Source: Polytrichum commune (lineage: Eukaryota > Streptophyta > Polytrichopsida > Polytrichales > Polytrichaceae). From it: DNA of 64,000 bases. Below the pieces are notes generated by a model. It was not told where the DNA came from. It saw only the letters and a program-made list of their open reading frames with translations, and did not search any database. The stretch spans positions 37,143,081 to 37,207,080 of the forward strand of contig OX485809.1 in NCBI GenBank assembly GCA_950295325.1. Reading direction: 5' to 3'. The first letter of the stretch is position 1. The number at the start of each line of letters is the position of its first letter. The translations under genes were made by a program, and so were the position numbers. Shown here piece by piece: positions 1-64,000 of this stretch.

Positions 1-64
1 TTACACTAGGAAGATTTCCAAATTCAAATGAATAAGTTACCAGGTCAGAGAGAACCTGCTTTAC

Positions 65-2184
65 CTTTTAGCGACTTCAAGTTCTGTATATTCTTCACCA
101 TGCTTGGCAACTTGAATGGTCGCCAGTTTTGGTATATTTCTGCACCCCCGCACATTCTACCATGATAAATGAATTGATTGATGACATAGAAATTTCATGA
201 AAAAGGTCCTATGCGTCAAAAACATAGAAGATTGAGATTCTGTGTGTACTTGGAGGCAGGATGGGTACAGCCGGCACAAAACCAGCCTTGCGTGCACGTA
301 ATCTTGGCATACTGAAGCTGCAGTCATGCAAATCATAGTGTCAGAGATGTAAGTGAAGTTAGCGTCAGAACCTTCATTGCAGGTTACATTTCAAGGTTGC
401 ATGTGGGATATGTCACTGTGTACAAAGCGCAAGGGTGAAGAAAAGATAAATTATGCTTTGATGTTTAAAAAAGGTGGTGAGCACCTGATTGGTGAGCTGA
501 TTCTTGAACTTGTCAGGATGGTTTTCCCTTTCCGAGTGAAATGCATATGCTACTTGAGCATCCATACCTGCCATACTCGTGTGTCAAAATTTGAAGTCAA
601 TGCCAAAAAGGAGTTAGCCAACTGTTAAGAAAGAGAGTTCCAACACAAGATTGAATGCTAGTGAGTTGATACAGGAAATCACAATTGGGGAAGAAAGAAA
701 CCTCGCACAATACTCTTATGTCGCTGAGTATACTCACCTATACTGAAGTAATTCCAGAAACCGCCCCGGAAAGTGATACGTCCTTTCTACAACACGAACC
801 CATCCACCAATTTGCACATTAGTAATATTCTCAATTCGCACTTCTACTCAAACTTTGAATTTAGATCCGACACCTGTCATTTGCAACCCAACATTCCAAT
901 ACTGTAAGTTCAGGGCAACGATTGTTGATCTCCTTACCTCTTTATCCTTTTCATCCCGCTTGAAAGAGTGCAGCGAATGTGGGACTTTCACAGGCTCCAA
1001 GGAGTCGCCATGTTTCTCTTCCACCACCATCTTCATTGTGACATGCCAGCTGCAGGAAGGATATCCCAGCCCCACCCCAAGTTAATATTCGTAACCATCA
1101 TGGAGTTTGAGGTCCGTTTCCAGCAAACATCATCCTGTGAGCTTCTAGGATTACCTGTCCACACGCAAGGGGGTGGCAATCAAAACCTCCTTCATAAACT
1201 TTTGCACTGAGTTCACATCTGTGCCGGGATTCTTCTTGCCCTGCCAAGAAACCGCCAGGCATGTCAATTTCAGATGAGTTCCTGACGTGAGGGAAGCATG
1301 TCCTTTTATTTCAATATCACCGGCACTAGTGGTAGGAGTTGCAAACTCACCCAGCCGAAGGAGAAGGGGAGATTGTTTCCTGTTCCCAGTGGCATCGTTG
1401 CAATGGGTGGCGGATGCTCCAGCTTCAGATCCCCCATGATTCCAAGCAACCAGCCGGCTGTGCCATCTCCTCCTGCTACCTGCGAAATAACGCAATCCCA
1501 CTAAATAAACCTAACTGCTCAGGGGAATTAATCACCAAAAAGGGAAGGCCGCAGAAGTGCAAAGACCTAAAATCTTGAGCCACTGGGCAAAAACTTGAAT
1601 CTCGTTTTTTAGCTGAAAATATTTCAATCTGCAAAGGTAAGACTATCCTTTACACAACTGTTTCCGAAATACTCACACTCAAAAGGCGCATACGAGGCTT
1701 ACAATGATACGCAAGTGTGTCCGAACATGGATTGCAACCTTGTCTCCATCATTCTTGAGCTTCTCAAGATGCCCCAGCACTTGGTGCAGTATATCCTCCG
1801 GCTTCTCATCAGCTAGATCATACACCTGGGGAGAACCAATAATATCAGCCAAACATGAAGAAATCGAGCTTTTGAAACCCCCACCATTTCTTGATGGACT
1901 GCACTGCATTTGCGCAGCGCAACCAGTGAAAAGATTTTTCTTTGAGAAGTTGTGTGCACCTGCTTGGGGTTCAGCAGGTCACGAAATGACTTGAGAATAG
2001 CGCCACCGAGCTGGCCCCCACTCTTTGAGTTCACAAAGACAAGAATGGGAGACTCCGGCGTCGCTACGGATTCGCTGTTGTCCGATATAGATCCCCTTTC
2101 AAGAATGTAGTTAGGGATGCACATCTCCTCCATCTTCGCCCTCTTGTTGTGTTTTCTCACATCTTCCTCCTTCATGTCTGCCAT
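65..2184 (-). CDS. DGK: Diacylglycerol kinase, plant type (3' end missing off the left edge)
   Basis: Phosphorylates diacylglycerol to phosphatidic acid in plant lipid signalling. I rebuilt nine exons, each flanked by GT-AG and joining in phase: 2184-1960, 1825-1703, 1479-1351, 1240-1155, 1049-938, 786-738, 567-485, 317-250 and 139-65. They encode about 317 residues. The start is the ATG at 2184, followed by a short acidic N-terminus. Exon 1 carries the [11 protein letters not shown] motif that opens the kinase catalytic domain. Exon 3 carries the ATP-binding GGDGTAGW and the PLGTGNNL motif. Exon 4 has GKKNPGTD. Exons 6-9 begin the accessory domain ([29 protein letters not shown]). It has no N-terminal C1 domains, so it belongs with the short plant DGKs (about 480-500 aa), and roughly 170 residues lie beyond position 1. 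No stops or frameshifts are seen, so it looks functional. The last donor is at 64/65. Confidence 0.93.
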
Positions 2185-3647
2185 CTCTGTAACTCCCTTT
2201 GACGATTCGCCCAGGGGCTTGACTTAGTTGCGATGCTGTATGAACAAGAGAAATGAAATAACTTGTTACAAGCAAATCCACTGAATGCCTCCAGAAGTAG
2301 AGTTATGTAAGCTCGTCACCATGGTATTTGCAATTGTGGCATGTGCACACTATGTGCACGTTTGTTGGTTAACGGAGGTGGACTCCGCGTCATCGCCTTA
2401 ACCCATTGCCAATGTCAAGCACAACTTCGTAGACAATTCCAACCCGTAATCTACCACCCAACCTCATCTGCTTTTCACAGAGGAAGGAACCCGGCAGGCA
2501 CTCGTGCTGTGCGAATAACTGACTTGAACACGGCACATCAACAATATTACACACCAACTTGTTCATGACCACGGCGATTCAACCAACCAAAGTCGCTGCA
2601 CCAACCAAGAAACGCGCCCATCCCAAAGCAAATCACGTACCGAGTTCTGAACCCACTAACCCCTGCACACACGAAGCTCCCTGCTGGCGATACAGAAAGC
2701 ACTTCACTTGATTACAAGGCTCTGCCCGCTCATAAAAAAGCTTCTTCTTACCTTTGCAACCTAAGAACCCAGCAATTACACGATGTAATCTGCGCAAGCA
2801 AGAGTGTCTGCCCATCAAAACTGCACCAAATCTCTCAATTTTGGAAACAGGCCATGGCAATCCACCTACCTGACCACCGACCCACTTGAAGCACACAGTC
2901 TGCAGCTCCGATTGAGGGGAGATCCTTGAGCACGCTGCATCCTCGAACTAAGCGAAACACTTGACGTCTGTTTGGGAGCAGTAGTGATTGATGCTTTCGA
3001 ATGCGCCTGTCCAGGTGCCTCCGGAAGCGCTGGCAGGCTTAACTGGACCAGTTAGAAGTACACTACGACCGCCATAGTCCATACATAGACAAGGAAAACC
3101 TTCTCTAGGTAAACCCTTGGTCATGAGACATAGTGTAAAACGGTCATTAGACCAACATGTAGTCTCTAATGAAGATAAAAATTAAAAGTTGCTAAAAAAA
3201 AAAAATTCTTGAATAGAAGTCACTAAAATGGTATTTGTCTTCATAACATAGCCAACAATGCTTTATTTTGTTGAAACTTGAGACAAATTATTTGGGTTCT
3301 CTCACCACAAAATTTGAGTGACCACCAAACATTATCCATTTCTAGACGTGTAGAATTCCTTGTCCTTTCCATGTCACTTTCTCATTCCTTATCTAACAGG
3401 ATCACTTTCAATGTGATGATCTTATGTAGAATGAAGTGGGAGCGTCACTCATTTCTCAACCATTGCGAAAAAAATTCAAAATTCAAAAATAAATAAAATA
3501 AAAATAAAAATAAAGTGGTGGTTATGGTCAGTGATCTTTTGTGTAAACATGCCCTAACAAGGTCCAATCACAATGAATCATTGACCCTCAACTTATAGGC
3601 TATTTGTTAATACCATAGCCCCTTCCTCATCCATCGATATTGTTTAC
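2185..3647. other. Upstream region of the diacylglycerol kinase gene
   Basis: This should hold the 5' UTR and promoter of the kinase gene. A plausible 5'-UTR intron acceptor (minus strand, AG at 2236-2237) lies 52 bases before the ATG; its donor was not located. From about 3100 the sequence becomes AT-rich, and no convincing coding region is seen. Confidence 0.4.
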
Positions 3648-3992
3648 CAAGGTATGTGGGTGTTATTTGGTTCATTTTTCATGCTCTCCAATTTCTACTG
3701 ATAAGATTTACACAACAAAAACTTGTATTACATTAGAAAATCTACGATGAAACATCAGCAAAAAAACGGATTGAAAATTGGACTTCCCCTTATTAAATAC
3801 CGGTTATCAAAAATGCATGTTTGTTGATTTCTTAATTGGACACATAGGTCCTCCCAATTGTGCTCAATATTGAGTGTAGAGTAGTCATTAATATTTGAAG
3901 ACGCAATCCAATCTCTTTTAACATGTGTCTTTGTGGTGTTTGCTCTTTGATTCTTTAGGGGGTACACCTTCACAATACATATGAGTACACAC
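3648..3992 (+). repeat. Dispersed repeat, copy 1 (partner at 53857-54205)
   Basis: About 345 bases here align by eye with 53857-54205 in the same orientation. Shared anchors include GGTATGTGGGTGTTATT at the left, ATTGAGTGTAGAGTAG in the middle and CAATCTCTTTTAA near the right. A shorter related piece is at about 6870-6990. The copies are diverged, with indels. No terminal repeats or target duplications were found, so the class is unknown. Confidence 0.55.
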
Positions 3993-6900
3993 GAGTGCAC
4001 AAAAAGGGGTATTAATTTGAACCATTATGTACTATGTATACATATGCTACACAAATTATGACTTGAAGTTATGTATGTATATGGAGGACCTCTAGAAAAT
4101 ATACAACATTCATACGTGTATGGTAGAGTCCCTTGAGTTTATGGGATAAGTATTTAATATTAGGTGAAACTAGGAGGAATAATTTTATCATTTCCTTATC
4201 TCATCCATGTATGTATGACAGACGCAATATTAGGGTTTTGGAAAGGGTGGTTGAGCTTAGAATGAGGCCATCAGAATTCCCTCTACACTTGGGATGGGTT
4301 TGTCCTTAGTCACACTAGAATCTGGTGGGCGAGCAGCCTACATAGAAACTTGCCCTTATGTCCCCTCCCCACCTATTAACTTTAGCTAAGCCTAAAAGTT
4401 GGTTTTTAAAACCCGGCCTTCACACCATCGACATTATCTAGTGCCGAGCCTAGTTGGCATATGATGTGGCATGGTTTAAAAGTGGAGGTTTTAAGCCTCA
4501 AGCACCGACCCTCTCATCGGTACCTAGACGTACATGAGGCAAGAATGTAGGACCTTTAAAAGTGTCGCCTCCCGCCCTTGTGATTGGTTGCTTTTTAGTC
4601 TTAGCTATGAGGGCACGAGGAGCTTCATTAACAAAAACCGATGGTAAGATAGGCGAGTAGAAAGGAATTTGGGGATGGGACAAAAACTATCCAACATTCA
4701 TTGCTTGGTAGATAAAACGATGAACATGTGTGAAAGCTACCTAACTAAAACCTACTCAAAAATCTCCGAAACAAGTTCTTGTAAGTGCATTGGGATAGCC
4801 AGATGCCTTCCCTATAACCAAGAGAGCTTTACCCGGTTTTTAAGAAAGACTTTGGTTATTTGGTAAAGTCGGGTGGGGGAGAGGGCATTAGCGGTTTGCC
4901 GCCACTTAAGACCCAAGTCTACCTACCTACCTACCATGGCAGACGTCACGAAGCCCAAGCTCTCTTTCAGAGGGCCGTTCTTGTGCGTACTTTATGTGTT
5001 GAGGTAGAATCTAGTGTACCTCGAAGGTTTTTCTGGTCGGTTTTGCTTCAGATCAAGACACACAAAACATGGTCAATAAGTTATCATATAGTACACAAGT
5101 ATAGTACCCCAAGTATGTAGAATCCAACGCAGGGTGTTTCTGCTCCAGGTATGGTCTTTAAGTGACTGTTCTCCCTTTTCAGTATGACACTTTTGGGAAA
5201 CACAAAAAACAGTCGTATTATCAAGGTGTCGTCTTCTCATTAATATGACAAATGGCGTTATTATTGAGGGAATACAAAAACATGAGTAATATGAGCTTAA
5301 AAATATATACAATGAGGTTAAGCAATATAGATGGTATGAAATAATAACTTGTAACCCCAAACAAATACAAATATTCTCAAGAACTCTTGAAATAGGAGTC
5401 TGAAGATCTTTGGTGTTGCCTACCCAAGTTAGCAACTATCATCTTATCTGGATTCCTTTTTAACTTTTGAAAACTAATCATTTCATCAACACCAAAATAT
5501 AAAGAGTTCTTTAATAAGAAACTAGACATTAATGATGCATAATGTATAGCATCAAGATACTAGTGATACTATATCACCCGTGTACAAGGCGACATACTAG
5601 GCAGGAGGTCACTCGCTCTGACCCTAACCATGCCCATTCTACACTAATAACCCTAATTATCATTAAGTTCCCAATGATAAGTGAAGTTCCGAAGTAGATC
5701 TGAAGTGAAAATGGATGTATTTTAGATATACATAACATAAATAAAAGGATATTCAACATTAACTACCTCTTTAATATGACAAAACGGAGATTCAAAATGT
5801 TGCATTATCAAGTGTCATAGTCATAAAAAAAAAGTTTTGAACTAAAAAGTTTGGTCTTGCAAAAAAGTGTCGTAATATCGAGGGTGTCGTATAAACGAGG
5901 TTAGACTGTATTCTAGAGTTCCAATTTCTCAGGAGGATGAGTCAAGTCAACTTGCATTTCATTTCAATATGTCAGAAGGATTCACAAGTTGCTTGCACTT
6001 TCTCTATGAAGGCATTGGACGCCCCTGCATGTATGGCTGCTACGTGTGTAGAAAGAAAAAAGAAAACAAAAAAACAAAAACAAAAACGTCTCTAAGTACT
6101 GGCATGAATGTGAGCCCGTTGGCCCTATGCTGATCATGGTGTTTTGTGATGCAAGCTATGTGTGTAAGTTACACTCGCAACAGTCAGTTGCTAAAACCTT
6201 TCTTCCCCCCACTCTCAAAAAGGTTTCGTGCTAAGGTGGATGTGTGTACACTTTAAACATTGTCATATCAACCTCCTTAATGTCACTCCTTCTCTTATAT
6301 CTTGAAACCCTAGGGAATGGACGTTCTTAGTTTGAATCTCATTTCTTGTTGTCATGTTTTCCTCCCCATATATCATGGGTTTTGACATTGAAATAAACCA
6401 CCCAAGAATTCAAACCACACACTTGCATGCATCATGCTATCATCAATGTGAATTATTGTCATTTTTGCAACATTGACTTCGTGTCATTCCATAATGTCAC
6501 AGGTTGCATCAACCCTCTCTTATTATGCATCCATGTGAACACTACAAAACTCCTTAATACAATGTGCACTTTGATTGCAACAAAGCGTGATATTATGGAG
6601 TTTAGAGTGTATTTGGATACTATCCTCTCCACATGCACTTCTTGTAGAAAATGAAGCAAGCAATTAGTACAAGATGGTTACCAAGTCCAAATCATCCCCA
6701 TAGCCATTTGCCTCTTAAATTTCAAAGTTCATTTGAATATTTTATTCATTTATTAAAGTGAAAATTCTCGTACTCATGAAATGGTCATACATGTTTCCCC
6801 AATTGTGCATGCAATTATGTTGACCATTGAACCTAACACGGTTAGCATATCGAGAATACACACACACACAGTCTAATCTCTTTTAGACAAGTGCTTTTTT

Positions 6901-7354
6901 TAAATAAATAAATACAAATTACTATCCATTCTTAGATCTACACCTAATAACACACCATTCATATAAGAGTGTCCAAATTATTGCTATGTTGGATTTAGAC
7001 ACATCTACCTTACATGTGTTCTAGAAGTCACAATTTATGCAACATTTTGCTTTCACTTATTTTGCTTTAGGCCAATACATGGTTTTGGGAAGTAACTATA
7101 CTACTACATAGTACCAACATCAAAGTTTACAATCAATGCCCATAGCAATGTAACTTACAATCCTGCATTTTGCATGTGCAAAATGTTGTTGATTGGTGTG
7201 GACAAAATTATTTTTTCTCCCATGATTCAACTCAATGGCCATTCAACTAATTCGAGATCCCTTACCATTTCCAGTTTTGGCATTTCAATTTTCAATGTGT
7301 ATTCAGTGACTCTGCATAAGATCATTCACTTGGAACACAAGTTTGGTGTATACC
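3993..7354. other. Intergenic, AT-rich, no gene recognised
   Basis: No open frame here shows a recognisable domain. There are short simple repeats, for example CTAC repeats near 4919-4935 and an A-rich tract at 6057-6090. At about 5790-5910 lies a GTCGTAATATCGAGG / AACGAGGTTAGACTGTA type sequence that resembles the end of a plant MITE, but no partner end was found. Confidence 0.4.
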
Positions 7355-7850
7355 CACGGGTAGATCACTCTAAGGCATTTTTGTGCACCACGTGCGGCTA
7401 GGGTTTTTTTGTTTTGGGGCTATTTACCTTCAAGGGTTGAATAAAAGCCTCCCTATAATTACTTAAATTTAAAAAATGGCCCGTTTGTTTGCACCCTTTC
7501 ATTACTTATATTGTCCAAGTCACGTAATTTTTTGTACTCTATATTCCTTTTAAGTAATTTTGGACAGACGGAAATCCCAATTATCATCCATCCCCATGAG
7601 TCCTAAACCCATTTACATACCATACTAAACATACCTTCTAGGATCCTTATCTTCAGCCCCTATATTAATTTTACAAAAAAACAATGGCCCACATTTTATG
7701 TCCATCTAACTTACTTATAATGGGATTGTCTACATTTAATGGCCCCTTCACTATTTGGAATTCCTTTATAATTTTTATTTCAAATGATTTTAATCCTCTC
7801 TATATTATGCCGCACGTCATTTTTAAAATGCACTAAGTGATCTACCCGTG
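7355..7850. mobile_element. Non-autonomous hAT-type element, copy 1
   Basis: The 496-bp element starts CACGGGTAGATCACT and ends AGTGATCTACCCGTG, a 15-bp perfect terminal inverted repeat with weaker pairing beyond. It is flanked by a perfect 8-bp direct repeat TGTATACC (7347-7354 and 7851-7858). An 8-bp target duplication with a CA...TG-type terminus is the hAT superfamily signature. No transposase is encoded, so it must be mobilised in trans. Its ends match the element at 17014-17574, but the middle differs by an internal replacement. Confidence 0.88.
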
Positions 7851-8244
7851 TGTATACCTAGGAAGTCAATTCTTGTGAAGTTGGTTGATCGTTATCCAAT
7901 TAACACGTGACAATCATAATCCATTGGAATCCCATGCGAATTGAATTGAAATATAATGAATTGATTCTAAAGTCCGGGAAGCCAAAAAGCTTATGCAACT
8001 AAAAGTACATCAAAGGGTGTCAAACTGTGTAATTCTCTACAATGGCAGTGTGTGGTAGCCTCTGTGAGATAGAGGTAATGAAATGAAAACAATTTCTCAA
8101 TGTTGACAATTGATGAAGTAATGTGTTTGAAACTCCTTTGGTTGTAAAATAAGATTGTGGGTTTTCTCAAGTGAAGTGAAAACAAATGTTAGCCTTGCAG
8201 TGAGCCATTTTAGATGAATAGTATCACTACAAGTATCACGTCAC
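7851..8244. other. Short intergenic spacer with LTR-element target site
   Basis: Holds the 8-bp hAT duplication at its left edge and the GTCAC target duplication (8240-8244) of the LTR retrotransposon at its right edge. Nothing else is recognised. Confidence 0.6.
8240..8244. other. Target-site duplication GTCAC, left
   Basis: Five bases GTCAC immediately left of the left LTR, matched by GTCAC at 16296-16300. This fixes both outer ends of the retrotransposon. Confidence 0.93.
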
Positions 8245-9218
8245 TGTCACAACCCTTGCTAGCCCCCCTTGACAATCTTGCCAATTTTCAATTCTAGCAA
8301 AGGTTACGAGCGCTAACCATTTGCATTCCGCCATGCTAATGGTTAGCTCCTCCTACCCCGGACCTTATAGTTCATAGGAGGGAACCAACCCTCCTACTTT
8401 GCTTTCGGGACTCACCCCTTAATCGGTAACTCATTTCTTGGATGTGGACTTCCATCCATGGAAGTCCAATCCTATGTTGATCATCGCGTTGCCGGAGCAA
8501 CACTACAACAACCCGAACCATACTAGGCAACTATGGCCTCACAATGGGCCAATGCCCATGGAGGCCGTGCCGTTCGGCCTCGGGTGGGTGAGGCCACACC
8601 ACCTCACCCATATAAGCCTCTAGGACTTCACGCGGGGCCCCTACCCCACCGTCAACCAACCTCTTGTCTCTCTACCAAGAGTTGGGGCCAAGTGGACATT
8701 TTCCTTTAGCTGCTGGGCCTAGAACCCCCTAGCAGCTTCAGACCATCATAACTTCCTTGTATGATGTCTGATCATAACAACCAACCACTCCATCTTCATC
8801 TACGCTTTACGTAGATGCCGATGGACTCCTCACTTGCCCCATTCGGACAAGTACTGAGGACGTTATGCCTGTTTGAACCTTGGCAGTCCCGGGAATCACT
8901 CCCAGGCACTGCTGTACCAGGGCGCTGTCCCGGGACAGCGCCCCACTCAAATGGCCATAACTCCTAGCTCACACCTCCGATTGAGGTGTTCTTGAGCTTT
9001 CTAGAATCACCACGCCATGAGCTACGCATAGCTCATGGCCTTACCCTTGTGCCTCCTAGTCTTCGTGGGTGGGAGGCGTTCCCAACGCCCGGGGCCCTCA
9101 CCCACACTAGGATCACTTGGGCCCTCTCACCAACGGCGCCACAAGTCCCGGGTGTCACTCCGGGGTCCCCCTTGTGCCCATGGTGTTTCGGGCACTCCTC
9201 ATGGAGAGGTGCGCGACA
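8245..9218 (-). repeat. 3' LTR (left copy) of the gypsy element
   Basis: 974 bp, starting TGTCACAACCC and ending GCGCGACA on the plus strand. It contains several near-perfect short palindromes: 8445-8468 (11-bp arms, 2-nt loop), 8797-8817 (8-bp arms), 8920-8943 (24-bp perfect palindrome centred on CCCGGG) and 9014-9039 (11-bp arms, 4-nt loop). Open frames inside it are incidental. Confidence 0.94.
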
Positions 9219-9230
9219 CTCACCCCCACC
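9219..9230 (-). promoter_or_regulatory. Polypurine tract
   Basis: On the element strand the bases next to the 3' LTR read GGTGGGGGTGAG, immediately before TGTCGCGC. This is the expected position and composition of the plus-strand primer for reverse transcription. Confidence 0.8.
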
Positions 9231-10462
9231 AAACGGAGTCGATGCCCTCATCGACTATACTCGTAGTCGGCACACCAATTCTCAAGTTGCCATCCTCTAT
9301 GGTGCGGCATTGTGTTTACCTTAGGGCGCGACCCCCACAATGCATCTTCAAATTTGGCATAGTCCCAAAGGTGTCGTTCCTAGGTGGTCCGTTAGCGACC
9401 TTGGATCTCTCATCCAAGGACCTAACCTACACTAGACCCACCTACTTTGGGACTCACTTGGGTTGCCCCTCCTTTGGGGCCTCCCCCGTTAGGCTCCACT
9501 AGCCTAACGTGACACATCTAGGCGAGACCTCAACGCTTCCACTAAGTTGTCTCGGTTGCAACTCCGAGATGGCTTTCCATTGTTAAGCCACGCCTCGATC
9601 GCACGGGGGTGATGCCAAGTCCCGCCCGACTCGGTTCCCACTTTGCTCTTTCGAGACATGGGTTCATGACTCCCATGCGCCAACTCTCGTTAGCTCGCGG
9701 GTAGCACTTTTATGAGCACGCGCCATCACCTTGCCCCCGCCCGGACAAGCCCACAACTAAGAAGTTTCTTGGTTTTATCCAAGGCCCCTCCAAGCCATGG
9801 CCCCCAATTACTCGGCTTACCCAACCTAGTTTGGCATATCTATTCCCCCTCTTCCATTAACCAAGCACAAGTACAAGACTAGGACCTCATCTCATACTTT
9901 TCTCTTTGCACCACTAAAGTTTGGACTTTATTCCCTCAAGCCAAAGAACAAGTTCATGTTGTGGAGTAATTAACCTCGAAGCTAAGTGTGCAACTAGCGT
10001 CTCTCCCCCACTAAAGGAGATTGATGTCCTCATCAATGCCTACGCTTCATTTTATTGGAATCCTTAGCCTTAGTTTCTTCAAAGTGCTTCACCAATTCAT
10101 TGGTGTTCACCATGTCTCTTGCCGCCACCCAAGCGGTTTCTTTCTCATGGTATCCTCACCATTTCACCAAGTACTCGTTTGTACATTTTCTTTCATTTTC
10201 ACTTGGGCTTCCTACACTTGAGGATGCCCTCCTACCTCATGTTCCAAATGACCTCCACAAGGTCGGGACGTGGCCTAATCACTTGCTTGTGTTCGGGCCA
10301 CAAGGTGTCGTCCTAAAATGACTTTCGTAATGAGACATGAAATGTCGGATGCACTTTGATCTCGGGAGGTAATTCCAACTTATAGATGTCCTAGAACACT
10401 TGTTCCACAATGGGAAACGGAGTTCCAATTTTGGACATGAACTTTGGAGTGAGGCCTTCCGG
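9231..10462 (-). other. Retrotransposon interior between integrase and 3' LTR
   Basis: About 1.2 kb of element DNA downstream of the integrase on the element strand. No domain was recognised. The part nearest the integrase (about 10250-10460) could be the decayed C-terminal tail of pol, but this is not demonstrable by eye. Confidence 0.4.
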
Positions 10463-11449
10463 CTAAGTGAAGTTGTTCACATTCAACAACACCTTTTGGC
10501 CCACCTCATTCTCCACTTCGCATCTTCCGGCATTGACTTGCACTTCGTAGCACCTTCGGGCTTTCTCCACCAACAACTTGGTCATCTCCAAGACTTGTTT
10601 ACCATCCTTGGCCAAGTCCTCACCATCTTGGTTGAACTCTAGTGTTGAATGTGCCCCCTCGAGAGCTAGGTTAATAGGTTGGAGCGCATCCACTCCATAA
10701 GCCACCACGAAAGACCACCCCTTGGTAGCCAAGTGCGTGGCTACATTGCAATTACACTCTGCTCGACCCACATAGTCCGCCCAATCTCCTTGGTCCGCCC
10801 CCACCAAGTTCCTCAAGTATTGCTTCAAGACTCCATTCACATGCTCCGCTTTCCCATTCATTTGGGAATGCAAGGCCGTGCTAAACCTTAGTTTCATTCC
10901 GACCTCCTTAGAGAAATGCATTGAAAATGCACTTGTGAACTTTGGATCTTGATCCCACACAATCACTCTTGGCAACCCGTGGTGCCTCAACCATCCTTTG
11001 AGAAAAGGCTATGCGGTCTCCAACGCGGTGGCGGTTCCCACAATCGGCACCATGTGTGCCAACTTGGCAAACCGCTCTACCATCAACAAGATGACATCAT
11101 ACCCATGTGACTCCGGCAAACTTGTGATCAAGTCCATGCACATACTATGCCATGGCGCCGACGGGATAGGCAACGGTTGCAAGAAACCGCCTTGCTTTTG
11201 GTAAGAGGCTCGGTTCACTTGGCACTTTATTCACGCCTTCACAAAGTGGGTTATATCCTCCTTTATGCACCGCCAATGGTACCTCCATGACACCATTCTA
11301 TGGCGGTTTTTTCTTTCTCCTCTATGGCCGGCAATAGGACTATCACATTTTTCCTTCAAAACCGATAGCCTCAACTTGCCTTGAGGGACATACACCTGAC
11401 TTTGCTTACACTTGAACAATCCGTCCACCAACTTAACCTCTTTGAGCAC
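10463..11449 (-). pseudogene. Gypsy integrase remnant
   Basis: Translated on the minus strand, 11449-11231 gives an H2C2-like zinc-binding stretch (SPIAGHRGE...YHW...EDITHFVKA), stopped by TGA where the family normally has Cys. 11218-10463 gives the catalytic core with CMDLITSLPES, VIVWDQDPKFTS and MNGKAEHVN, which correspond to the D, D and E of the DDE triad of Ty3/gypsy integrases. A TAG splits the core after ALETA. The GKAEHVN segment replaces the usual GQTE(R)VN. Two or more in-frame stops make it non-functional. In the intact family it inserts the cDNA copy into the genome. Confidence 0.88.
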
Positions 11450-11499
11450 CTTGCTCTTGCGAAGCTCACCTAAAAGCTTTTGTGCCTCGGGGTAGTTAA

Positions 11500-11890
11500 T
11501 TTACCCCTCCCGTATCTTGCATCACAAGTTTCCTTCGCCGGCACACATTAGCCACAAGGTTTGGATGGTTCTCATTGCTTGGAACTCATCCGGTCTACTT
11601 AGCGCATCCGGCACCACATTTCCATGGTCCGGTTTGTGGACCAAATCCACCTTCATAAGCGCCAAACTATCATGCCACCGCAATGACTTGGCGCTCACTT
11701 GTGCTTGTATACGTTAAAATACTTTTAGGACACATTGTCCATGTAGACCTTTGCTTTGTACGACCCCAAATAATGTCGCCACATCTTCAAGCAATGCACT
11801 ACGGCAAAGAAGTTCTTTGTCATGAGTTGGTTGTCTTCTTTGACAACCATCGAGCCTCAAGCCCCCATATGCAAAGGCCATCCATCTTAC
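11500..11890 (-). pseudogene. RNase H domain remnant of the gypsy pol
   Basis: Minus-strand frames contain NFFAVVHCLKMWRHYLG and KVYMDN (RNase H core) and, in another frame, DLVHKPDHGNVVPDALSRP, the typical end of the gypsy RNase H domain before the integrase. The shift of frame and several stops show decay. In an intact copy it degrades the RNA strand during reverse transcription. Confidence 0.75.
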
Positions 11891-12545
11891 ATTAACAATC
11901 CATCATTGGCATTGGCAAAGTTACTCGCCCCCGTATGCACCTCAAAAGGTTTGTCAAACTCCATGAACTTGAGCACGGGCGGTGAAGAGAACTTGCTCTT
12001 AAGCTCCCCAAAGACTTGGTGACAAGGCTAGTCCCACTCTTGGGATAGTCATTTCTTTCACAAGTCGGACAAGGTCTTACAACCATCGAGCTTCATGCTC
12101 CCATATGCAATGGCAATCTTTTTTTTTACATCCACATCCGCCAAATAAAGTCTCTCGCCCCCGTATGCACCTCAAAAGGTATGTCAAACTCCGCGAACTT
12201 GAGCACGGGCGGCGAAGAGAACTTCGTCTTAAGCTCCTCAATGGCTTGGTGGCACGGCTCATCCCACTCTTGGGATAGCCATTTCTTGCACAAGCCGGAC
12301 AAGGTTCGACAACCATGGAGCTTAATGCTCTCATAAGCAATGGTCATCCATCTTGGATCAACATCCGCCAATGATAAAGTCCTTCGTCTCCATGTGCACC
12401 TCAAAATGCTTATGAAAACCCGGAAATTTAACCACATCTTGTGAAGGGAACTTGCTCTTGAGCTTCCCAAGGGCTTGGTGACAAGGCTCATCCCACTCTT
12501 GGAATAGCCATTTCCTCAATAAGTCGAGTAAGGCCCTAGCAACCT
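11830..12545 (-). repeat. About 230-bp tandem triplication inside the RT/RNase H junction
   Basis: Three consecutive units repeat with a period close to 230 bp; a GCACCTCAAAA anchor recurs near 11940, 12169 and 12398. Each unit encodes, on the minus strand, the RT-RNase H connection motif with LKTKFSSPPVLKFAEFD and IPFEVHTGA best preserved in the middle copy. Intact gypsy elements have this region once. The units differ by substitutions and small indels, so the duplication is not brand new. Confidence 0.8.
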
Positions 12546-12830
12546 TAAAACAAATCTAGAATGAAGTGGTGGTAGTAGTTGGCTAGGCCAACCAATGACC
12601 TAAGCTTTTTTTTTTGAGTCAAGGACCAATTCTCCTCTTGGATTGCCTTGAAATTCTTCATGTTTGTCCACCAACTTCCTTTGTCACCACATGCCTCAAG
12701 AACTCAATTTCTTCTTGAGCAAAGTTGCAATTCACTTCTTGGCGGTAACATTTTGAGCAACACATTGGTGAATACATCATTGTATCTCACCAACATCCCA
12801 CAAGTATGGTTTGGGGGAGGCCCATCTTTC
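12546..12830 (-). pseudogene. Reverse transcriptase remnant with core deleted
   Basis: On the minus strand the N-terminal RT motif DVFTNVLLKMLPPRSE (near 12800-12740) is followed after only a few codons by EEIEFLRHVV (near 12715-12685) and then VGLANYYHHF (near 12600-12570). In complete gypsy elements roughly 150 or more codons, including the YxDD active site, lie between the LPPR and the FLGHVV-type motifs. They are absent here, so no working RT can be made from this copy. Confidence 0.75.
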
Positions 12831-13220
12831 CTAGCCTCCCCATGAGTTCCTTGGAGTTGCTTCAATTGAACCACGACCATTATATTTACCATATTTCATT
12901 TGGTCCATTAAGACCAAATTCAACTTGGGTCCTCCTACCATAGGAGTCCTTGTCAATTTGAACCTCAATTCTTTGCCATTATGACACATCATAATGCACG
13001 GCAAGCACACCGGCTTGCACCTCACATCTATCATGTGAGTTTCAAAGAAGGCGGCCTTCACAATGACATGCATTTCATCTATTTCACATGGTGTGAGATT
13101 TTGACAAAATTCCAATGTCCCACATTGAAAGGTTACATGCATCGCGGCCTCCTTTGTCTCATGCGGTTCGCCCTTTCCAAACCGCACCTTGGTGGGGTTC
13201 ACCACTCTACCAATCGGCAA
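12831..13220 (-). pseudogene. Gag-pol protease-to-RT linker region
   Basis: An open minus-strand frame of about 130 codons without an internal stop, containing FFETHMIDVRCKP, MMCHNGKELRFKLTRTP and KLNLVLMDQMK. This resembles the segment just after the retropepsin domain of some plant gypsy elements, before the LPPR of RT. A clear DSGA/DTGA catalytic motif is not visible, so an active protease is not supported. Confidence 0.5.
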
Positions 13221-13329
13221 ACCCCAACTCCCTTGTGAGCTTTGGGGTCATGAAAGAATGCCTTAACTCTTTGTCAACCCATGAGACAAGCCTCCCATTC
13301 ATTTGAGCCTCAAGGTACAAAATACTTGG

Positions 13330-13690
13330 CCTCGGCTTAAGGCTACTAGCCTTGGCCACAAAGCCATCGTCCAACATTTGGTCCTCGGCAACTTGGCTTG
13401 GCTTGGTCCGCAAAGCCAACTTTAAACATTTCGTCCGCGGGACAAACTGGTTTGGTGCCACAAAACCAATTTCTAATAATTTGTCCGCAAAACAAACATG
13501 TTTTGCCTTGGTAGCACAAAGCCACCTTCCCACACTCCGTCCGCGGCACGAACATGAATTGCCTTGGTAGGACAAACCCACCTCCCAACATTCCGTCCGC
13601 GGCACAAGTATGATTTGCTTTGGAAACATAAAGCCACCTTTCAACATTCCGTCCGCAGCACCAACATGTTTTGCCTAAGTAAAATGGACC
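13330..13690 (-). repeat. About 67-bp minisatellite inside the gypsy element
   Basis: Units with the anchor CATTCCGTCCGCGGCAC (or close variants) recur roughly every 67 bp, about five times. They translate to a degenerate repeat around PRTECWEVGL / KPSQVAEDQM. Repeated short units upstream of the protease region are unusual for gypsy pol and suggest local slippage expansion. Confidence 0.7.
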
Positions 13691-14326
13691 AAACAATTTG
13701 CACTCATTTCTTTGGGACCTACTTTGGCTAAAGCCACTTGTGGTGATGCGCCGCCGAACTTCTCTTTGGGACCATTGGCTTCAATGCTCTTGCAAACTTG
13801 ATGGTCCCCACCGTGTCCTCAAGAAGCCTTGGGGACTTAAACAAGGCATCCACCACCCGCTTTTAAAACCCCACCTAAAAGGATGCATTTCTCAGAAAGC
13901 TCGTCCGTTTTAGGTGTATCCTTCATTTGTGCGTTTGAATAGCGCACATAGGCCTTAAGAGGCCCCGGGTGCCTCATTAGCACCAAATTCATTCCAACAT
14001 CAATACCTTCCAAGCATTTCGAATTGGAATTTCAATCCAACATTAATGCCCTCCAAGGTTTTGGGTGCTTTCGGTATTCTAGGCCCCAAATGTTTTTTGA
14101 GGTTTGCGGGAGCCCTTTTCAAAGCACTCCTCCATTTTCCTTACCAAATCCACCCTCATGCCCACCATTGTCATTTGAACCAATGGTATGGTCAAATTCC
14201 ACTTGCACATGATCCTTGTTCCAATTCGAGCCTCACAACCTTTTGGAAACCCCGGGCTCACCATCATAACCCGCATTTTTGATACCCATGTTTCCCTCAA
14301 AGTGCGAGCTCAAAACTTGGAACCCT
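13691..14326 (-). other. Retrotransposon leader / eroded gag region
   Basis: Between the primer site and the minisatellite, gag would be expected. I see no gag zinc knuckle (CCHC) or capsid motif on the minus strand, so gag is either deleted or beyond recognition. Confidence 0.5.
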
Positions 14327-14338
14327 GCTCTGATACCA
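14327..14338 (-). promoter_or_regulatory. Primer-binding site complementary to tRNA-iMet
   Basis: On the element strand TGGTATCAGAGC begins two bases inside the end of the 5' LTR. This is the classical plant initiator-methionine tRNA primer site used by many copia and gypsy elements. Confidence 0.93.
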
Positions 14339-14340
14339 AG

Positions 14341-15297
14341 TGTCGCAACCCTTGCTAGCCCCCCTTGACAATCTTGCCAATTTTCAATTCTAGCAAAGGT
14401 TACGAGCGCTAACCATTTGCATTCCGCCATGCTAATGGTTAGCTCCTCCTACCCCGGACCTTATAGTTCATAGGAGGGAACCAACCCTCCTACTTTGCTT
14501 TCGGGACTCACCCCTTAATCGGTAACTCATTTCTTGGATGTGGACTTCCATCCATGGAAGTCCAATCCTATGTTGATCATCGCGTTGCCGGAGCAACACT
14601 ACAACAACCCGAACCATACTAGGCAACTATGGCCTCACAATGGGCCAATGCCCATGGAGGCCGTGCCGTTCGGCCTCGGGTGGGTGAGGCCACACCACCT
14701 CACCCATATAAGCCTCTAGGACTTCACGCGGGGCCCCTACCCCACCGTCAACCAACCTCTTGTCTCTCTACCAAGAGTTGGGGCCAAGTGGACATTTTCC
14801 TTTAGCTGCTGGGCCTAGAACCCCCTAGCAGCTTCAGACCATCATAACTTCCTTGTATGATGTCTGATCATAACAACCAACCACTCCATCTTCATCTACG
14901 CTTTACGTAGATGCCGATGGACTCCTCACTTGCCCCATTCGGACAAGTACTGAGGACGTTATGCCTGTTTGAACCTTGGCAGTCCCGGGAATCACTCCCA
15001 GGCACTGCTGTACCAGGGCGCTGTCCCGGGACAGCGCCCCACTCAAATGGCCATAACTCCTAGCTCACACCTCCGATTGAGGTGTTCTTGAGCTTTCTAG
15101 AATCACCACGCCATGAGCTACGCATAGCTCATGGCCTTACCCTTGTGCCTCCTAGTCTTCGTGGGTGGGAGGCGTTCCCAACGCCCGGGGCCCTCACCCA
15201 CACTAGGATCACTTGGGCCCTCTCACCAACGGCGCCACAAGTCCCGGGTGTCACTCCGGGGTCCCCCTTGTGCCCATGGTGTTTCGGGCACTCCTCA
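14341..15297 (-). repeat. 5' LTR (right copy), main part, interrupted by the solo LTR
   Basis: 957 bp, starting TGTCGCAACCC, essentially identical to 8245-9201. The remaining 17 bp of this LTR resume at 16279-16295, after the nested insertion and its CCTCA duplication (15293-15297 and 16274-16278). Confidence 0.94.
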
Positions 15298-16273
15298 TGT
15301 CGCGCACCTCTCCATGAGGAGTGGCCAAAACACCATGGGCACAAGGGGGACCCCGGAGTGACACCCGGGACTTGTGGCGCCGTTGGTGAGAGGGCCCAAG
15401 TGATCCTAGTGTGGGTGAGGGCCCCGGGCGTTGGGAACGCCTCCCACCCACGAAGATTAGGAGGCACAAGGGTAAGGCCATGAGTTATGCGTAGCTCATG
15501 GCGTGGTGATTCTAGAAAGCTCAAGAACACCTCAATCGGAGGTGTGAGCTAGGAGTTATGGCCATTTGAGTGGGGCGCTGTCCGGGGACAGCGCCCTGGT
15601 ACAGCAGTGCCTGGGAGTGATTCCCGGGACTGCCAAGGTTCAAACAGGCATAACTTCCTCAAGACTTGCTCAAATGGAGCAAGTGAGGAGTCCATCGGCA
15701 TCTACGTAAAGCGTAGATGAAGATGGAGTGGTTGGTTGTCATGATCAGACATCATACAAGGAAGTTATGATGGTCTGAAGCTGCTGGGGGGGGTTCTAGG
15801 CCCAGCAGCTAAAGGAAAATGTCCACTTGGCCCCAACTCTTGGTAGAGAGACAAGAGGTTGGTTGACGGTGGGGTAGGGGCCCCGCGTGAAGTCCTAGAG
15901 GCTTATATGGGTGAGGTGGTGTGGCCTCACCCACCCGAGGCCGAACGGCACGGCCTCCATGGGCATTGGCCCAATGTGAGGCCATAGTTGCCTAGTATGG
16001 TTCGGGTTGTTGTAGTGTTGCTCCGGCAATGCGATGATCAACATAGGATTGGACTTCCATGGATGGAAGTCCACATTGGGGAAATGGGTTACCAATTAAG
16101 GGGTGAGTCCCGAAAGCAAAGTAGGAGGGTTGGTTCCCTCCTATGAACTATATGGTCCGGGGTAAGAGGAGCTAACCATTAGCATGGCGGAATGCGAAGG
16201 GTTAGCGCTCGTAACCTTTGCTAGAAAATTAAAATTGGCAAGATTGTCAAGGGGGCTAGCAAGGGTTGCGACA
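15298..16273 (+). mobile_element. Nested solo LTR of the same family, inverted
   Basis: 976 bp, starting TGTCGCGCACC and ending GGTTGCGACA, flanked by CCTCA on both sides (15293-15297, 16274-16278). It is the same LTR family in opposite orientation and has no internal region, so it is a solo LTR left by LTR-LTR recombination after insertion. It differs from the host LTRs at many positions, for example TCCGGGGACAG in place of the perfect palindrome and a longer G run at about 15786-15793, so it came from a diverged family member. Confidence 0.93.
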
Positions 16274-16278
16274 CCTCA

Positions 16279-16295
16279 TGGAGAGGTGCGCGACA
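16279..16295 (-). repeat. Last 17 bp of the right LTR
   Basis: TGGAGAGGTGCGCGACA completes the interrupted right LTR to exactly 974 bp and is followed by the GTCAC target duplication at 16296-16300. Confidence 0.9.
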
Positions 16296-16300
16296 GTCAC

Positions 16301-17013
16301 GCGGCCACTCAAATTTGCTTAGCATTTGAAGTGGGTAGACACCATGGCCACTGGGATGATCTACACGACATTGGAGTGGGTTGGACCCAGTCGCAATGGA
16401 CCGTCCAAATTCCCAAAAAAATTGGAGCACACAACAAAAAAGTTAAAAGATTTGTCCAAGAAACAAGATTATGTACTTACGGCACATAAATTCTTCCAAA
16501 CTTGTATACTTTGTTGAACATGGTCTTCGTTGGAAACTTCCCAAAATTTTCTAGGAATGCAAGTCTATCTTCTCATCGTATATGGAAATTTGTCTGCATA
16601 CATCAATACTATACAGATATTGAACTTTGTTACTATGGACATTACTTAAAAAATGAAAGTGCCTTTGCAAGTGTATATTGCAAGGATCATGGTTCGACGC
16701 CATTACTATTTTGCCAATATGAGATAGATTTTATATATCCAAATCCATGAGCTGTCTAGGATTTGACAACAATCACATGACTTATGATAGAGCCGATTCA
16801 GTGGCAATCCGAAACACGAATGCATAAGATGAGATTAAATCCATGCCCATGTCTGCAGATTCAATGATCTTAAAATCTAGATATCGCAAAATTGCTCCTC
16901 AGAGGAGTTCCTTCCATTTCACTGGATTCAAGTACATGAATATCATTGCCTTATATCATGACACAATTACAAAATTTCTCCTCTTTGTCTCAAAATGTTC
17001 AACGCCCTCTGCC
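16301..17013. other. Intergenic, no gene recognised
   Basis: Unique-looking AT-rich sequence between the retrotransposon and the second hAT-type element. The open frames near 16500-16750 have no recognised motif. The 8-bp hAT duplication CCTCTGCC occupies 17006-17013. Confidence 0.4.
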
Positions 17014-17574
17014 CACGGGTAGGTCACTCTAAGGCATTTTTGTGCACCACGTGCGGCTGGGGGTTTTTTGTTTTGGGGCTATTTACCTTCAAGGGCTGAA
17101 TTAAAGCCTCCCTATAATTACTTAAATTTCAAAAATGGCCCATTTGTTTGCACCCTTCCATTACTTATATTGTCCAAGTCACTGCAATTTTTTGTACTCT
17201 ATATTCTTTTTAAGTAATAAAAGCTAATCTACTTCCTAACGCATTGACGAGTGTTAAGGGAAACCATGGAAACAAAGAAGGGTGCAAACAATAATATCAT
17301 TGCAAACAAAGTTATGAAGAAAACACATAGGAGACCATAGCAAACATACTAAACATACCTTCTAGGATCCTTATCTTCAGCCCCTATATTAATTTTACAA
17401 AAAAATAATGGCCCACATTTTATGTCCATCTAACTTACTTATAATGGGATTGTCTACATTTAATGGCCCCTTCATTATTTGGAATTCCTTTATAATTTTT
17501 ATTTCAAATGATTTTAATCCTCTCTATATTATGCCGCACGTCGTTTTTAAAATGCACTAAGTGACCTACCCGTG
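17014..17574. mobile_element. Non-autonomous hAT-type element, copy 2
   Basis: 561 bp with termini CACGGGTAGGTCACT and AGTGACCTACCCGTG (15-bp perfect inverted repeat), flanked by a perfect 8-bp duplication CCTCTGCC (17006-17013 and 17575-17582). Outer parts match copy 1 at 7355-7850. About 120 bp in the middle (roughly 17215-17345) are replaced by unrelated sequence. No transposase is encoded. Confidence 0.9.
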
Positions 17575-20209
17575 CCTCTGCCTAACATCATTGTCGCGCT
17601 GCTACACCTTGATGAAAAAGTCTAATTGTTATCCGCAAAGTCTATGCCGTGTGGGGAGCATGTGGCATCAAATATTGGATTGGCCAATATACTTTCCAGC
17701 CCACACTCTCTGCAAATGTCTCCGCCGATGCATACCTCCCAACGGTGTCTGGGTGTAGCAACGGTGCATTTGGATGTGCGACATAGGTAATGGTCACCAC
17801 TTGGGCACCAAAAGGGACGCTCGATGCGTGTTGGGAGTTCGAGCGGCCATGGATGCCTGCCCTCTTGGATCCAACCACAGCGCTGCCAAAATCGGGATGT
17901 ACTAGATCAACCATGACCCATACGCCATAGGCACCTGCACAACCACCCAACGATCTCAAAGTAAGGGACCGTGTCATTGTGACATATTTCATGTCTATGC
18001 TACCATCTAAATCTTGAAATAGACACTCACCGGCATCACAGTGTGGGCAGCGACGCCTCGTATTCCGACCCACTTCTTTGGTGCAGGGGTTCCTACTCCA
18101 CCAGGTCCGCGAAGAAAATGACGCCAAGCTTCATTGCCCTTTTGTAATAGTGGCATGTTAATAACATTTCACACCTTTACATATGCCCTCATAATGAACA
18201 CCGTCTCTACATGTCTTCCTAAGGTAAGTAAGTCAACACACCTCTTGTGTGTATGTGTGTGTGTGTGTGGGAGGGGGGGGGAGGGTGTATCATTCACCTT
18301 ATGAAACTTGTTCTCATGACAACCTGCATAATTCGCAAAACACGATAGCCAACAACAAAATTTGGGTGAACCAACCCATACACTCGTTCCTTGTTGGATG
18401 CTTAAACTCTTGCCTCCAAGGAACCAGTGTATGGGTTGTTTCGCCCCAACCCCAACGGCAGGAGACAATTCCTACTTTGACCAAACGGCCAAAATTGTCT
18501 TTGGAGTTGGAATTGCCCAAAATAGGGCCACACTTGTGACATATGATAATGTCCATATCTTATAGATGCAAATTGGAATGATCCACATGCACTTATCTAG
18601 TCAAGCATTTGAGTAGGACGCTATATATAGCTCAACCTGGTGCAAATGCATGGCGCCCAACGTCCGAAAAGTTTTTGAAGTTATTAAGGTTAATTGCCTA
18701 CCTCTTTAAAAGGGCATAGGCTATTTCCCTCATGGCATAGGTTGCATCCTACAATATCAAATTTTTGTAAGTTGAAAACCTTTTGAGTTTTTAAGTTACC
18801 TGCCAATTGCCTTCAAAACTAATTTTTAGTAGGTTAAAATCCTTCATATCTTTTAATGTTGTAGGCTTTAAATTCAAAATTTGAGTACTAAGTGGTATCC
18901 TTGGTAGGAATTGAACCTGGCTAAGCACTTCACCACGTTTGAAGGCCAAGGATTAATCAACTCTTTTTTAAAGAGTTGATTATAAGTTATGAAAGGTTGC
19001 TAAAATTCAAATGAGTTTAAGGGTGAAAGTCCTCACCATCTTCTGATTCAACCTCTACTCTTCTTGCAAGATATAGCCTAAAGATATGTACTTAGGCCAA
19101 CTAATTTCCCAATTTGAAGAAGAATGAATGGCTAAAATCCTCTCTTTAAAAAAATTTGTAGGCAAAATTTCCTACATGTTTTTTATCACATAGGTTGATA
19201 TCCTATATTTTTAAATTGTCCATAGGCTCTTTGCCCTACACTTTCAAAATTTTATAGGCTAAGTCACAAATTTTGTAGGCTGCATTTGTACAGTATTAGC
19301 CTTAGGCTCTTGCCAGACGCTGATGGCGCCTTCTGGAGGGTGTGCTGATGGGGTAGGGCAGCAGAAAGTTTTCTGACTTGACTCTGACATGGCTTTGCCA
19401 AACACCAGTAAGAAACACTGAGCATGTCAGTAATTGCACTTACGAGCCTGCTTGAAAAGCTTGTCCTCCACTGCTAACTTACATCATTTTAATGTCCTCT
19501 CATGCATTTCAACCAGGCTGATCGATCGACCTCAGGTCAAATGCATGCTCAGATTGTCATGGCTGTCAAGCAAAACAACACGGTTGGCAGAAGAGTGGCA
19601 GAAGAATTTGAGATTTTGTACTTTGAATGTCTCCAGTATTAACTGCAGATTGTGGACTGTACCATGCAATGTCCGGGGAGTACTTTTTTTAGGCATAATC
19701 TATGGACATCGTAGTGTTTCCAAGACCAACCAGTTACATGTTGACATCTTTTGATGTTACATATATATATATATATATATATAAAATTGGGGAATATTCT
19801 ATAAATTCTTCTAATTGGACTAATAATTTTCATGAAGTTGTGAATTTGAACCAGTTATTCCTAAAACTCAACCGGTCCATCTGTAATTAGCAATCGATTT
19901 TCTCTCATAGTTGCCACAATGAATAATAGGTACCTCTTACTCTTGCAGTTGACATTATTATATCATGTCCACATGTTATACACATGTACACATGTACACT
20001 AGGACCAAGGAGTGGCTCACGTAAGTGGGAGAGTTTCCATCTTGTATTTGTCTTGTATGTAGTGAAGTGAACGGGTCAAAATACAATGTATTACATATAG
20101 TGAGGTCATTGTGAGTAGGATGGAAAATCCTACTGATAATGAAAAGTTTCGGAAAGAAATAAAATTTCTCTCTTGAAAGGGACTCCTCGTGCTACCAAAG
20201 AACAGTGAT
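17575..20209. other. Unassigned region with simple repeats
   Basis: A 161-codon minus-strand open frame at 17642-18127 has no recognised domain; it contains CPHCDAGEC and YVAHPNAPLLHPDTVGR. A GT/G-rich simple repeat is at 18245-18292 and an (AT)n tract at 19759-19783. At about 18890-18945, minus strand, GGTTCAATTCC resembles a pol III B box, but no A box was confirmed. Nothing else is recognised. Confidence 0.35.
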
Positions 20210-20552
20210 TGGCCTTAGTGTGGGCATGGTATTAACCCACTTGCACACGGCAAAAGTCCAACATGTTGGAACGTCAAGGACCCTCCCACAAGTTTGATAG
20301 CTACCGTTCGGTGCACCTTAACATCGGATGACCAATAATGTTTGATGTTTGATTAAGGAGTTGATATCAATCATTGATATTGGTCATTGATAATGGCCCA
20401 AGTGTGGGCATGCCATTAGCCCACTTGCACACGACGAATGCCCCATGTTTTGGAATGTCAAGGAACCTTCCACAAGTCTGATAGCTACCGTATCGTACAC
20501 TTTAACATCGGACGACTGATAATGTTCGACATCTGATTGTGGAGTTGATATC
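20210..20552 (+). repeat. Direct duplication of a 159-bp unit
   Basis: Copies at 20210-20368 and 20394-20552 share GTGTGGGCATG, CCCACTTGCACACG, TGATAGCTACCGT and GGAGTTGATATC in the same order and spacing, with many substitutions. The 25-bp spacer is rich in TTGATAT / ATCAATG. No coding potential is seen. Confidence 0.75.
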
Positions 20553-22374
20553 GGCCATTGAATATTTTGAAACATGCAACAATTCTTGAACACAATAAAA
20601 TGAAGGATCAAGTTACCTTCCTTGTCACAAATACCAGCTTGCAATTGACGACAACTTTATTGATCTTTCATCCTCATGTGTAAGTCATGACTTTCTACCA
20701 AAACACTTTACCTGAATGTTTGACTGTTTAGGAACACTCAACATCTCAAAAACCTTTTTCACTTGCACGCGCGAAGCTACTTTTTGAAACGTCATATTGT
20801 CCGAAACATCCGACGTTCACTGTGTCCAAGTGGGCTATGTGAGAGCAAGTTGGTTGTTAAATCATATGAAATTGATCTTGAATCATGGAAATTCAAGATG
20901 TGTCCATCATGGAGAAGTCCTTGGGCAGGACCCCTCTTGGGCATACCATCCTTGGGTAGACCTCCCGGGTACATGTTGTAGGGGAAGCTTTTGTATTGTC
21001 AATATTTTTCAACAATAGCATGATGTACAATGGAACTTCAAACACTTGCGTGCTTGTGCTATTCAACTTCTAACAATTGTGCAAGTTTTAGCCTAATTAT
21101 AAGCCCCTTATAAGCTTTGTTGTTTCAAGATTGCAAGTTTGGTGGGCCAAGCTAAGACTTTAGCCCTGGAATGTGCCCAAGATGGTGGAATTTGGTCTCA
21201 AGGTTGGTCCATGCTTGTTTTGGGTTGGTTTTCAAGTTCAAACCATAACTTGAATTGCTTGTAGTCATGTCAAATCCGATGACTACTTGAAAGTTAATTC
21301 AAAATAAGAAGAAACCAAGCTCCAGGATCTTAGGCGCACACATAAATGCTCATATTCTTTAACCTTGGGCCCCCTAAACTTGCAAGCTTGAGCTTCAGCT
21401 CTGTGTGGCTGGCTCTTCACTTTCAAACCATGACTGGTTCTTGACACAGAACTGTACACAGGGCTCACAGCTGCGGAGCAAGACAAACTCCTTCGTACTA
21501 AGTAATGTCTGTGTGGCCACCAGACGGCACTTTAGGGATCCTGAAGAGCTACTCAATTTCTTTAGTGGTTGTTGATGTTGAGAAGAATGTCCTACGAGCA
21601 AGATTTTGAAGAATGCATCTGGTGAGCGAGTCGGCGTATTTCCCAAAAGTTGCTGGAAACTGAACTGCAAGGAAGGTGCAGCAATTGGAACATGAAATTT
21701 GCATCAGCATTGCTCAAAATATACGCAGACATTTTCACTGTATAAATTCAGAAGTTTGCAAGACACAGTGTCAACGCAAGATACGAAATTCAACCTCAAT
21801 TCAACAGGGCCGAGTCTCAGCCTACAACCTACTTAAGTATCTCCACGATGGTGAGAGAGGAATACAATTATGCCTGGATTCATGCAGGGTAATGCTTGAT
21901 CCGAGTACTAGTGTTTGCACATGAAGAGATTACTTGTCCAAGAATGCTTGGTCGTGATGCTCTCTGGCTACCCCGTCGCTACATATATACATATATACAT
22001 CTGGGTGTGTTGCCGATGGAGAATTTGGCGGCAGAGTGATCATCAACAGATTTGACAAACACTGCATCATTCTTGGATGGAAAACATACACTCCAAGCAC
22101 TCTCACATCTCTAGTACTCAAACCCCCAGACTTAAAAAAGAGGAAATAAAAACACATATTCAACCATATCTATTTGCAGGGCGACACGAGGTTACTATTT
22201 TGAGTCTCAGATTGTGAACAGGAGGAAGAGATGATTGGCAAGAGGGCCAGGGGAAACGAAATGCGACATTTGATATCATTATAAACAACACCTATACATA
22301 GTCCGTGCAAGCAAAACACCACGCAGGCCCTACCAACGAAGAATTGGCTTTGGTGCCGAAGTCGGTGTGGCTGA
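20553..22374. other. Intergenic, no gene recognised
   Basis: Several short open frames on both strands lack domain motifs and splice support. A TACATATATACATATATACAT simple repeat sits near 21985. Confidence 0.35.
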
Positions 22375-22995
22375 ATGTTACAACTTTCGAGTTGCATCAT
22401 CCATCACATTGACGTCTCTTGGGTGATGATTTATGCGGGGCGGGCGGGTAAGGTGGGAGATTTTCTGACGCTGGATGTGCAGGGGACTTCAAGGCCATGG
22501 TATACCGCGTGCTTATACTGCCAAGTGCTCCTCGCTTTGACTGCAACATTTGGAGGCCCCGGTACAGCAGTCGGAGGCTGTGCATGCTCTGTCGACGGCT
22601 TCCAGCAAGAACCATATGAACAACCAAACTTGCTGCCGACCAGTGGCAGCAGAAAAGTTCTGCAACATTGCAGAGGTTTGGGTGAAGAGCTAGAGCGAGA
22701 GGGAGGAGGGATCCCCTTGGACGTCTCTACAGCCCCTTCCTCTCTGGCTTTCGACTTCCAGCCCATTGTAAGCAGCCTAAGTTCGCAACCCTGTGGCAGA
22801 TGCTTTCCCCAAGACCTTGGAAGATGGAACTGTACTGAGAAATGTGTCTCTCAATACTCCTCGTATTCAGGGCTCGCACACACCAGCTTGCCCTGCTTCC
22901 GCCTAGCCATGGACCGGATCATCAATGCACACAGGATAAGGACATGCCTCTTGGCGTTCCTGATTAGCTTCAGCAGCTGCATCTTCGCACAGTGA
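22375..22995. other. GC-rich open stretch on both strands, coding status unclear
   Basis: About 620 bp stay open on the plus strand (206 codons), and a 111-codon minus-strand frame overlaps at 22766-22431. Neither product matches a family I know. The region is richer in GC than its neighbours, which by itself lengthens open frames. It could be an exon of an unknown gene or a fragment captured by a transposon. Confidence 0.25.
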
Positions 22996-23310
22996 AATAT
23001 AAACCCTTCAAACAACCACACCCTTACAATCCTGAATCCAACTCCGATGCCCAACCCTCAGAAAACGAATTAACTCGGTGATTCCAACCCGAATCCCCTT
23101 TCGAATGCTCCCTTTGTCCTCCGACCTTGTCCCCCAAAGAACAAACCAAGGCTTTACTTCCTGATAAGCTTCAGGAGCTGCATCGTCATAGCCCAGTGAA
23201 ATCAACCTTCGCAATAGCACACTCTTGGAATTCTGAACACAACCCCTTCTTCGCTCTCCCAATTCTAAAAGCGAAAGCTGTCTCAGTAATTTCAACCCCG
23301 AACCCCCTTC
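22961..23310 (+). repeat. About 200-bp tandem duplication
   Basis: The segment from TGATTAGCTTCAGCAGCTGC (22961) recurs from TGATAAGCTTCAGGAGCTGC (23161). The shared order is CAGTGAAAT, CAACCNNCACAACC-type blocks, CAACCC and GAACCCC-like ends. The copies are diverged. No frame is conserved between them, so it reads as non-coding repeat. Confidence 0.6.
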
Positions 23311-23449
23311 CTAAGGCTTCACCATTCAGTGCTCCCGGCCACCATCACCACCACAGAAACAACAACAAGCTAGACTGGTCTCTCTTTCTCTCTCTTTCTC
23401 TCTTCATATACTTGCAGGTTTTTTTGAAAGTGCAAATTCTTTTAACTTC

Positions 23450-24500
23450 CTGTACATGTGCTCATCAGTGCCCACACGTGGCATTGCAGGCGTGCACTTG
23501 ATTGCATTCCAGCTACCCCAATCCAAAACCGCCGCAGCCACTCTCAATATTTCAAATCCAAATTAACAGTGCACGGTGCACTCTATGATCTTCAACCTTG
23601 CGCTCACACGAGCTGGAAGAAATCACTGTGCACAAGAAGAGAACTCTTGCAACCAAATCCAAGGTTTCACTACTCCCACTATCATGTGCAACAACAACCA
23701 CCCCTACCCCTCGTTTAACCTCTCTTTGTAATCAAATTCTCAGCAGGTCCTGCTTTGAAAGTGCGAAGTGTTTCTGTTATTGTTTGTTGTAGTAACATGC
23801 TAGCTAGAAGTAGTGCTCATGAGTGTATCTGTGCACACACGTACGTGACCCCCTTCACAGGGTACTCTCAAGAAAGAAATCACAACGCACAAGACTCGAT
23901 ATCTCTTAACTTAAGTAGATCCCACTCCACTGAGGTTCTACTTAGCTTAATGCTCCCCACAACAACTTACAAGAACGACCGTCGTCTCTGTTTTTCAAAT
24001 TCTTAACATGACGTCGTTTGAAAGGGCAAGCTAGCTGCCTTAATTAACAGATCCTACCAAGTGCTCACGACCCTGTCTCTGCACACACGTGACATTGCAG
24101 GCATATTTGTATGCACATTTATTTCACTCCCAAGACAATCCAAGGCTCCCGCAGCCACTCCCAGAAATTCGAATCACACAAGTGACAAATCCCTTCCTTG
24201 CGCCCTTTCCAGACTCCAACCTTGCCACACGAGCGGAGAGGAAAGCATAATGCACAAATCTCAAGAACTTCTTACAACGCCCTCCAGGGTGCCACTTCTT
24301 AACTTAATGGCGAACCTGCAGCTATAACAACACCAACAACAGAAAACAACAACCAAAAACAACAACAGATGTCTGACTCTGTCTCTCAATGCACTCAAAC
24401 CAAGTGTTCTGACAGCGGAAGCCGTTTGAAACTTTGAACATCTTGCAACTGCTCATGAGTGAGTCTGTTCTCACACGTGAGATTTGAACTTCGCCCATGG
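23450..24500 (+). repeat. Degenerate repeat cluster, four units
   Basis: Units near 23458, 23815, 24061 and 24450 each begin with a TGCTCA(T/C)(G/C)A... block followed by CACACGTG-containing sequence. The first and third can be followed for about 250 bp (GCAGCCACTC, CAACCTTGC, CACACGAGC, CTTCTT/CTCTTGCAAC). The recurring CACGTG is a G-box-type palindrome. No gene was recognised. Confidence 0.55.
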
Positions 24501-25338
24501 CTGCCACTGCAGAGCCATCTGTCCATGCTCCTCACAATTTGAAATCCTCACAAGGCTTTTCAAACGAAAGTGTTGGTGGATGAATAATATGATCACTGAT
24601 AGAGAATGGACATGCATATGCAGGGTCCATCCTATCTATTCCAGCACAGATTCTCTTGTACTTCTGGGTCCTTTTAGGTCATTCCTGGTGGCCCTCTGGC
24701 AGGTAGGTTCACATTTATGACTGAACTTTTGGACCCTCCACAACGGTGCCTAACTAAAGTAGTACGTATGTAACAGATCAACCTCTTGAATTTGTTGACA
24801 TTTTCCATTGTGATATATATGCACTAGAAGGGATGCAGGGCTTTTCCCACACGATAAACACAGGGAACCAACACAGGTGAATGTCCCCCACACGTGTCGC
24901 CGAGTGGTTTCCAGGTTGCAACCACTGTGGAGCGGTTGTCATCCTGGACTTGTCCTATTTTTTAGGCCGCATCCGCTAGAAACCAGGATATGGTAATTAT
25001 TGGTGTTGTGTGTAAAAATTGAGTGGGAGGCGTCACCAACTTTTGTAGTCGCTCTCATTTAATGGCCATAAGTAGGGGACTGTCGCAAACCCGCATTTAG
25101 GTGCCTTAATTGTGCCTCGATTTAGGGGTCTACGTGTATCTTGTACCGCAGCCTAGGCCAGGGATTCGTGGCACTCAGGTAAAGTCGTCCGGTAGCAAAA
25201 ATTGGATGAATTCATCAAGAAGCTTGGATGGAGCTTACTTTAGTGAAACACCTATGAGTTGGCACGTAAGACCCCCTTGTTCTCTCATAGCTATTATGAA
25301 CTACTAGCTATTTTGTAAATATCAATTAGTTAGCAAAG
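24501..25338. other. Intergenic, no gene recognised
   Basis: Nothing identifiable on either strand. This may include the unseen left part of the MULE-type element that follows, but no terminal inverted repeat could be matched. Confidence 0.35.
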
Positions 25339-25490
25339 GGCCATGATGTGACTTTGGATGCTCTAAGCCTAATTTCTAACCCCTCATGAGTTATCACCAA
25401 GGCCATGATGTGGCTTTGGATGCTCTAATCCTATTTTCTATAATCCCTCATGAATTGTCACCAAGGCCATGATGTGGCTTGGATTCCACG
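25339..25490 (+). repeat. Three tandem units of about 63 bp abutting the transposase remnant
   Basis: GGCCATGATGTG starts units at 25339, 25401 and 25465, separated by 62 and 64 bp, each followed by (C)TTTGGATGCTCTAA and CCCTCATGA in the first two. The third unit runs directly into the transposase-like frame, so the repeat probably formed at a breakpoint that removed the N-terminal part of that gene. Confidence 0.8.
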
Positions 25491-26256
25491 TGGTTATATT
25501 GATAAATATTGCATATTGTTTGGGGGATTACGAGGTCGGCAGCTCGATTGGCTTATCACAATGTTGACAACTACAATTCATAATCATTATACATATCGTT
25601 TGGCAATGAAGAAAGCGAGATTGATCAAGAATGACACCATGACGCTTAAAGTTCGAAAAAACGTCAATTTGTCTTACTCCATCGACGAGGAGTGGACTCT
25701 TGAACCGACAAATGAACGCAAACATTGAATGTATCGAAGCTCTACATATCCGGAGAATTGGTATTATTTTATCTATCCACATCGTGATTATGCGTGTTGT
25801 GATTCTTAGTACGCAATCCGAGGAAATTTTTGCAAACATCAAGCCGTAATAATATTCAAAACAACGGATGTAGACCAAGATTGTATAGTTGAATATTATG
25901 GCACGTACTACGGAACGGCTCGTGGAGAATTGGTAGAGATGTTCAAGTCGGAGAGAGAATTTCGTGACCAAGATGGATTAGATAACGATGTCATTATTGA
26001 TTTGAATGATACATGTTCCGATGTGGCACCTAATCTAAATGATTTGGATATTGGGGTAGAGCTCTCACAAAAAGATGACACAATTGAAGTGGATGAAGAT
26101 ATTCTTCATGCAAAAATGATCAAAGATCACGTAAAATATTACAAAAAATTTGAGAGATTGATTGAAGAAAACGAATTACGCATGGCGGAGCACGCTACTT
26201 CCGAATTTCATGCGTTATTGAATCGGATGTCGAAGTTGTGTCTCGCGGATTATTAA
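25480..26256 (+). pseudogene. MULE/MuDR-type transposase C-terminal remnant with SWIM zinc finger
   Basis: One frame runs from about 25480 to the TAA at 26256 with two in-frame stops (TGA at 25726-25728 and TAG near 25809). The residues WIPRGYIDKYCILFGG and AMKKARLIKND precede a SWIM-like Cys/His cluster (CC, then GNFCKH), the DNA-binding zinc finger shared by MULE transposases and FAR1/FHY3 proteins. A long acidic tail (DNDVIIDLNDT, EVDEDILHAK) and a helical C-terminus follow. The catalytic DDE domain is missing upstream. It is about 260 codons, compared with 600-800 in intact MULE transposases. A domesticated SWIM protein is the alternative, but the stops argue for a dead transposon. Confidence 0.7.
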
Positions 26257-27208
26257 TGCACATTACATCCGGAAATCCAATTTGCGAAATTGGATAGGGG
26301 TATGGGTAATTCAATCCGTAGAAAGCAAGGGTGGTATGAAAGGATGCTCTCAAAAAGACCTCGCCAATTGAATACTTAGTTAGATTGATTGTCAATATCT
26401 CGGTTCATTTAGAATAATTGTGTTCTTTTAGGATGTTTTATCACCTTACATATTATTGTAGGTGAATATTTTCACCATCGTATATAATAAATAATTATAT
26501 TTTTTTATATATCTTATTCAATTATAAGATCTCTGATCTATATATTTATCTTTGTAAATACAAAGTGATAACAATTATAGATAGGATATAGGATATAGGA
26601 TATATGATAGGATATACACTTTAAGGATAATATAAAAAACAACAAAAATAAGGTATATTAAGAAAATGACTACTTCCTGACAATACCTTATCCATACGTA
26701 TACCTTTAAAAGTGCAAATGATAACCATTATGGATAAGGTATCGTTGTTTTACACTTTAAAGATAATATGAAAGCAATAATGATATGGTATACTCAGAAT
26801 ATGATTACCCTCTGACTATAGTCTATCTTACAATGTAAACTATAAGACTATTGTATACTATACCCTATTCATATGTTTATCTCTGAAAGTGCAAATGATA
26901 ACCATTATAGATAAAATATCGGTATTTTCCACTTTAAAAATAATATTAAAGCAATAATGATAGGGTATACTCAGAATATGATTACCCTCTGACTATAGTC
27001 TATCTTACAATCTAAACCACAAGATTATTCAATACGATACCCTATCCATATGCTTATCTCTGAAAAAAATATAAAATCAATAATAAAAATATATATTCAG
27101 CAAATATATGTTACATTATTATAACATATATCACACTCGAATACATAAGATTATTTTGCACGATATTTTATCTATACACTTATTAAATATTTAAACATAT
27201 AAATATTT
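26257..27208. repeat. AT-rich spacer with 177-bp tandem repeats
   Basis: AGTGCAAATGATAACC starts near-identical units at 26711 and 26888 (period 177 bp). A partial upstream unit lies in 26600-26710, with GGATATA repeats at 26585-26610. The block separates the plus-strand transposase remnant from the facing minus-strand ORF. No coding potential. Confidence 0.75.
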
Positions 27209-28323
27209 TTATATTTTTATATATATTGGAAAAATATACAACAAAAATACTACCATCACTAAATTCGAATAGCTACATCTTCTTATATGTATTCATCTTC
27301 TTCGTCTACCGAGTCTGCTTCGTCGCTATTCTCGGAACTTGGCGCCCTCCAATCCATCTCATCATTGCTTGCTCGGGATTGTGAATCCCGAGCCAATGCC
27401 GCTCCTCGCTCGGCTTTAAAGGCATGAATGCTCGAAAAAAATGCGAGAAGACGGGCTCTCAACTTGACATAATGGTCGAGAAAAGTCTCAAAGTTTTAAA
27501 AAAAATTCATCTTTTTGGAACATGCGCTATGGTTATATACTCCGCGAGTTTACGAAAAATAAGATCGCGGATATTCGCGGATTCTTTCATTTCGTACCGT
27601 TCGCGAATAAATGCGGGTGCAAGAGCAAACATATATGGCAACCTCGACTTGGCTATCCGGTTACGAATTGGTTTGCTTCGCTTGAACGCCGTCCACGTGG
27701 CTGGATAAAAAAGAGCATCACCCCACACCGCAAAACCGAAATTACCTTTGACCGAACGGATAAAAAATAATGCAAGAGGGGATAATTCCTCTAGCAAAGG
27801 ATTTTCAGCCGCGTCGTGAAGCATATTATCATATTGTCGCTCGGCAGCAATAGCCCATCTCGACTTTGCTTTTGTGTCTTTCCGTTTCAGCCTCGCAACT
27901 GGATTGGATAAAGCTCGAAGATTGTTCCTTTGATTCTCCTCTACCGTGGTTGTACGCGTTCTCGTGGGGCCCGCCATTCGCGGTCTACGTCCTTTGTCAC
28001 CGCCTTCAACATCAATAAAACAATGATCATTTAGTAAATGTTTTTTTAATTTTTGTTACTTACGTAATTTCTTTTACATTCCACCCAAAGACAATAAAAT
28101 TTCTGGCGGACGCCTTCTCCTCGTATAGCCCAATGCACATCCATTTGAGCAACCCCATCGGCGGGGAGCTCACTTTCCCGTAAATGCGGCAAACCTTCGG
28201 AGGCTTCATCTTCATCCATTGGGTTGTAATTTGCTTCCTTCTCTTCATTCATTGCATTATTTTCCCCTGTTGCCTCAATAAGAGTTGATGATGAAACCAA
28301 ACTTAACTGAATAGGTGGAACAT
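27209..28323 (-). pseudogene. Unknown transposon-associated ORF, convergent with the MULE remnant
   Basis: Minus-strand coding stretch in at least two parts. 28323-28064 begins after a TTTTTTTGTAG acceptor, is rich in acidic residues and ends at a GTAAGT donor. 27980-27507 is a basic region beginning MAGPTRTRTTT and including KGNFGFAVWGDALFYPATW. After a frameshift in A and T runs near 27495-27515 the frame continues (NFETFLDHYVKLRARLL) to a strongly acidic end (SSENSDEADSVDEEDEYI) near 27290 and a stop about 27209. I do not recognise the family. The phase between the two parts is not resolved. Tail-to-tail placement with a SWIM-type transposase recalls the mudrA/mudrB layout of maize MuDR, but no sequence similarity to mudrB can be claimed. 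Confidence 0.5.
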
Positions 28324-28859
28324 CTACAAAAAAATATAATATATATATATATATTTAAGATAAGGTATCGTAATTTTTCATTTTCATGGATTACAACAAT
28401 CAATACACCGGATAGGGTATTATAAAAAAAATTACAAAAAAAACCATCTTTGCCACTCAAAGAGTAGCAAAGATGGTTAAATCGTTACTTTGCGAATGAC
28501 CTTGTACCGTTGTTGCAATGGTATAGTCCGAAAGTGCAATGTTCACTATTGTTGGAGAATCGGGTCAGTGTTGAGAGCCATTCGAATTTCTGTGGTTACC
28601 GGAGATAGAATAATTAGAATAAATGCCATAATTCTATACAAAAATTCAAAAAAAATAACACATAGTCAATGATGGATGAATTTACTTAGACACCAAGAAC
28701 ACCAAACTATTCTAAGTTACCCTCTACATATAACCCCATGTTCATGAATGATATCAAGCATACATTTCATAAGGTGGAAACCTCAACAAACTATTCTATT
28801 GCTAAGCAATGTATCTTGTTTTTCAAAGAAATGAAAGTGAAAAATGGCATTTAAAATAT
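28324..28859. other. AT-rich spacer, no gene recognised
   Basis: Contains an (AT)n tract near 28338-28352 and a short GATAAGGTATCG match to the tandem repeats at 26711-27066, hinting that 25.3-28.5 kb is one element. A small inverted repeat (ACCATCTTTGC at 28442-28452, GCAAAGATGGT at 28467-28477) is present. No terminal inverted repeats were matched. Confidence 0.4.
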
Positions 28860-30048
28860 CAATTTACTTTGCAGGGGTTCAAGTGAGGATGAATCAGATC
28901 TTTAGACAGAAAGAGAGGGAAAGACGATGTTGAGCGAGGGTAGACATGAATAATATAGGAAACTTGTTTGAAACAGAAACCATAGTCAGTCTAGATTCTA
29001 GTGTTTACAAGTCCAACTGGTTATATGTTGTATCAGGACCTCATATTCTAACATGTTTCAGAAGTTTCTGAATCTCAACTTAATGCACGTGGTATCTTGA
29101 CACATGTGTTATGAGCATGCCATGTCCAAGTGCATCAAACAACAACAACAGGAACTTACATCACCAAAACAACAGCTTCCGAACACACATCTACTTCTTC
29201 CCTCATTCCTACACCGCAACGTGAGAGCCTTATTCTTGGTGTTGATTTCATGATGATTCAAGAAAGAGAAGATAATATCTGTACCAAACATATATTTTCA
29301 ATAATCCTCATTCATGAGTAGTACTGCAACGATAACCACTGGGATTTTGAGCATGTTAATTAATATTGCCAATCCAGGTGCATCAAACAGAAGTTAAGCT
29401 AGCTGTAAGCTCGACAGAAGCTAAGCTTCATATTTTTGCTCAATTTACTTTGCAGGGGTTCAAGCGAGGATGAATCAAATCCTTAGACAGAAAGAGAGGG
29501 AAAGATGATGTTGAGCGAGGGCAGACATGAATAACATAGGAAACTTGTTTGAAACAGAGACCTTCATTGAAACAGAAACCATAGTCAGTCTAGATTCTAG
29601 TGTCTACAAGTCCAACTGGTTATATGTTGCACCAGGACCTCATATTCTAACATGTTTCAGAAGTTTCTAAATCTCAACTTAATGCACATGGTATCTTGAC
29701 ACATGTATTATGAGCATGTCAATTAGTATTGCCATGTCCAAGTGCATCAAACAACAACAGGAACTTACATCACCAAAACAACGGCTTCCGAACACACATC
29801 TACTTCTTCCCTCACTCCTACACCGCAACGTGAGAGCCTTATTCTTGGTGTTGATTTCATGATGATTCAAGAAAGAGAAGATAATATCTGTACCAAATAT
29901 ATATTTTCAATAATCCTCATTCATGAGTAGTACTGCAACGATTACCACTGGGATTTTGAGCATGTTAATTAATATTGCCAATCCAGGTGCATCAACCAGA
30001 AGCTAAGCTAGCTGTAAGCTTGACAGAAGCTAAGCTTCATATTTTTGT
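28860..30048 (+). repeat. Tandem duplication of a roughly 0.6-kb unit
   Basis: Unit 1 is 28860-29440 (581 bp) and unit 2 is 29441-30048 (about 608 bp); both begin CAATTTACTTTGCAGGGG. They are highly similar throughout. Unit 2 has two short insertions, including an added GACCTTCATTGAAACAGA-type segment near 29558. No open frame of note is conserved, so this looks like a recent non-coding tandem duplication. Confidence 0.9.
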
Positions 30049-31149
30049 TTCATAACTACTAAATACATGAAGCTAAGCTAAGTGACTAAAACATGACCAA
30101 CACTCAACGATCCTCCTTCCCTCACTCCTACTCCTCAAAAGTGGGAGTTTGCACATGAAACCAATGCAACTTGACCTTCATCAATCCTGCGAAAACCACT
30201 GAGACATCTAAACAAATCCAAGCTGTGACTTGAGGTCTAGTAGCAACTGCAACTCAAGTAGGGTAGCAATTCATATGGCATGTATTATGTAGAGAGGATT
30301 TTCCAGACATAAGGAGATGGGTGAGTGATTTGATAGGGCAGAGCAAATAAGTGCTAACATTTGCTACAAGACACAAAACAATATATTGGAGAGAAAAAAT
30401 GTGAGGTGAAAATGTAAGAGGAATACTCAAGAGGGGAGAGAAGAACCCGGAGAGTTGGGAAAGAGCCGCTCACAAAAAGATGTTCGGGTGAGGGGACAAG
30501 GAGCCTTAAATGGCTTAAGAAAATGACTTGCTAATCTATTAAAAAAAAGCGGATGAGTAGTCATGGGTTGGCAACCCATAATGCACCCACTTACTCATAA
30601 AAATATCCGGACTAATAGTGATGGGTTGCCAACCCATGATGCACCCTCTTGCTTCCATATGAGGCGTTGCTTTTTATGTCTAACTCCTTTGTATTATCAC
30701 CTTAAGTATTAGATTAGTCTTGGATTATTTTGGAACTACTAAAGGTTGGTATTAGCGGAACCCTTGAGACAAGGAGCCGGCGACATAAGGAAATGTCTAA
30801 AATGTTTAGCTCATCTGCAAAGATGGATGAGCTCTCACTAATGAGAATACTTGAGTGCCACGAATCCCCGGCCCCGCAGCCTGCATGGGTATTTGGTCCA
30901 GGGCATCTTCCTTGTATTTTTGTGGTACCAAAATAATACAAGAGTCCAAATAATTCATGCTTTCGTTTTGCCCAATATGTTTCTATCTTTATTGTGTACT
31001 CTGTCATCGATGTATATACGTATCCAGTGGTATGTTTGTGTTCACAAATCAAAGGACATGGTATTTGTATTTTCCGCAATTATAGGCCACACACTTTATT
31101 ATCATTATAAAAGAATACAAATTCCTTAAACTGATTGTATTAAGACAAA
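30049..31149. other. Intergenic with twin palindromes
   Basis: No gene recognised. Two 17-bp palindromes with 8-bp arms, ATGGGTTGGCAACCCAT (30563-30579) and ATGGGTTGCCAACCCAT (30621-30637), sit 58 bp apart, each followed by (A/G)ATGCACCC. An open frame near 30714-31079 (minus) has no known motif. Confidence 0.45.
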
Positions 31150-32700
31150 CACAACCCTGGTCGTATTTGTGTCTATACTGCTACATGAATGGCACTCCAC
31201 ATTGCCCATAATACGTTCCGCCGCATTGCCTGGTTCCAAGCCGTGTGCCTCCCTCCTCCTCCTACTTATCAGAGCGCCCACTCCATGTATCTGATTCTTG
31301 AAACAGATGCACTTCCAATTGGTTAGCCTGTGTCGGATTCCAATTGCCGTTGCGGCCGTGTATTCAAAGGCCTTCAGCTCTGCATGTCACATAAAGCATT
31401 CCAGAAACATGACTCCCCATGGTTGCATGCATACAGACAGGGAATTAGTCGCGGCAACATGCAAAGGGGTCCCCACAGATTGGGATGTATTGTCGGTATC
31501 ATGTGCACATCGTGCATCCCTGTGCTGCATTTGCCACTTGCGTATCGCTCCACATGTCGCTAGGGCATGGTGGGCTTCCTCCCACCATATAATATTTTAC
31601 CCGCTTGCATTCCTTCCTCCCTGCACATCACCTCCATTGCACATATGAACACATCATTCTTAAAGTTGTTGTCGACAGCCAACAAATGCAAATGACACTT
31701 GGAATTTCTACATAGTGGGCTTCCATGGAACCCTTCAGTCGCACACATGCATCCATCACTCCACCCCCCCCCCCCTCGAGCACGTAGTCAACGTCCTCGC
31801 CCGCTCTCCCGAAGCACAATGGTACCAGGCTGCATTCTGCAATGAAGCACAAAACAGATGCGGCATCCCGTCCCTCATCCTGCAATACGGGGGTTTCCAC
31901 TACCTCATGCATGGAAAGTAACAAAGAACTGTACATCATGAATTACAACAACAATTCCGCCAAAATGCCCCTTTGTGGAGCTATAAATTGGAGTTTCATT
32001 GTTTTGGTTTTTTTAAAGCACATGGTCTACTTTGGATAGTTTTTGTGTACACTTCAAAATGGCGTATGTTGACCACAAACCAGCATGTGATTTCTTCCCG
32101 TGAAAATTGCAAAAAATATCTACATTTCATATACACCATGATTCTGACTATGTGCATTTACAATTGAACAAAAATGCTAGCCTTCTTTGCAACCATCTTG
32201 GCAGTGGACTGCAGACACTCCTCCTGGCAGCGTGCAACAACGTCCCAAAATTCACCCCACCATTTCTGGAGCCTGCTTCTTGTCCACAAGATAGGTGACA
32301 GACCACCTCACCATGGTGTCGCGGGGAGCAGGTGGTGTCACTGCCTCATCCAAGTAACGGATATTGGGGACCGACTGCATGAACATCAACTCCACGTTTT
32401 TTTTAACACCTTTGTGACCTTCACATATTGTTGCCCATTCTCACACAGCGACATCAAGAAACTCCGGTTGTTTCCGGTCTCGGTGTTGTGTGAGGGGGGG
32501 GGGGGCGCCTCCTGCAATTCCTTCGCCAACACGTTTTATTCCATTTCCTGGGTACAGAGTCCAACACTCCGTGCCCATTGGGTGCAAACCCTGAACCCAT
32601 TGTTAATTGGTGGGTCAGTTCCATTGTACAACAACACACCCGTTTTCCCTCCCCACCTTCCACATGAAGAAAAAACAAACATGCCATCATAGCTTGCAAA
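31150..32700 (-). pseudogene. Decayed transposon ORF remnants, family not identified
   Basis: Minus-strand frames switch repeatedly but contain protein-like blocks, for example VELMFMQSVPNIRYLDEAV followed by RDTMVRWSVTYLVDKKQ and WGEFWDVVARCQEECLQST (about 32400-32170). Poly-C and poly-G runs (near 31764-31776 and 32493-32505) break frames. They lie downstream, on the same strand, of the transposase_24-like ORF, so they may be later exons of one transposon gene. No catalytic motif was found. Confidence 0.35.
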
Positions 32701-32702
32701 GC

Positions 32703-33071
32703 CTACAGGTTGGCAAGACTCACCATAGAGTGATATCGAGGCTGCACCGCAGGAGGCCGTCGAGCACGAGCCGTGCCTCTCCCTCTTCCATTTCCCCCCT
32801 TTGTTGTTGCGCCAACTGGTCCTTTGCTTCTAGCATTGCCCCCTCTTTCCTCTGTTGTTGTTGTTGGCCCATGCTTCTCCGGGGGTAAATTCAAATTTAG
32901 TGCGGCATGTTCTTCCCCCTGTGGTCCCCTCACTCTGTTAACCCTGTCTTGTGTGCTATTGAGTGAGTTCCACCGTGTTTTTTTGGTGCTCACCCAACCC
33001 TCATCTCTACCTTTCCCAGGATCAGAAGGTGCTGCCCAATCCCGAATAGTTGCAGTGAAATCATTCCACAT
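32703..33071 (-). pseudogene. Low-complexity Gly/Arg-rich ORF segment
   Basis: A 120-codon open minus-strand frame containing LNLNLPPEKHGPTTTT and a Gly/Arg-rich stretch (GGNGRGRGTARARRPP). The composition suggests a disordered or nucleic-acid-binding tail. It shares strand and position with the flanking transposon-derived ORFs and could be an exon of the same decayed gene. Confidence 0.3.
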
Positions 33072-33176
33072 TGATGCGCAGGATACCGGTGTTCGCAGTT
33101 GAGTGGTCGGACATGATAATTCAATTTGTTGTGACTCCTCTTCCAGAGTTTCTGCATCATTGTTTGCCTTTTTTTG

Positions 33177-33855
33177 CTAGCATTGGGGTGAGAACAATGC
33201 GGGTGATGCGTCCCGTCCACGCCCCCACGCACTCCCTTCCTCCCCCCCTGCTGTGCCCACAATGTCTATGTCCAAATTGACATTGTCGTTAAACGTTTGT
33301 GTTTCTTCAATGTAATTGACAACATCGTGTCCATTGTAATTGAAGCAAAACTCCTCGTCTTCAAGGCATACTGCCTCGCCACGCGGGGGGTTCGCACTCG
33401 GGGCTTTCAGACAATCCTCCCCTTCTGTATCCCTTCTCCATGTTTGCTTGGGATTGGCATCCACCAAAACTTGCTCACAAAGTCTGTCCACCTTGGCGCT
33501 TGCATCTTTCAGACCACATACTTGGTCCGCAATGTTCTCCATGACATTATGTACCCCTTTGATGTCATCGCACACCCACGTCATATCGAACTGCACTGTA
33601 GCCAATGCCCTCTCCAAGACATTCAGCTTCTCGATCACAGTTGCTTGTGTTGCTCCAATGGCCTCAATTGCAGCAATTATTGCTATCAAACCCTCTCCCT
33701 TGTTTTCTGTCTCTGCGATTTCTAAGGGCTCCATATCCCCCTCATTGGAGTATCCGGTCACATATGACGAGCATTCGTCGTTGTCCTCCACTGACAGGAC
33801 CTTCTCGTTTTTTGTAGTCTGCGACCACCTTTGTGTATGCTAAATGCATTCTCCG
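33177..33855 (-). pseudogene. Coiled-coil-like ORF of a decayed transposon gene
   Basis: More than 200 codons open on the minus strand. The 5' edge follows a possible acceptor (ATTTAG, about 33850), upstream of QTTKNEKVLSVEDNDE. The middle is helical and heptad-like (ATVIEKLNVLERALATVQ, VHNVMENIADQVCGLKD, AKVDRLCEQVL), which suggests a coiled coil, and the end is acidic. The neighbour at 34232-35070 ends in a GTGAGT donor pointing towards this exon, so the two were probably spliced together. No family is recognised with certainty. Confidence 0.45.
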
Positions 33856-34231
33856 ATACTAAATTGCATTGAAATGCTATTGCTTGCCATGTGTGGTGCT
33901 CTCTAAGACTAGACCCCCACATGCAATGACTGGGACCACACGCGTACAACACATGATCCTCTTCTGCTACACAAATTGCACAAATAAACACAAACATTGC
34001 ATTGTTGGACTAAACCTGAGGTTTGCGCTATGACCTAGAGCACTTGCATGATATTGACAGTAATATGGGCAACCACACGCGCATGTGTCTGATTGCCAGG
34101 ACATGTCCAAACAAACACTCCATGCCCACATGTACTCCCTACAACATGTTGCATCCCTTACAGAAATGCGAGGAAGAGCACAGAAATGGAACAGACATAT
34201 TTTGGGATGGCAAACTAAAGATTGTGACTCA

Positions 34232-35070
34232 CCGCCCCATCCATTCTGTCTATTAGCGAATTCCGTCCGTTCTTGCTGGTCGTCTGCACCCTGGACCTGC
34301 GGCTAGCCATCTCAGCAGCTTCCTCTTTGCGGGCTTGGGTGGGCCACCATTTCGTTAGCTTTGCCCACGCCTCCTCGGGACAGTTGTGGTGTCTTTTTGT
34401 GTCGCTGTATTTTTGCCAATGTGCTTTCCATACTACTCTTTGAGTGCGCAAGTGCCCACTCAAATATTTGTCAACACGTCTGGGGTCCAGCGGTGGGTCA
34501 AACTTGTACCGCGCATCTAGCTCCCTGTGAACCGTAGTCTTTTCAAAGATGTTGTAATCCTTCCCACTCTCTTTGCTCGGGTCAAGGAGCTTGTACGCCA
34601 CCTCTTTGGCGGTTGCATGTCACTTGGCCTTCAAATCTGTACTCTCCTCTAGAATTTTGATTGTTGTTGGTCGGCCATTGGCCAATGACTCCTTCATCTC
34701 CCTCGCAAACTTTGTGTTTGCCTTCCTATTCATATTCCTCGTCAGATTCCTTCTTGTGCTACTTTTTTTCATCACACTGTCACCGACATCTCCCGGAGGC
34801 TGCTCTATAGCCTTTGGGGGCGTGGACAAGTCCACAAGGTCGCATGGACTGCGCACGTGGTTTGGGACTACTGATCCGGCGTCTGCCCGTTTGCGCACCA
34901 CACATGTGTACCCTTCAGGGATGGGATCCCCATCCTTTAATGCCATCAACTGTGGAGTTCTTGGAGTCCTTGCCTGTGGGCTCGTGGGCCGGCTTCTCCC
35001 GTTCCATGTCCTCGAATTCCCAACATTTGGGCTTCCATTGGTGGTGCATGATCATGCGCCTGTCCTGCTC
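34232..35070 (-). pseudogene. En/Spm-type (transposase_24-like) ORF
   Basis: One minus-strand frame runs from about 35070 to a GTGAGT donor at about 34231, broken once by TGA near 34620 between LKAK and HATAKEVAYK. It starts with a Pro/Thr-rich part (PTSPQARTPRTPQLMALKDG) and ends with HLRTQRVVWKAHWQKY, CPEEAWAKLTKWWPTQARK and a basic SRRSRVQTTSKNGRNSLIDR. The W-x-KxHW, PEEAW and KNGRN pattern resembles the plant Ptta/En/Spm transposase_24 domain found in CACTA-type elements. Assignment is by motif memory only. The stop codon indicates decay. Confidence 0.5.
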
Positions 35071-35478
35071 GTGCTAGCAGCCTGCACTCAAGCCAATTCT
35101 AATTGACCAACTGCGAACTTCAGCATCGATGCGACAGATGGCTTTAACAAGGAAAAACATAAATACATGAAGGTTCCTGTGTTTGGCCCTTACATTTCTG
35201 CTGCTTGCAATGCAATTATTGAGAAACATAGACAGCTGCAACAACCATACATCAAGAAGTGGCCGTTGTGCATGCCTCCTTCCACAAGAACATTTCCACA
35301 AGTTCCACTGTGCTTTGTTCCAATGCTCCCATTTCCATGCACACATTGCCTCCACCATCAATGCAATATCCACGAGGTACACACTTCCTACATGGACATC
35401 ATACATGATACAACAAATAAAATAAAAGAAGCAGGGGAGTTTGCTTTCTTGTGTAGATTTTCCAATGCGGGGTCCCGC
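35071..35478. other. Spacer between transposon ORF and LTR-like block
   Basis: Open frames on both strands without recognised motifs. Probably the 5' flank of the transposase_24-like gene. Confidence 0.3.
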
Positions 35479-36715
35479 TGTCGTGATGTGGGCGGTCTAT
35501 TAGTTAGAATTTAGATATTTTATTTGTTTTCGTTATTTTTAAGTTGATCTTAGTTAGGTAAAAACCGGTCTTAAGTTGAAGACCGGATGAATTGGTAGAT
35601 GGATGTGGTAGGTAGGATTGGATTTACCGGCGGGCCAATAGCTAACCACCTAGGAGTTCTAGAAGGTTTTTACTTTAAATTCCCTTTGGCTTGCCGGATT
35701 AGCCTTTAGCCCCAAACGCCCTATTTCTAGCGGGATTAAGGTTCTAGAAACCTTTAACCCCATATTTTACCTATTTCTAGTAGGATAAGGATTCTAGAAA
35801 CCTTTAACCCCAAAGGTCACCCATTAGCAAGCCACTTGGAAGGGTTCTAGAGGACCTTACCTCGATGGTTTCCTATTGGCCGAAGAGGGCAAGGTGGAAG
35901 ACTATTTAAGGGGTGTTAGAAGAGTGTTTAGGGGGGACCATTAGTATTTTGGAGTTGTTACTTGTATTGGATTGAGGGAGCTTAGAGCATCTTGAGAGGG
36001 ATAAGTGCTTAGGAGGCTCATCTACACAAGAGGGTGTGGAGGTGTGGCATATAGAGTGACTAGATTGTACTAGGTGCACTACTTGTAGTGTTTTATTGGT
36101 TATGAACTTGAGCAGAACTTTATAGTGAGAGATTTGTCAATTATGGATGATCGGAATGTTCAATGGATATGAAAATTTGAGGGATTGTTTATTATGAGTT
36201 ATGAAAGTTGTGGTAAAAATTTGAGAGCTTCAGTCATTGGCATGAAAAAGTTATTAAGAGTTGAAGGGAAGGGTGTCTAGGAACAAAGCCAACTAAACTA
36301 GCAAGGTTTGAAAATATGTATATTTTAGAGGGTTATAGATATGGTTACCAAAATTTGACACCACCTTTTGAACTTACACATTTATCTTGTGTTAAAATCT
36401 GAGATTTATTGGACATAAAAATAAGAAGTTATTAAGGTTTTAGTGACCGGGTGTTTTATCACACCATTCATACTAGGTAGTTAGAGTTAGAATATAATGC
36501 ATAACTTTTGCATATGAACTCTGGTTGTGCTCAAATTTGGTGGGAATGTTTTTGATAAGATATTTAATAAGTGTACCAAATTTTACTTGAAGAAAATGAG
36601 TTGGTTTTGAATTATACTATTCTGAAGTTTAGAGGAACCACATTGAGAGAGATTTACATCAAGAGTATAGGAGAAGGAAAGCTACTATATTTTTTTTAAA
36701 CACTACCATAAAATA
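35479..36715 (+). repeat. Possible solo LTR or other non-coding insertion
   Basis: About 1.2 kb of AT-rich, ORF-free DNA starting TGTCGTGATGTGGG and carrying a TATTTAAGG box (35903-35911) separates two GC-richer blocks (before 35478 and after 36716). Composition and the promoter-like box fit an LTR. The end was not fixed: CCCGC before the start and CCCGG near 36718 are only an imperfect match for a target duplication. Confidence 0.3.
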
Positions 36716-38640
36716 GAAGCCCGGCGCTTACCGGATAGTGCACATTTTCCTTGACACCGCCGTGTTCATTGATGTTGTGGGCCTCATCAGCGCTTTGCCC
36801 TGCACATGTGCCGAGTACATGTCAATCATCCACACTCAAATAATTCATGCAGGTTCGGGATGTTTCGGAGTGACATTCTGCAATGCATACCTTCGTGTGG
36901 GGCGACGGTCCACTGCATGCCTGGCGGTAAGCGTTCCGCTCCATTGTGGGCGTTGCAAGTCAGCTGCACTCTGTGTCTTGGATATCTGCAATTGTCCATC
37001 CACCCCTCCTGCGGAAGCTGGATCTGCACATGGTCCACGTGCACTCCAGTATCCGGCTACATCATCAATTCAAACGCATTCTTTTTGTTTGCACGTCAAA
37101 CATTCAATGTACGTACAAACCATGGATTCTCAATGATATAGATGGATGTCATAATGCAACCTTCAATTAGGGCAATTCACATGTCACATGCAATTCCCAT
37201 CATTTTATGGACATGCGGACCTTAGCCATTCCACACTCAATAAGCCGTTTGTGAAATTGTGGCTTCACTCTCACAAATGTCAGGTAAAACCTAGGTCTAG
37301 CCAGTGTCTCTGTATGTGTGTCACTGAGGTGCCTCAACACGGTGATGTTGTGACACAAAAGCTCCCAATGTGTACATCACACAGATCTGGGAACCGCCAT
37401 TCACTCCTTACATATTGGAATGCATTTTGGTAGAAAACTTAAAGGTCTGCACTCCCGACACCCTCACACCTCAAGATAAGATAACTCACCTTCCAGATAG
37501 CTAAGTCTCCGAATGTTATTGACAAGATGTGCCGCTAATTGAATGGACCTCCGCCTACCATGCCACCCATGCCACACATCGAAACCTTTCCTGGTCGCCA
37601 AGTTCCGAACTTACGCCTCCTGCACCACATTTCAGTTTGCAGTCCACAGGCACATTCTCAGCCTGGGCATAAAAAATGCGTGGGGAACCCTGACGGCACA
37701 ACCTCGGAGTATATTCAAGGGAAATTCAGCACAATATACAGTTTGTCAACATTTGTGGGCATCCATGGTTAGGTGAATTAAGCTTAAACATGCAAAGTAG
37801 CCCCAGAACCATGTACCCTACCCAACACTCAACATAGATCCGCACACGCAGATCCAGCTTCATGGATGCAGGCATCCAAATTCACATATCCACTTGATTT
37901 GCAGACGGAATATTGGTACACGTACCTCCGCTGCGAGCATGCACTATTGGCAAGGTCCCCATACCTTGGAGTATGGATCAGTGCGTAATTTGGAGGTACA
38001 ACTCCACTCCTTCTACCCAACATCAGAGATCCAAGACTTCAACGTCCATGACAACGCAAGAGAACCCCAGTATGTGACATCTTCGCTTTAAACATCAACG
38101 TCGACCCAAAATCCGCACCACACCCCCCCCTGTGCAACCAAAGTTTTGTTGTATGCCTATCACATGCCGATCGGAAGGCCACTGCCTTCAAGGATTGCGC
38201 GGAGTTCTTGGACGGGCCGAAGCATGTACTGTTGCAGCGGTGTGTTTCAGTCTCCGTGGGGTGGAATGGGAGTAGTGCTAGGCGGCGGACTGAAGGTGGC
38301 GGTGTGCCCGGCAGCAGTATTGATTGGGGTGGCTGTGACGGCCGTGTATGGTGACACGTCAGCTGAACCATTGCATGCACTGGAGTCTGCCTCCACCTGA
38401 GACGATGGTCATAGACGTCCACCTTCTGAGAGCCCTTCATGCTATACCGTCACGTATCTTCCAATAGACTTCCAGGGTCGTGACAGTTGTGGCCACGGTG
38501 GCGCCACTGTCATCTTTGGACCTGCATGTCCGTTGGCACACCCCGCAGCTCCACTGCCCCCTCCCCCCTATTGCGGAAAACCTGCTTGCGTTACCGTGGA
38601 GTGGAAACCGGAGTTTGGCGCGGAGGTTTTGAGATTTTTG
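36716..38640. other. GC-richer block, coding status unclear
   Basis: Overlapping open frames on both strands, none with a recognised domain. Composition resembles the transposon-derived block at 31.2-35.1 kb, and the LTR-like sequence may have split one older element. A minus-strand segment ending in GTAAGC at about 36728-36733 looks like a splice donor. Confidence 0.3.
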
Positions 38641-38860
38641 TCATAAAATTGGACAGGGTTAGAGTCCACGCACAATACAAAGACATGCAAATCCACAATA
38701 TATGGCTAAGAAACAAAAAAACACAACAAAAACTAACCAGTTGTGTTCGTTTAGGGTCACAAACCTCTGGAACTTGTGATTGTTGATTGAATGCTCAATC
38801 AGAGAAAGCTTCATCGGGCATTGCATCATAGAAATTTTGTATAGCCCACCAACGTTCTTC

Positions 38861-39061
38861 TCACCGCCATTCTTCTTGCAACTCTGTGAACTTCTCTCTG
38901 GTTTGGATGAAAGTGTTCCATGTTTTATTGAGGACAAGCAAACTGCCTAGAGTGTAAAAGAGCTCACATTTGAGTTTTAAGTTTTCTATCTTTGACAACA
39001 GTATTGAAACGACCAAAGAATCAGGAAGCCCAGGTACCAGAGATGTAGCTCCAACCTCCAT
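38861..39061 (-). pseudogene. F-box-like N-terminal fragment
   Basis: An ATG at 39061 opens a 66-codon frame with LVPGLPDSLVVSILLSKI, LLVLNKTWNTFIQTREKF and a stop at 38861. The pattern (PGLPD...L, then a K-x-W about 35 residues later) resembles the F-box of plant F-box/kelch proteins, which recruit substrates to SCF ubiquitin ligases. The spacing is longer than usual and nothing resembling kelch repeats follows in frame, so this is at best a truncated copy. Confidence 0.35.
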
Positions 39062-39220
39062 TACTAAACCCTCCGGAACCTATGCAAACCTCTGAAGACC
39101 TAACTTCGAAACAATGGTCGCCTCGCAGTGCCGAACCTCTTCACATATGAGGCACACCAGATTGGCACCCTCAGTGCAGGAAGGGAGAGCTGGGGATGCG
39201 AGAGGGGCGGTTGGCAAATT

Positions 39221-40795
39221 CCTATTGTAACCATGACCAAAACCAACACACTCCAACATGTACAAGACCATTTTAACGATTTCTCAATTTCAAATTGAAT
39301 TTAAAGAGAATAAAAATCAAAAAAATCAAAACAATATGTCACAATATCAATTGACCGTAAAAACTTCCAAAATCCAAACTTCGTTGATGTAGCAACTGTA
39401 CCAAAAATTATCATAAACTTAAGCCTCTAGGTGTGAGAGTCGTGCAAGATTTTATAATGTTGTGACTAATGTGACTAATACCTTGGCATGGTATTAGTCA
39501 CATTAGTCACATCCTTATACAATCGTCTATAATTTCATTTTATTGTATATAAATTTGCATGTGAAACATTCCTATCATAACCATGACCAAAACCAACACA
39601 CTCCAACATGTACTTGACCATTTTAACGATTTCTCAATTTTCAATTCAATTTAAAGAGAATCAAAATAAAAAAATAAAAACAATATGTCACAATATCAAT
39701 TGACCGTAAAAACTTCCAAAATCCAAACTTCGTTGATGTAGCAACTATACCAAAAATTATCATAAACTTAAGCCTCAAGGTGTGAGAGTCGTGCAAGATT
39801 TTATAATGTTGTGACTAATGTGAGTAATACCTTGGCAGGGTATTAGTCACATTAGTCACATCCTTATACAATCGTCTATAATTTCATTTTATTGTATATA
39901 ACTTTGCATGTGAAACATTCCTATCATAACCATGACCAAAACCAACACACTTCAACATGTACTACACCATTTTAACGATTTCTCAATTTCAAATTGAATT
40001 TAAAGAGAATAAAAATCAAAAAATCAAAACAATGTCACAATATCAATTGACCGTAAAAACTTCCAAAATCCAAACTTCGTTGATGTAGCAACTGTACCAA
40101 AAATTATCATAAACTTAAGCCTCAAGGTGTGAGAGTCGTGCAAGATTTTATAATGTTGTGACTAATGTGACTAATACCTTGGCAGGGTATTAGTCACATT
40201 AGTCACATCATTATTGTAATGAATTTATTTTATTTTTTATGAATTTGTATATATGATGTTTTTACTTAATCCTCTTTTACTTTGATATATTGCTTTTATA
40301 TTTAATATACATTTTTATTGGGCCTTAAAATTTGAGCCCTTTTATAGATCCTAAACCGTTTTCTTACATCCTTTCGTCGAGAAATATATTCATTTATCTT
40401 AATTGAAATATTGAGCTTTTGTGCACAATGGCATCCTCGTCAAACCATAAACCACGCAAGTATGCTTCACTAGTAGACTAGAAACTTTTGGAGGACGAAA
40501 ACCTATATGAGTTGACATTCAATGAAATTGGATTTGTCGGATGCTCAATTTCAAATTGAATTTAAAGAGAATAAAAATGAAAAAAATGAAAAAAAATATG
40601 TCACAATATCAATTGACCATAAAAACTTCCAAAATTCAAACTTCCTTGATGTAGCAACTATACCAAAAATTATCATAAACTTAAGCCTCAAGGTGTGAGA
40701 GTCGTGCAAGATTTTATAATGTTGTGGCTAATGTGACTAATACCTTGGCAGGGTATTAGTCACATTAGTCACATCATTATAGAATCATCTATAAT
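39221..40795 (+). repeat. About 350-bp tandem array with hairpins, 3 full and 1 partial unit
   Basis: Units start CCTAT(T/C)(G/A)TAACCATGACC at 39221, 39571 and 39920 (periods 350 and 349 bp). A fourth partial unit, 40545-40795, follows the inverted gene fragment at 40239-40546. Each unit carries a hairpin of 22-bp arms with a 7-nt loop: 39461-39511 (perfect), 39810-39860 (one mismatch), 40157-40207 (perfect) and 40723-40773 (one mismatch). Arms contain GTGACTAATGTGACTAAT. No coding potential. Confidence 0.92.
40239..40546 (+). repeat. Inverted-repeat arm: duplicated promoter and 5' codons of the zinc-cluster/dioxygenase gene
   Basis: This arm is the reverse complement of 43862-44165 at high identity over about 305 bp. 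It holds the upstream region and an ATG (40428) followed by MASSSNHKPRKYASLVD, then a TAG where the main copy has Gln, then KLLEDENLYELTFNEIG. The copy ends abruptly and runs into the 350-bp repeat. It could be transcribed from its own copied promoter, but only for a few codons. Confidence 0.88.
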
Positions 40796-40915
40796 GTTGT
40801 TATAACGCTTTAACGGAGTCACATGGAATCGAACTCGGACCGTATAATGGTAGCACGAACGTTCCAACCAACCTTGGAACCATGACTTGGTGTCCTCAAA
40901 CAAAAGCCAACACCA
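40796..40915 (-). mobile_element. tRNA-derived SINE-like element
   Basis: On the minus strand AAGGTTGGTTGGAACGTTCG (A-box region, about 40857-40875) is followed about 40 bases on by GAGTTCGATTCC (B box, 40825-40836). This is the internal pol III promoter layout of a tRNA-derived SINE. Ends, poly-A tail and target duplications were not resolved. A decayed tRNA pseudogene is the alternative. Confidence 0.55.
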
Positions 40916-42447
40916 ATATATACCCATACATCTAATCAACACCACTAAGGTTACTAGTATTTATCCTTAGTTACTAAAGTGTCTATTCCTGAAAGGGATG
41001 AGTAGTCTTCATACAATGGCCCTTTGTCATGTGGGCTCTGGCTCATTGTCGAGACAAACAAACACTCTATTCACGTTGGCCCTTTAAAAGGGGGCAGGTG
41101 TTCATATCTATCTATCTATTTGCTTGCACCCTTAGGGAGGCTAATTTTTAAACTGAATTTTCATATAAATTGTACAAATACCAAATAATAAACGAAATAC
41201 TATAGCATTGCAAAATAGACTATGAAACACATTTTATACCATCCATCTTGCAATTCAATTAGTTTCAATTACTTATACGAATCATAAATCATTCAAAGCA
41301 CCTCTCAAAACACAACCAATAGCTGAAGGAAACTAGTTAAAGGGTTTAGGGTTAAACATGGTGATAACAAAATATACAAGCTAACATAGACAAGTTGTAA
41401 ACACATATAGAACAAAACAAGTATTACAATCAATTATGACAAGGAAAAGAATTTTGCACAACTGCCTACTCCAAAAAAATAAAATTGCATTCAAATACAA
41501 GAAAGCTAAGAACAAAACCATGATTATGTTATTGATCCTACTACACACTTTTAGGGGATCCAATGTCTATAACCTTATGTATTTCTATTGATTACTAAAG
41601 TGGAGGAATTATTCGGCACCTTATTTTACATATAATTATGTAGAAACATTTTTCCAATGTTATGGTAGATCTAACAATTTTATGATTTTTACCCTCAACA
41701 AATTAAATTGAACATATTTTTTTGTCTCACATGGTTTCTAAAATTCCAATAGTGACCCCCTGAGCCTCTTTGAAGGGTAAGTAGGTCTTTATTTTTAAAA
41801 TTTTAACATGTTTATATATACTACTTCTTATTCAATTACTAAGTTTACCTTCAAGCATAATCTTTGAGAGTATGTTTAAAAGATTCTAAATTTTGTGGTT
41901 CATGAATTAATGTATGCATGTGAATAAAGCACTTCAAGATTGATATTTTGATTGGGTATTAGTGGTTTGATTGTTCTATGCTTATATTCACATGTCATAT
42001 ATGACATAATGTGATTGATATTCATAGAATTTTTTTTTGGAATTTAAAAAAAAGAAGTTATTTGTAGAACCTGTGCAAAGTGAATTTGACACCTCCAAAA
42101 ACCGGCTCATTTTCCAAGAACTTGTCCGCCGAAATTTTTTTTTTAACATGTCCGTAGACATGTTAGGGACCTTTATAAAAAATCACAATTAGTTGGGAGT
42201 CTTGTAGGCATATTCTTCCAAAGCCGTGGCTATAGGCCTTTCAACATGGGCTTGCTCCGTTGTAGGGCAGCATGGCGCATAAAAAATGGTGTGGTGATAC
42301 AATATATACCCAAAAAAAACATTATATACAACAAATGCCAAAATAATATTTATTATATATAAAAATATTTTAAATACAAAAAATGGTAAAAAAACGCTCC
42401 AACTAATTCTAAAAAACTATAAATTCTACTACTAGAATTAGCAAAAT
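40916..42447. other. AT-rich intergenic sequence
   Basis: No gene recognised. Contains a CTAT tetranucleotide tract near 41105-41122 and a GGTTTAGGGTTAA telomere-like motif near 41342. Confidence 0.4.
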
Positions 42448-43981
42448 CTATTCATTATGACTATCTTGTGGATCTATGGAATACCAATGTTTTTTTATTG
42501 GAATTCTAGCAGGTTTCTTAGTCTGAGCTGTCAATTGATGCTCCTCCACCCTAGTTTTCAACCCTTTTTGTTCGTAAGAGCAAGTCCTAATGTATAATTC
42601 TCTATTGCATTGTCTCTTAGGTCAAAATGTAATGTCCCATGCACATATTTTTCGCTTTTTACAAACAAACCATGTCCATTGTTTGTTTGAAACTTGTAAA
42701 GATATTGATGCACGGCAAATTGACCTTTTGAAGGAGCTCCTGCTGTAAACCATGTAATAATGGATGATTCCATATCCAACGAATCAACATGTGGCTTAAT
42801 AAATGAATTCTTGCTGAAATGCAATTGAGATATATTTGTCGGACTCTCATCTAGGCCAACATATATGTGATTCGTGGTTGATGCTTGTAGCTGAAAGTGA
42901 TGGTCAATTTTCTCACCAAATGTGGACATTGCACTTCTCCCTATGTTGCTTGCAATCTCGTCGCCAATGTCCTTGAATGCCTTCTCTTTATGAACTAAAA
43001 CTTTGGATGAATAATACGGAATAACATTGTCACTAGTAATGCCTGCATTTGAAGTGTAACTATGATTAATATTTTTGTAAAATCCACGGTGTGGATTTTG
43101 GGCTTTCTATTTGCTTCTATTTCCATAAATAGGAGCCCCTTCATAATAAACATTGGCCAATCTCAATGTGGATCTATATGTGTCTTCCTCCAACATCTTT
43201 GGAATGTATATCAAAGTCTTGGTATTAGAAGTTATTTTCACACCATCAAAGATGACGAGAGGTGAAGATATGGTAGGCACCAAATGTTCATCTTGGAAAA
43301 CATCCTCTCACTTGTAATCATCATTGTTGTATTCTTCCATATCCCAATATGGTTTTTTTTTGTGTTGGAGACAATCTTATGTTGATTCGATATATTAGAA
43401 TAAGCAATATGCATTGTTATTCCCGTTGGCAATTTCAAAGCTTCAACAGTAGACTTGTATAATGCAGATGTATGTCTCACCTCACATTGAACAATCAACC
43501 CCAACAACAACTTATTTTTCTTGTTGTCAATAAATTTCTTGCAATCTTCAACAATTGCCTCATAATCTGAAAGAGTTTGAATTATGAAACCTCGACAGTT
43601 CCATAAATTCAACATAGGCTTACAATGCAATGTGTAATCTACGTCCCAAAGATTCGGACATAGTTTACATGTTTTCCCCTCCTCTTTGAACTTTTCAAGA
43701 CAATTATCACATACTTTATGACAATGATGAATAATTGTACCTTTTGAGAGATCTGCATTTTCACCGTTGAACAATTATATGAAAATGTCATTTTTCAATG
43801 TGTGTTCACAAGGAATAATATACATTGTTGAATGACGTTGTCGTTTCCGATGTGCAAAATATGAGCATCTGACAGATCCAATTTCATTGAATGTCAGCTC
43901 ATATAGGTTTTCGTCCTCCAAAAGTTTCTGATCTACTAGTGAAGCATACTTGCGTGGTTTATGGTTTGACGAGGATGTCAT
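42448..43981 (-). pseudogene. Decayed gene: Cys/His zinc cluster plus 2OG-Fe(II) dioxygenase-like C-terminus
   Basis: The ATG at 43981 opens a frame that runs to TAG at 42448 through at least three stops (TAA 43775-43777, TGA near 43302, TAG near 43118) and two frameshifts in A runs (near 43360 and 42570). About 510 codons are recognisable. Near codon 55 CEH begins a zinc-binding-like region continuing as C-x3-C-x2-C-x10-C-x2-C (about 43725-43650), RING- or zinc-ribbon-like. The C-terminal 150 codons contain KPHVDSLD (H-x-D, 42791-42783), then a second His 50 residues downstream in YVHGT (42641-42639). That spacing fits the iron-binding H-x-D...H triad of 2-oxoglutarate dioxygenases. Upstream lies the last exon of another same-strand ORF. 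The exact subfamily is not identified. Confidence 0.65.
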
Positions 43982-44165
43982 GTGCACAAAAGCTCAATAA
44001 TACAATTAAGATAAATGAATATATTTCTTGACGAAAGGATGTAAGAAAACGGTTTAGGATCTATAAAAGGACTCAAATTTTAAGGTCCAATAAAAATGTA
44101 TATTAAATATAAAAGCAATATATTAAAGTAAAAGAGCATAAAGTAAAAACATCATATATACAAAT
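43862..44165 (-). repeat. Inverted-repeat arm, main copy (promoter and start of the dioxygenase-like gene)
   Basis: Reverse complement of 40239-40546. It covers exactly the interval from the stop codon of the upstream exon (44167) through the start codon at 43981 and about 40 codons. The two arms enclose about 3.3 kb. Differences include the Gln codon here versus a stop in the other arm. Confidence 0.88.
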
Positions 44166-44166
44166 G

Positions 44167-44355
44167 TTAAGTATAACGTAACTCATAGTTATTTAATTTA
44201 ATATTGATGTTGGAAGTTGACATCTTGTTCAATTTATCCATAAAAGATTGCATGCTCATCGAATCTACATTATTAAGTAAAAGTTCCGAAAAATGCTCCA
44301 CTGAAAAATTTGATAGTAATTGGGCATACTCACGGGCTTGAGGAACATCATTTTC
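44167..44355 (-). pseudogene. Terminal exon of an unknown same-strand gene
   Basis: After a TGTAG acceptor (44356-44360) a 62-codon open frame runs to TAA at 44167, with QAREYAQLLSNFSVEHFSE and a Ser/Asn-rich end. There are no internal stops. It lies only 185 bp before the start codon of the zinc-cluster/dioxygenase gene. No upstream exon was located in 44361-45300, so it may be a stranded fragment. Family unknown. Confidence 0.45.
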
Positions 44356-44360
44356 CTACA

Positions 44361-45300
44361 TTGGCTATTCATTCAAAACTTAAACCCAAATGGGCTTCTC
44401 TGTCCCATGGCTTCAATACACCCCTCCCATCACATCATTCAAGATTAAACCTAGGTTGCTAGATTGTTATCTACAGTTACAATCTATCGATCAATCACAA
44501 GATTCAAGAGCTAATTACCCAATCATTTGTAACATCAACAATCATCACCTCTTTTTCCCAACTCCAAATCTAAACCTAATATCGAGAGGAGAGGAATATT
44601 TTTACCCAAAACCCCTAACCCAACTAAATTCTCTTCAAATACCAAAAACCACCTCACCACCAAAACTCTAACCTCAAACTGCCCCCACCAAAAGATTCCA
44701 GCACTTGCTGCTAGAGCCTTGCTACCAATACATATGAATGAATTACCCTAACCCCACTAGCATACTTCCTAATTAACAAAACCTCTACCCTTCAAACACC
44801 TTCATCGACTCTCACGTGCCAATCATTGTAATTAAGCCACCTCCACCCAACCTCCACCCAACTCTCAATCAAATCTCGGGAAGAAATTTGTAATAACTAC
44901 TTAAGCTTACTCGAACCTTCTTTAGCTTTGCTTCAACCTCCACCCAATTCCAAAGATTCGAAAGTGCATTATCAAGTGTTGCATTATCAAGTGTTGTATT
45001 ATTGAGGTAATGACAAACAGATGCTCCCCAGTTCAAAACCCAACAACCAATGCACCTCAAATTATGACTACTTTTTGCAAACAGCGGTGTGCAGGATAAT
45101 ATATATGTAGCTGCAAAACGAAAAACTACAACCCAAAAATACATCCCTTGCACATGTGACTGGTTTGAACTATGCATGTTCAACCATACATATACTTATA
45201 ACGGATTCGACAATTACTATCAACTAGCAGCCAAGCCTGGTGTCAAATAATGTCATAAGACCAAGTCTTTTTGGTACAACACCCGATTTAGTTCACTTAA
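44361..45300. other. Intergenic, downstream of the polygalacturonase
   Basis: Pyrimidine-rich on the plus strand (many CCCAAC / CTAACC runs). A short GCATTATCAAGTGTTG direct repeat occurs at about 44967-45000. It should contain the polygalacturonase 3' UTR next to 45301. No gene recognised. Confidence 0.4.
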
Positions 45301-48300
45301 TTAGTTGAAGCAGGCAGGGGGCTTGACATCGCCTGAAGCTGAGCCGTGAGCATTCGTACACTCTGACTCGGCATCCTCACCCGATGTGCTCTCGAGATCA
45401 ATACCACTCATGCTGATCCCCGAGCATGGCTGGTTCTCACTGCAGTCAAATTTTACTGCAGTCGAAGTAGCTGAAGTGCCTCGGATATTGATGTATGTGA
45501 TGTTCTGCACTTGGAGTCCATCCCGCTGCCACACAACATCAACAAAATTAGACAGTCATTGCTCACACGGTTGTTGTTTCATGAGCAACACTGACAGACA
45601 TGAGCACACCTCTCTGGAATGCATTTCAGGTTTCAGGTTTAGAGAAAGAGGGTGATATATAGGACAAGGTTTCCTAGGTTTATACTAGTAGGTGTTCATG
45701 ATGCATAGAAGTGGGACTTTCCGGTCCAAAGGGACAGCTCATGTCATAATAGTTGCAGTTTATTTATTTTTTTGTTATTATGGATAGTATTCGTTTATAA
45801 GTCTTCTTTTCTTTATGAATTTTGTCGCAAAGAGCTTTTAAAAGGTGTTTCTAATTAGTGTCTTATTTCACATGATTGACAACCATGTTGAGTGCGGACA
45901 ATGGATGATCAAGGAACATTTCAAAGGAAGTTTAGGATTGTAGAATGTAATAACAAGGGTTTTCATAAATACTATTGAATAAGAGTATGCAGGATTGCTA
46001 TACCTTGTTTTGCATTAAGTTTACATTTCATAACCTTATCCTAACAACTCTTTTTTTATGAGCCTTTCATAATAATTTTATCACAACCTTAATTTGCAAT
46101 ACCGCAACTTCTTATGCCTGAATTACCCACAATGATGAAACCTACTCTTCAAGACATAGACTAGCAATCTGCTCATGCTATCCAAGGATTTGTAACTTAA
46201 TTTGTATCATATCATACAAGCACTACGACCATATGAGACCCAAGCTACTTGTCTTGCGTCAGTGAGTTTTCTCGCAAATTTGTTCCAAGAGTAGAATATA
46301 AAAAAATTCAATGATGTAAGATGATTTTCACTGATGCAAGACAAGTTGCCTAGTAGGACTCATCTGCTTGTAGTGAAGGATGGTGATGCTAGATTCTTAG
46401 TTTAATTTCATTGCGATATACCAATGCCACCTATAAGATCAACAATCTCTAGAATGGAATGTCAAAGTGTACTAGAATGGAGTTGCTTACAGATCCAGAA
46501 CACTTTCCTTCCGACTTCGGGCAGTATTTCTGATCAATGATGATGGGGTTCGACACGTCTTTCATTTGAATGTTAGAGAATGCAGAATTGCTCACGATTC
46601 CCTTGCCACCCTGTTGATGCACCTCACATTTCCCATCAATAATAATGTTGAGCAAATAAGATTAAGTAGACATCATGGTTTATCAAATGAATTTGCGTGC
46701 GCGTTGAGCTAGACCATTGGATCCGAGTCCACTCTCTTGAAGGATCTTTGGTGGGTTCTATGAAGATAAACAGAAACATCAGCTTCCTGAGGAAGCAAGC
46801 ATGAAGAGCCTCTTCGCCAGCGAACTACTGCAATATGTTAGTGGTGGATGGTTCTCCAAACAAGTGTAAAGGTCGTGTACCTGCCATGTCTTGATTCGCA
46901 CACCGTTTGTGGTGCCTTCAAATGTACATCCTGTCACTTCAACATCAGACACTTCCTCGTGGGCTCCATTCCTCCCCAAACTCCCCACACTGCACAACAT
47001 CAGAAACAACCCAGACTTTTAGTTCGTAAAGTAACTCGCCAGTGAAGTTGGAGCCCATAAACAGTAACAGTCGGCTACCACCATGTCACATTAGTCCGAC
47101 TATAAGAACAGAATCATTCAAACATTTTGAAATGAATGTGGTATGTTCGTCCCTAAATACCGGCTCCACCGAGCAGCGAATGTGCGGGTTGTGTTTCACT
47201 AGATGATTCCATTTTGAGTTATGCTGCAGATCGTTTTGGTTTGGAGCTGACATGATGATTACCTTATGCCATGACATCCTGGTCCGCAATACACATTATT
47301 GATCTTGATACCATGACAATCTTTTGAAATTGACACACAATCATCTCCTGCCAAACAAACATGCAATCCAGCTCACTTATCCAACAATATATATATATAT
47401 ATATATGTTGATATCAAATATGCTCAAACCAGGTGCCGTACTGGGTACTTTGTTCCACCAGCAAGTCTTGTATTGAAAATTAAATCGTTTTCGACGCAAT
47501 TTGAGCTGATGAACGCATACCAGTGGTGATGTGTGAGTTTCGCACTATCATCCCCGTGGACGCCGTGATGTGAATTCCATCCGTATTGGGGCTATCAGCT
47601 GGGGCTGTAATTGTTACAGAATCAACAATACCATTCGTACACTCCGTAAGCTTGAGGTGAACTTGCTGGCTATCAACAAAGTTGATATTCGAGAGGATGC
47701 AAGATGCACAACGATTCACAATCACAGCCTGCACAGCACACGATTCGTATATAACAGAATTGTTCCTTACATGAAACCATATCTGGAAGCGAATCCAAGG
47801 ATAATTATGCAGACACAATTATGTAGTCCAGATTGTGACTGGACCATCTTCTTTAGAATGTGTAAATTGACATTTTCTTGTTCTGTGACTCTTGATATAA
47901 GTTTGAATCCCTCTCCATCCATCCATTTATATAATCATCATGGTTTGAAGGTGACATGATGAGGTAATTAGTTGTGTTTGAAGCCAAAAATATATAATAA
48001 ACAATAAACAAAATAAAATTGTTGGTTGAAGCATGCAACTTGATTTTTTTTACCAAGTTTTCAATTGTGAGTCCACAAAGAGGAAGTTATTGCGGTCATT
48101 AGTGGAGCGAGTCCAAAGCACCAGGAGAGAGTGGCCAATAAATATGGGGGGTTAAGTTGTTTGGCCTTGAAAAAGATTAGTAATTACTCACTGTCGGAGC
48201 TCGTTCACACTTGTTGTCTTCCCGACAAGCCCAAAACTCCTGGCCTCGCCCATTGAATTGCCCACCGCCTTGCAAACGAAGGTTTTCGAGGTCCTCAAAT

Positions 48301-49643
48301 GTGATCCATTTCGTGTCGCTAGGATAATCATGTCGGGACTGTGGAGCTAAAATAGTACCCTCCAACTGCACATTTACATTCATAATATGAAAATTAAAGA
48401 AGGTAACACATCATTAGACACCCTTCCCTTGGTGGGTTTGAAGTACATTAAATCATGTTTAAAACAGTCGAATCTTTTGGAGATTATTTCGTTGGGCAAT
48501 ACTGGTTCTTTGTAACTTAGTTGGAACCTGGTGCATGATATACATATAAATATGGGTTGTGTTCATGTAATTTGTCATCCCGTAACACAAACCAACAAGG
48601 TTCTTAATATGAAGAATATGATGAAAATGCTTCACCTGAAATGTAATGCTTCCATTGCATGAGCCTTTGAACTCCATAGCACTGATAAGAAATGTTTTAC
48701 CGGGGGGAATAAGCATAACCCCATCTTCTTTCTCACAAGCTAATTTCCATGTCTTCTCAAATGCCTGTGCAAATGGTACCCACATATATAGCACATAGAA
48801 TGTTGTTTTAGTTGACTTTATAATTTTGAAAAAAATTGGTTTCAAATGACTACCTGGATTATCCCAATTAGTGCACGCGGAACTAATTCCAAAACACGCA
48901 CTATTTCGCCAAGTCTCAAACTTTGTGAGGACTAAAGTTTTTACTATTAGTGATACTAATATATTCATGAATACATGCTCATTTGCCATGTCTTTCAAGA
49001 AACTTATGTGTGCTCTAAGGCGTTTGTAGACTGATACAAACGAATTATATGCCAACATGTGCTTGTTAACATAACATTACTAAGTCCTATGGTTGAGTTC
49101 CGTTTCTACGTTTAGCATCTGATAGGGACCTTCAACATCTTTAAACCTTTATGGGAAGAAACTTAGATAATAAAAGAAATCGACATTGGTATGAATAGTT
49201 TGAATATATATTGTGAATAGTGCCAGTACTTTCGAGGAATAGACCAGGATGAATCATGCCGGGATGAATATTGCTTCCTAAATCTTTTGGTGACACCAAT
49301 TTCATGGCATGAAGAAATTTTAATATCCTGAGTCTTCACTATTTCCCACATGCACTATTAGCCCTCCCTCACTAATTGAGATAATCAGTGTAGTAAATGC
49401 AGAATGAATATGAGTAGTTAAGAGCCTTACTTTTGCATCATCAGTTTGACCATCACCAACTGCTCCTTGCGAGAGTACATCAAAGGAATTCAAAGATGAA
49501 TCTAGGATCAATGATGAATTGGGCTTCTCAATGTGTAATAATCTAGACCCCCAAGTTGTCATTGGATTAAGTTCCAAAACAAGGAGCAATAGTAAACTTC
49601 CTAACTCCCGTCTACAACACTTTTTGTTCAATGAAATGCCCAT
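45301..49643 (-). CDS. Polygalacturonase (glycoside hydrolase family 28), complete
   Basis: Hydrolyses alpha-1,4 galacturonan in cell-wall pectin and is secreted. Eight exons with GT-AG borders and compatible phases: 49643-49431, 48764-48636, 48365-48192, 47728-47521, 47347-47263, 46989-46881, 46610-46491 and 45525-45301, giving 420 aa. The N-terminus has a hydrophobic signal core (LGSLLLLLVLEL), then FDVLSQGAVGDGQTDDAKAF at the mature start. Catalytic GH28 motifs are SPNTDGIH (exon 4), GDDC (exon 5), the CGPG...HGIS motif (exons 5-6) and RIKTWQ (exon 6). In the third motif a Cys codon (TGT) is inserted between Gly and the conserved His (CGPGCHGIS instead of CGPGHGIS), which may lower or abolish activity. 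Otherwise there are no stops or frameshifts. Length and exon pattern fit plant enzymes. Confidence 0.94.
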
Positions 49644-49753
49644 GGTTGCAATGTCGAATTTTGAAACTACAAACTAGACCAAAACAACCCAAAACACTCC
49701 GATTTAGAATGTCAAAATCACAAACAACAGGTTTTGAAAGCTCGATCATTCTA

Positions 49754-49762
49754 GTTTTTATA
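49754..49762 (-). promoter_or_regulatory. TATA box of the polygalacturonase gene
   Basis: TATAAAAAC on the minus strand, 111 bp before the start codon, a normal distance for a plant core promoter with a 5' UTR of about 80 bp. Confidence 0.5.
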
Positions 49763-49769
49763 CGATTCA

Positions 49770-52270
49770 GTAAATGTTGCACTTTGGGGTAGTTGGTTGA
49801 CCTTAGTTGAGTGAGGTATTCTCATTTTGTATATTAATGGCATCATCACACATTCAGATAAGGTTTTGATCCATGAAAAACTGTAGCTATATCCAGTTTC
49901 TATATTTAGACTACCAATTTGATAAATTATTGAATATACTAACTCTGGTTAAGTTTACTTTCTTCTATTGGCATGCTAAAGTCACACCTTTAACTAAGAC
50001 AGGTTTTTTTGTGTTGCCTCTCAAGACATAAGGTCGGGCTTCTATAACCACTAAAATAAGAGAGTTTGCATTTTTTTCTTTAGGAGGAGTGATAGTGGGG
50101 AATTATTTTTCTTGTGAAGAGAAACAAATCCTAAAGAGAATGCCAATTTTTTTTAAAAAAAATTCATGAATATGGAAATTTGCTACATAATTCATGCAAT
50201 AAAGTCTAGGGTAATACACAATTGATCTATATAGTAACCCATCAATGTTCATCTAAATGGTAATTCTTGGCTACGACAGTTGTCAACACTCTTATGATGG
50301 TAATCGATCACAAGTTGGCAAACGCATAAACCTTAACTTTGTTCCCTTAAAAATATAGATTTCATCCATGTTGGCATTATGTGACCCTAGTGAGCAGTAA
50401 AATGGACATGGTCAACTATGGATACCTTGACCTTAATAAGTGTAACTATAGACCTTAATCTTCAAATGATATTGGAACATGTAGAGTAGAGGCACCCATA
50501 ACCAATCACTTAGGAGATTATGCATCACATCAGGAGAAGTATATGGCGGTGCAAATTTTTCCCGTGTAGGAAGATAGAAATCAAGAAAACTACAAATTTT
50601 TGGGGTAATTTCATTCTTAAATTGAAATTATTATGAATTCTTTAAGCCAAAAGTTGGCCTAAACATATTAACAATCTCTAGAGTCTAGTACCAAAACCGC
50701 TCATTCCTCTTCATTTTGCCACTCAAAATCAAAACACGTGCCATGGCACTATTGCATCTGTCATGTTCGAAATTCCAATACCCTACAGATTGCCGATGGG
50801 GTCCTGATCGAGAATAGGCGCCTCTACTATAGTTGATTTGACTTGACACCCCCCAATCTTCATACGTAGAGTCCCCTAAAGCCGTGAATTTTCACACATG
50901 TAACCGTCATTTTCTAATGTGATACGAAAAACCGTGAAGAATTACACATGTAGCCTTCTTATTCAGCGTGATGGAAAAAGTAAGTTAAAAGAGCACAAAT
51001 TAGACATTCCTTGAAGTTAGCACTAACTGTACTCAAGTTTTTATTTCCCAGTTATTGAAAATAGGTTGACTCATTTTGTGAATACGGATTGGGAGAGAAT
51101 CATGTCTTTGAAAATTTACGGTAATTTCAAAACTTGGAAATAAAGGTTATGATATAAAAACAAAAAAAAGGCTATGATATGAACTTGTGCCATAGGTGTC
51201 CATACAAAATTAGTTTCATAATGCAAGTTTTCTCCAAGACTAAAACTTGAGTCGACCTTGAAAAAAATAAAATATCACATGTGAATGTGACGTTTTCACA
51301 AATACTATCCTTATTATTGTACTGGCCAAACCACTAATAAGTCAGCTTCTAATTTCATTTTTGGGCATTGTGCCTCGGTTAAAACTTGCACACTCAAGAA
51401 ACTAAATGGCATCAAGGATCTCTTTATTCTCTATCATTGAATATTTCTTATCCGTGACATGTTAAGGGAGCCCTCACTTCCCTTTTCAAGAAATTTACAT
51501 GTCTTGTCTTTTCTTTTTCATCTTTTTAAAAGCAAATGCAATTTACACACTTCAAGTAAACTTTATGAAATTATCTTTAAAGATATTGACATCATTTTAT
51601 GATGCATAATTAACACATTTGGGATGACATGGGAATAACCTAGGTTTATAATTGCTCAAAGAGAAAGAAAATCATCATTTAATCACTCACAACTTCTACA
51701 TTTTAGCTCTCTTTTTGAAACTTAGATTGACAATTTTTACAATCTACAATTGCTAATAAGATAAGACAATTTCTATCCGACATAATATTCTTCAGGTTGT
51801 GGACAGTGATCGTTTGCCAAATACGGGCCAACACCAGTGTCTTCCTAGGTTGAGGTGTTAAGTAATGTATAAAAAAAGAAAAAGCATTAATATAAGTACA
51901 TAAGGTAAGTTAAAATTGATCCGAGATAACTCTAAACTACCAAATGATAATGGAGAGGTACACAAACCAAACGGAGTGGCTGACGGTTCGATTCCCAGCT
52001 ATGAAATCATCTCTCTACTTGACGGAAAAGTAGCCAGGTGGTCAAGTGCCTCTTGTGTTCCAAAAAGAAAAGAAAAGAAAAGTAAAAAAAAAGGAAAAGT
52101 ATAGGTACATAAGGTAAGTTTAAAAGAGAAGGAACAGCATGTGTCATGTGGTGCTCATGGGAGGAATGAGGTCTTGCCAGGTGTATTCTTAATAAGCCAC
52201 TTGGCGTACTTCCAAAGAATTAGTTGGGCCAGTTCTCTAATCCAATAGGCCAATATCTACAACGAAGCTT
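49770..52270. other. Intergenic between polygalacturonase and the next gene
   Basis: About 2.5 kb of AT-rich DNA without recognised genes; it contains the upstream region of the polygalacturonase at its left end. Near 51985-51995 GGTTCGATTCC resembles a pol III B box, and an A-rich tract lies at 52068-52100, a possible SINE tail, but the A box is not in the right place. Confidence 0.4.
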
Positions 52271-54329
52271 ATCAAATGAAACCCAAATCTATATTACGAT
52301 TAGATAGTGCGTACTCCAAAATCTACTTTGGTAACCTCTACAAATCACGTACATTCTTGTCGATCTCAAGGAACTTGGTTGTTTCGCAGTCACCACCCAG
52401 AAGAGTGGCTTTCTTGTTCTTTCGTAGCCATCGTCTTCTCAGTTTCGGAACAATTGAGGCATGGAACATTAAGGAATTCTACACAGCCTCTGAAGTCAGT
52501 CATAGGTGAACAAGCTTTCGAATTTCGGAGCTATCTGGGAGCTAAAACCGCGAGTTGTGGTGCACTGTTGCAAGAACAAGCAGGGTTTTTCGCTAGGGTT
52601 ATCACTTTTCAAGTGCGGCGGATTGGGCTCCGGTATGATGTTTGTCATCACCCTGTTTTGAAACCCATTTTTCCATGGACACCTGCTTCTCTGGGTTCTT
52701 GTTATGATGCAAAATTTTCAAGATTTTGGGTGATGTGTTTCTGCTTTCCACAATGGCACGTTTGCATAGAGCTTGGGGGGTGTTGATGATCCTTTGGGAG
52801 GATAGACAGGGCAAATGGACTTGCATTTAAGCTGCTAAATTAGTTTCATCAGCATGTGTTGATCTCCATTCTGGTTTAGGGCTTGTTTAGAGAAGAAACA
52901 CTTAAAAATAGATGAGATCTTTAGAATATGATGAATTAGAGCACTTTTACAAGAGTGTTAGGTGAGGTCCTCTTAAAATTGGGGTTTACATTTACAATTA
53001 AGATCTGTTTCAAGTTTCTGAGTTTATGGCACCTGTGGTCTTTATGGCAGGGTTTGGTGGTGGTGGGTGCCGATTTGGAGTCAGCTGGGGTTGCTGAGGT
53101 ACAAATTGAGGATTTTCTTTGCATGTCATTGTCTTTCTCTTTATATTTTCTGGTTGCAAGACAGCTAATAATTTTGTACTCCATATTCTCATTAGTGGCG
53201 TTAATAGAGGGTGACCCAACCAGTTGAAGGATTTCCTGTAAAATTGGAACTTTCCTAGGGCATTCTGGTGTGTGACTCGAAGGGTTATTGAATTAGAAAC
53301 TCTTAGATTTATCATTCTCTACATGAAGACATTTCTCCTGATATATCTTTGATGGATTTGGTGTGAGCCCACTACCCTGCCAGAATATGACCGGTTGTTG
53401 CATTGTCACCTGAATACTCAAAGGATGTGAAGAATATCGTTGCAGTATAGTGTTTCACTTTGGTGTTGTGTGGAACTGTAATCATGTACTGGATACCTCA
53501 GCATTGCAATTGAATGGATCATAAATTGCAGAACTAGGTGCAAACAATTAAATTTTGCCCCCTCTCTCAATTTGCAGCTGGATTTAGGATTTTGGGGTAA
53601 TGGTGAGTATTTTGCGTGCTTGTCTGGCTTGGTTGCAGAATGCACAATCGCTTCTACATTTAGTACATGTGTAAAAGTAGTACATGTGTACATATATGAA
53701 GTTGTTCTTCATGTAACATGTGAAATGAGATTATGGATTGTTCATCATCAGGAGTATGGTCTCGTTGCCACAGTTTAAAATTTGTTAGGGCTTTTGAGTT
53801 TACTATTACCCACAAACCTTAAACCTTTCTATAGCTTGTGCGACTGATTTAAGGTATGTGGGTGTTATTAGGTTAGTTGTCTTGTTCTCATCTCCATTTG
53901 ATCAGATTCATGTCTTCAAATTTGTGTTACGATAGCAATTAGATAATGAAACATCAACAAAATTCGGGTTGAAATTCGGACCTACCCTGATTTAGTCATG
54001 GATATCGGAAGTGCAGGTGTGTTGATTCCTTAAATGAATAAACAGGGAATATTCCAAGTCGAATTCTATGTTTACTATTGAGTGTAGAGTAGGTTATAAA
54101 ATTGAAAGATGTAGTGCAATCTCTTTTAAGCATGTGTCTTTTATGGTATATGTTTTTAGATCCGCACCTAATCACACCCCATTCAAATATAGGTGTACGC
54201 TCAAGAAAAGTAATGAATAACACCGCGCATGCCTTAAGGAGTAGGGATCTATCAGTGCGAATTTAAGTTAAAGTGCTGATGTGTCATTAGCTGTGAACGG
54301 CAGGTTATCTCAAGAAGATGCCGTGGTAG
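52271..54329 (+). other. Probable 5' portion of the following gene (exons not resolved)
   Basis: Candidate pieces exist, for example an open stretch at 52276-52509 ending near a GTGAAC, and a TTTATGGCAG acceptor followed by GLVVVGADLESAGVAE and a GTACAA donor (53050-53099). I could not connect them in phase to the exon at 54330. The dispersed repeat copy 2 (53857-54205) lies inside, presumably in an intron. Confidence 0.35.
53857..54205 (+). repeat. Dispersed repeat, copy 2
   Basis: Aligns in the same orientation with 3648-3992; both start GGTATGTGGGTGTTATT and share ATTGAGTGTAGAGTAG. It lies between candidate exons of the plus-strand gene. Confidence 0.55.
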
Positions 54330-57300
54330 GTCCAGCTTGATGCACTGGGCTTAAGAGTCTATGACTTCAATGGGCAAAACTATCAGTTTGGCATCCTCCA
54401 AAAGCTGTCCAAGGAAACTCTATCAACACCTTCAGGAGTTATTACTAAACGAATGCAAATCATTTTCTCCAGGCTTAAGAAGGCCGACTCTTGCAACTGG
54501 GTTGATGAAGGTACTGCGGAGAGAGAGAGAGTGGGAGAGATCGAGAGCGAGAGAGACACAGAGAGATTTTCTCATAGGTTAGGTCAAATTGTGCCATCCA
54601 CTATTATGTGCTTTCAAAAATGGACATTAATGTGTTGCTGTTGGGCATGAGCAGATGAAACTGTCTGCATTTACAGACTAGTTGGTGAGCCTTATGGGTT
54701 GATGAAGGTTCTGCGACCAGTATATTTCCATGTCAACCCATGATCAGGTTCAAATTCCAGTATATTACTGAGTCTTTTATTAACCTGTTCATCATATTAA
54801 TTTTCTGCTTATTTCTGCCTTTCCTTAATTTATGAGAGATTATGGCTCTTCTAGTGAGCTTGGCGGTCGACATTATTGCTATAAAGTATGCCTTTTCTCT
54901 GCAGGCGCTGATGGGGATCTGTGTGCTTCTACAGATCAGTATTATAAGGAGGATCCTGCACTGAAGATAATAATAGCCAATACATGGAGGAAATCCCAGT
55001 CAGGGGAGGGTTCAAGTAAGCCTAAATTTTGTTCCACTTCAAATGCACCTCTAAAGGTATTTTTTTGATCTTTTCCTTCTAGAACAATGTTTCAATAGTT
55101 TGTGCTTAGCGACAGTTCGCTCTTGGTGGTGAAACACATTCTTTCTCAAGTTTCATTGAATTTGTAAACCAGATATTATCTAGCCAACATTTTTGGCTGA
55201 ATCTCCTTACAGAGAGTCTTTATGTTAGAACTTAAAGTATCCCAAGGATTGAATTGTGCTCTTTTACCAAGTTAGCACAACCTATTGAGGCAGCTCTAGT
55301 GTGCCTCTCTGAAAATCTTCTCCAAACTTTGAAGAACTAATAGAAGCTGAAGCCTTTACCTATTTCTTTTTCTCATGGTGTGACATCAACTCCTACTTTC
55401 GTAATTCCTCCTATGTGTTGGTTAGACATGTGTTAAGAATTGGTTGAACTTTTCCATTCGCTGCTGCCCCTTGTTTTCTTGCTCTATTACAATGCAATTC
55501 ATACTTATCTCTTAGACATAAACAAAGTTCTATATTCCTATTGTTTGAGGTTAGAAGCTAATGTGTACTTGATTCCTGTACATATTTATGCAATGGAATG
55601 AGGTTCTAATTTTGATTAGCAATAGATGATGGTAGACAGAGGCGAGGTATGATAGACCTTGGAAGTGTTAGTCTAATGTAATTGTCAATGATTTTCAGCT
55701 ATCATCTGTCTCCAACATGGAAGTCTCTAGCTCCAACATCTAAAATACATGACACAATGATCACAAAATGAAGGCTCCTTATTCATGATGTGAGGAATAG
55801 GTGAACCTACTTTGATATTGTAGTTATCAATTTACTCCATACATATCTAAATCTGTAGGGTGTTGCTGTAGGAAGTAGACAAATGTTGAAGTACAATCTC
55901 TAGGTACATATGTTTCCGTAGGGCATTGTTGTGATGTATTGATGCAACTGATAGATGATTATGGTCTTCCTACAGTGTATGCTGCAGAGCAGGACGTATT
56001 GGAGCTTCCCAGCAACTACAGTTATCTGAAGGTATGTTATATATTGCATCCTAGGAAAGAGCTTCATGACAATTGCTTACGTAAGTGAATCCAGGTGAAT
56101 GATTATGATGCATATGCCGAGAAACTCCTGTGCTCCACATTTGCCTCATGGTCTCTTTTTAACCTACAAACACTAGACGGTTTTTCTTGAATTTTAGCAG
56201 GCTAGCATAGTGGTCTTGGGTCGCCAGCTAAAGTCATTTGTTTGCTTTGTATTCAGGCTTTGTTCTTTAAATATATAAATATACAAATATATAAATATAC
56301 TATTATTATTTTTGCTATAAAGATCATATTCATGCTGCTAAATTTGGACATTTACAGTGTTTTTGGTGGATTTTTGAGTTTCTATGTGTTGCATCTCTAG
56401 ATGAATAGCTTTGGTAGTATATTGAATGCCTAGTAGTTCAATCCACATTTGTAATGAGAGTCACAATATGGGTTGATATGCAAATGGCACATATTATGTG
56501 CTTTACAAATTGACAAGCATTCCACATAGGAGCTTTATTTGAAGTGTTGATTGTTTTAGGCCCATGTTAGCTTTGCATTTACAGTAAGGTACTTGGGCTC
56601 ACCTCTGTGAAGATCACTATAACTAATATCTGTGAGGGTTAGACACAATGGTACTGAAGTGACATCTTTCATGGATTATCTTTATGAGTGACATGGTATT
56701 TCATCACTTATATAGGTGACCAAGGTTGTAGTGAGAAATCTTGGCGGTTCATTCTGTATTCTTTCAAGTTATTCTCTTTGTATCTGAAATATAACTTACT
56801 TTATTTGTTTATTGTGGTGTTCTTCTCCAGATTGGGACGTTGTTGCGGCCTCTTACCACATCTACGTATCTTACCACACAATGGCAAAGGAGCCTCCTGA
56901 CCATAGTATACCACCACCAGTAACACAAAAATACCCACGAAGTATTCCCCAGGAACTTCCTACCTTGCCCGAGTTCACTGGTTCTCTGACATTTACTGTA
57001 GGTAACAAACGTGCTCGGAAGACCACCACATTACAATTGGGTCGAGTCTCTAGGTCCACGAGTCCAGATCCAGATCCTAGATTCTTTCCACTACCGACAT
57101 ATAATTCTCCTAGTTGTAAGGAGACTCCATTTCTTGTTTTCACTCAAACCTCACAGGAGAATGGGAGACTTGAAGTTCAATCAAAGTCTATGTCTTCAAC
57201 ATCAACATCTTCTTTTCCTACTCATTATTCCTCACAGGAAAATGGTATGCGTGATGATGTTCATCAAGAGTCAATGCCTTCCACGTCAGTGTCTTCTAAT

Positions 57301-58411
57301 CCACCTAATTACCGGCGTTGTCCAAAAGAACTTCCTATGTTGCCAGAGTACACAGGGTCTTTGACATTTTGCTTAGGAAGTGGCAGACGTTCAGGAGGTT
57401 TACGTACACCTTCCTCCAATATGTTCACGTTGGAGGTCCCATCTACTCCTCTTAATTCTTTACATGAGGATGATACTAAACTCCCTTCTTCACATGAGGA
57501 TACTAAGCACAATGTTGATTTGAAGGCTGTGCCTTCTATGCCAACATCTTCTAATCCTACTCCTTCCTCACATGAGGCAATTAGGCATGATGGTCTTTCA
57601 CTACAGTCTGTACCATCTACCTCAAAGTCTGCTATTCCTACTCCTTCCTCACATGAGGCAATCAGGCTTGATGTTCTTCCACTGCAGTTTATTCCGTCTA
57701 CCTTGACGTCTCCTATTCCCATGCATTCTTCATTGCATGAGGATGGTAAACATGGTATTACTCCAGAGTCCATGCCTTCTATGTCAACTCAAAACACTCA
57801 TCTGCACACGGCTAATGATGAGGATATGCCAAAGGTAAAGAAAGAATTGTTTTTTCTGATTTCAAGTTTATTCTCACATGACTCACTGATATCTGCCAGT
57901 AGGTGTTTAGCTCTGATGTGTGTTGTTGTTTTGTAGAAGGTATCGCGACGATGGGTGGAGAAGCCTATACGGCAGAGGTTGAGAAGAATATTTGTTGAAT
58001 TGGGATCTAGGGATATCACACCAGAAGAGGCTGTGGAGCTGGCAGTACAGTTTGAGGGTAGTGCACAGTCGTATCAGATTTTACAATTGTTCCGTAATTG
58101 GGCCCAACGGGCTAAACGGCAATCACCCAAACCCAACGACTCCTTCACAATGACGCCACCAATTACTGTACGTAAGCTGGACACATTAAAATATGTTTGA
58201 TATGATTTGTGAGCCAATTTGTTGTTATGCTATTAATTATGTTGTGACATTGTTTGGAACATCTGTATAGGTTCTTCAGGCACTTCCAGTCGGTGATGCA
58301 GAGTTTGCACGCCCATCCATTCGATGCATGAAGAAAGTCGCAAGGACCAGGCCGGTCACAGAGCCCTCTAGTGATGAAGAGGACACATCATCGGACACTT
58401 GCACAGAGTAG
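54330..58411 (+). CDS. Unrecognised multi-exon plant gene (N-terminus not resolved)
   Basis: Exons with GT-AG borders: 54330 (or 54337)-54510, 54905-55015, 55976-56031, 56831-57834, 57937-58167 and 58271-58411 (stop TAG). The first three join in phase and encode YDFNGQNYQFGILQKLS, then SRLKKADSCNWVDEGADGD, then EQDVLELPSNYSYLK. The last three also join in phase. The phase between 56031 and 56831 does not fit, so a small exon is missing or a border is wrong. The large exon is Ser/Thr/Pro-rich with a twice-repeated motif (ELPTLPEFTGSLTF and ELPMLPEYTGSLTF) and about five units like MPSTS..SS.PT...SSHE. Exon five is basic and helical (RQRLRRIFVELG, PEEAVELAVQFEG). The end is acidic (SSDEEDTSSDTCTE). 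This suggests a nuclear, partly disordered protein. Function unknown. Confidence 0.65.
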
Positions 58412-58558
58412 GTCATTCTCACACATGACCATTTTGGCAAGGTATCCATGATGTTGAAAATATAGAGCATGGAGTAGACCACCAGGCAGAGGATGGACTG
58501 TTAATAATCTTGAATAAGTGTTCTGCCTTTGGAGTGAGTCCTAGAGCATGTAGATGTG

Positions 58559-58579
58559 TTTAGGGTTTAGGGTTTAGGG
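58559..58579 (+). repeat. Interstitial telomere-type repeat, (TTTAGGG)3
   Basis: Three perfect copies of the plant telomere heptamer about 150 bp downstream of the preceding gene, continuing as TTAG. A shorter TTTAGGGTTTAGG is at 59071-59083. It may be a telo-box or a trace of break repair. Confidence 0.85.
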
Positions 58580-59720
58580 TTAGTGGACTTTTCTAGCTCT
58601 ATCATGACTCTTTTCAACCACTACATAACATGTAAAAGCATCAAAATTTGTGATATGAGCAGTCCATGATCTTGCACCATCTTGACTATCGTAAACTAGG
58701 TCCATGATGGTACATGGATCATTGTTATAATACTCATAGACTGACCATGAAGCAATGAGGAAGATCATATTCATGATGATGCCAGGAGTTTTGGGTACCA
58801 GTAGTGATAAAAATGTCGAAGGTTAATTCTAGTACTGGACATTTGGGCTGTCTGCCTTTGTCAGTGGAGATTAAATATATGAGCAAGCAGCTGGTTGGTT
58901 TGTAGAGTGGAATTGAACTGCTAATTCCAGAATTATGTAGATGAGGAAGTGTTCATCATTGCACTGCTCCAACTTATATTACGAAATTTACAGTTTGTGT
59001 ATGCTATGAGAAGGAATAGTTGGTGTTTGTTTCTGTTGCTCAACAATGTGAATTCCAGTGCCAGTACAAGTTTAGGGTTTAGGAAAGATACCACCACATA
59101 CAGTCTAAGGTAGGTATACCCAAACCAACACTAAACCTAAAACGGATGCTTCGCACCGCAGTCAATACATGTGGAGACTTCAAATGTATGACTGGTACAT
59201 GATGTTGGTTTTGGGTACAATGGGCTACAATCTGTCCTCCTGGAGAAGACATCACTGATGAGACTTTGAAGGAATTGGAAGAAAAGATCCAGTGTTGAGG
59301 GGAACTCAGGGTTGAAATTGGCATGACTTTTCAAGACAAGAACCTGTAAAGAGTTCTATAAAGTGTGATACACCATCCGTCATGGCATATTCTTTCAAGT
59401 AACCTTTTTCAATTTCAGAAGACAAAAAGATAAAAGGTTATTCAAATAGATGATATCAGGATTTTGTAGCGAACCTTTTCATTTCTTCTTTTCTGACATC
59501 AGCTTCTGTAATGTAGTTGGCAATCAGTTCTTTTCGCAACGATTTCTTTATTTAACAATACCTAGCACCAATAAGCAGGCCTAGCATCAGGTTATGCGAT
59601 TTCAAGAGACAAAAAATTGAATGACATCAAGAGTGAATCTTATAACCTAGACATGTTTTGGGTTTGATGCACTGTTACTTAAATTTTGACAAAGTATGGC
59701 TACAGTAACATCTGAGTTAG
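58580..59720. other. Intergenic, no gene recognised
   Basis: Short open frames on the minus strand carry no known motif. The right part leads into the copia fragment. Confidence 0.4.
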
Positions 59721-61190
59721 TGTGGTGCACAGATTATTCATCATTGAGCCACATAAAATTGTCACTGGCTGGCAACTACAGAGGGTGTCAAATGACACTA
59801 GGATTATATGGCAAGTCACAACGATTAATCTAATTAATACGGTTCACCAATTTCAATTTCCACTAGATCAGATGCTTAGGAATGGGTCACCAATTACATG
59901 CTTAATATAGTTGATCACCAACTACAGTGTCGGCCTGCACTTAGTGTGAATCAGATGCTTAGTATAATTGACGAAGTATATGGAATTCAGGGCCATTTTC
60001 CAATTCCCATGAGGCAATGGAGCTTGCAACCCTCAAGGTCTGTACAAGATGTAATTGCTATGGACGGATTGATCACTGGTAGCAAGAATTTCCAAATCAC
60101 CATCAAGGATCAAATCGTTCCAACCATCCTCATTTCAGACCAACTCGTGTTAGCCTTGTTGAAGCATATCCTCGTCATTCTTCAGAATCTGATGATATCT
60201 ATCACTTAACATCATATTTGTCCGAACTTGATGTTAGCACTGACTCTTTGGGTTTCCACCTTTTGAGATTCTTTCTCGTGATCATGACTTATCTATCGAT
60301 TTGTCATACTATCCAAATGTTATTAGTCGTGTCTATGTGGTCTGCCAGGGTTTATCATCTTACGACATTCATAACTCCTGGATTGCAGTTAGTGGTGTGA
60401 ATAAACATATGTCGCATAATCTTCGCTGGTTTTCATCCTATCAACCACTTCCTGCTCTTACTTCTTGGCTGGTCATCAATGTTGTGTAGCAGGCACAGGT
60501 ACTATCAAAGTCCTCATTCAACTTCTGCGCAAAACCGAGGTGGTACTTCTTGAGAATGTGATCTATGTTCCTGGCCTACAATGTAATTTGTCCTCAACTA
60601 CTTTCATGGCTACAAAATATTCTATTCACTTCACCGGCACAACTGCGCACTGCCATCTTATCAAGAATGGGTCAAGAATAATAAGATCCTCATTACGGGT
60701 TGCCTCATCCAGGATATGTAGATTCTCGATTTCATAGTTCCTTTGCCGCATGTTACTGGTCTATGTACAGTAGCTCATGGTAATGCTCTGCTCAGAGCGA
60801 AGCATCAATCTCTGCAGATGTGGCATTATCGTCATGGTCACTTACATTATGATATGATAAAAAAGATGGAGAATAATGGTGTTGTGGCCGGATTACATCT
60901 TACGAACCAGGAAGTCACAGAACTTTGTTCAGCTTGTCAGCTTGGCAAAATGTAGAGAACAGCATGTCCAGTGAACCATTTCAGGACACTAGATTTACTA
61001 GTGATTCAATTCATAGAGACATTCACAGTCTCATGAGTTAACCTTCAAAAGGTGTCTCCTTGTATTTCTTGCTTTACAAGGATGATTCTCCAAGGCACAA
61101 GTTTGTCTTTTGTATTAGTCACAAATCCGAGCCCCTATCTGCTTTCAGAGCGAAGCTAGAACATGAACATGAGCAAGGGGCCTATATTCA
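59721..61190 (+). pseudogene. Ty1/copia retrotransposon fragment (gag end, protease, pre-integrase, start of integrase)
   Basis: Frame-shifted plus-strand remnants in copia order. 59898-60209 may be the late gag part. 60400-60700 gives NKHMSHNLRWFSSYQPL and then GTGTIKVL, VLLENVIYVPGLQCNLSS and TKYSIHFTGT, the region following the copia protease. 60743-60955 gives the pre-integrase domain MWHYRHGHLHYDMIKKM...CSACQLGK. Near 61050-61170 VSLYFLLYKDDSPRHKF and SHKSEPLSAFRAKLEHE match the first part of the integrase core. RT, RNase H and both LTRs are absent, so this is a truncated, dead fragment. Confidence 0.8.
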
Positions 61191-61439
61191 TGTACATTGA
61201 CTTTTTTCTCAATTTCTAGGTACACGAGTAATTTCTATATGACATATGTGAGTCTATGAATTAGTTTATGGGTTGCTCGAAAAATTATTCAAATTTTACA
61301 TGTTGTTTGTGAAGTTGGACTCTTCATAGCAGATATGAACTACCGAGAGTGTAAGAAAGGGTATTATTTGAGGTATTGGTGTCATTGTATATAAGGGAGA
61401 GGTACTGATCTTCTATAGTGTGTATATTTAAAAAGGTTA

Positions 61440-61940
61440 CAGACCTTGGACAACTACCAAAATAACTATAGTTAACTAGATTTTTTTCAATACATTTTAG
61501 GGAACAACTATAGTTAACTAGAAAAAATTTAACACCATATTTAAGAACAACCATAGTTAATTAGAAAAATTCCTAATATTATTATATATTGGAAGAAGTT
61601 CGCCTCTTGATTTGCTTCAGTTGAGGGTCTTTAAGATGCTTGGGCCATTGAGGATCATCAAGAAATGCCTTTATACCATCACTTACAGTGTTGAGCTCTA
61701 GAACAACCTTCATGTACACCACCAACACCAATAACATACAAGTGACACTACAACACTACAACAAAATTTCATGAACAAGTTGCACTCAACTTTAGTTAGC
61801 TAAATATTCAGTTAACTAGATATAACTATAGTTAACTAGATTTTTTGGCATACCAAATTGAAGACAACTATAGTTAACTACATTATTTGGCAAGTCAAAT
61901 CGCGAACAACGATAGTTACAAAAGGCAATTAGTTAACTGA
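61440..61940 (+). repeat. Cluster of GTTAAC-centred repeats
   Basis: The motif AACTATAGTTAACTAG, or one-base variants, occurs near 61463, 61505, 61548, 61822 and 61867, with a degenerate copy near 61908, each followed by a T- or A-rich tail; in places the period is about 45-50 bp. The core TAGTTAACTA is a perfect palindrome. No gene. Confidence 0.75.
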
Positions 61941-64000
61941 TAGTTGAATTAGTTGGTTAGTTGTGCAAGGTCTGAAAGGTTATCAATTTTTTTGAAGGAA
62001 AGGTAGATGTACGAAAGGGGTTCTTAAGGTTAATATTTTTTTTGACAATAATTGTGTTAGTTTCATGCCATTCACATTCATCCACTATTGTGATATGTTA
62101 TGTGTTTCTAGTGACTCCCTTGCCCATTATTGTTAAGAATCACATTTGGGTTCTAGGACAAGCTAAGGCTCTTGGAGTGCTCATGGGCTCCCTTGAATTT
62201 TGATCTTCGGATTGTGGCTAAGTTATTGTAATCTTGTCTCTGTTTGTTTGATACAATCATTAACTTATAGGTTATGAATGAAAAAAATATTCAATGACTT
62301 TCTCATTGGAAATTGAACGTGCATCTTACATTTAATAAATGAATAATTATTTCATAATTTAAAATTTGTATATGTAGTGGAGGCATTTATCACATTAAAT
62401 TGAAAAGCTTGGTATAATAACATGAGCCCATTTTCTAGTTTGCCATTAGTACACATACATTTTTTTTTTCCTCTATAAACTTCTCATATAAAAGGGGTGA
62501 ATTTCATAGTGATCCACACACGTCATTGAAGTTTCCAATGAAGAGTCCACCCTTTGGGTTTGCGAGGTTGAAAGAAATATATATTTTGAGGTTCTTCATG
62601 GACAATGATGAATGGCTTGTATTCTAGTTTGAAAAAATTGCACTTGATCTAGAGTGGTTGCCACAAAACAATTTGGCGCTCATGTGGAAGGACGATGGTC
62701 ACAGTTGCCCACTCATTCCCAAAGGAAGAGCAGTTGTTTGGAAAATAAATCTTGCTGTGAAAAAATTGGAGGATTACGTCACATACTGGAAAAATGTTGC
62801 GAAGAATTAAGTAATTTATTTCCTCTAATGTCTCACAAATTACACTTGGATTCTAGCCATTAACAACATACACCACGACAAACGCAAGCATGTTCGACAT
62901 AGTTCAAGAGGATATGACACTGGAGGATGATTATGAAAGTCCCTTTTGTGAAATTGCATGTGACAAACCCATAGAATCTTTTAACCCTTACGAAGATGTT
63001 ATTTCAGGTGATTTTGTTCTTGTCCATCTCCGGACACTACTATCTACCCTATGTGGATGGGCTAAGCACTCACAACTGTGTGACTAGATGGAACCCATTC
63101 TCAATATGGTCAATTTCAAATTCGATATTTACAACCTAGCAAAGGAAAAAAAAAGTTAGACCTTGAGCATTATAGAGGAATTTGGGATGATAAGTGGGAG
63201 TGCAATCCAACTTCCACATCAGTTATGTGAATAAGAATGTAATTCTTTATTCCAACAAAACTAGAAAAAAACACAAACAACACTTTTGTTGTGGAAATAG
63301 GAAAATTAGAGAAGAAACATGCCCAAAAAAATTTAGAATTGGTGAACTCCTCTAGCCAACCATCACAAGGAAAACATTTGGAACCCTCCCCATGGTTTCT
63401 CATATAAAGTTTCTTGATGAACTTCATGAAGCCATTGGGGATTACTTTCTCTTGTAAGTTGCATAAGTCTTATGGCTTACTAGTACATGGTATTCATTTA
63501 ATGATTATAAACTTATACTTTAAGGTATTAATATTATTGTTTCTATCTTAATAAGTGATGTTATGGTTGGTTTTAAAATGCAACAACACATTTTTCCCAA
63601 TCAAACATCAGGAGTGCTTGCGATATTTTAGTGTCCAAATTTTTACTTTTATTTTTATTTTTCCCATGTCATCGTATTATGTACATTAACTCTCATGTCT
63701 TATGTTTTAACCCTTAGAGTCTTATCTTTACAAATTTTTGTCTTTAACTCTCTTGAAGTATAATGTACAGTCTCATGTCTTAAATTTTTCACTTATGTGT
63801 TTACCTCTTTTGATATATGTCTAAAATTCTTTTCTAAACTGTTATAGTTTGTGTCTTAGAGCCACATCAAGGGAGTAGTTGCTCTTTTTATAAATGATCT
63901 CTTTATTTATTTATTTATTTAAATTATCATTGGGTATGATATTGGGAGATCTCTTGGTGTGGCTCTAAAGGTGATATTAGTGGATACTCCAATATTGACC
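61941..64000. other. Right end of window, no recognised gene
   Basis: Mostly AT-rich. At 62610-62810 a plus-strand frame reads WLPQNNLALMWKDDGH and LAVKKLEDYVTYWKNV, and 62890-63087 is open and acidic (DIVQEDMTLEDDYES). These may be old coding debris of an unknown protein. A TTTA tetranucleotide tract is at 63902-63920. Confidence 0.3.

Follow-up and report, generated by a model that had tools for sequence, protein, structure and literature searches.

A stretch of 64,000 nucleotides from the moss Polytrichum commune (the window) carries, on its minus strand, the remains of a gene whose product would have joined an N-terminal Cys/His cluster to a C-terminal H-x-D...H signature. What was this gene, and how did it come to lie there? 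A sequence-only reading took it to be a zinc-cluster gene with a 2OG-Fe(II) dioxygenase-like domain, now in decay, and suggested that it might be what is left of a plant element or gene family not yet described. The decay is confirmed. The gene is intronless and spans about 510 codons, from a start codon at 43981-43979 to a final sense codon that ends near 42451; it consists of five collinear segments disrupted by three in-frame stops and two frameshifts. The segments and motifs, together with the larger unit that contains them, are as follows:

41678..44205, minus strand: unit common to the window and the L025 copy on contig C5, covering the gene with its upstream and 3' flanks (92.9% identity over 2.56 kb by blastn)
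43778..43981, minus strand: segment 1, start codon and N-terminus (blastp, 81% to L027 residues 1-68)
43358..43774, minus strand: segment 2, remainder of the zinc cluster and middle region (blastp, 87% to L027 residues 70-208)
43110..43307, minus strand: segment 3, flanked by in-frame stops upstream and downstream (blastp, 78% to L027 residues 224-296)
42564..43106, minus strand: segment 4, 2OG-Fe(II) dioxygenase-like core (blastp, 84% to L027 residues 298-478; comparison with a PKHD hydroxylase profile)
42451..42570, minus strand: segment 5, C-terminal tail in a different frame (blastp, 83% to L027 residues 477-515)
about 43658..43867 (counted by hand), minus strand: Cys/His cluster
42783..42791, minus strand: H-x-D motif (HVD)
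42639..42641, minus strand: distal His of the motif, 50 residues from H-x-D in the window copy

The two longest open frames of the gene, 182 and 178 codons within 1.57 kb, are beyond chance, since dinucleotide shuffles almost never match them: in 2000 such shuffles the longest frame reached at least 182 codons once, and the second-longest never reached 178. The decay is likewise real, because closely related copies elsewhere in the genome have no interruption at the points where the window copy is broken. Today the window copy is a dead gene. The surrounding DNA is that of a plant, with Glyco_hydro_28 exons and retroelement fragments (RNase H and Pol_BBD) around the gene. A viral or prokaryotic origin was considered and rejected: scans of viral contigs with this protein, its family and other 2OG seeds, scans of genome contigs, and tblastn against phages brought up nothing related to the window protein.

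The relatives were found by searching the host genome (407.8 Mb in 64 contigs, almost all of it in seven contigs of 42-78 Mb) with the C-terminal 264 residues of the window protein. This search gave 43 match rows, which were merged by hand into about 28 related places including the window, a number that is a lower bound. Twenty of these places were fetched with their flanks and sorted together with the window, by sequence comparison, into three subfamilies:

subfamily 1 (12 loci): window, L024, L025, L026, L027, L028, L029, L030, L035, L036, L039, L043
subfamily 2 (4 loci): L032, L034, L040, L041
subfamily 3 (5 loci): L031, L033, L037, L038, L042

Intact homologues, which the sequence-only reading had proposed to seek in this genome, do exist: L034 (519 codons) and L027 (515 codons) are open from end to end. 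The first His of H-x-D is gone in L027, and one of the open copies retains the full motif. Selection was assessed in 19 NG86 pairwise comparisons. The dN/dS ratio lies between 0.21 and 0.25 for L024/L025, L027/L024, L027/L025 and the C-terminal parts of L024/window, and between 0.37 and 0.74 in 12 pairs. L034/L037 gives 0.23, but at a dS of 1.8, which is near saturation; L034/L040 gives 1.8, resting on 8 differences; and L034/L024 yields no value. As judged from these ratios, the family was probably under protein-level constraint during part of its history. A distant relative, L046 (950-2353, minus strand; C2:5376652-5378052), is a single open frame of 467 codons that retains the zinc cluster and a GGEF...YYHAT motif and is without H-x-D. 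When L046 is compared with the genome, its sole close match is itself, and the next stands at 25% identity.

The N-terminal cluster of the window protein has the pattern C-x4-H ... P-C ... C-H-x2-C-x2-C-x10-C-x2-C, the latter half of which is RING-like. The C-x4-H pair (or one of near spacing), the P-C and the C-H-x2-C-x2-C...C-x2-C are retained across the subfamilies in alignment A3 with single losses, for example in L034. The cluster is not a RING finger proper, as its first half has C-x4-H...C in place of the C-x2-C of the C3H2C3/C3HC4 pattern. The zf-RING_2 profile stays below its cut-off, with E=0.036 for the window protein and a range of 0.036 to 0.88 over the frames searched. The value of 0.036 is not significant, because Pfam matches of similar size in neighbouring open reading frames (Utp21, malate synthase, DUF6268 and T_Ag) were judged to be chance.

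Whether the C-terminal domain is a 2OG-Fe(II) dioxygenase depends first on its conserved residues. In alignment A3, which excludes L046, H-x-D is retained in 14 of the 16 rows that span the motif, the exceptions being L025 and L027 with Y-V-D, and the distal His is retained in all 14 rows that span its position. The iron-triad pattern H-x-[DE]...H is therefore present within the family rows of this alignment. Several Lys/Arg residues follow the distal His, none of them assignable as the one that would bind 2-oxoglutarate. Loss of the motif among relatives had been named beforehand as a finding that would count against the dioxygenase assignment; the motif is not lost as such in the family rows, but it is missing from the distant L046.

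Profile searches are less decisive. Residues 120-185 of L037 match PF13640 (E=0.033, 15.6 bits, cut-off 27), and residues 413-451 of L046 match positions 171-211 of the 211 in PF20515 (E=0.076, 13.4 bits, cut-off 27). Both matches cover the motif-bearing stretch, as judged by coordinates alone. By themselves, E values of 0.03-0.08 prove little, because other Pfam matches of similar size (E=0.013-0.019) are clearly chance; weak matches to DHQ_synthase, ATP-cone, Pneumo_NS1, several DUFs, PA2201_N and BOFC_N were dropped as such. Among the core-bearing frames a 2OG Pfam match appears in one of six in one search and in none of three in another. With the window protein and family frames, no 2OG-Fe(II) profile of Pfam reaches its curated cut-off and no Tet_JBP match appears at E<=10; the TET/JBP and AlkB profiles were compared through Pfam only. 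The window protein has no oxygenase match in sequence searches of Pfam, PHROGs, NCBIfam or PDB, and the PDB sequence searches returned nothing or a single chance-level chain (E=0.083).

A further comparison used hhalign and a PKHD profile made of YbiX and nine phage 2OG proteins. The C-terminal part of the window protein alone aligns with H-x-D in register and, as a single sequence, scores 20.16, which is reached by 5 of 400 shuffles of the window sequence and by none of 76 other window frames of at least 100 codons. When H-V-D and the distal H are kept in place, shuffled sequences attain this score in 13 of 500 cases. For the family alignment, 2 of 500 column shuffles come up to the real score, and for a 13-row family alignment 2 of 1000 do. 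A low-stringency profile alignment sets the H-x-D, GG and distal His of the family on their YbiX counterparts; hhalign probabilities are below 5% in all PKHD comparisons. The AlphaFold2 models are too poor to use, with a mean pLDDT of 30.0 for one sequence and of 33.9 for 36 rows (residues 107-519 below 50). The closest known enzymes are those of 2OG-FeII_Oxy_3 (PF13640, with its sub-threshold match in L037) and the PKHD-type hydroxylases such as YbiX and PiuC. In the low-stringency alignment the H-x-D, GG and distal H coincide with those of YbiX, but YbiX has no zinc cluster in its 225 residues and is about 12% identical to the family. PF20515 (2OG-FeII_Oxy_6), named the "Tet-like 2OG-Fe(II) oxygenase superfamily", is matched, below threshold, by L046 alone, which is without H-x-D. 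The dioxygenase assignment is supported, but not proven, by the conserved H-x-D/GG/H, the weak 2OG Pfam matches and the profile comparison; no Pfam cut-off is reached. Judged from sequence, an oxygenase nature of the family protein is likely, and we hold a dioxygenase of 2OG type to be quite probable.

The mobility of the family is clearest in subfamily 3. All five fetched loci of this subfamily are bounded elements with 8-bp target duplications, four of them exact and one with a single mismatch. The elements, and a related MITE, are:

L031, 3468-5730: nested insertion of 2263 bp, with GATTAACA on either side
L033, 4259-6265: duplication GATTTTTC
L037, 3277-6032, reverse strand: duplication GCTGAGCA/GTTGAGCA
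L038, about 9.4 kb: duplication GTGAAAAC
L042, about 8.3 kb: duplication GGGTCCAC
L032, 3153-3937: MITE of 785 bp with similar ends (CTCGGGGGGTGCA) and an exact 8-bp duplication (TATTTGTC)

The inverted ends are of the type CTCGGG..ACACTT, with ATCGGG on the left in L042. With inverted ends and target duplications of fixed length, subfamily 3 has the hallmarks of a DNA transposon. An automated end scan recovered L031, L038 and the MITE and gave no match in 120 shuffled loci; it was too strict for the variable G run, and the ends of L033, L037 and L042 were identified by visual inspection. The count of five out of five refers to the fetched loci; the 401-bp left end has 41 match rows in the genome, and further left ends exist among these rows. 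In the L031, L033 and L037 elements (2.0-2.8 kb) the dioxygenase-like gene is the sole recognised gene, with no other frame of at least 200 codons and no transposase-like piece inside.

The two long elements hold more. A 324-codon frame in the L042 element, used as a query, gave 124 genome rows, nine of which fall within frames of 1493-1549 codons and are matched with no intervening stop. One of the loci, L051, contains an intact gene for a protein of about 1,500 aa (608-5098, minus strand), open over 1497 codons. No Pfam profile matches the L051 protein above cut-off, and its PDB matches are all at chance level; a Thioredoxin_4 match of the ~1,500-aa protein was dropped as chance. Remnants of this protein lie on the minus strand in both long elements, covering residues 9-60, 885-1265 and 1264-1491 in L042 and residues 14-102 and 1258-1491 in L038, and in both they have the left end on one side and the dioxygenase-like gene on the other. 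The ancestral order was therefore probably end, transposase (minus strand), dioxygenase-like gene (plus strand), end. L037 has a transposase-like piece too, but this one begins at the boundary of the element and lies outside it, and the dioxygenase-like gene is absent from the 6.3 kb fetched around the intact L051. The place, size and copy number of the ~1,500-aa protein suggest that it is a transposase.

The 515-residue protein might instead be the transposase itself, or its DNA-binding partner, in which case H-x-D...H would be no oxygenase motif. An N-terminal zinc cluster is usual in transposases, and the three short elements hold no other recognised gene. However, the GG and distal H align with the PKHD hydroxylase, weak 2OG Pfam matches exist, and both long elements hold a separate transposase-like gene; we regard this alternative as quite improbable. 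What the sequence-only reading offered as a possibility is borne out: this is a real multicopy plant gene family, with some copies open and one branch housed in a DNA transposon that has a linked transposase-like gene.

A second kind of transposase occurs near some copies. A Plant_tran transposase adjoins the dioxygenase-like gene in L031 (E=9.9e-76), and another is present in L025. PIF/Harbinger elements carry their own transposase within the element and make a 3-bp target duplication. In L031 the 8-bp duplication bounds the 2263-bp insertion alone; the dioxygenase-like element is nested, and Harbinger is therefore ruled out as its carrier there. A different relation is seen in 17 match rows that cover the N-terminal part of the gene only. 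All 17 have a left-end match nearby, which starts at left-end base 51 or 52, and L047 and L048, fetched from these rows, contain a frame that begins in the same way as the L031 accessory protein. As read in L047 and L048, these 17 rows seem to be a Harbinger-like repeat with a captured 5' fragment of the dioxygenase-like gene.

Such capture bears on the possibility that the gene is a 2OG-like oxygenase of host origin, merely taken up by transposons as passenger cargo without benefit to them. The apparent uptake by the Harbinger-like repeat would fit, as would the lack of detected element ends at subfamilies 1 and 2 and the solitary state of L046, as would be expected of a host gene. Yet the family is dispersed, intronless and multicopy, both long elements hold the dioxygenase-like gene together with transposase-like remnants, and L046 itself is without H-x-D. 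On balance, passenger cargo seems to us an unlikely account, though one with some claim to attention.

The explanation that we prefer, and to which we give an even chance, is that the window carries a dead member of an intronless family encoding a protein of about 515 residues with a RING-like cluster and a 2OG-like domain, that one branch is transposon-borne, and that the protein serves the transposon as an accessory anti-silencing oxygenase. In this scheme at least one branch of the family travels in the transposon with CTCGGG..ACACTT inverted ends and 8-bp target duplications, where the dioxygenase-like gene and the gene for the ~1,500-aa transposase-like protein stand on opposite strands. 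The ~1,500-aa protein or a relative would probably mobilise the element, and deleted copies would have moved in trans. The dioxygenase-like protein would most likely be an accessory factor that loosens silencing by oxidising either a chromatin protein or a methylated base. The 2OG fold, the enzymatic activity, the substrate and the anti-silencing role are what we infer for this protein, and the last may, by analogy, be modelled on the role proposed for TET/JBP transposons of fungi.

In Kojima 2025 (PMC12730594), TET/JBP dioxygenase genes are described in several DNA transposon lineages of fungi, with escape from methylation-based silencing as their proposed role; one type is so divergent that its HHpred E-values against known TET structures are 1.4 and 19. 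As there, the present case has a 2OG-type dioxygenase-like gene inside a DNA transposon. The published cases come from three fungal lineages, whereas the present host is a plant; the protein described here also bears a RING-like zinc cluster, and its transposase-like partner matches no Pfam profile above cut-off. Within the limited collection of literature searched, transposons with a TET/JBP or other 2OG-type gene are recorded for fungi and none for plants, and passages of PMC12344493 and PMC12477816 offer nothing nearer. The presence of the gene in the element could mean that the transposon brings along an enzyme with which it eases the silencing imposed on it. The boldest form of the preferred explanation, in which a plant DNA transposon moved by a Pfam-less ~1,500-aa protein encodes a zinc-cluster TET-like oxygenase that erases its own silencing marks on DNA or chromatin, is speculative and, in our estimation, improbable; such an element would be the plant equivalent of the TET/JBP transposons of fungi, and oxidised 5-methylcytosine in plants might stem from it. 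The open copies make two questions testable: do element-borne oxygenases counter silencing in plants, and from what source might oxidised methylcytosine arise there?

For the window's own branch, subfamily 1, the surroundings of the gene are of another kind. The window has the following repeats downstream of the gene:

39218..40250, no strand assigned: about three tandem units of about 349 bp with an internal palindrome
40544..40795, no strand assigned: additional partial unit of about 349 bp, 94-95% to the other units
40243..40551, plus strand: inverted, truncated copy of the 5' end of the gene (5' region with codons 1-40), 94.8% to 44165-43857

The inverted copy sits within the tandem array, with an overlap of about 8 bp at its junctions. 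The ~349-bp unit lies on either side of the gene, inverted, in 5 of the 12 subfamily-1 loci (L024, L025, L026, L027 and L039) and on one side only in the window, L028, L029, L035 and L036 (the last three weak); it was not seen at L030 and L043, all within about 4-5 kb of flanking sequence. Like the window with its copy at 40243-40551, L039 has an inverted pair made up of the array and the 5' part of the gene. The scan found no element ends or target duplications at the window and the other subfamily-1 loci, an absence that is weak evidence because the same scan missed three of the five subfamily-3 pairs; none were found at the subfamily-2 gene copies either. Thus, of the copy number and terminal repeats that the sequence-only reading pointed to, the family is multicopy and subfamily 3 is bounded, but no ends were found for the subfamily of the window.

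Foldback elements, such as Drosophila FB and Arabidopsis FARE, consist of inverted repeats of tandem arrays around a core. Part of subfamily 1 likewise has inverted tandem arrays around a core, and in this respect its layout resembles a foldback element. It is also conceivable that subfamily 1 is immobile and has been spread by rearrangement of the 349-bp arrays, a mechanism unrelated to the subfamily-3 transposon. The outer array ends fall at differing unit phases, no 8-bp duplications were found, and the join at 40243-40551 in the window is microhomology-like, all of which would agree with rearrangement. On the other hand, the inverted arrays on both sides of the gene in five of the loci have the foldback-like form, and the copies are spread over several contigs. 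We consider immobility somewhat doubtful and favour the view that subfamily 1 would once have moved as subfamily 3 did.

Several further features lie near these loci. L024 has another inverted pair, of 146 bp, outside the arrays. An Ulp1-like protease frame (Peptidase_C48, E=0.00028) is present at 921-1694 on the plus strand of L026, in sequence that is common to L024 and also outside the arrays. In the window, the exons of a polygalacturonase-type gene (Glyco_hydro_28) lie at 45304-45555 and 47486-47818 on the minus strand, about 1.3 kb upstream of the broken gene. Finally, positions 14340-16274 of the window form a 1.9-kb inverted repeat (a palindrome with 96% identity), the sequence of which occurs again at 8245-9218.
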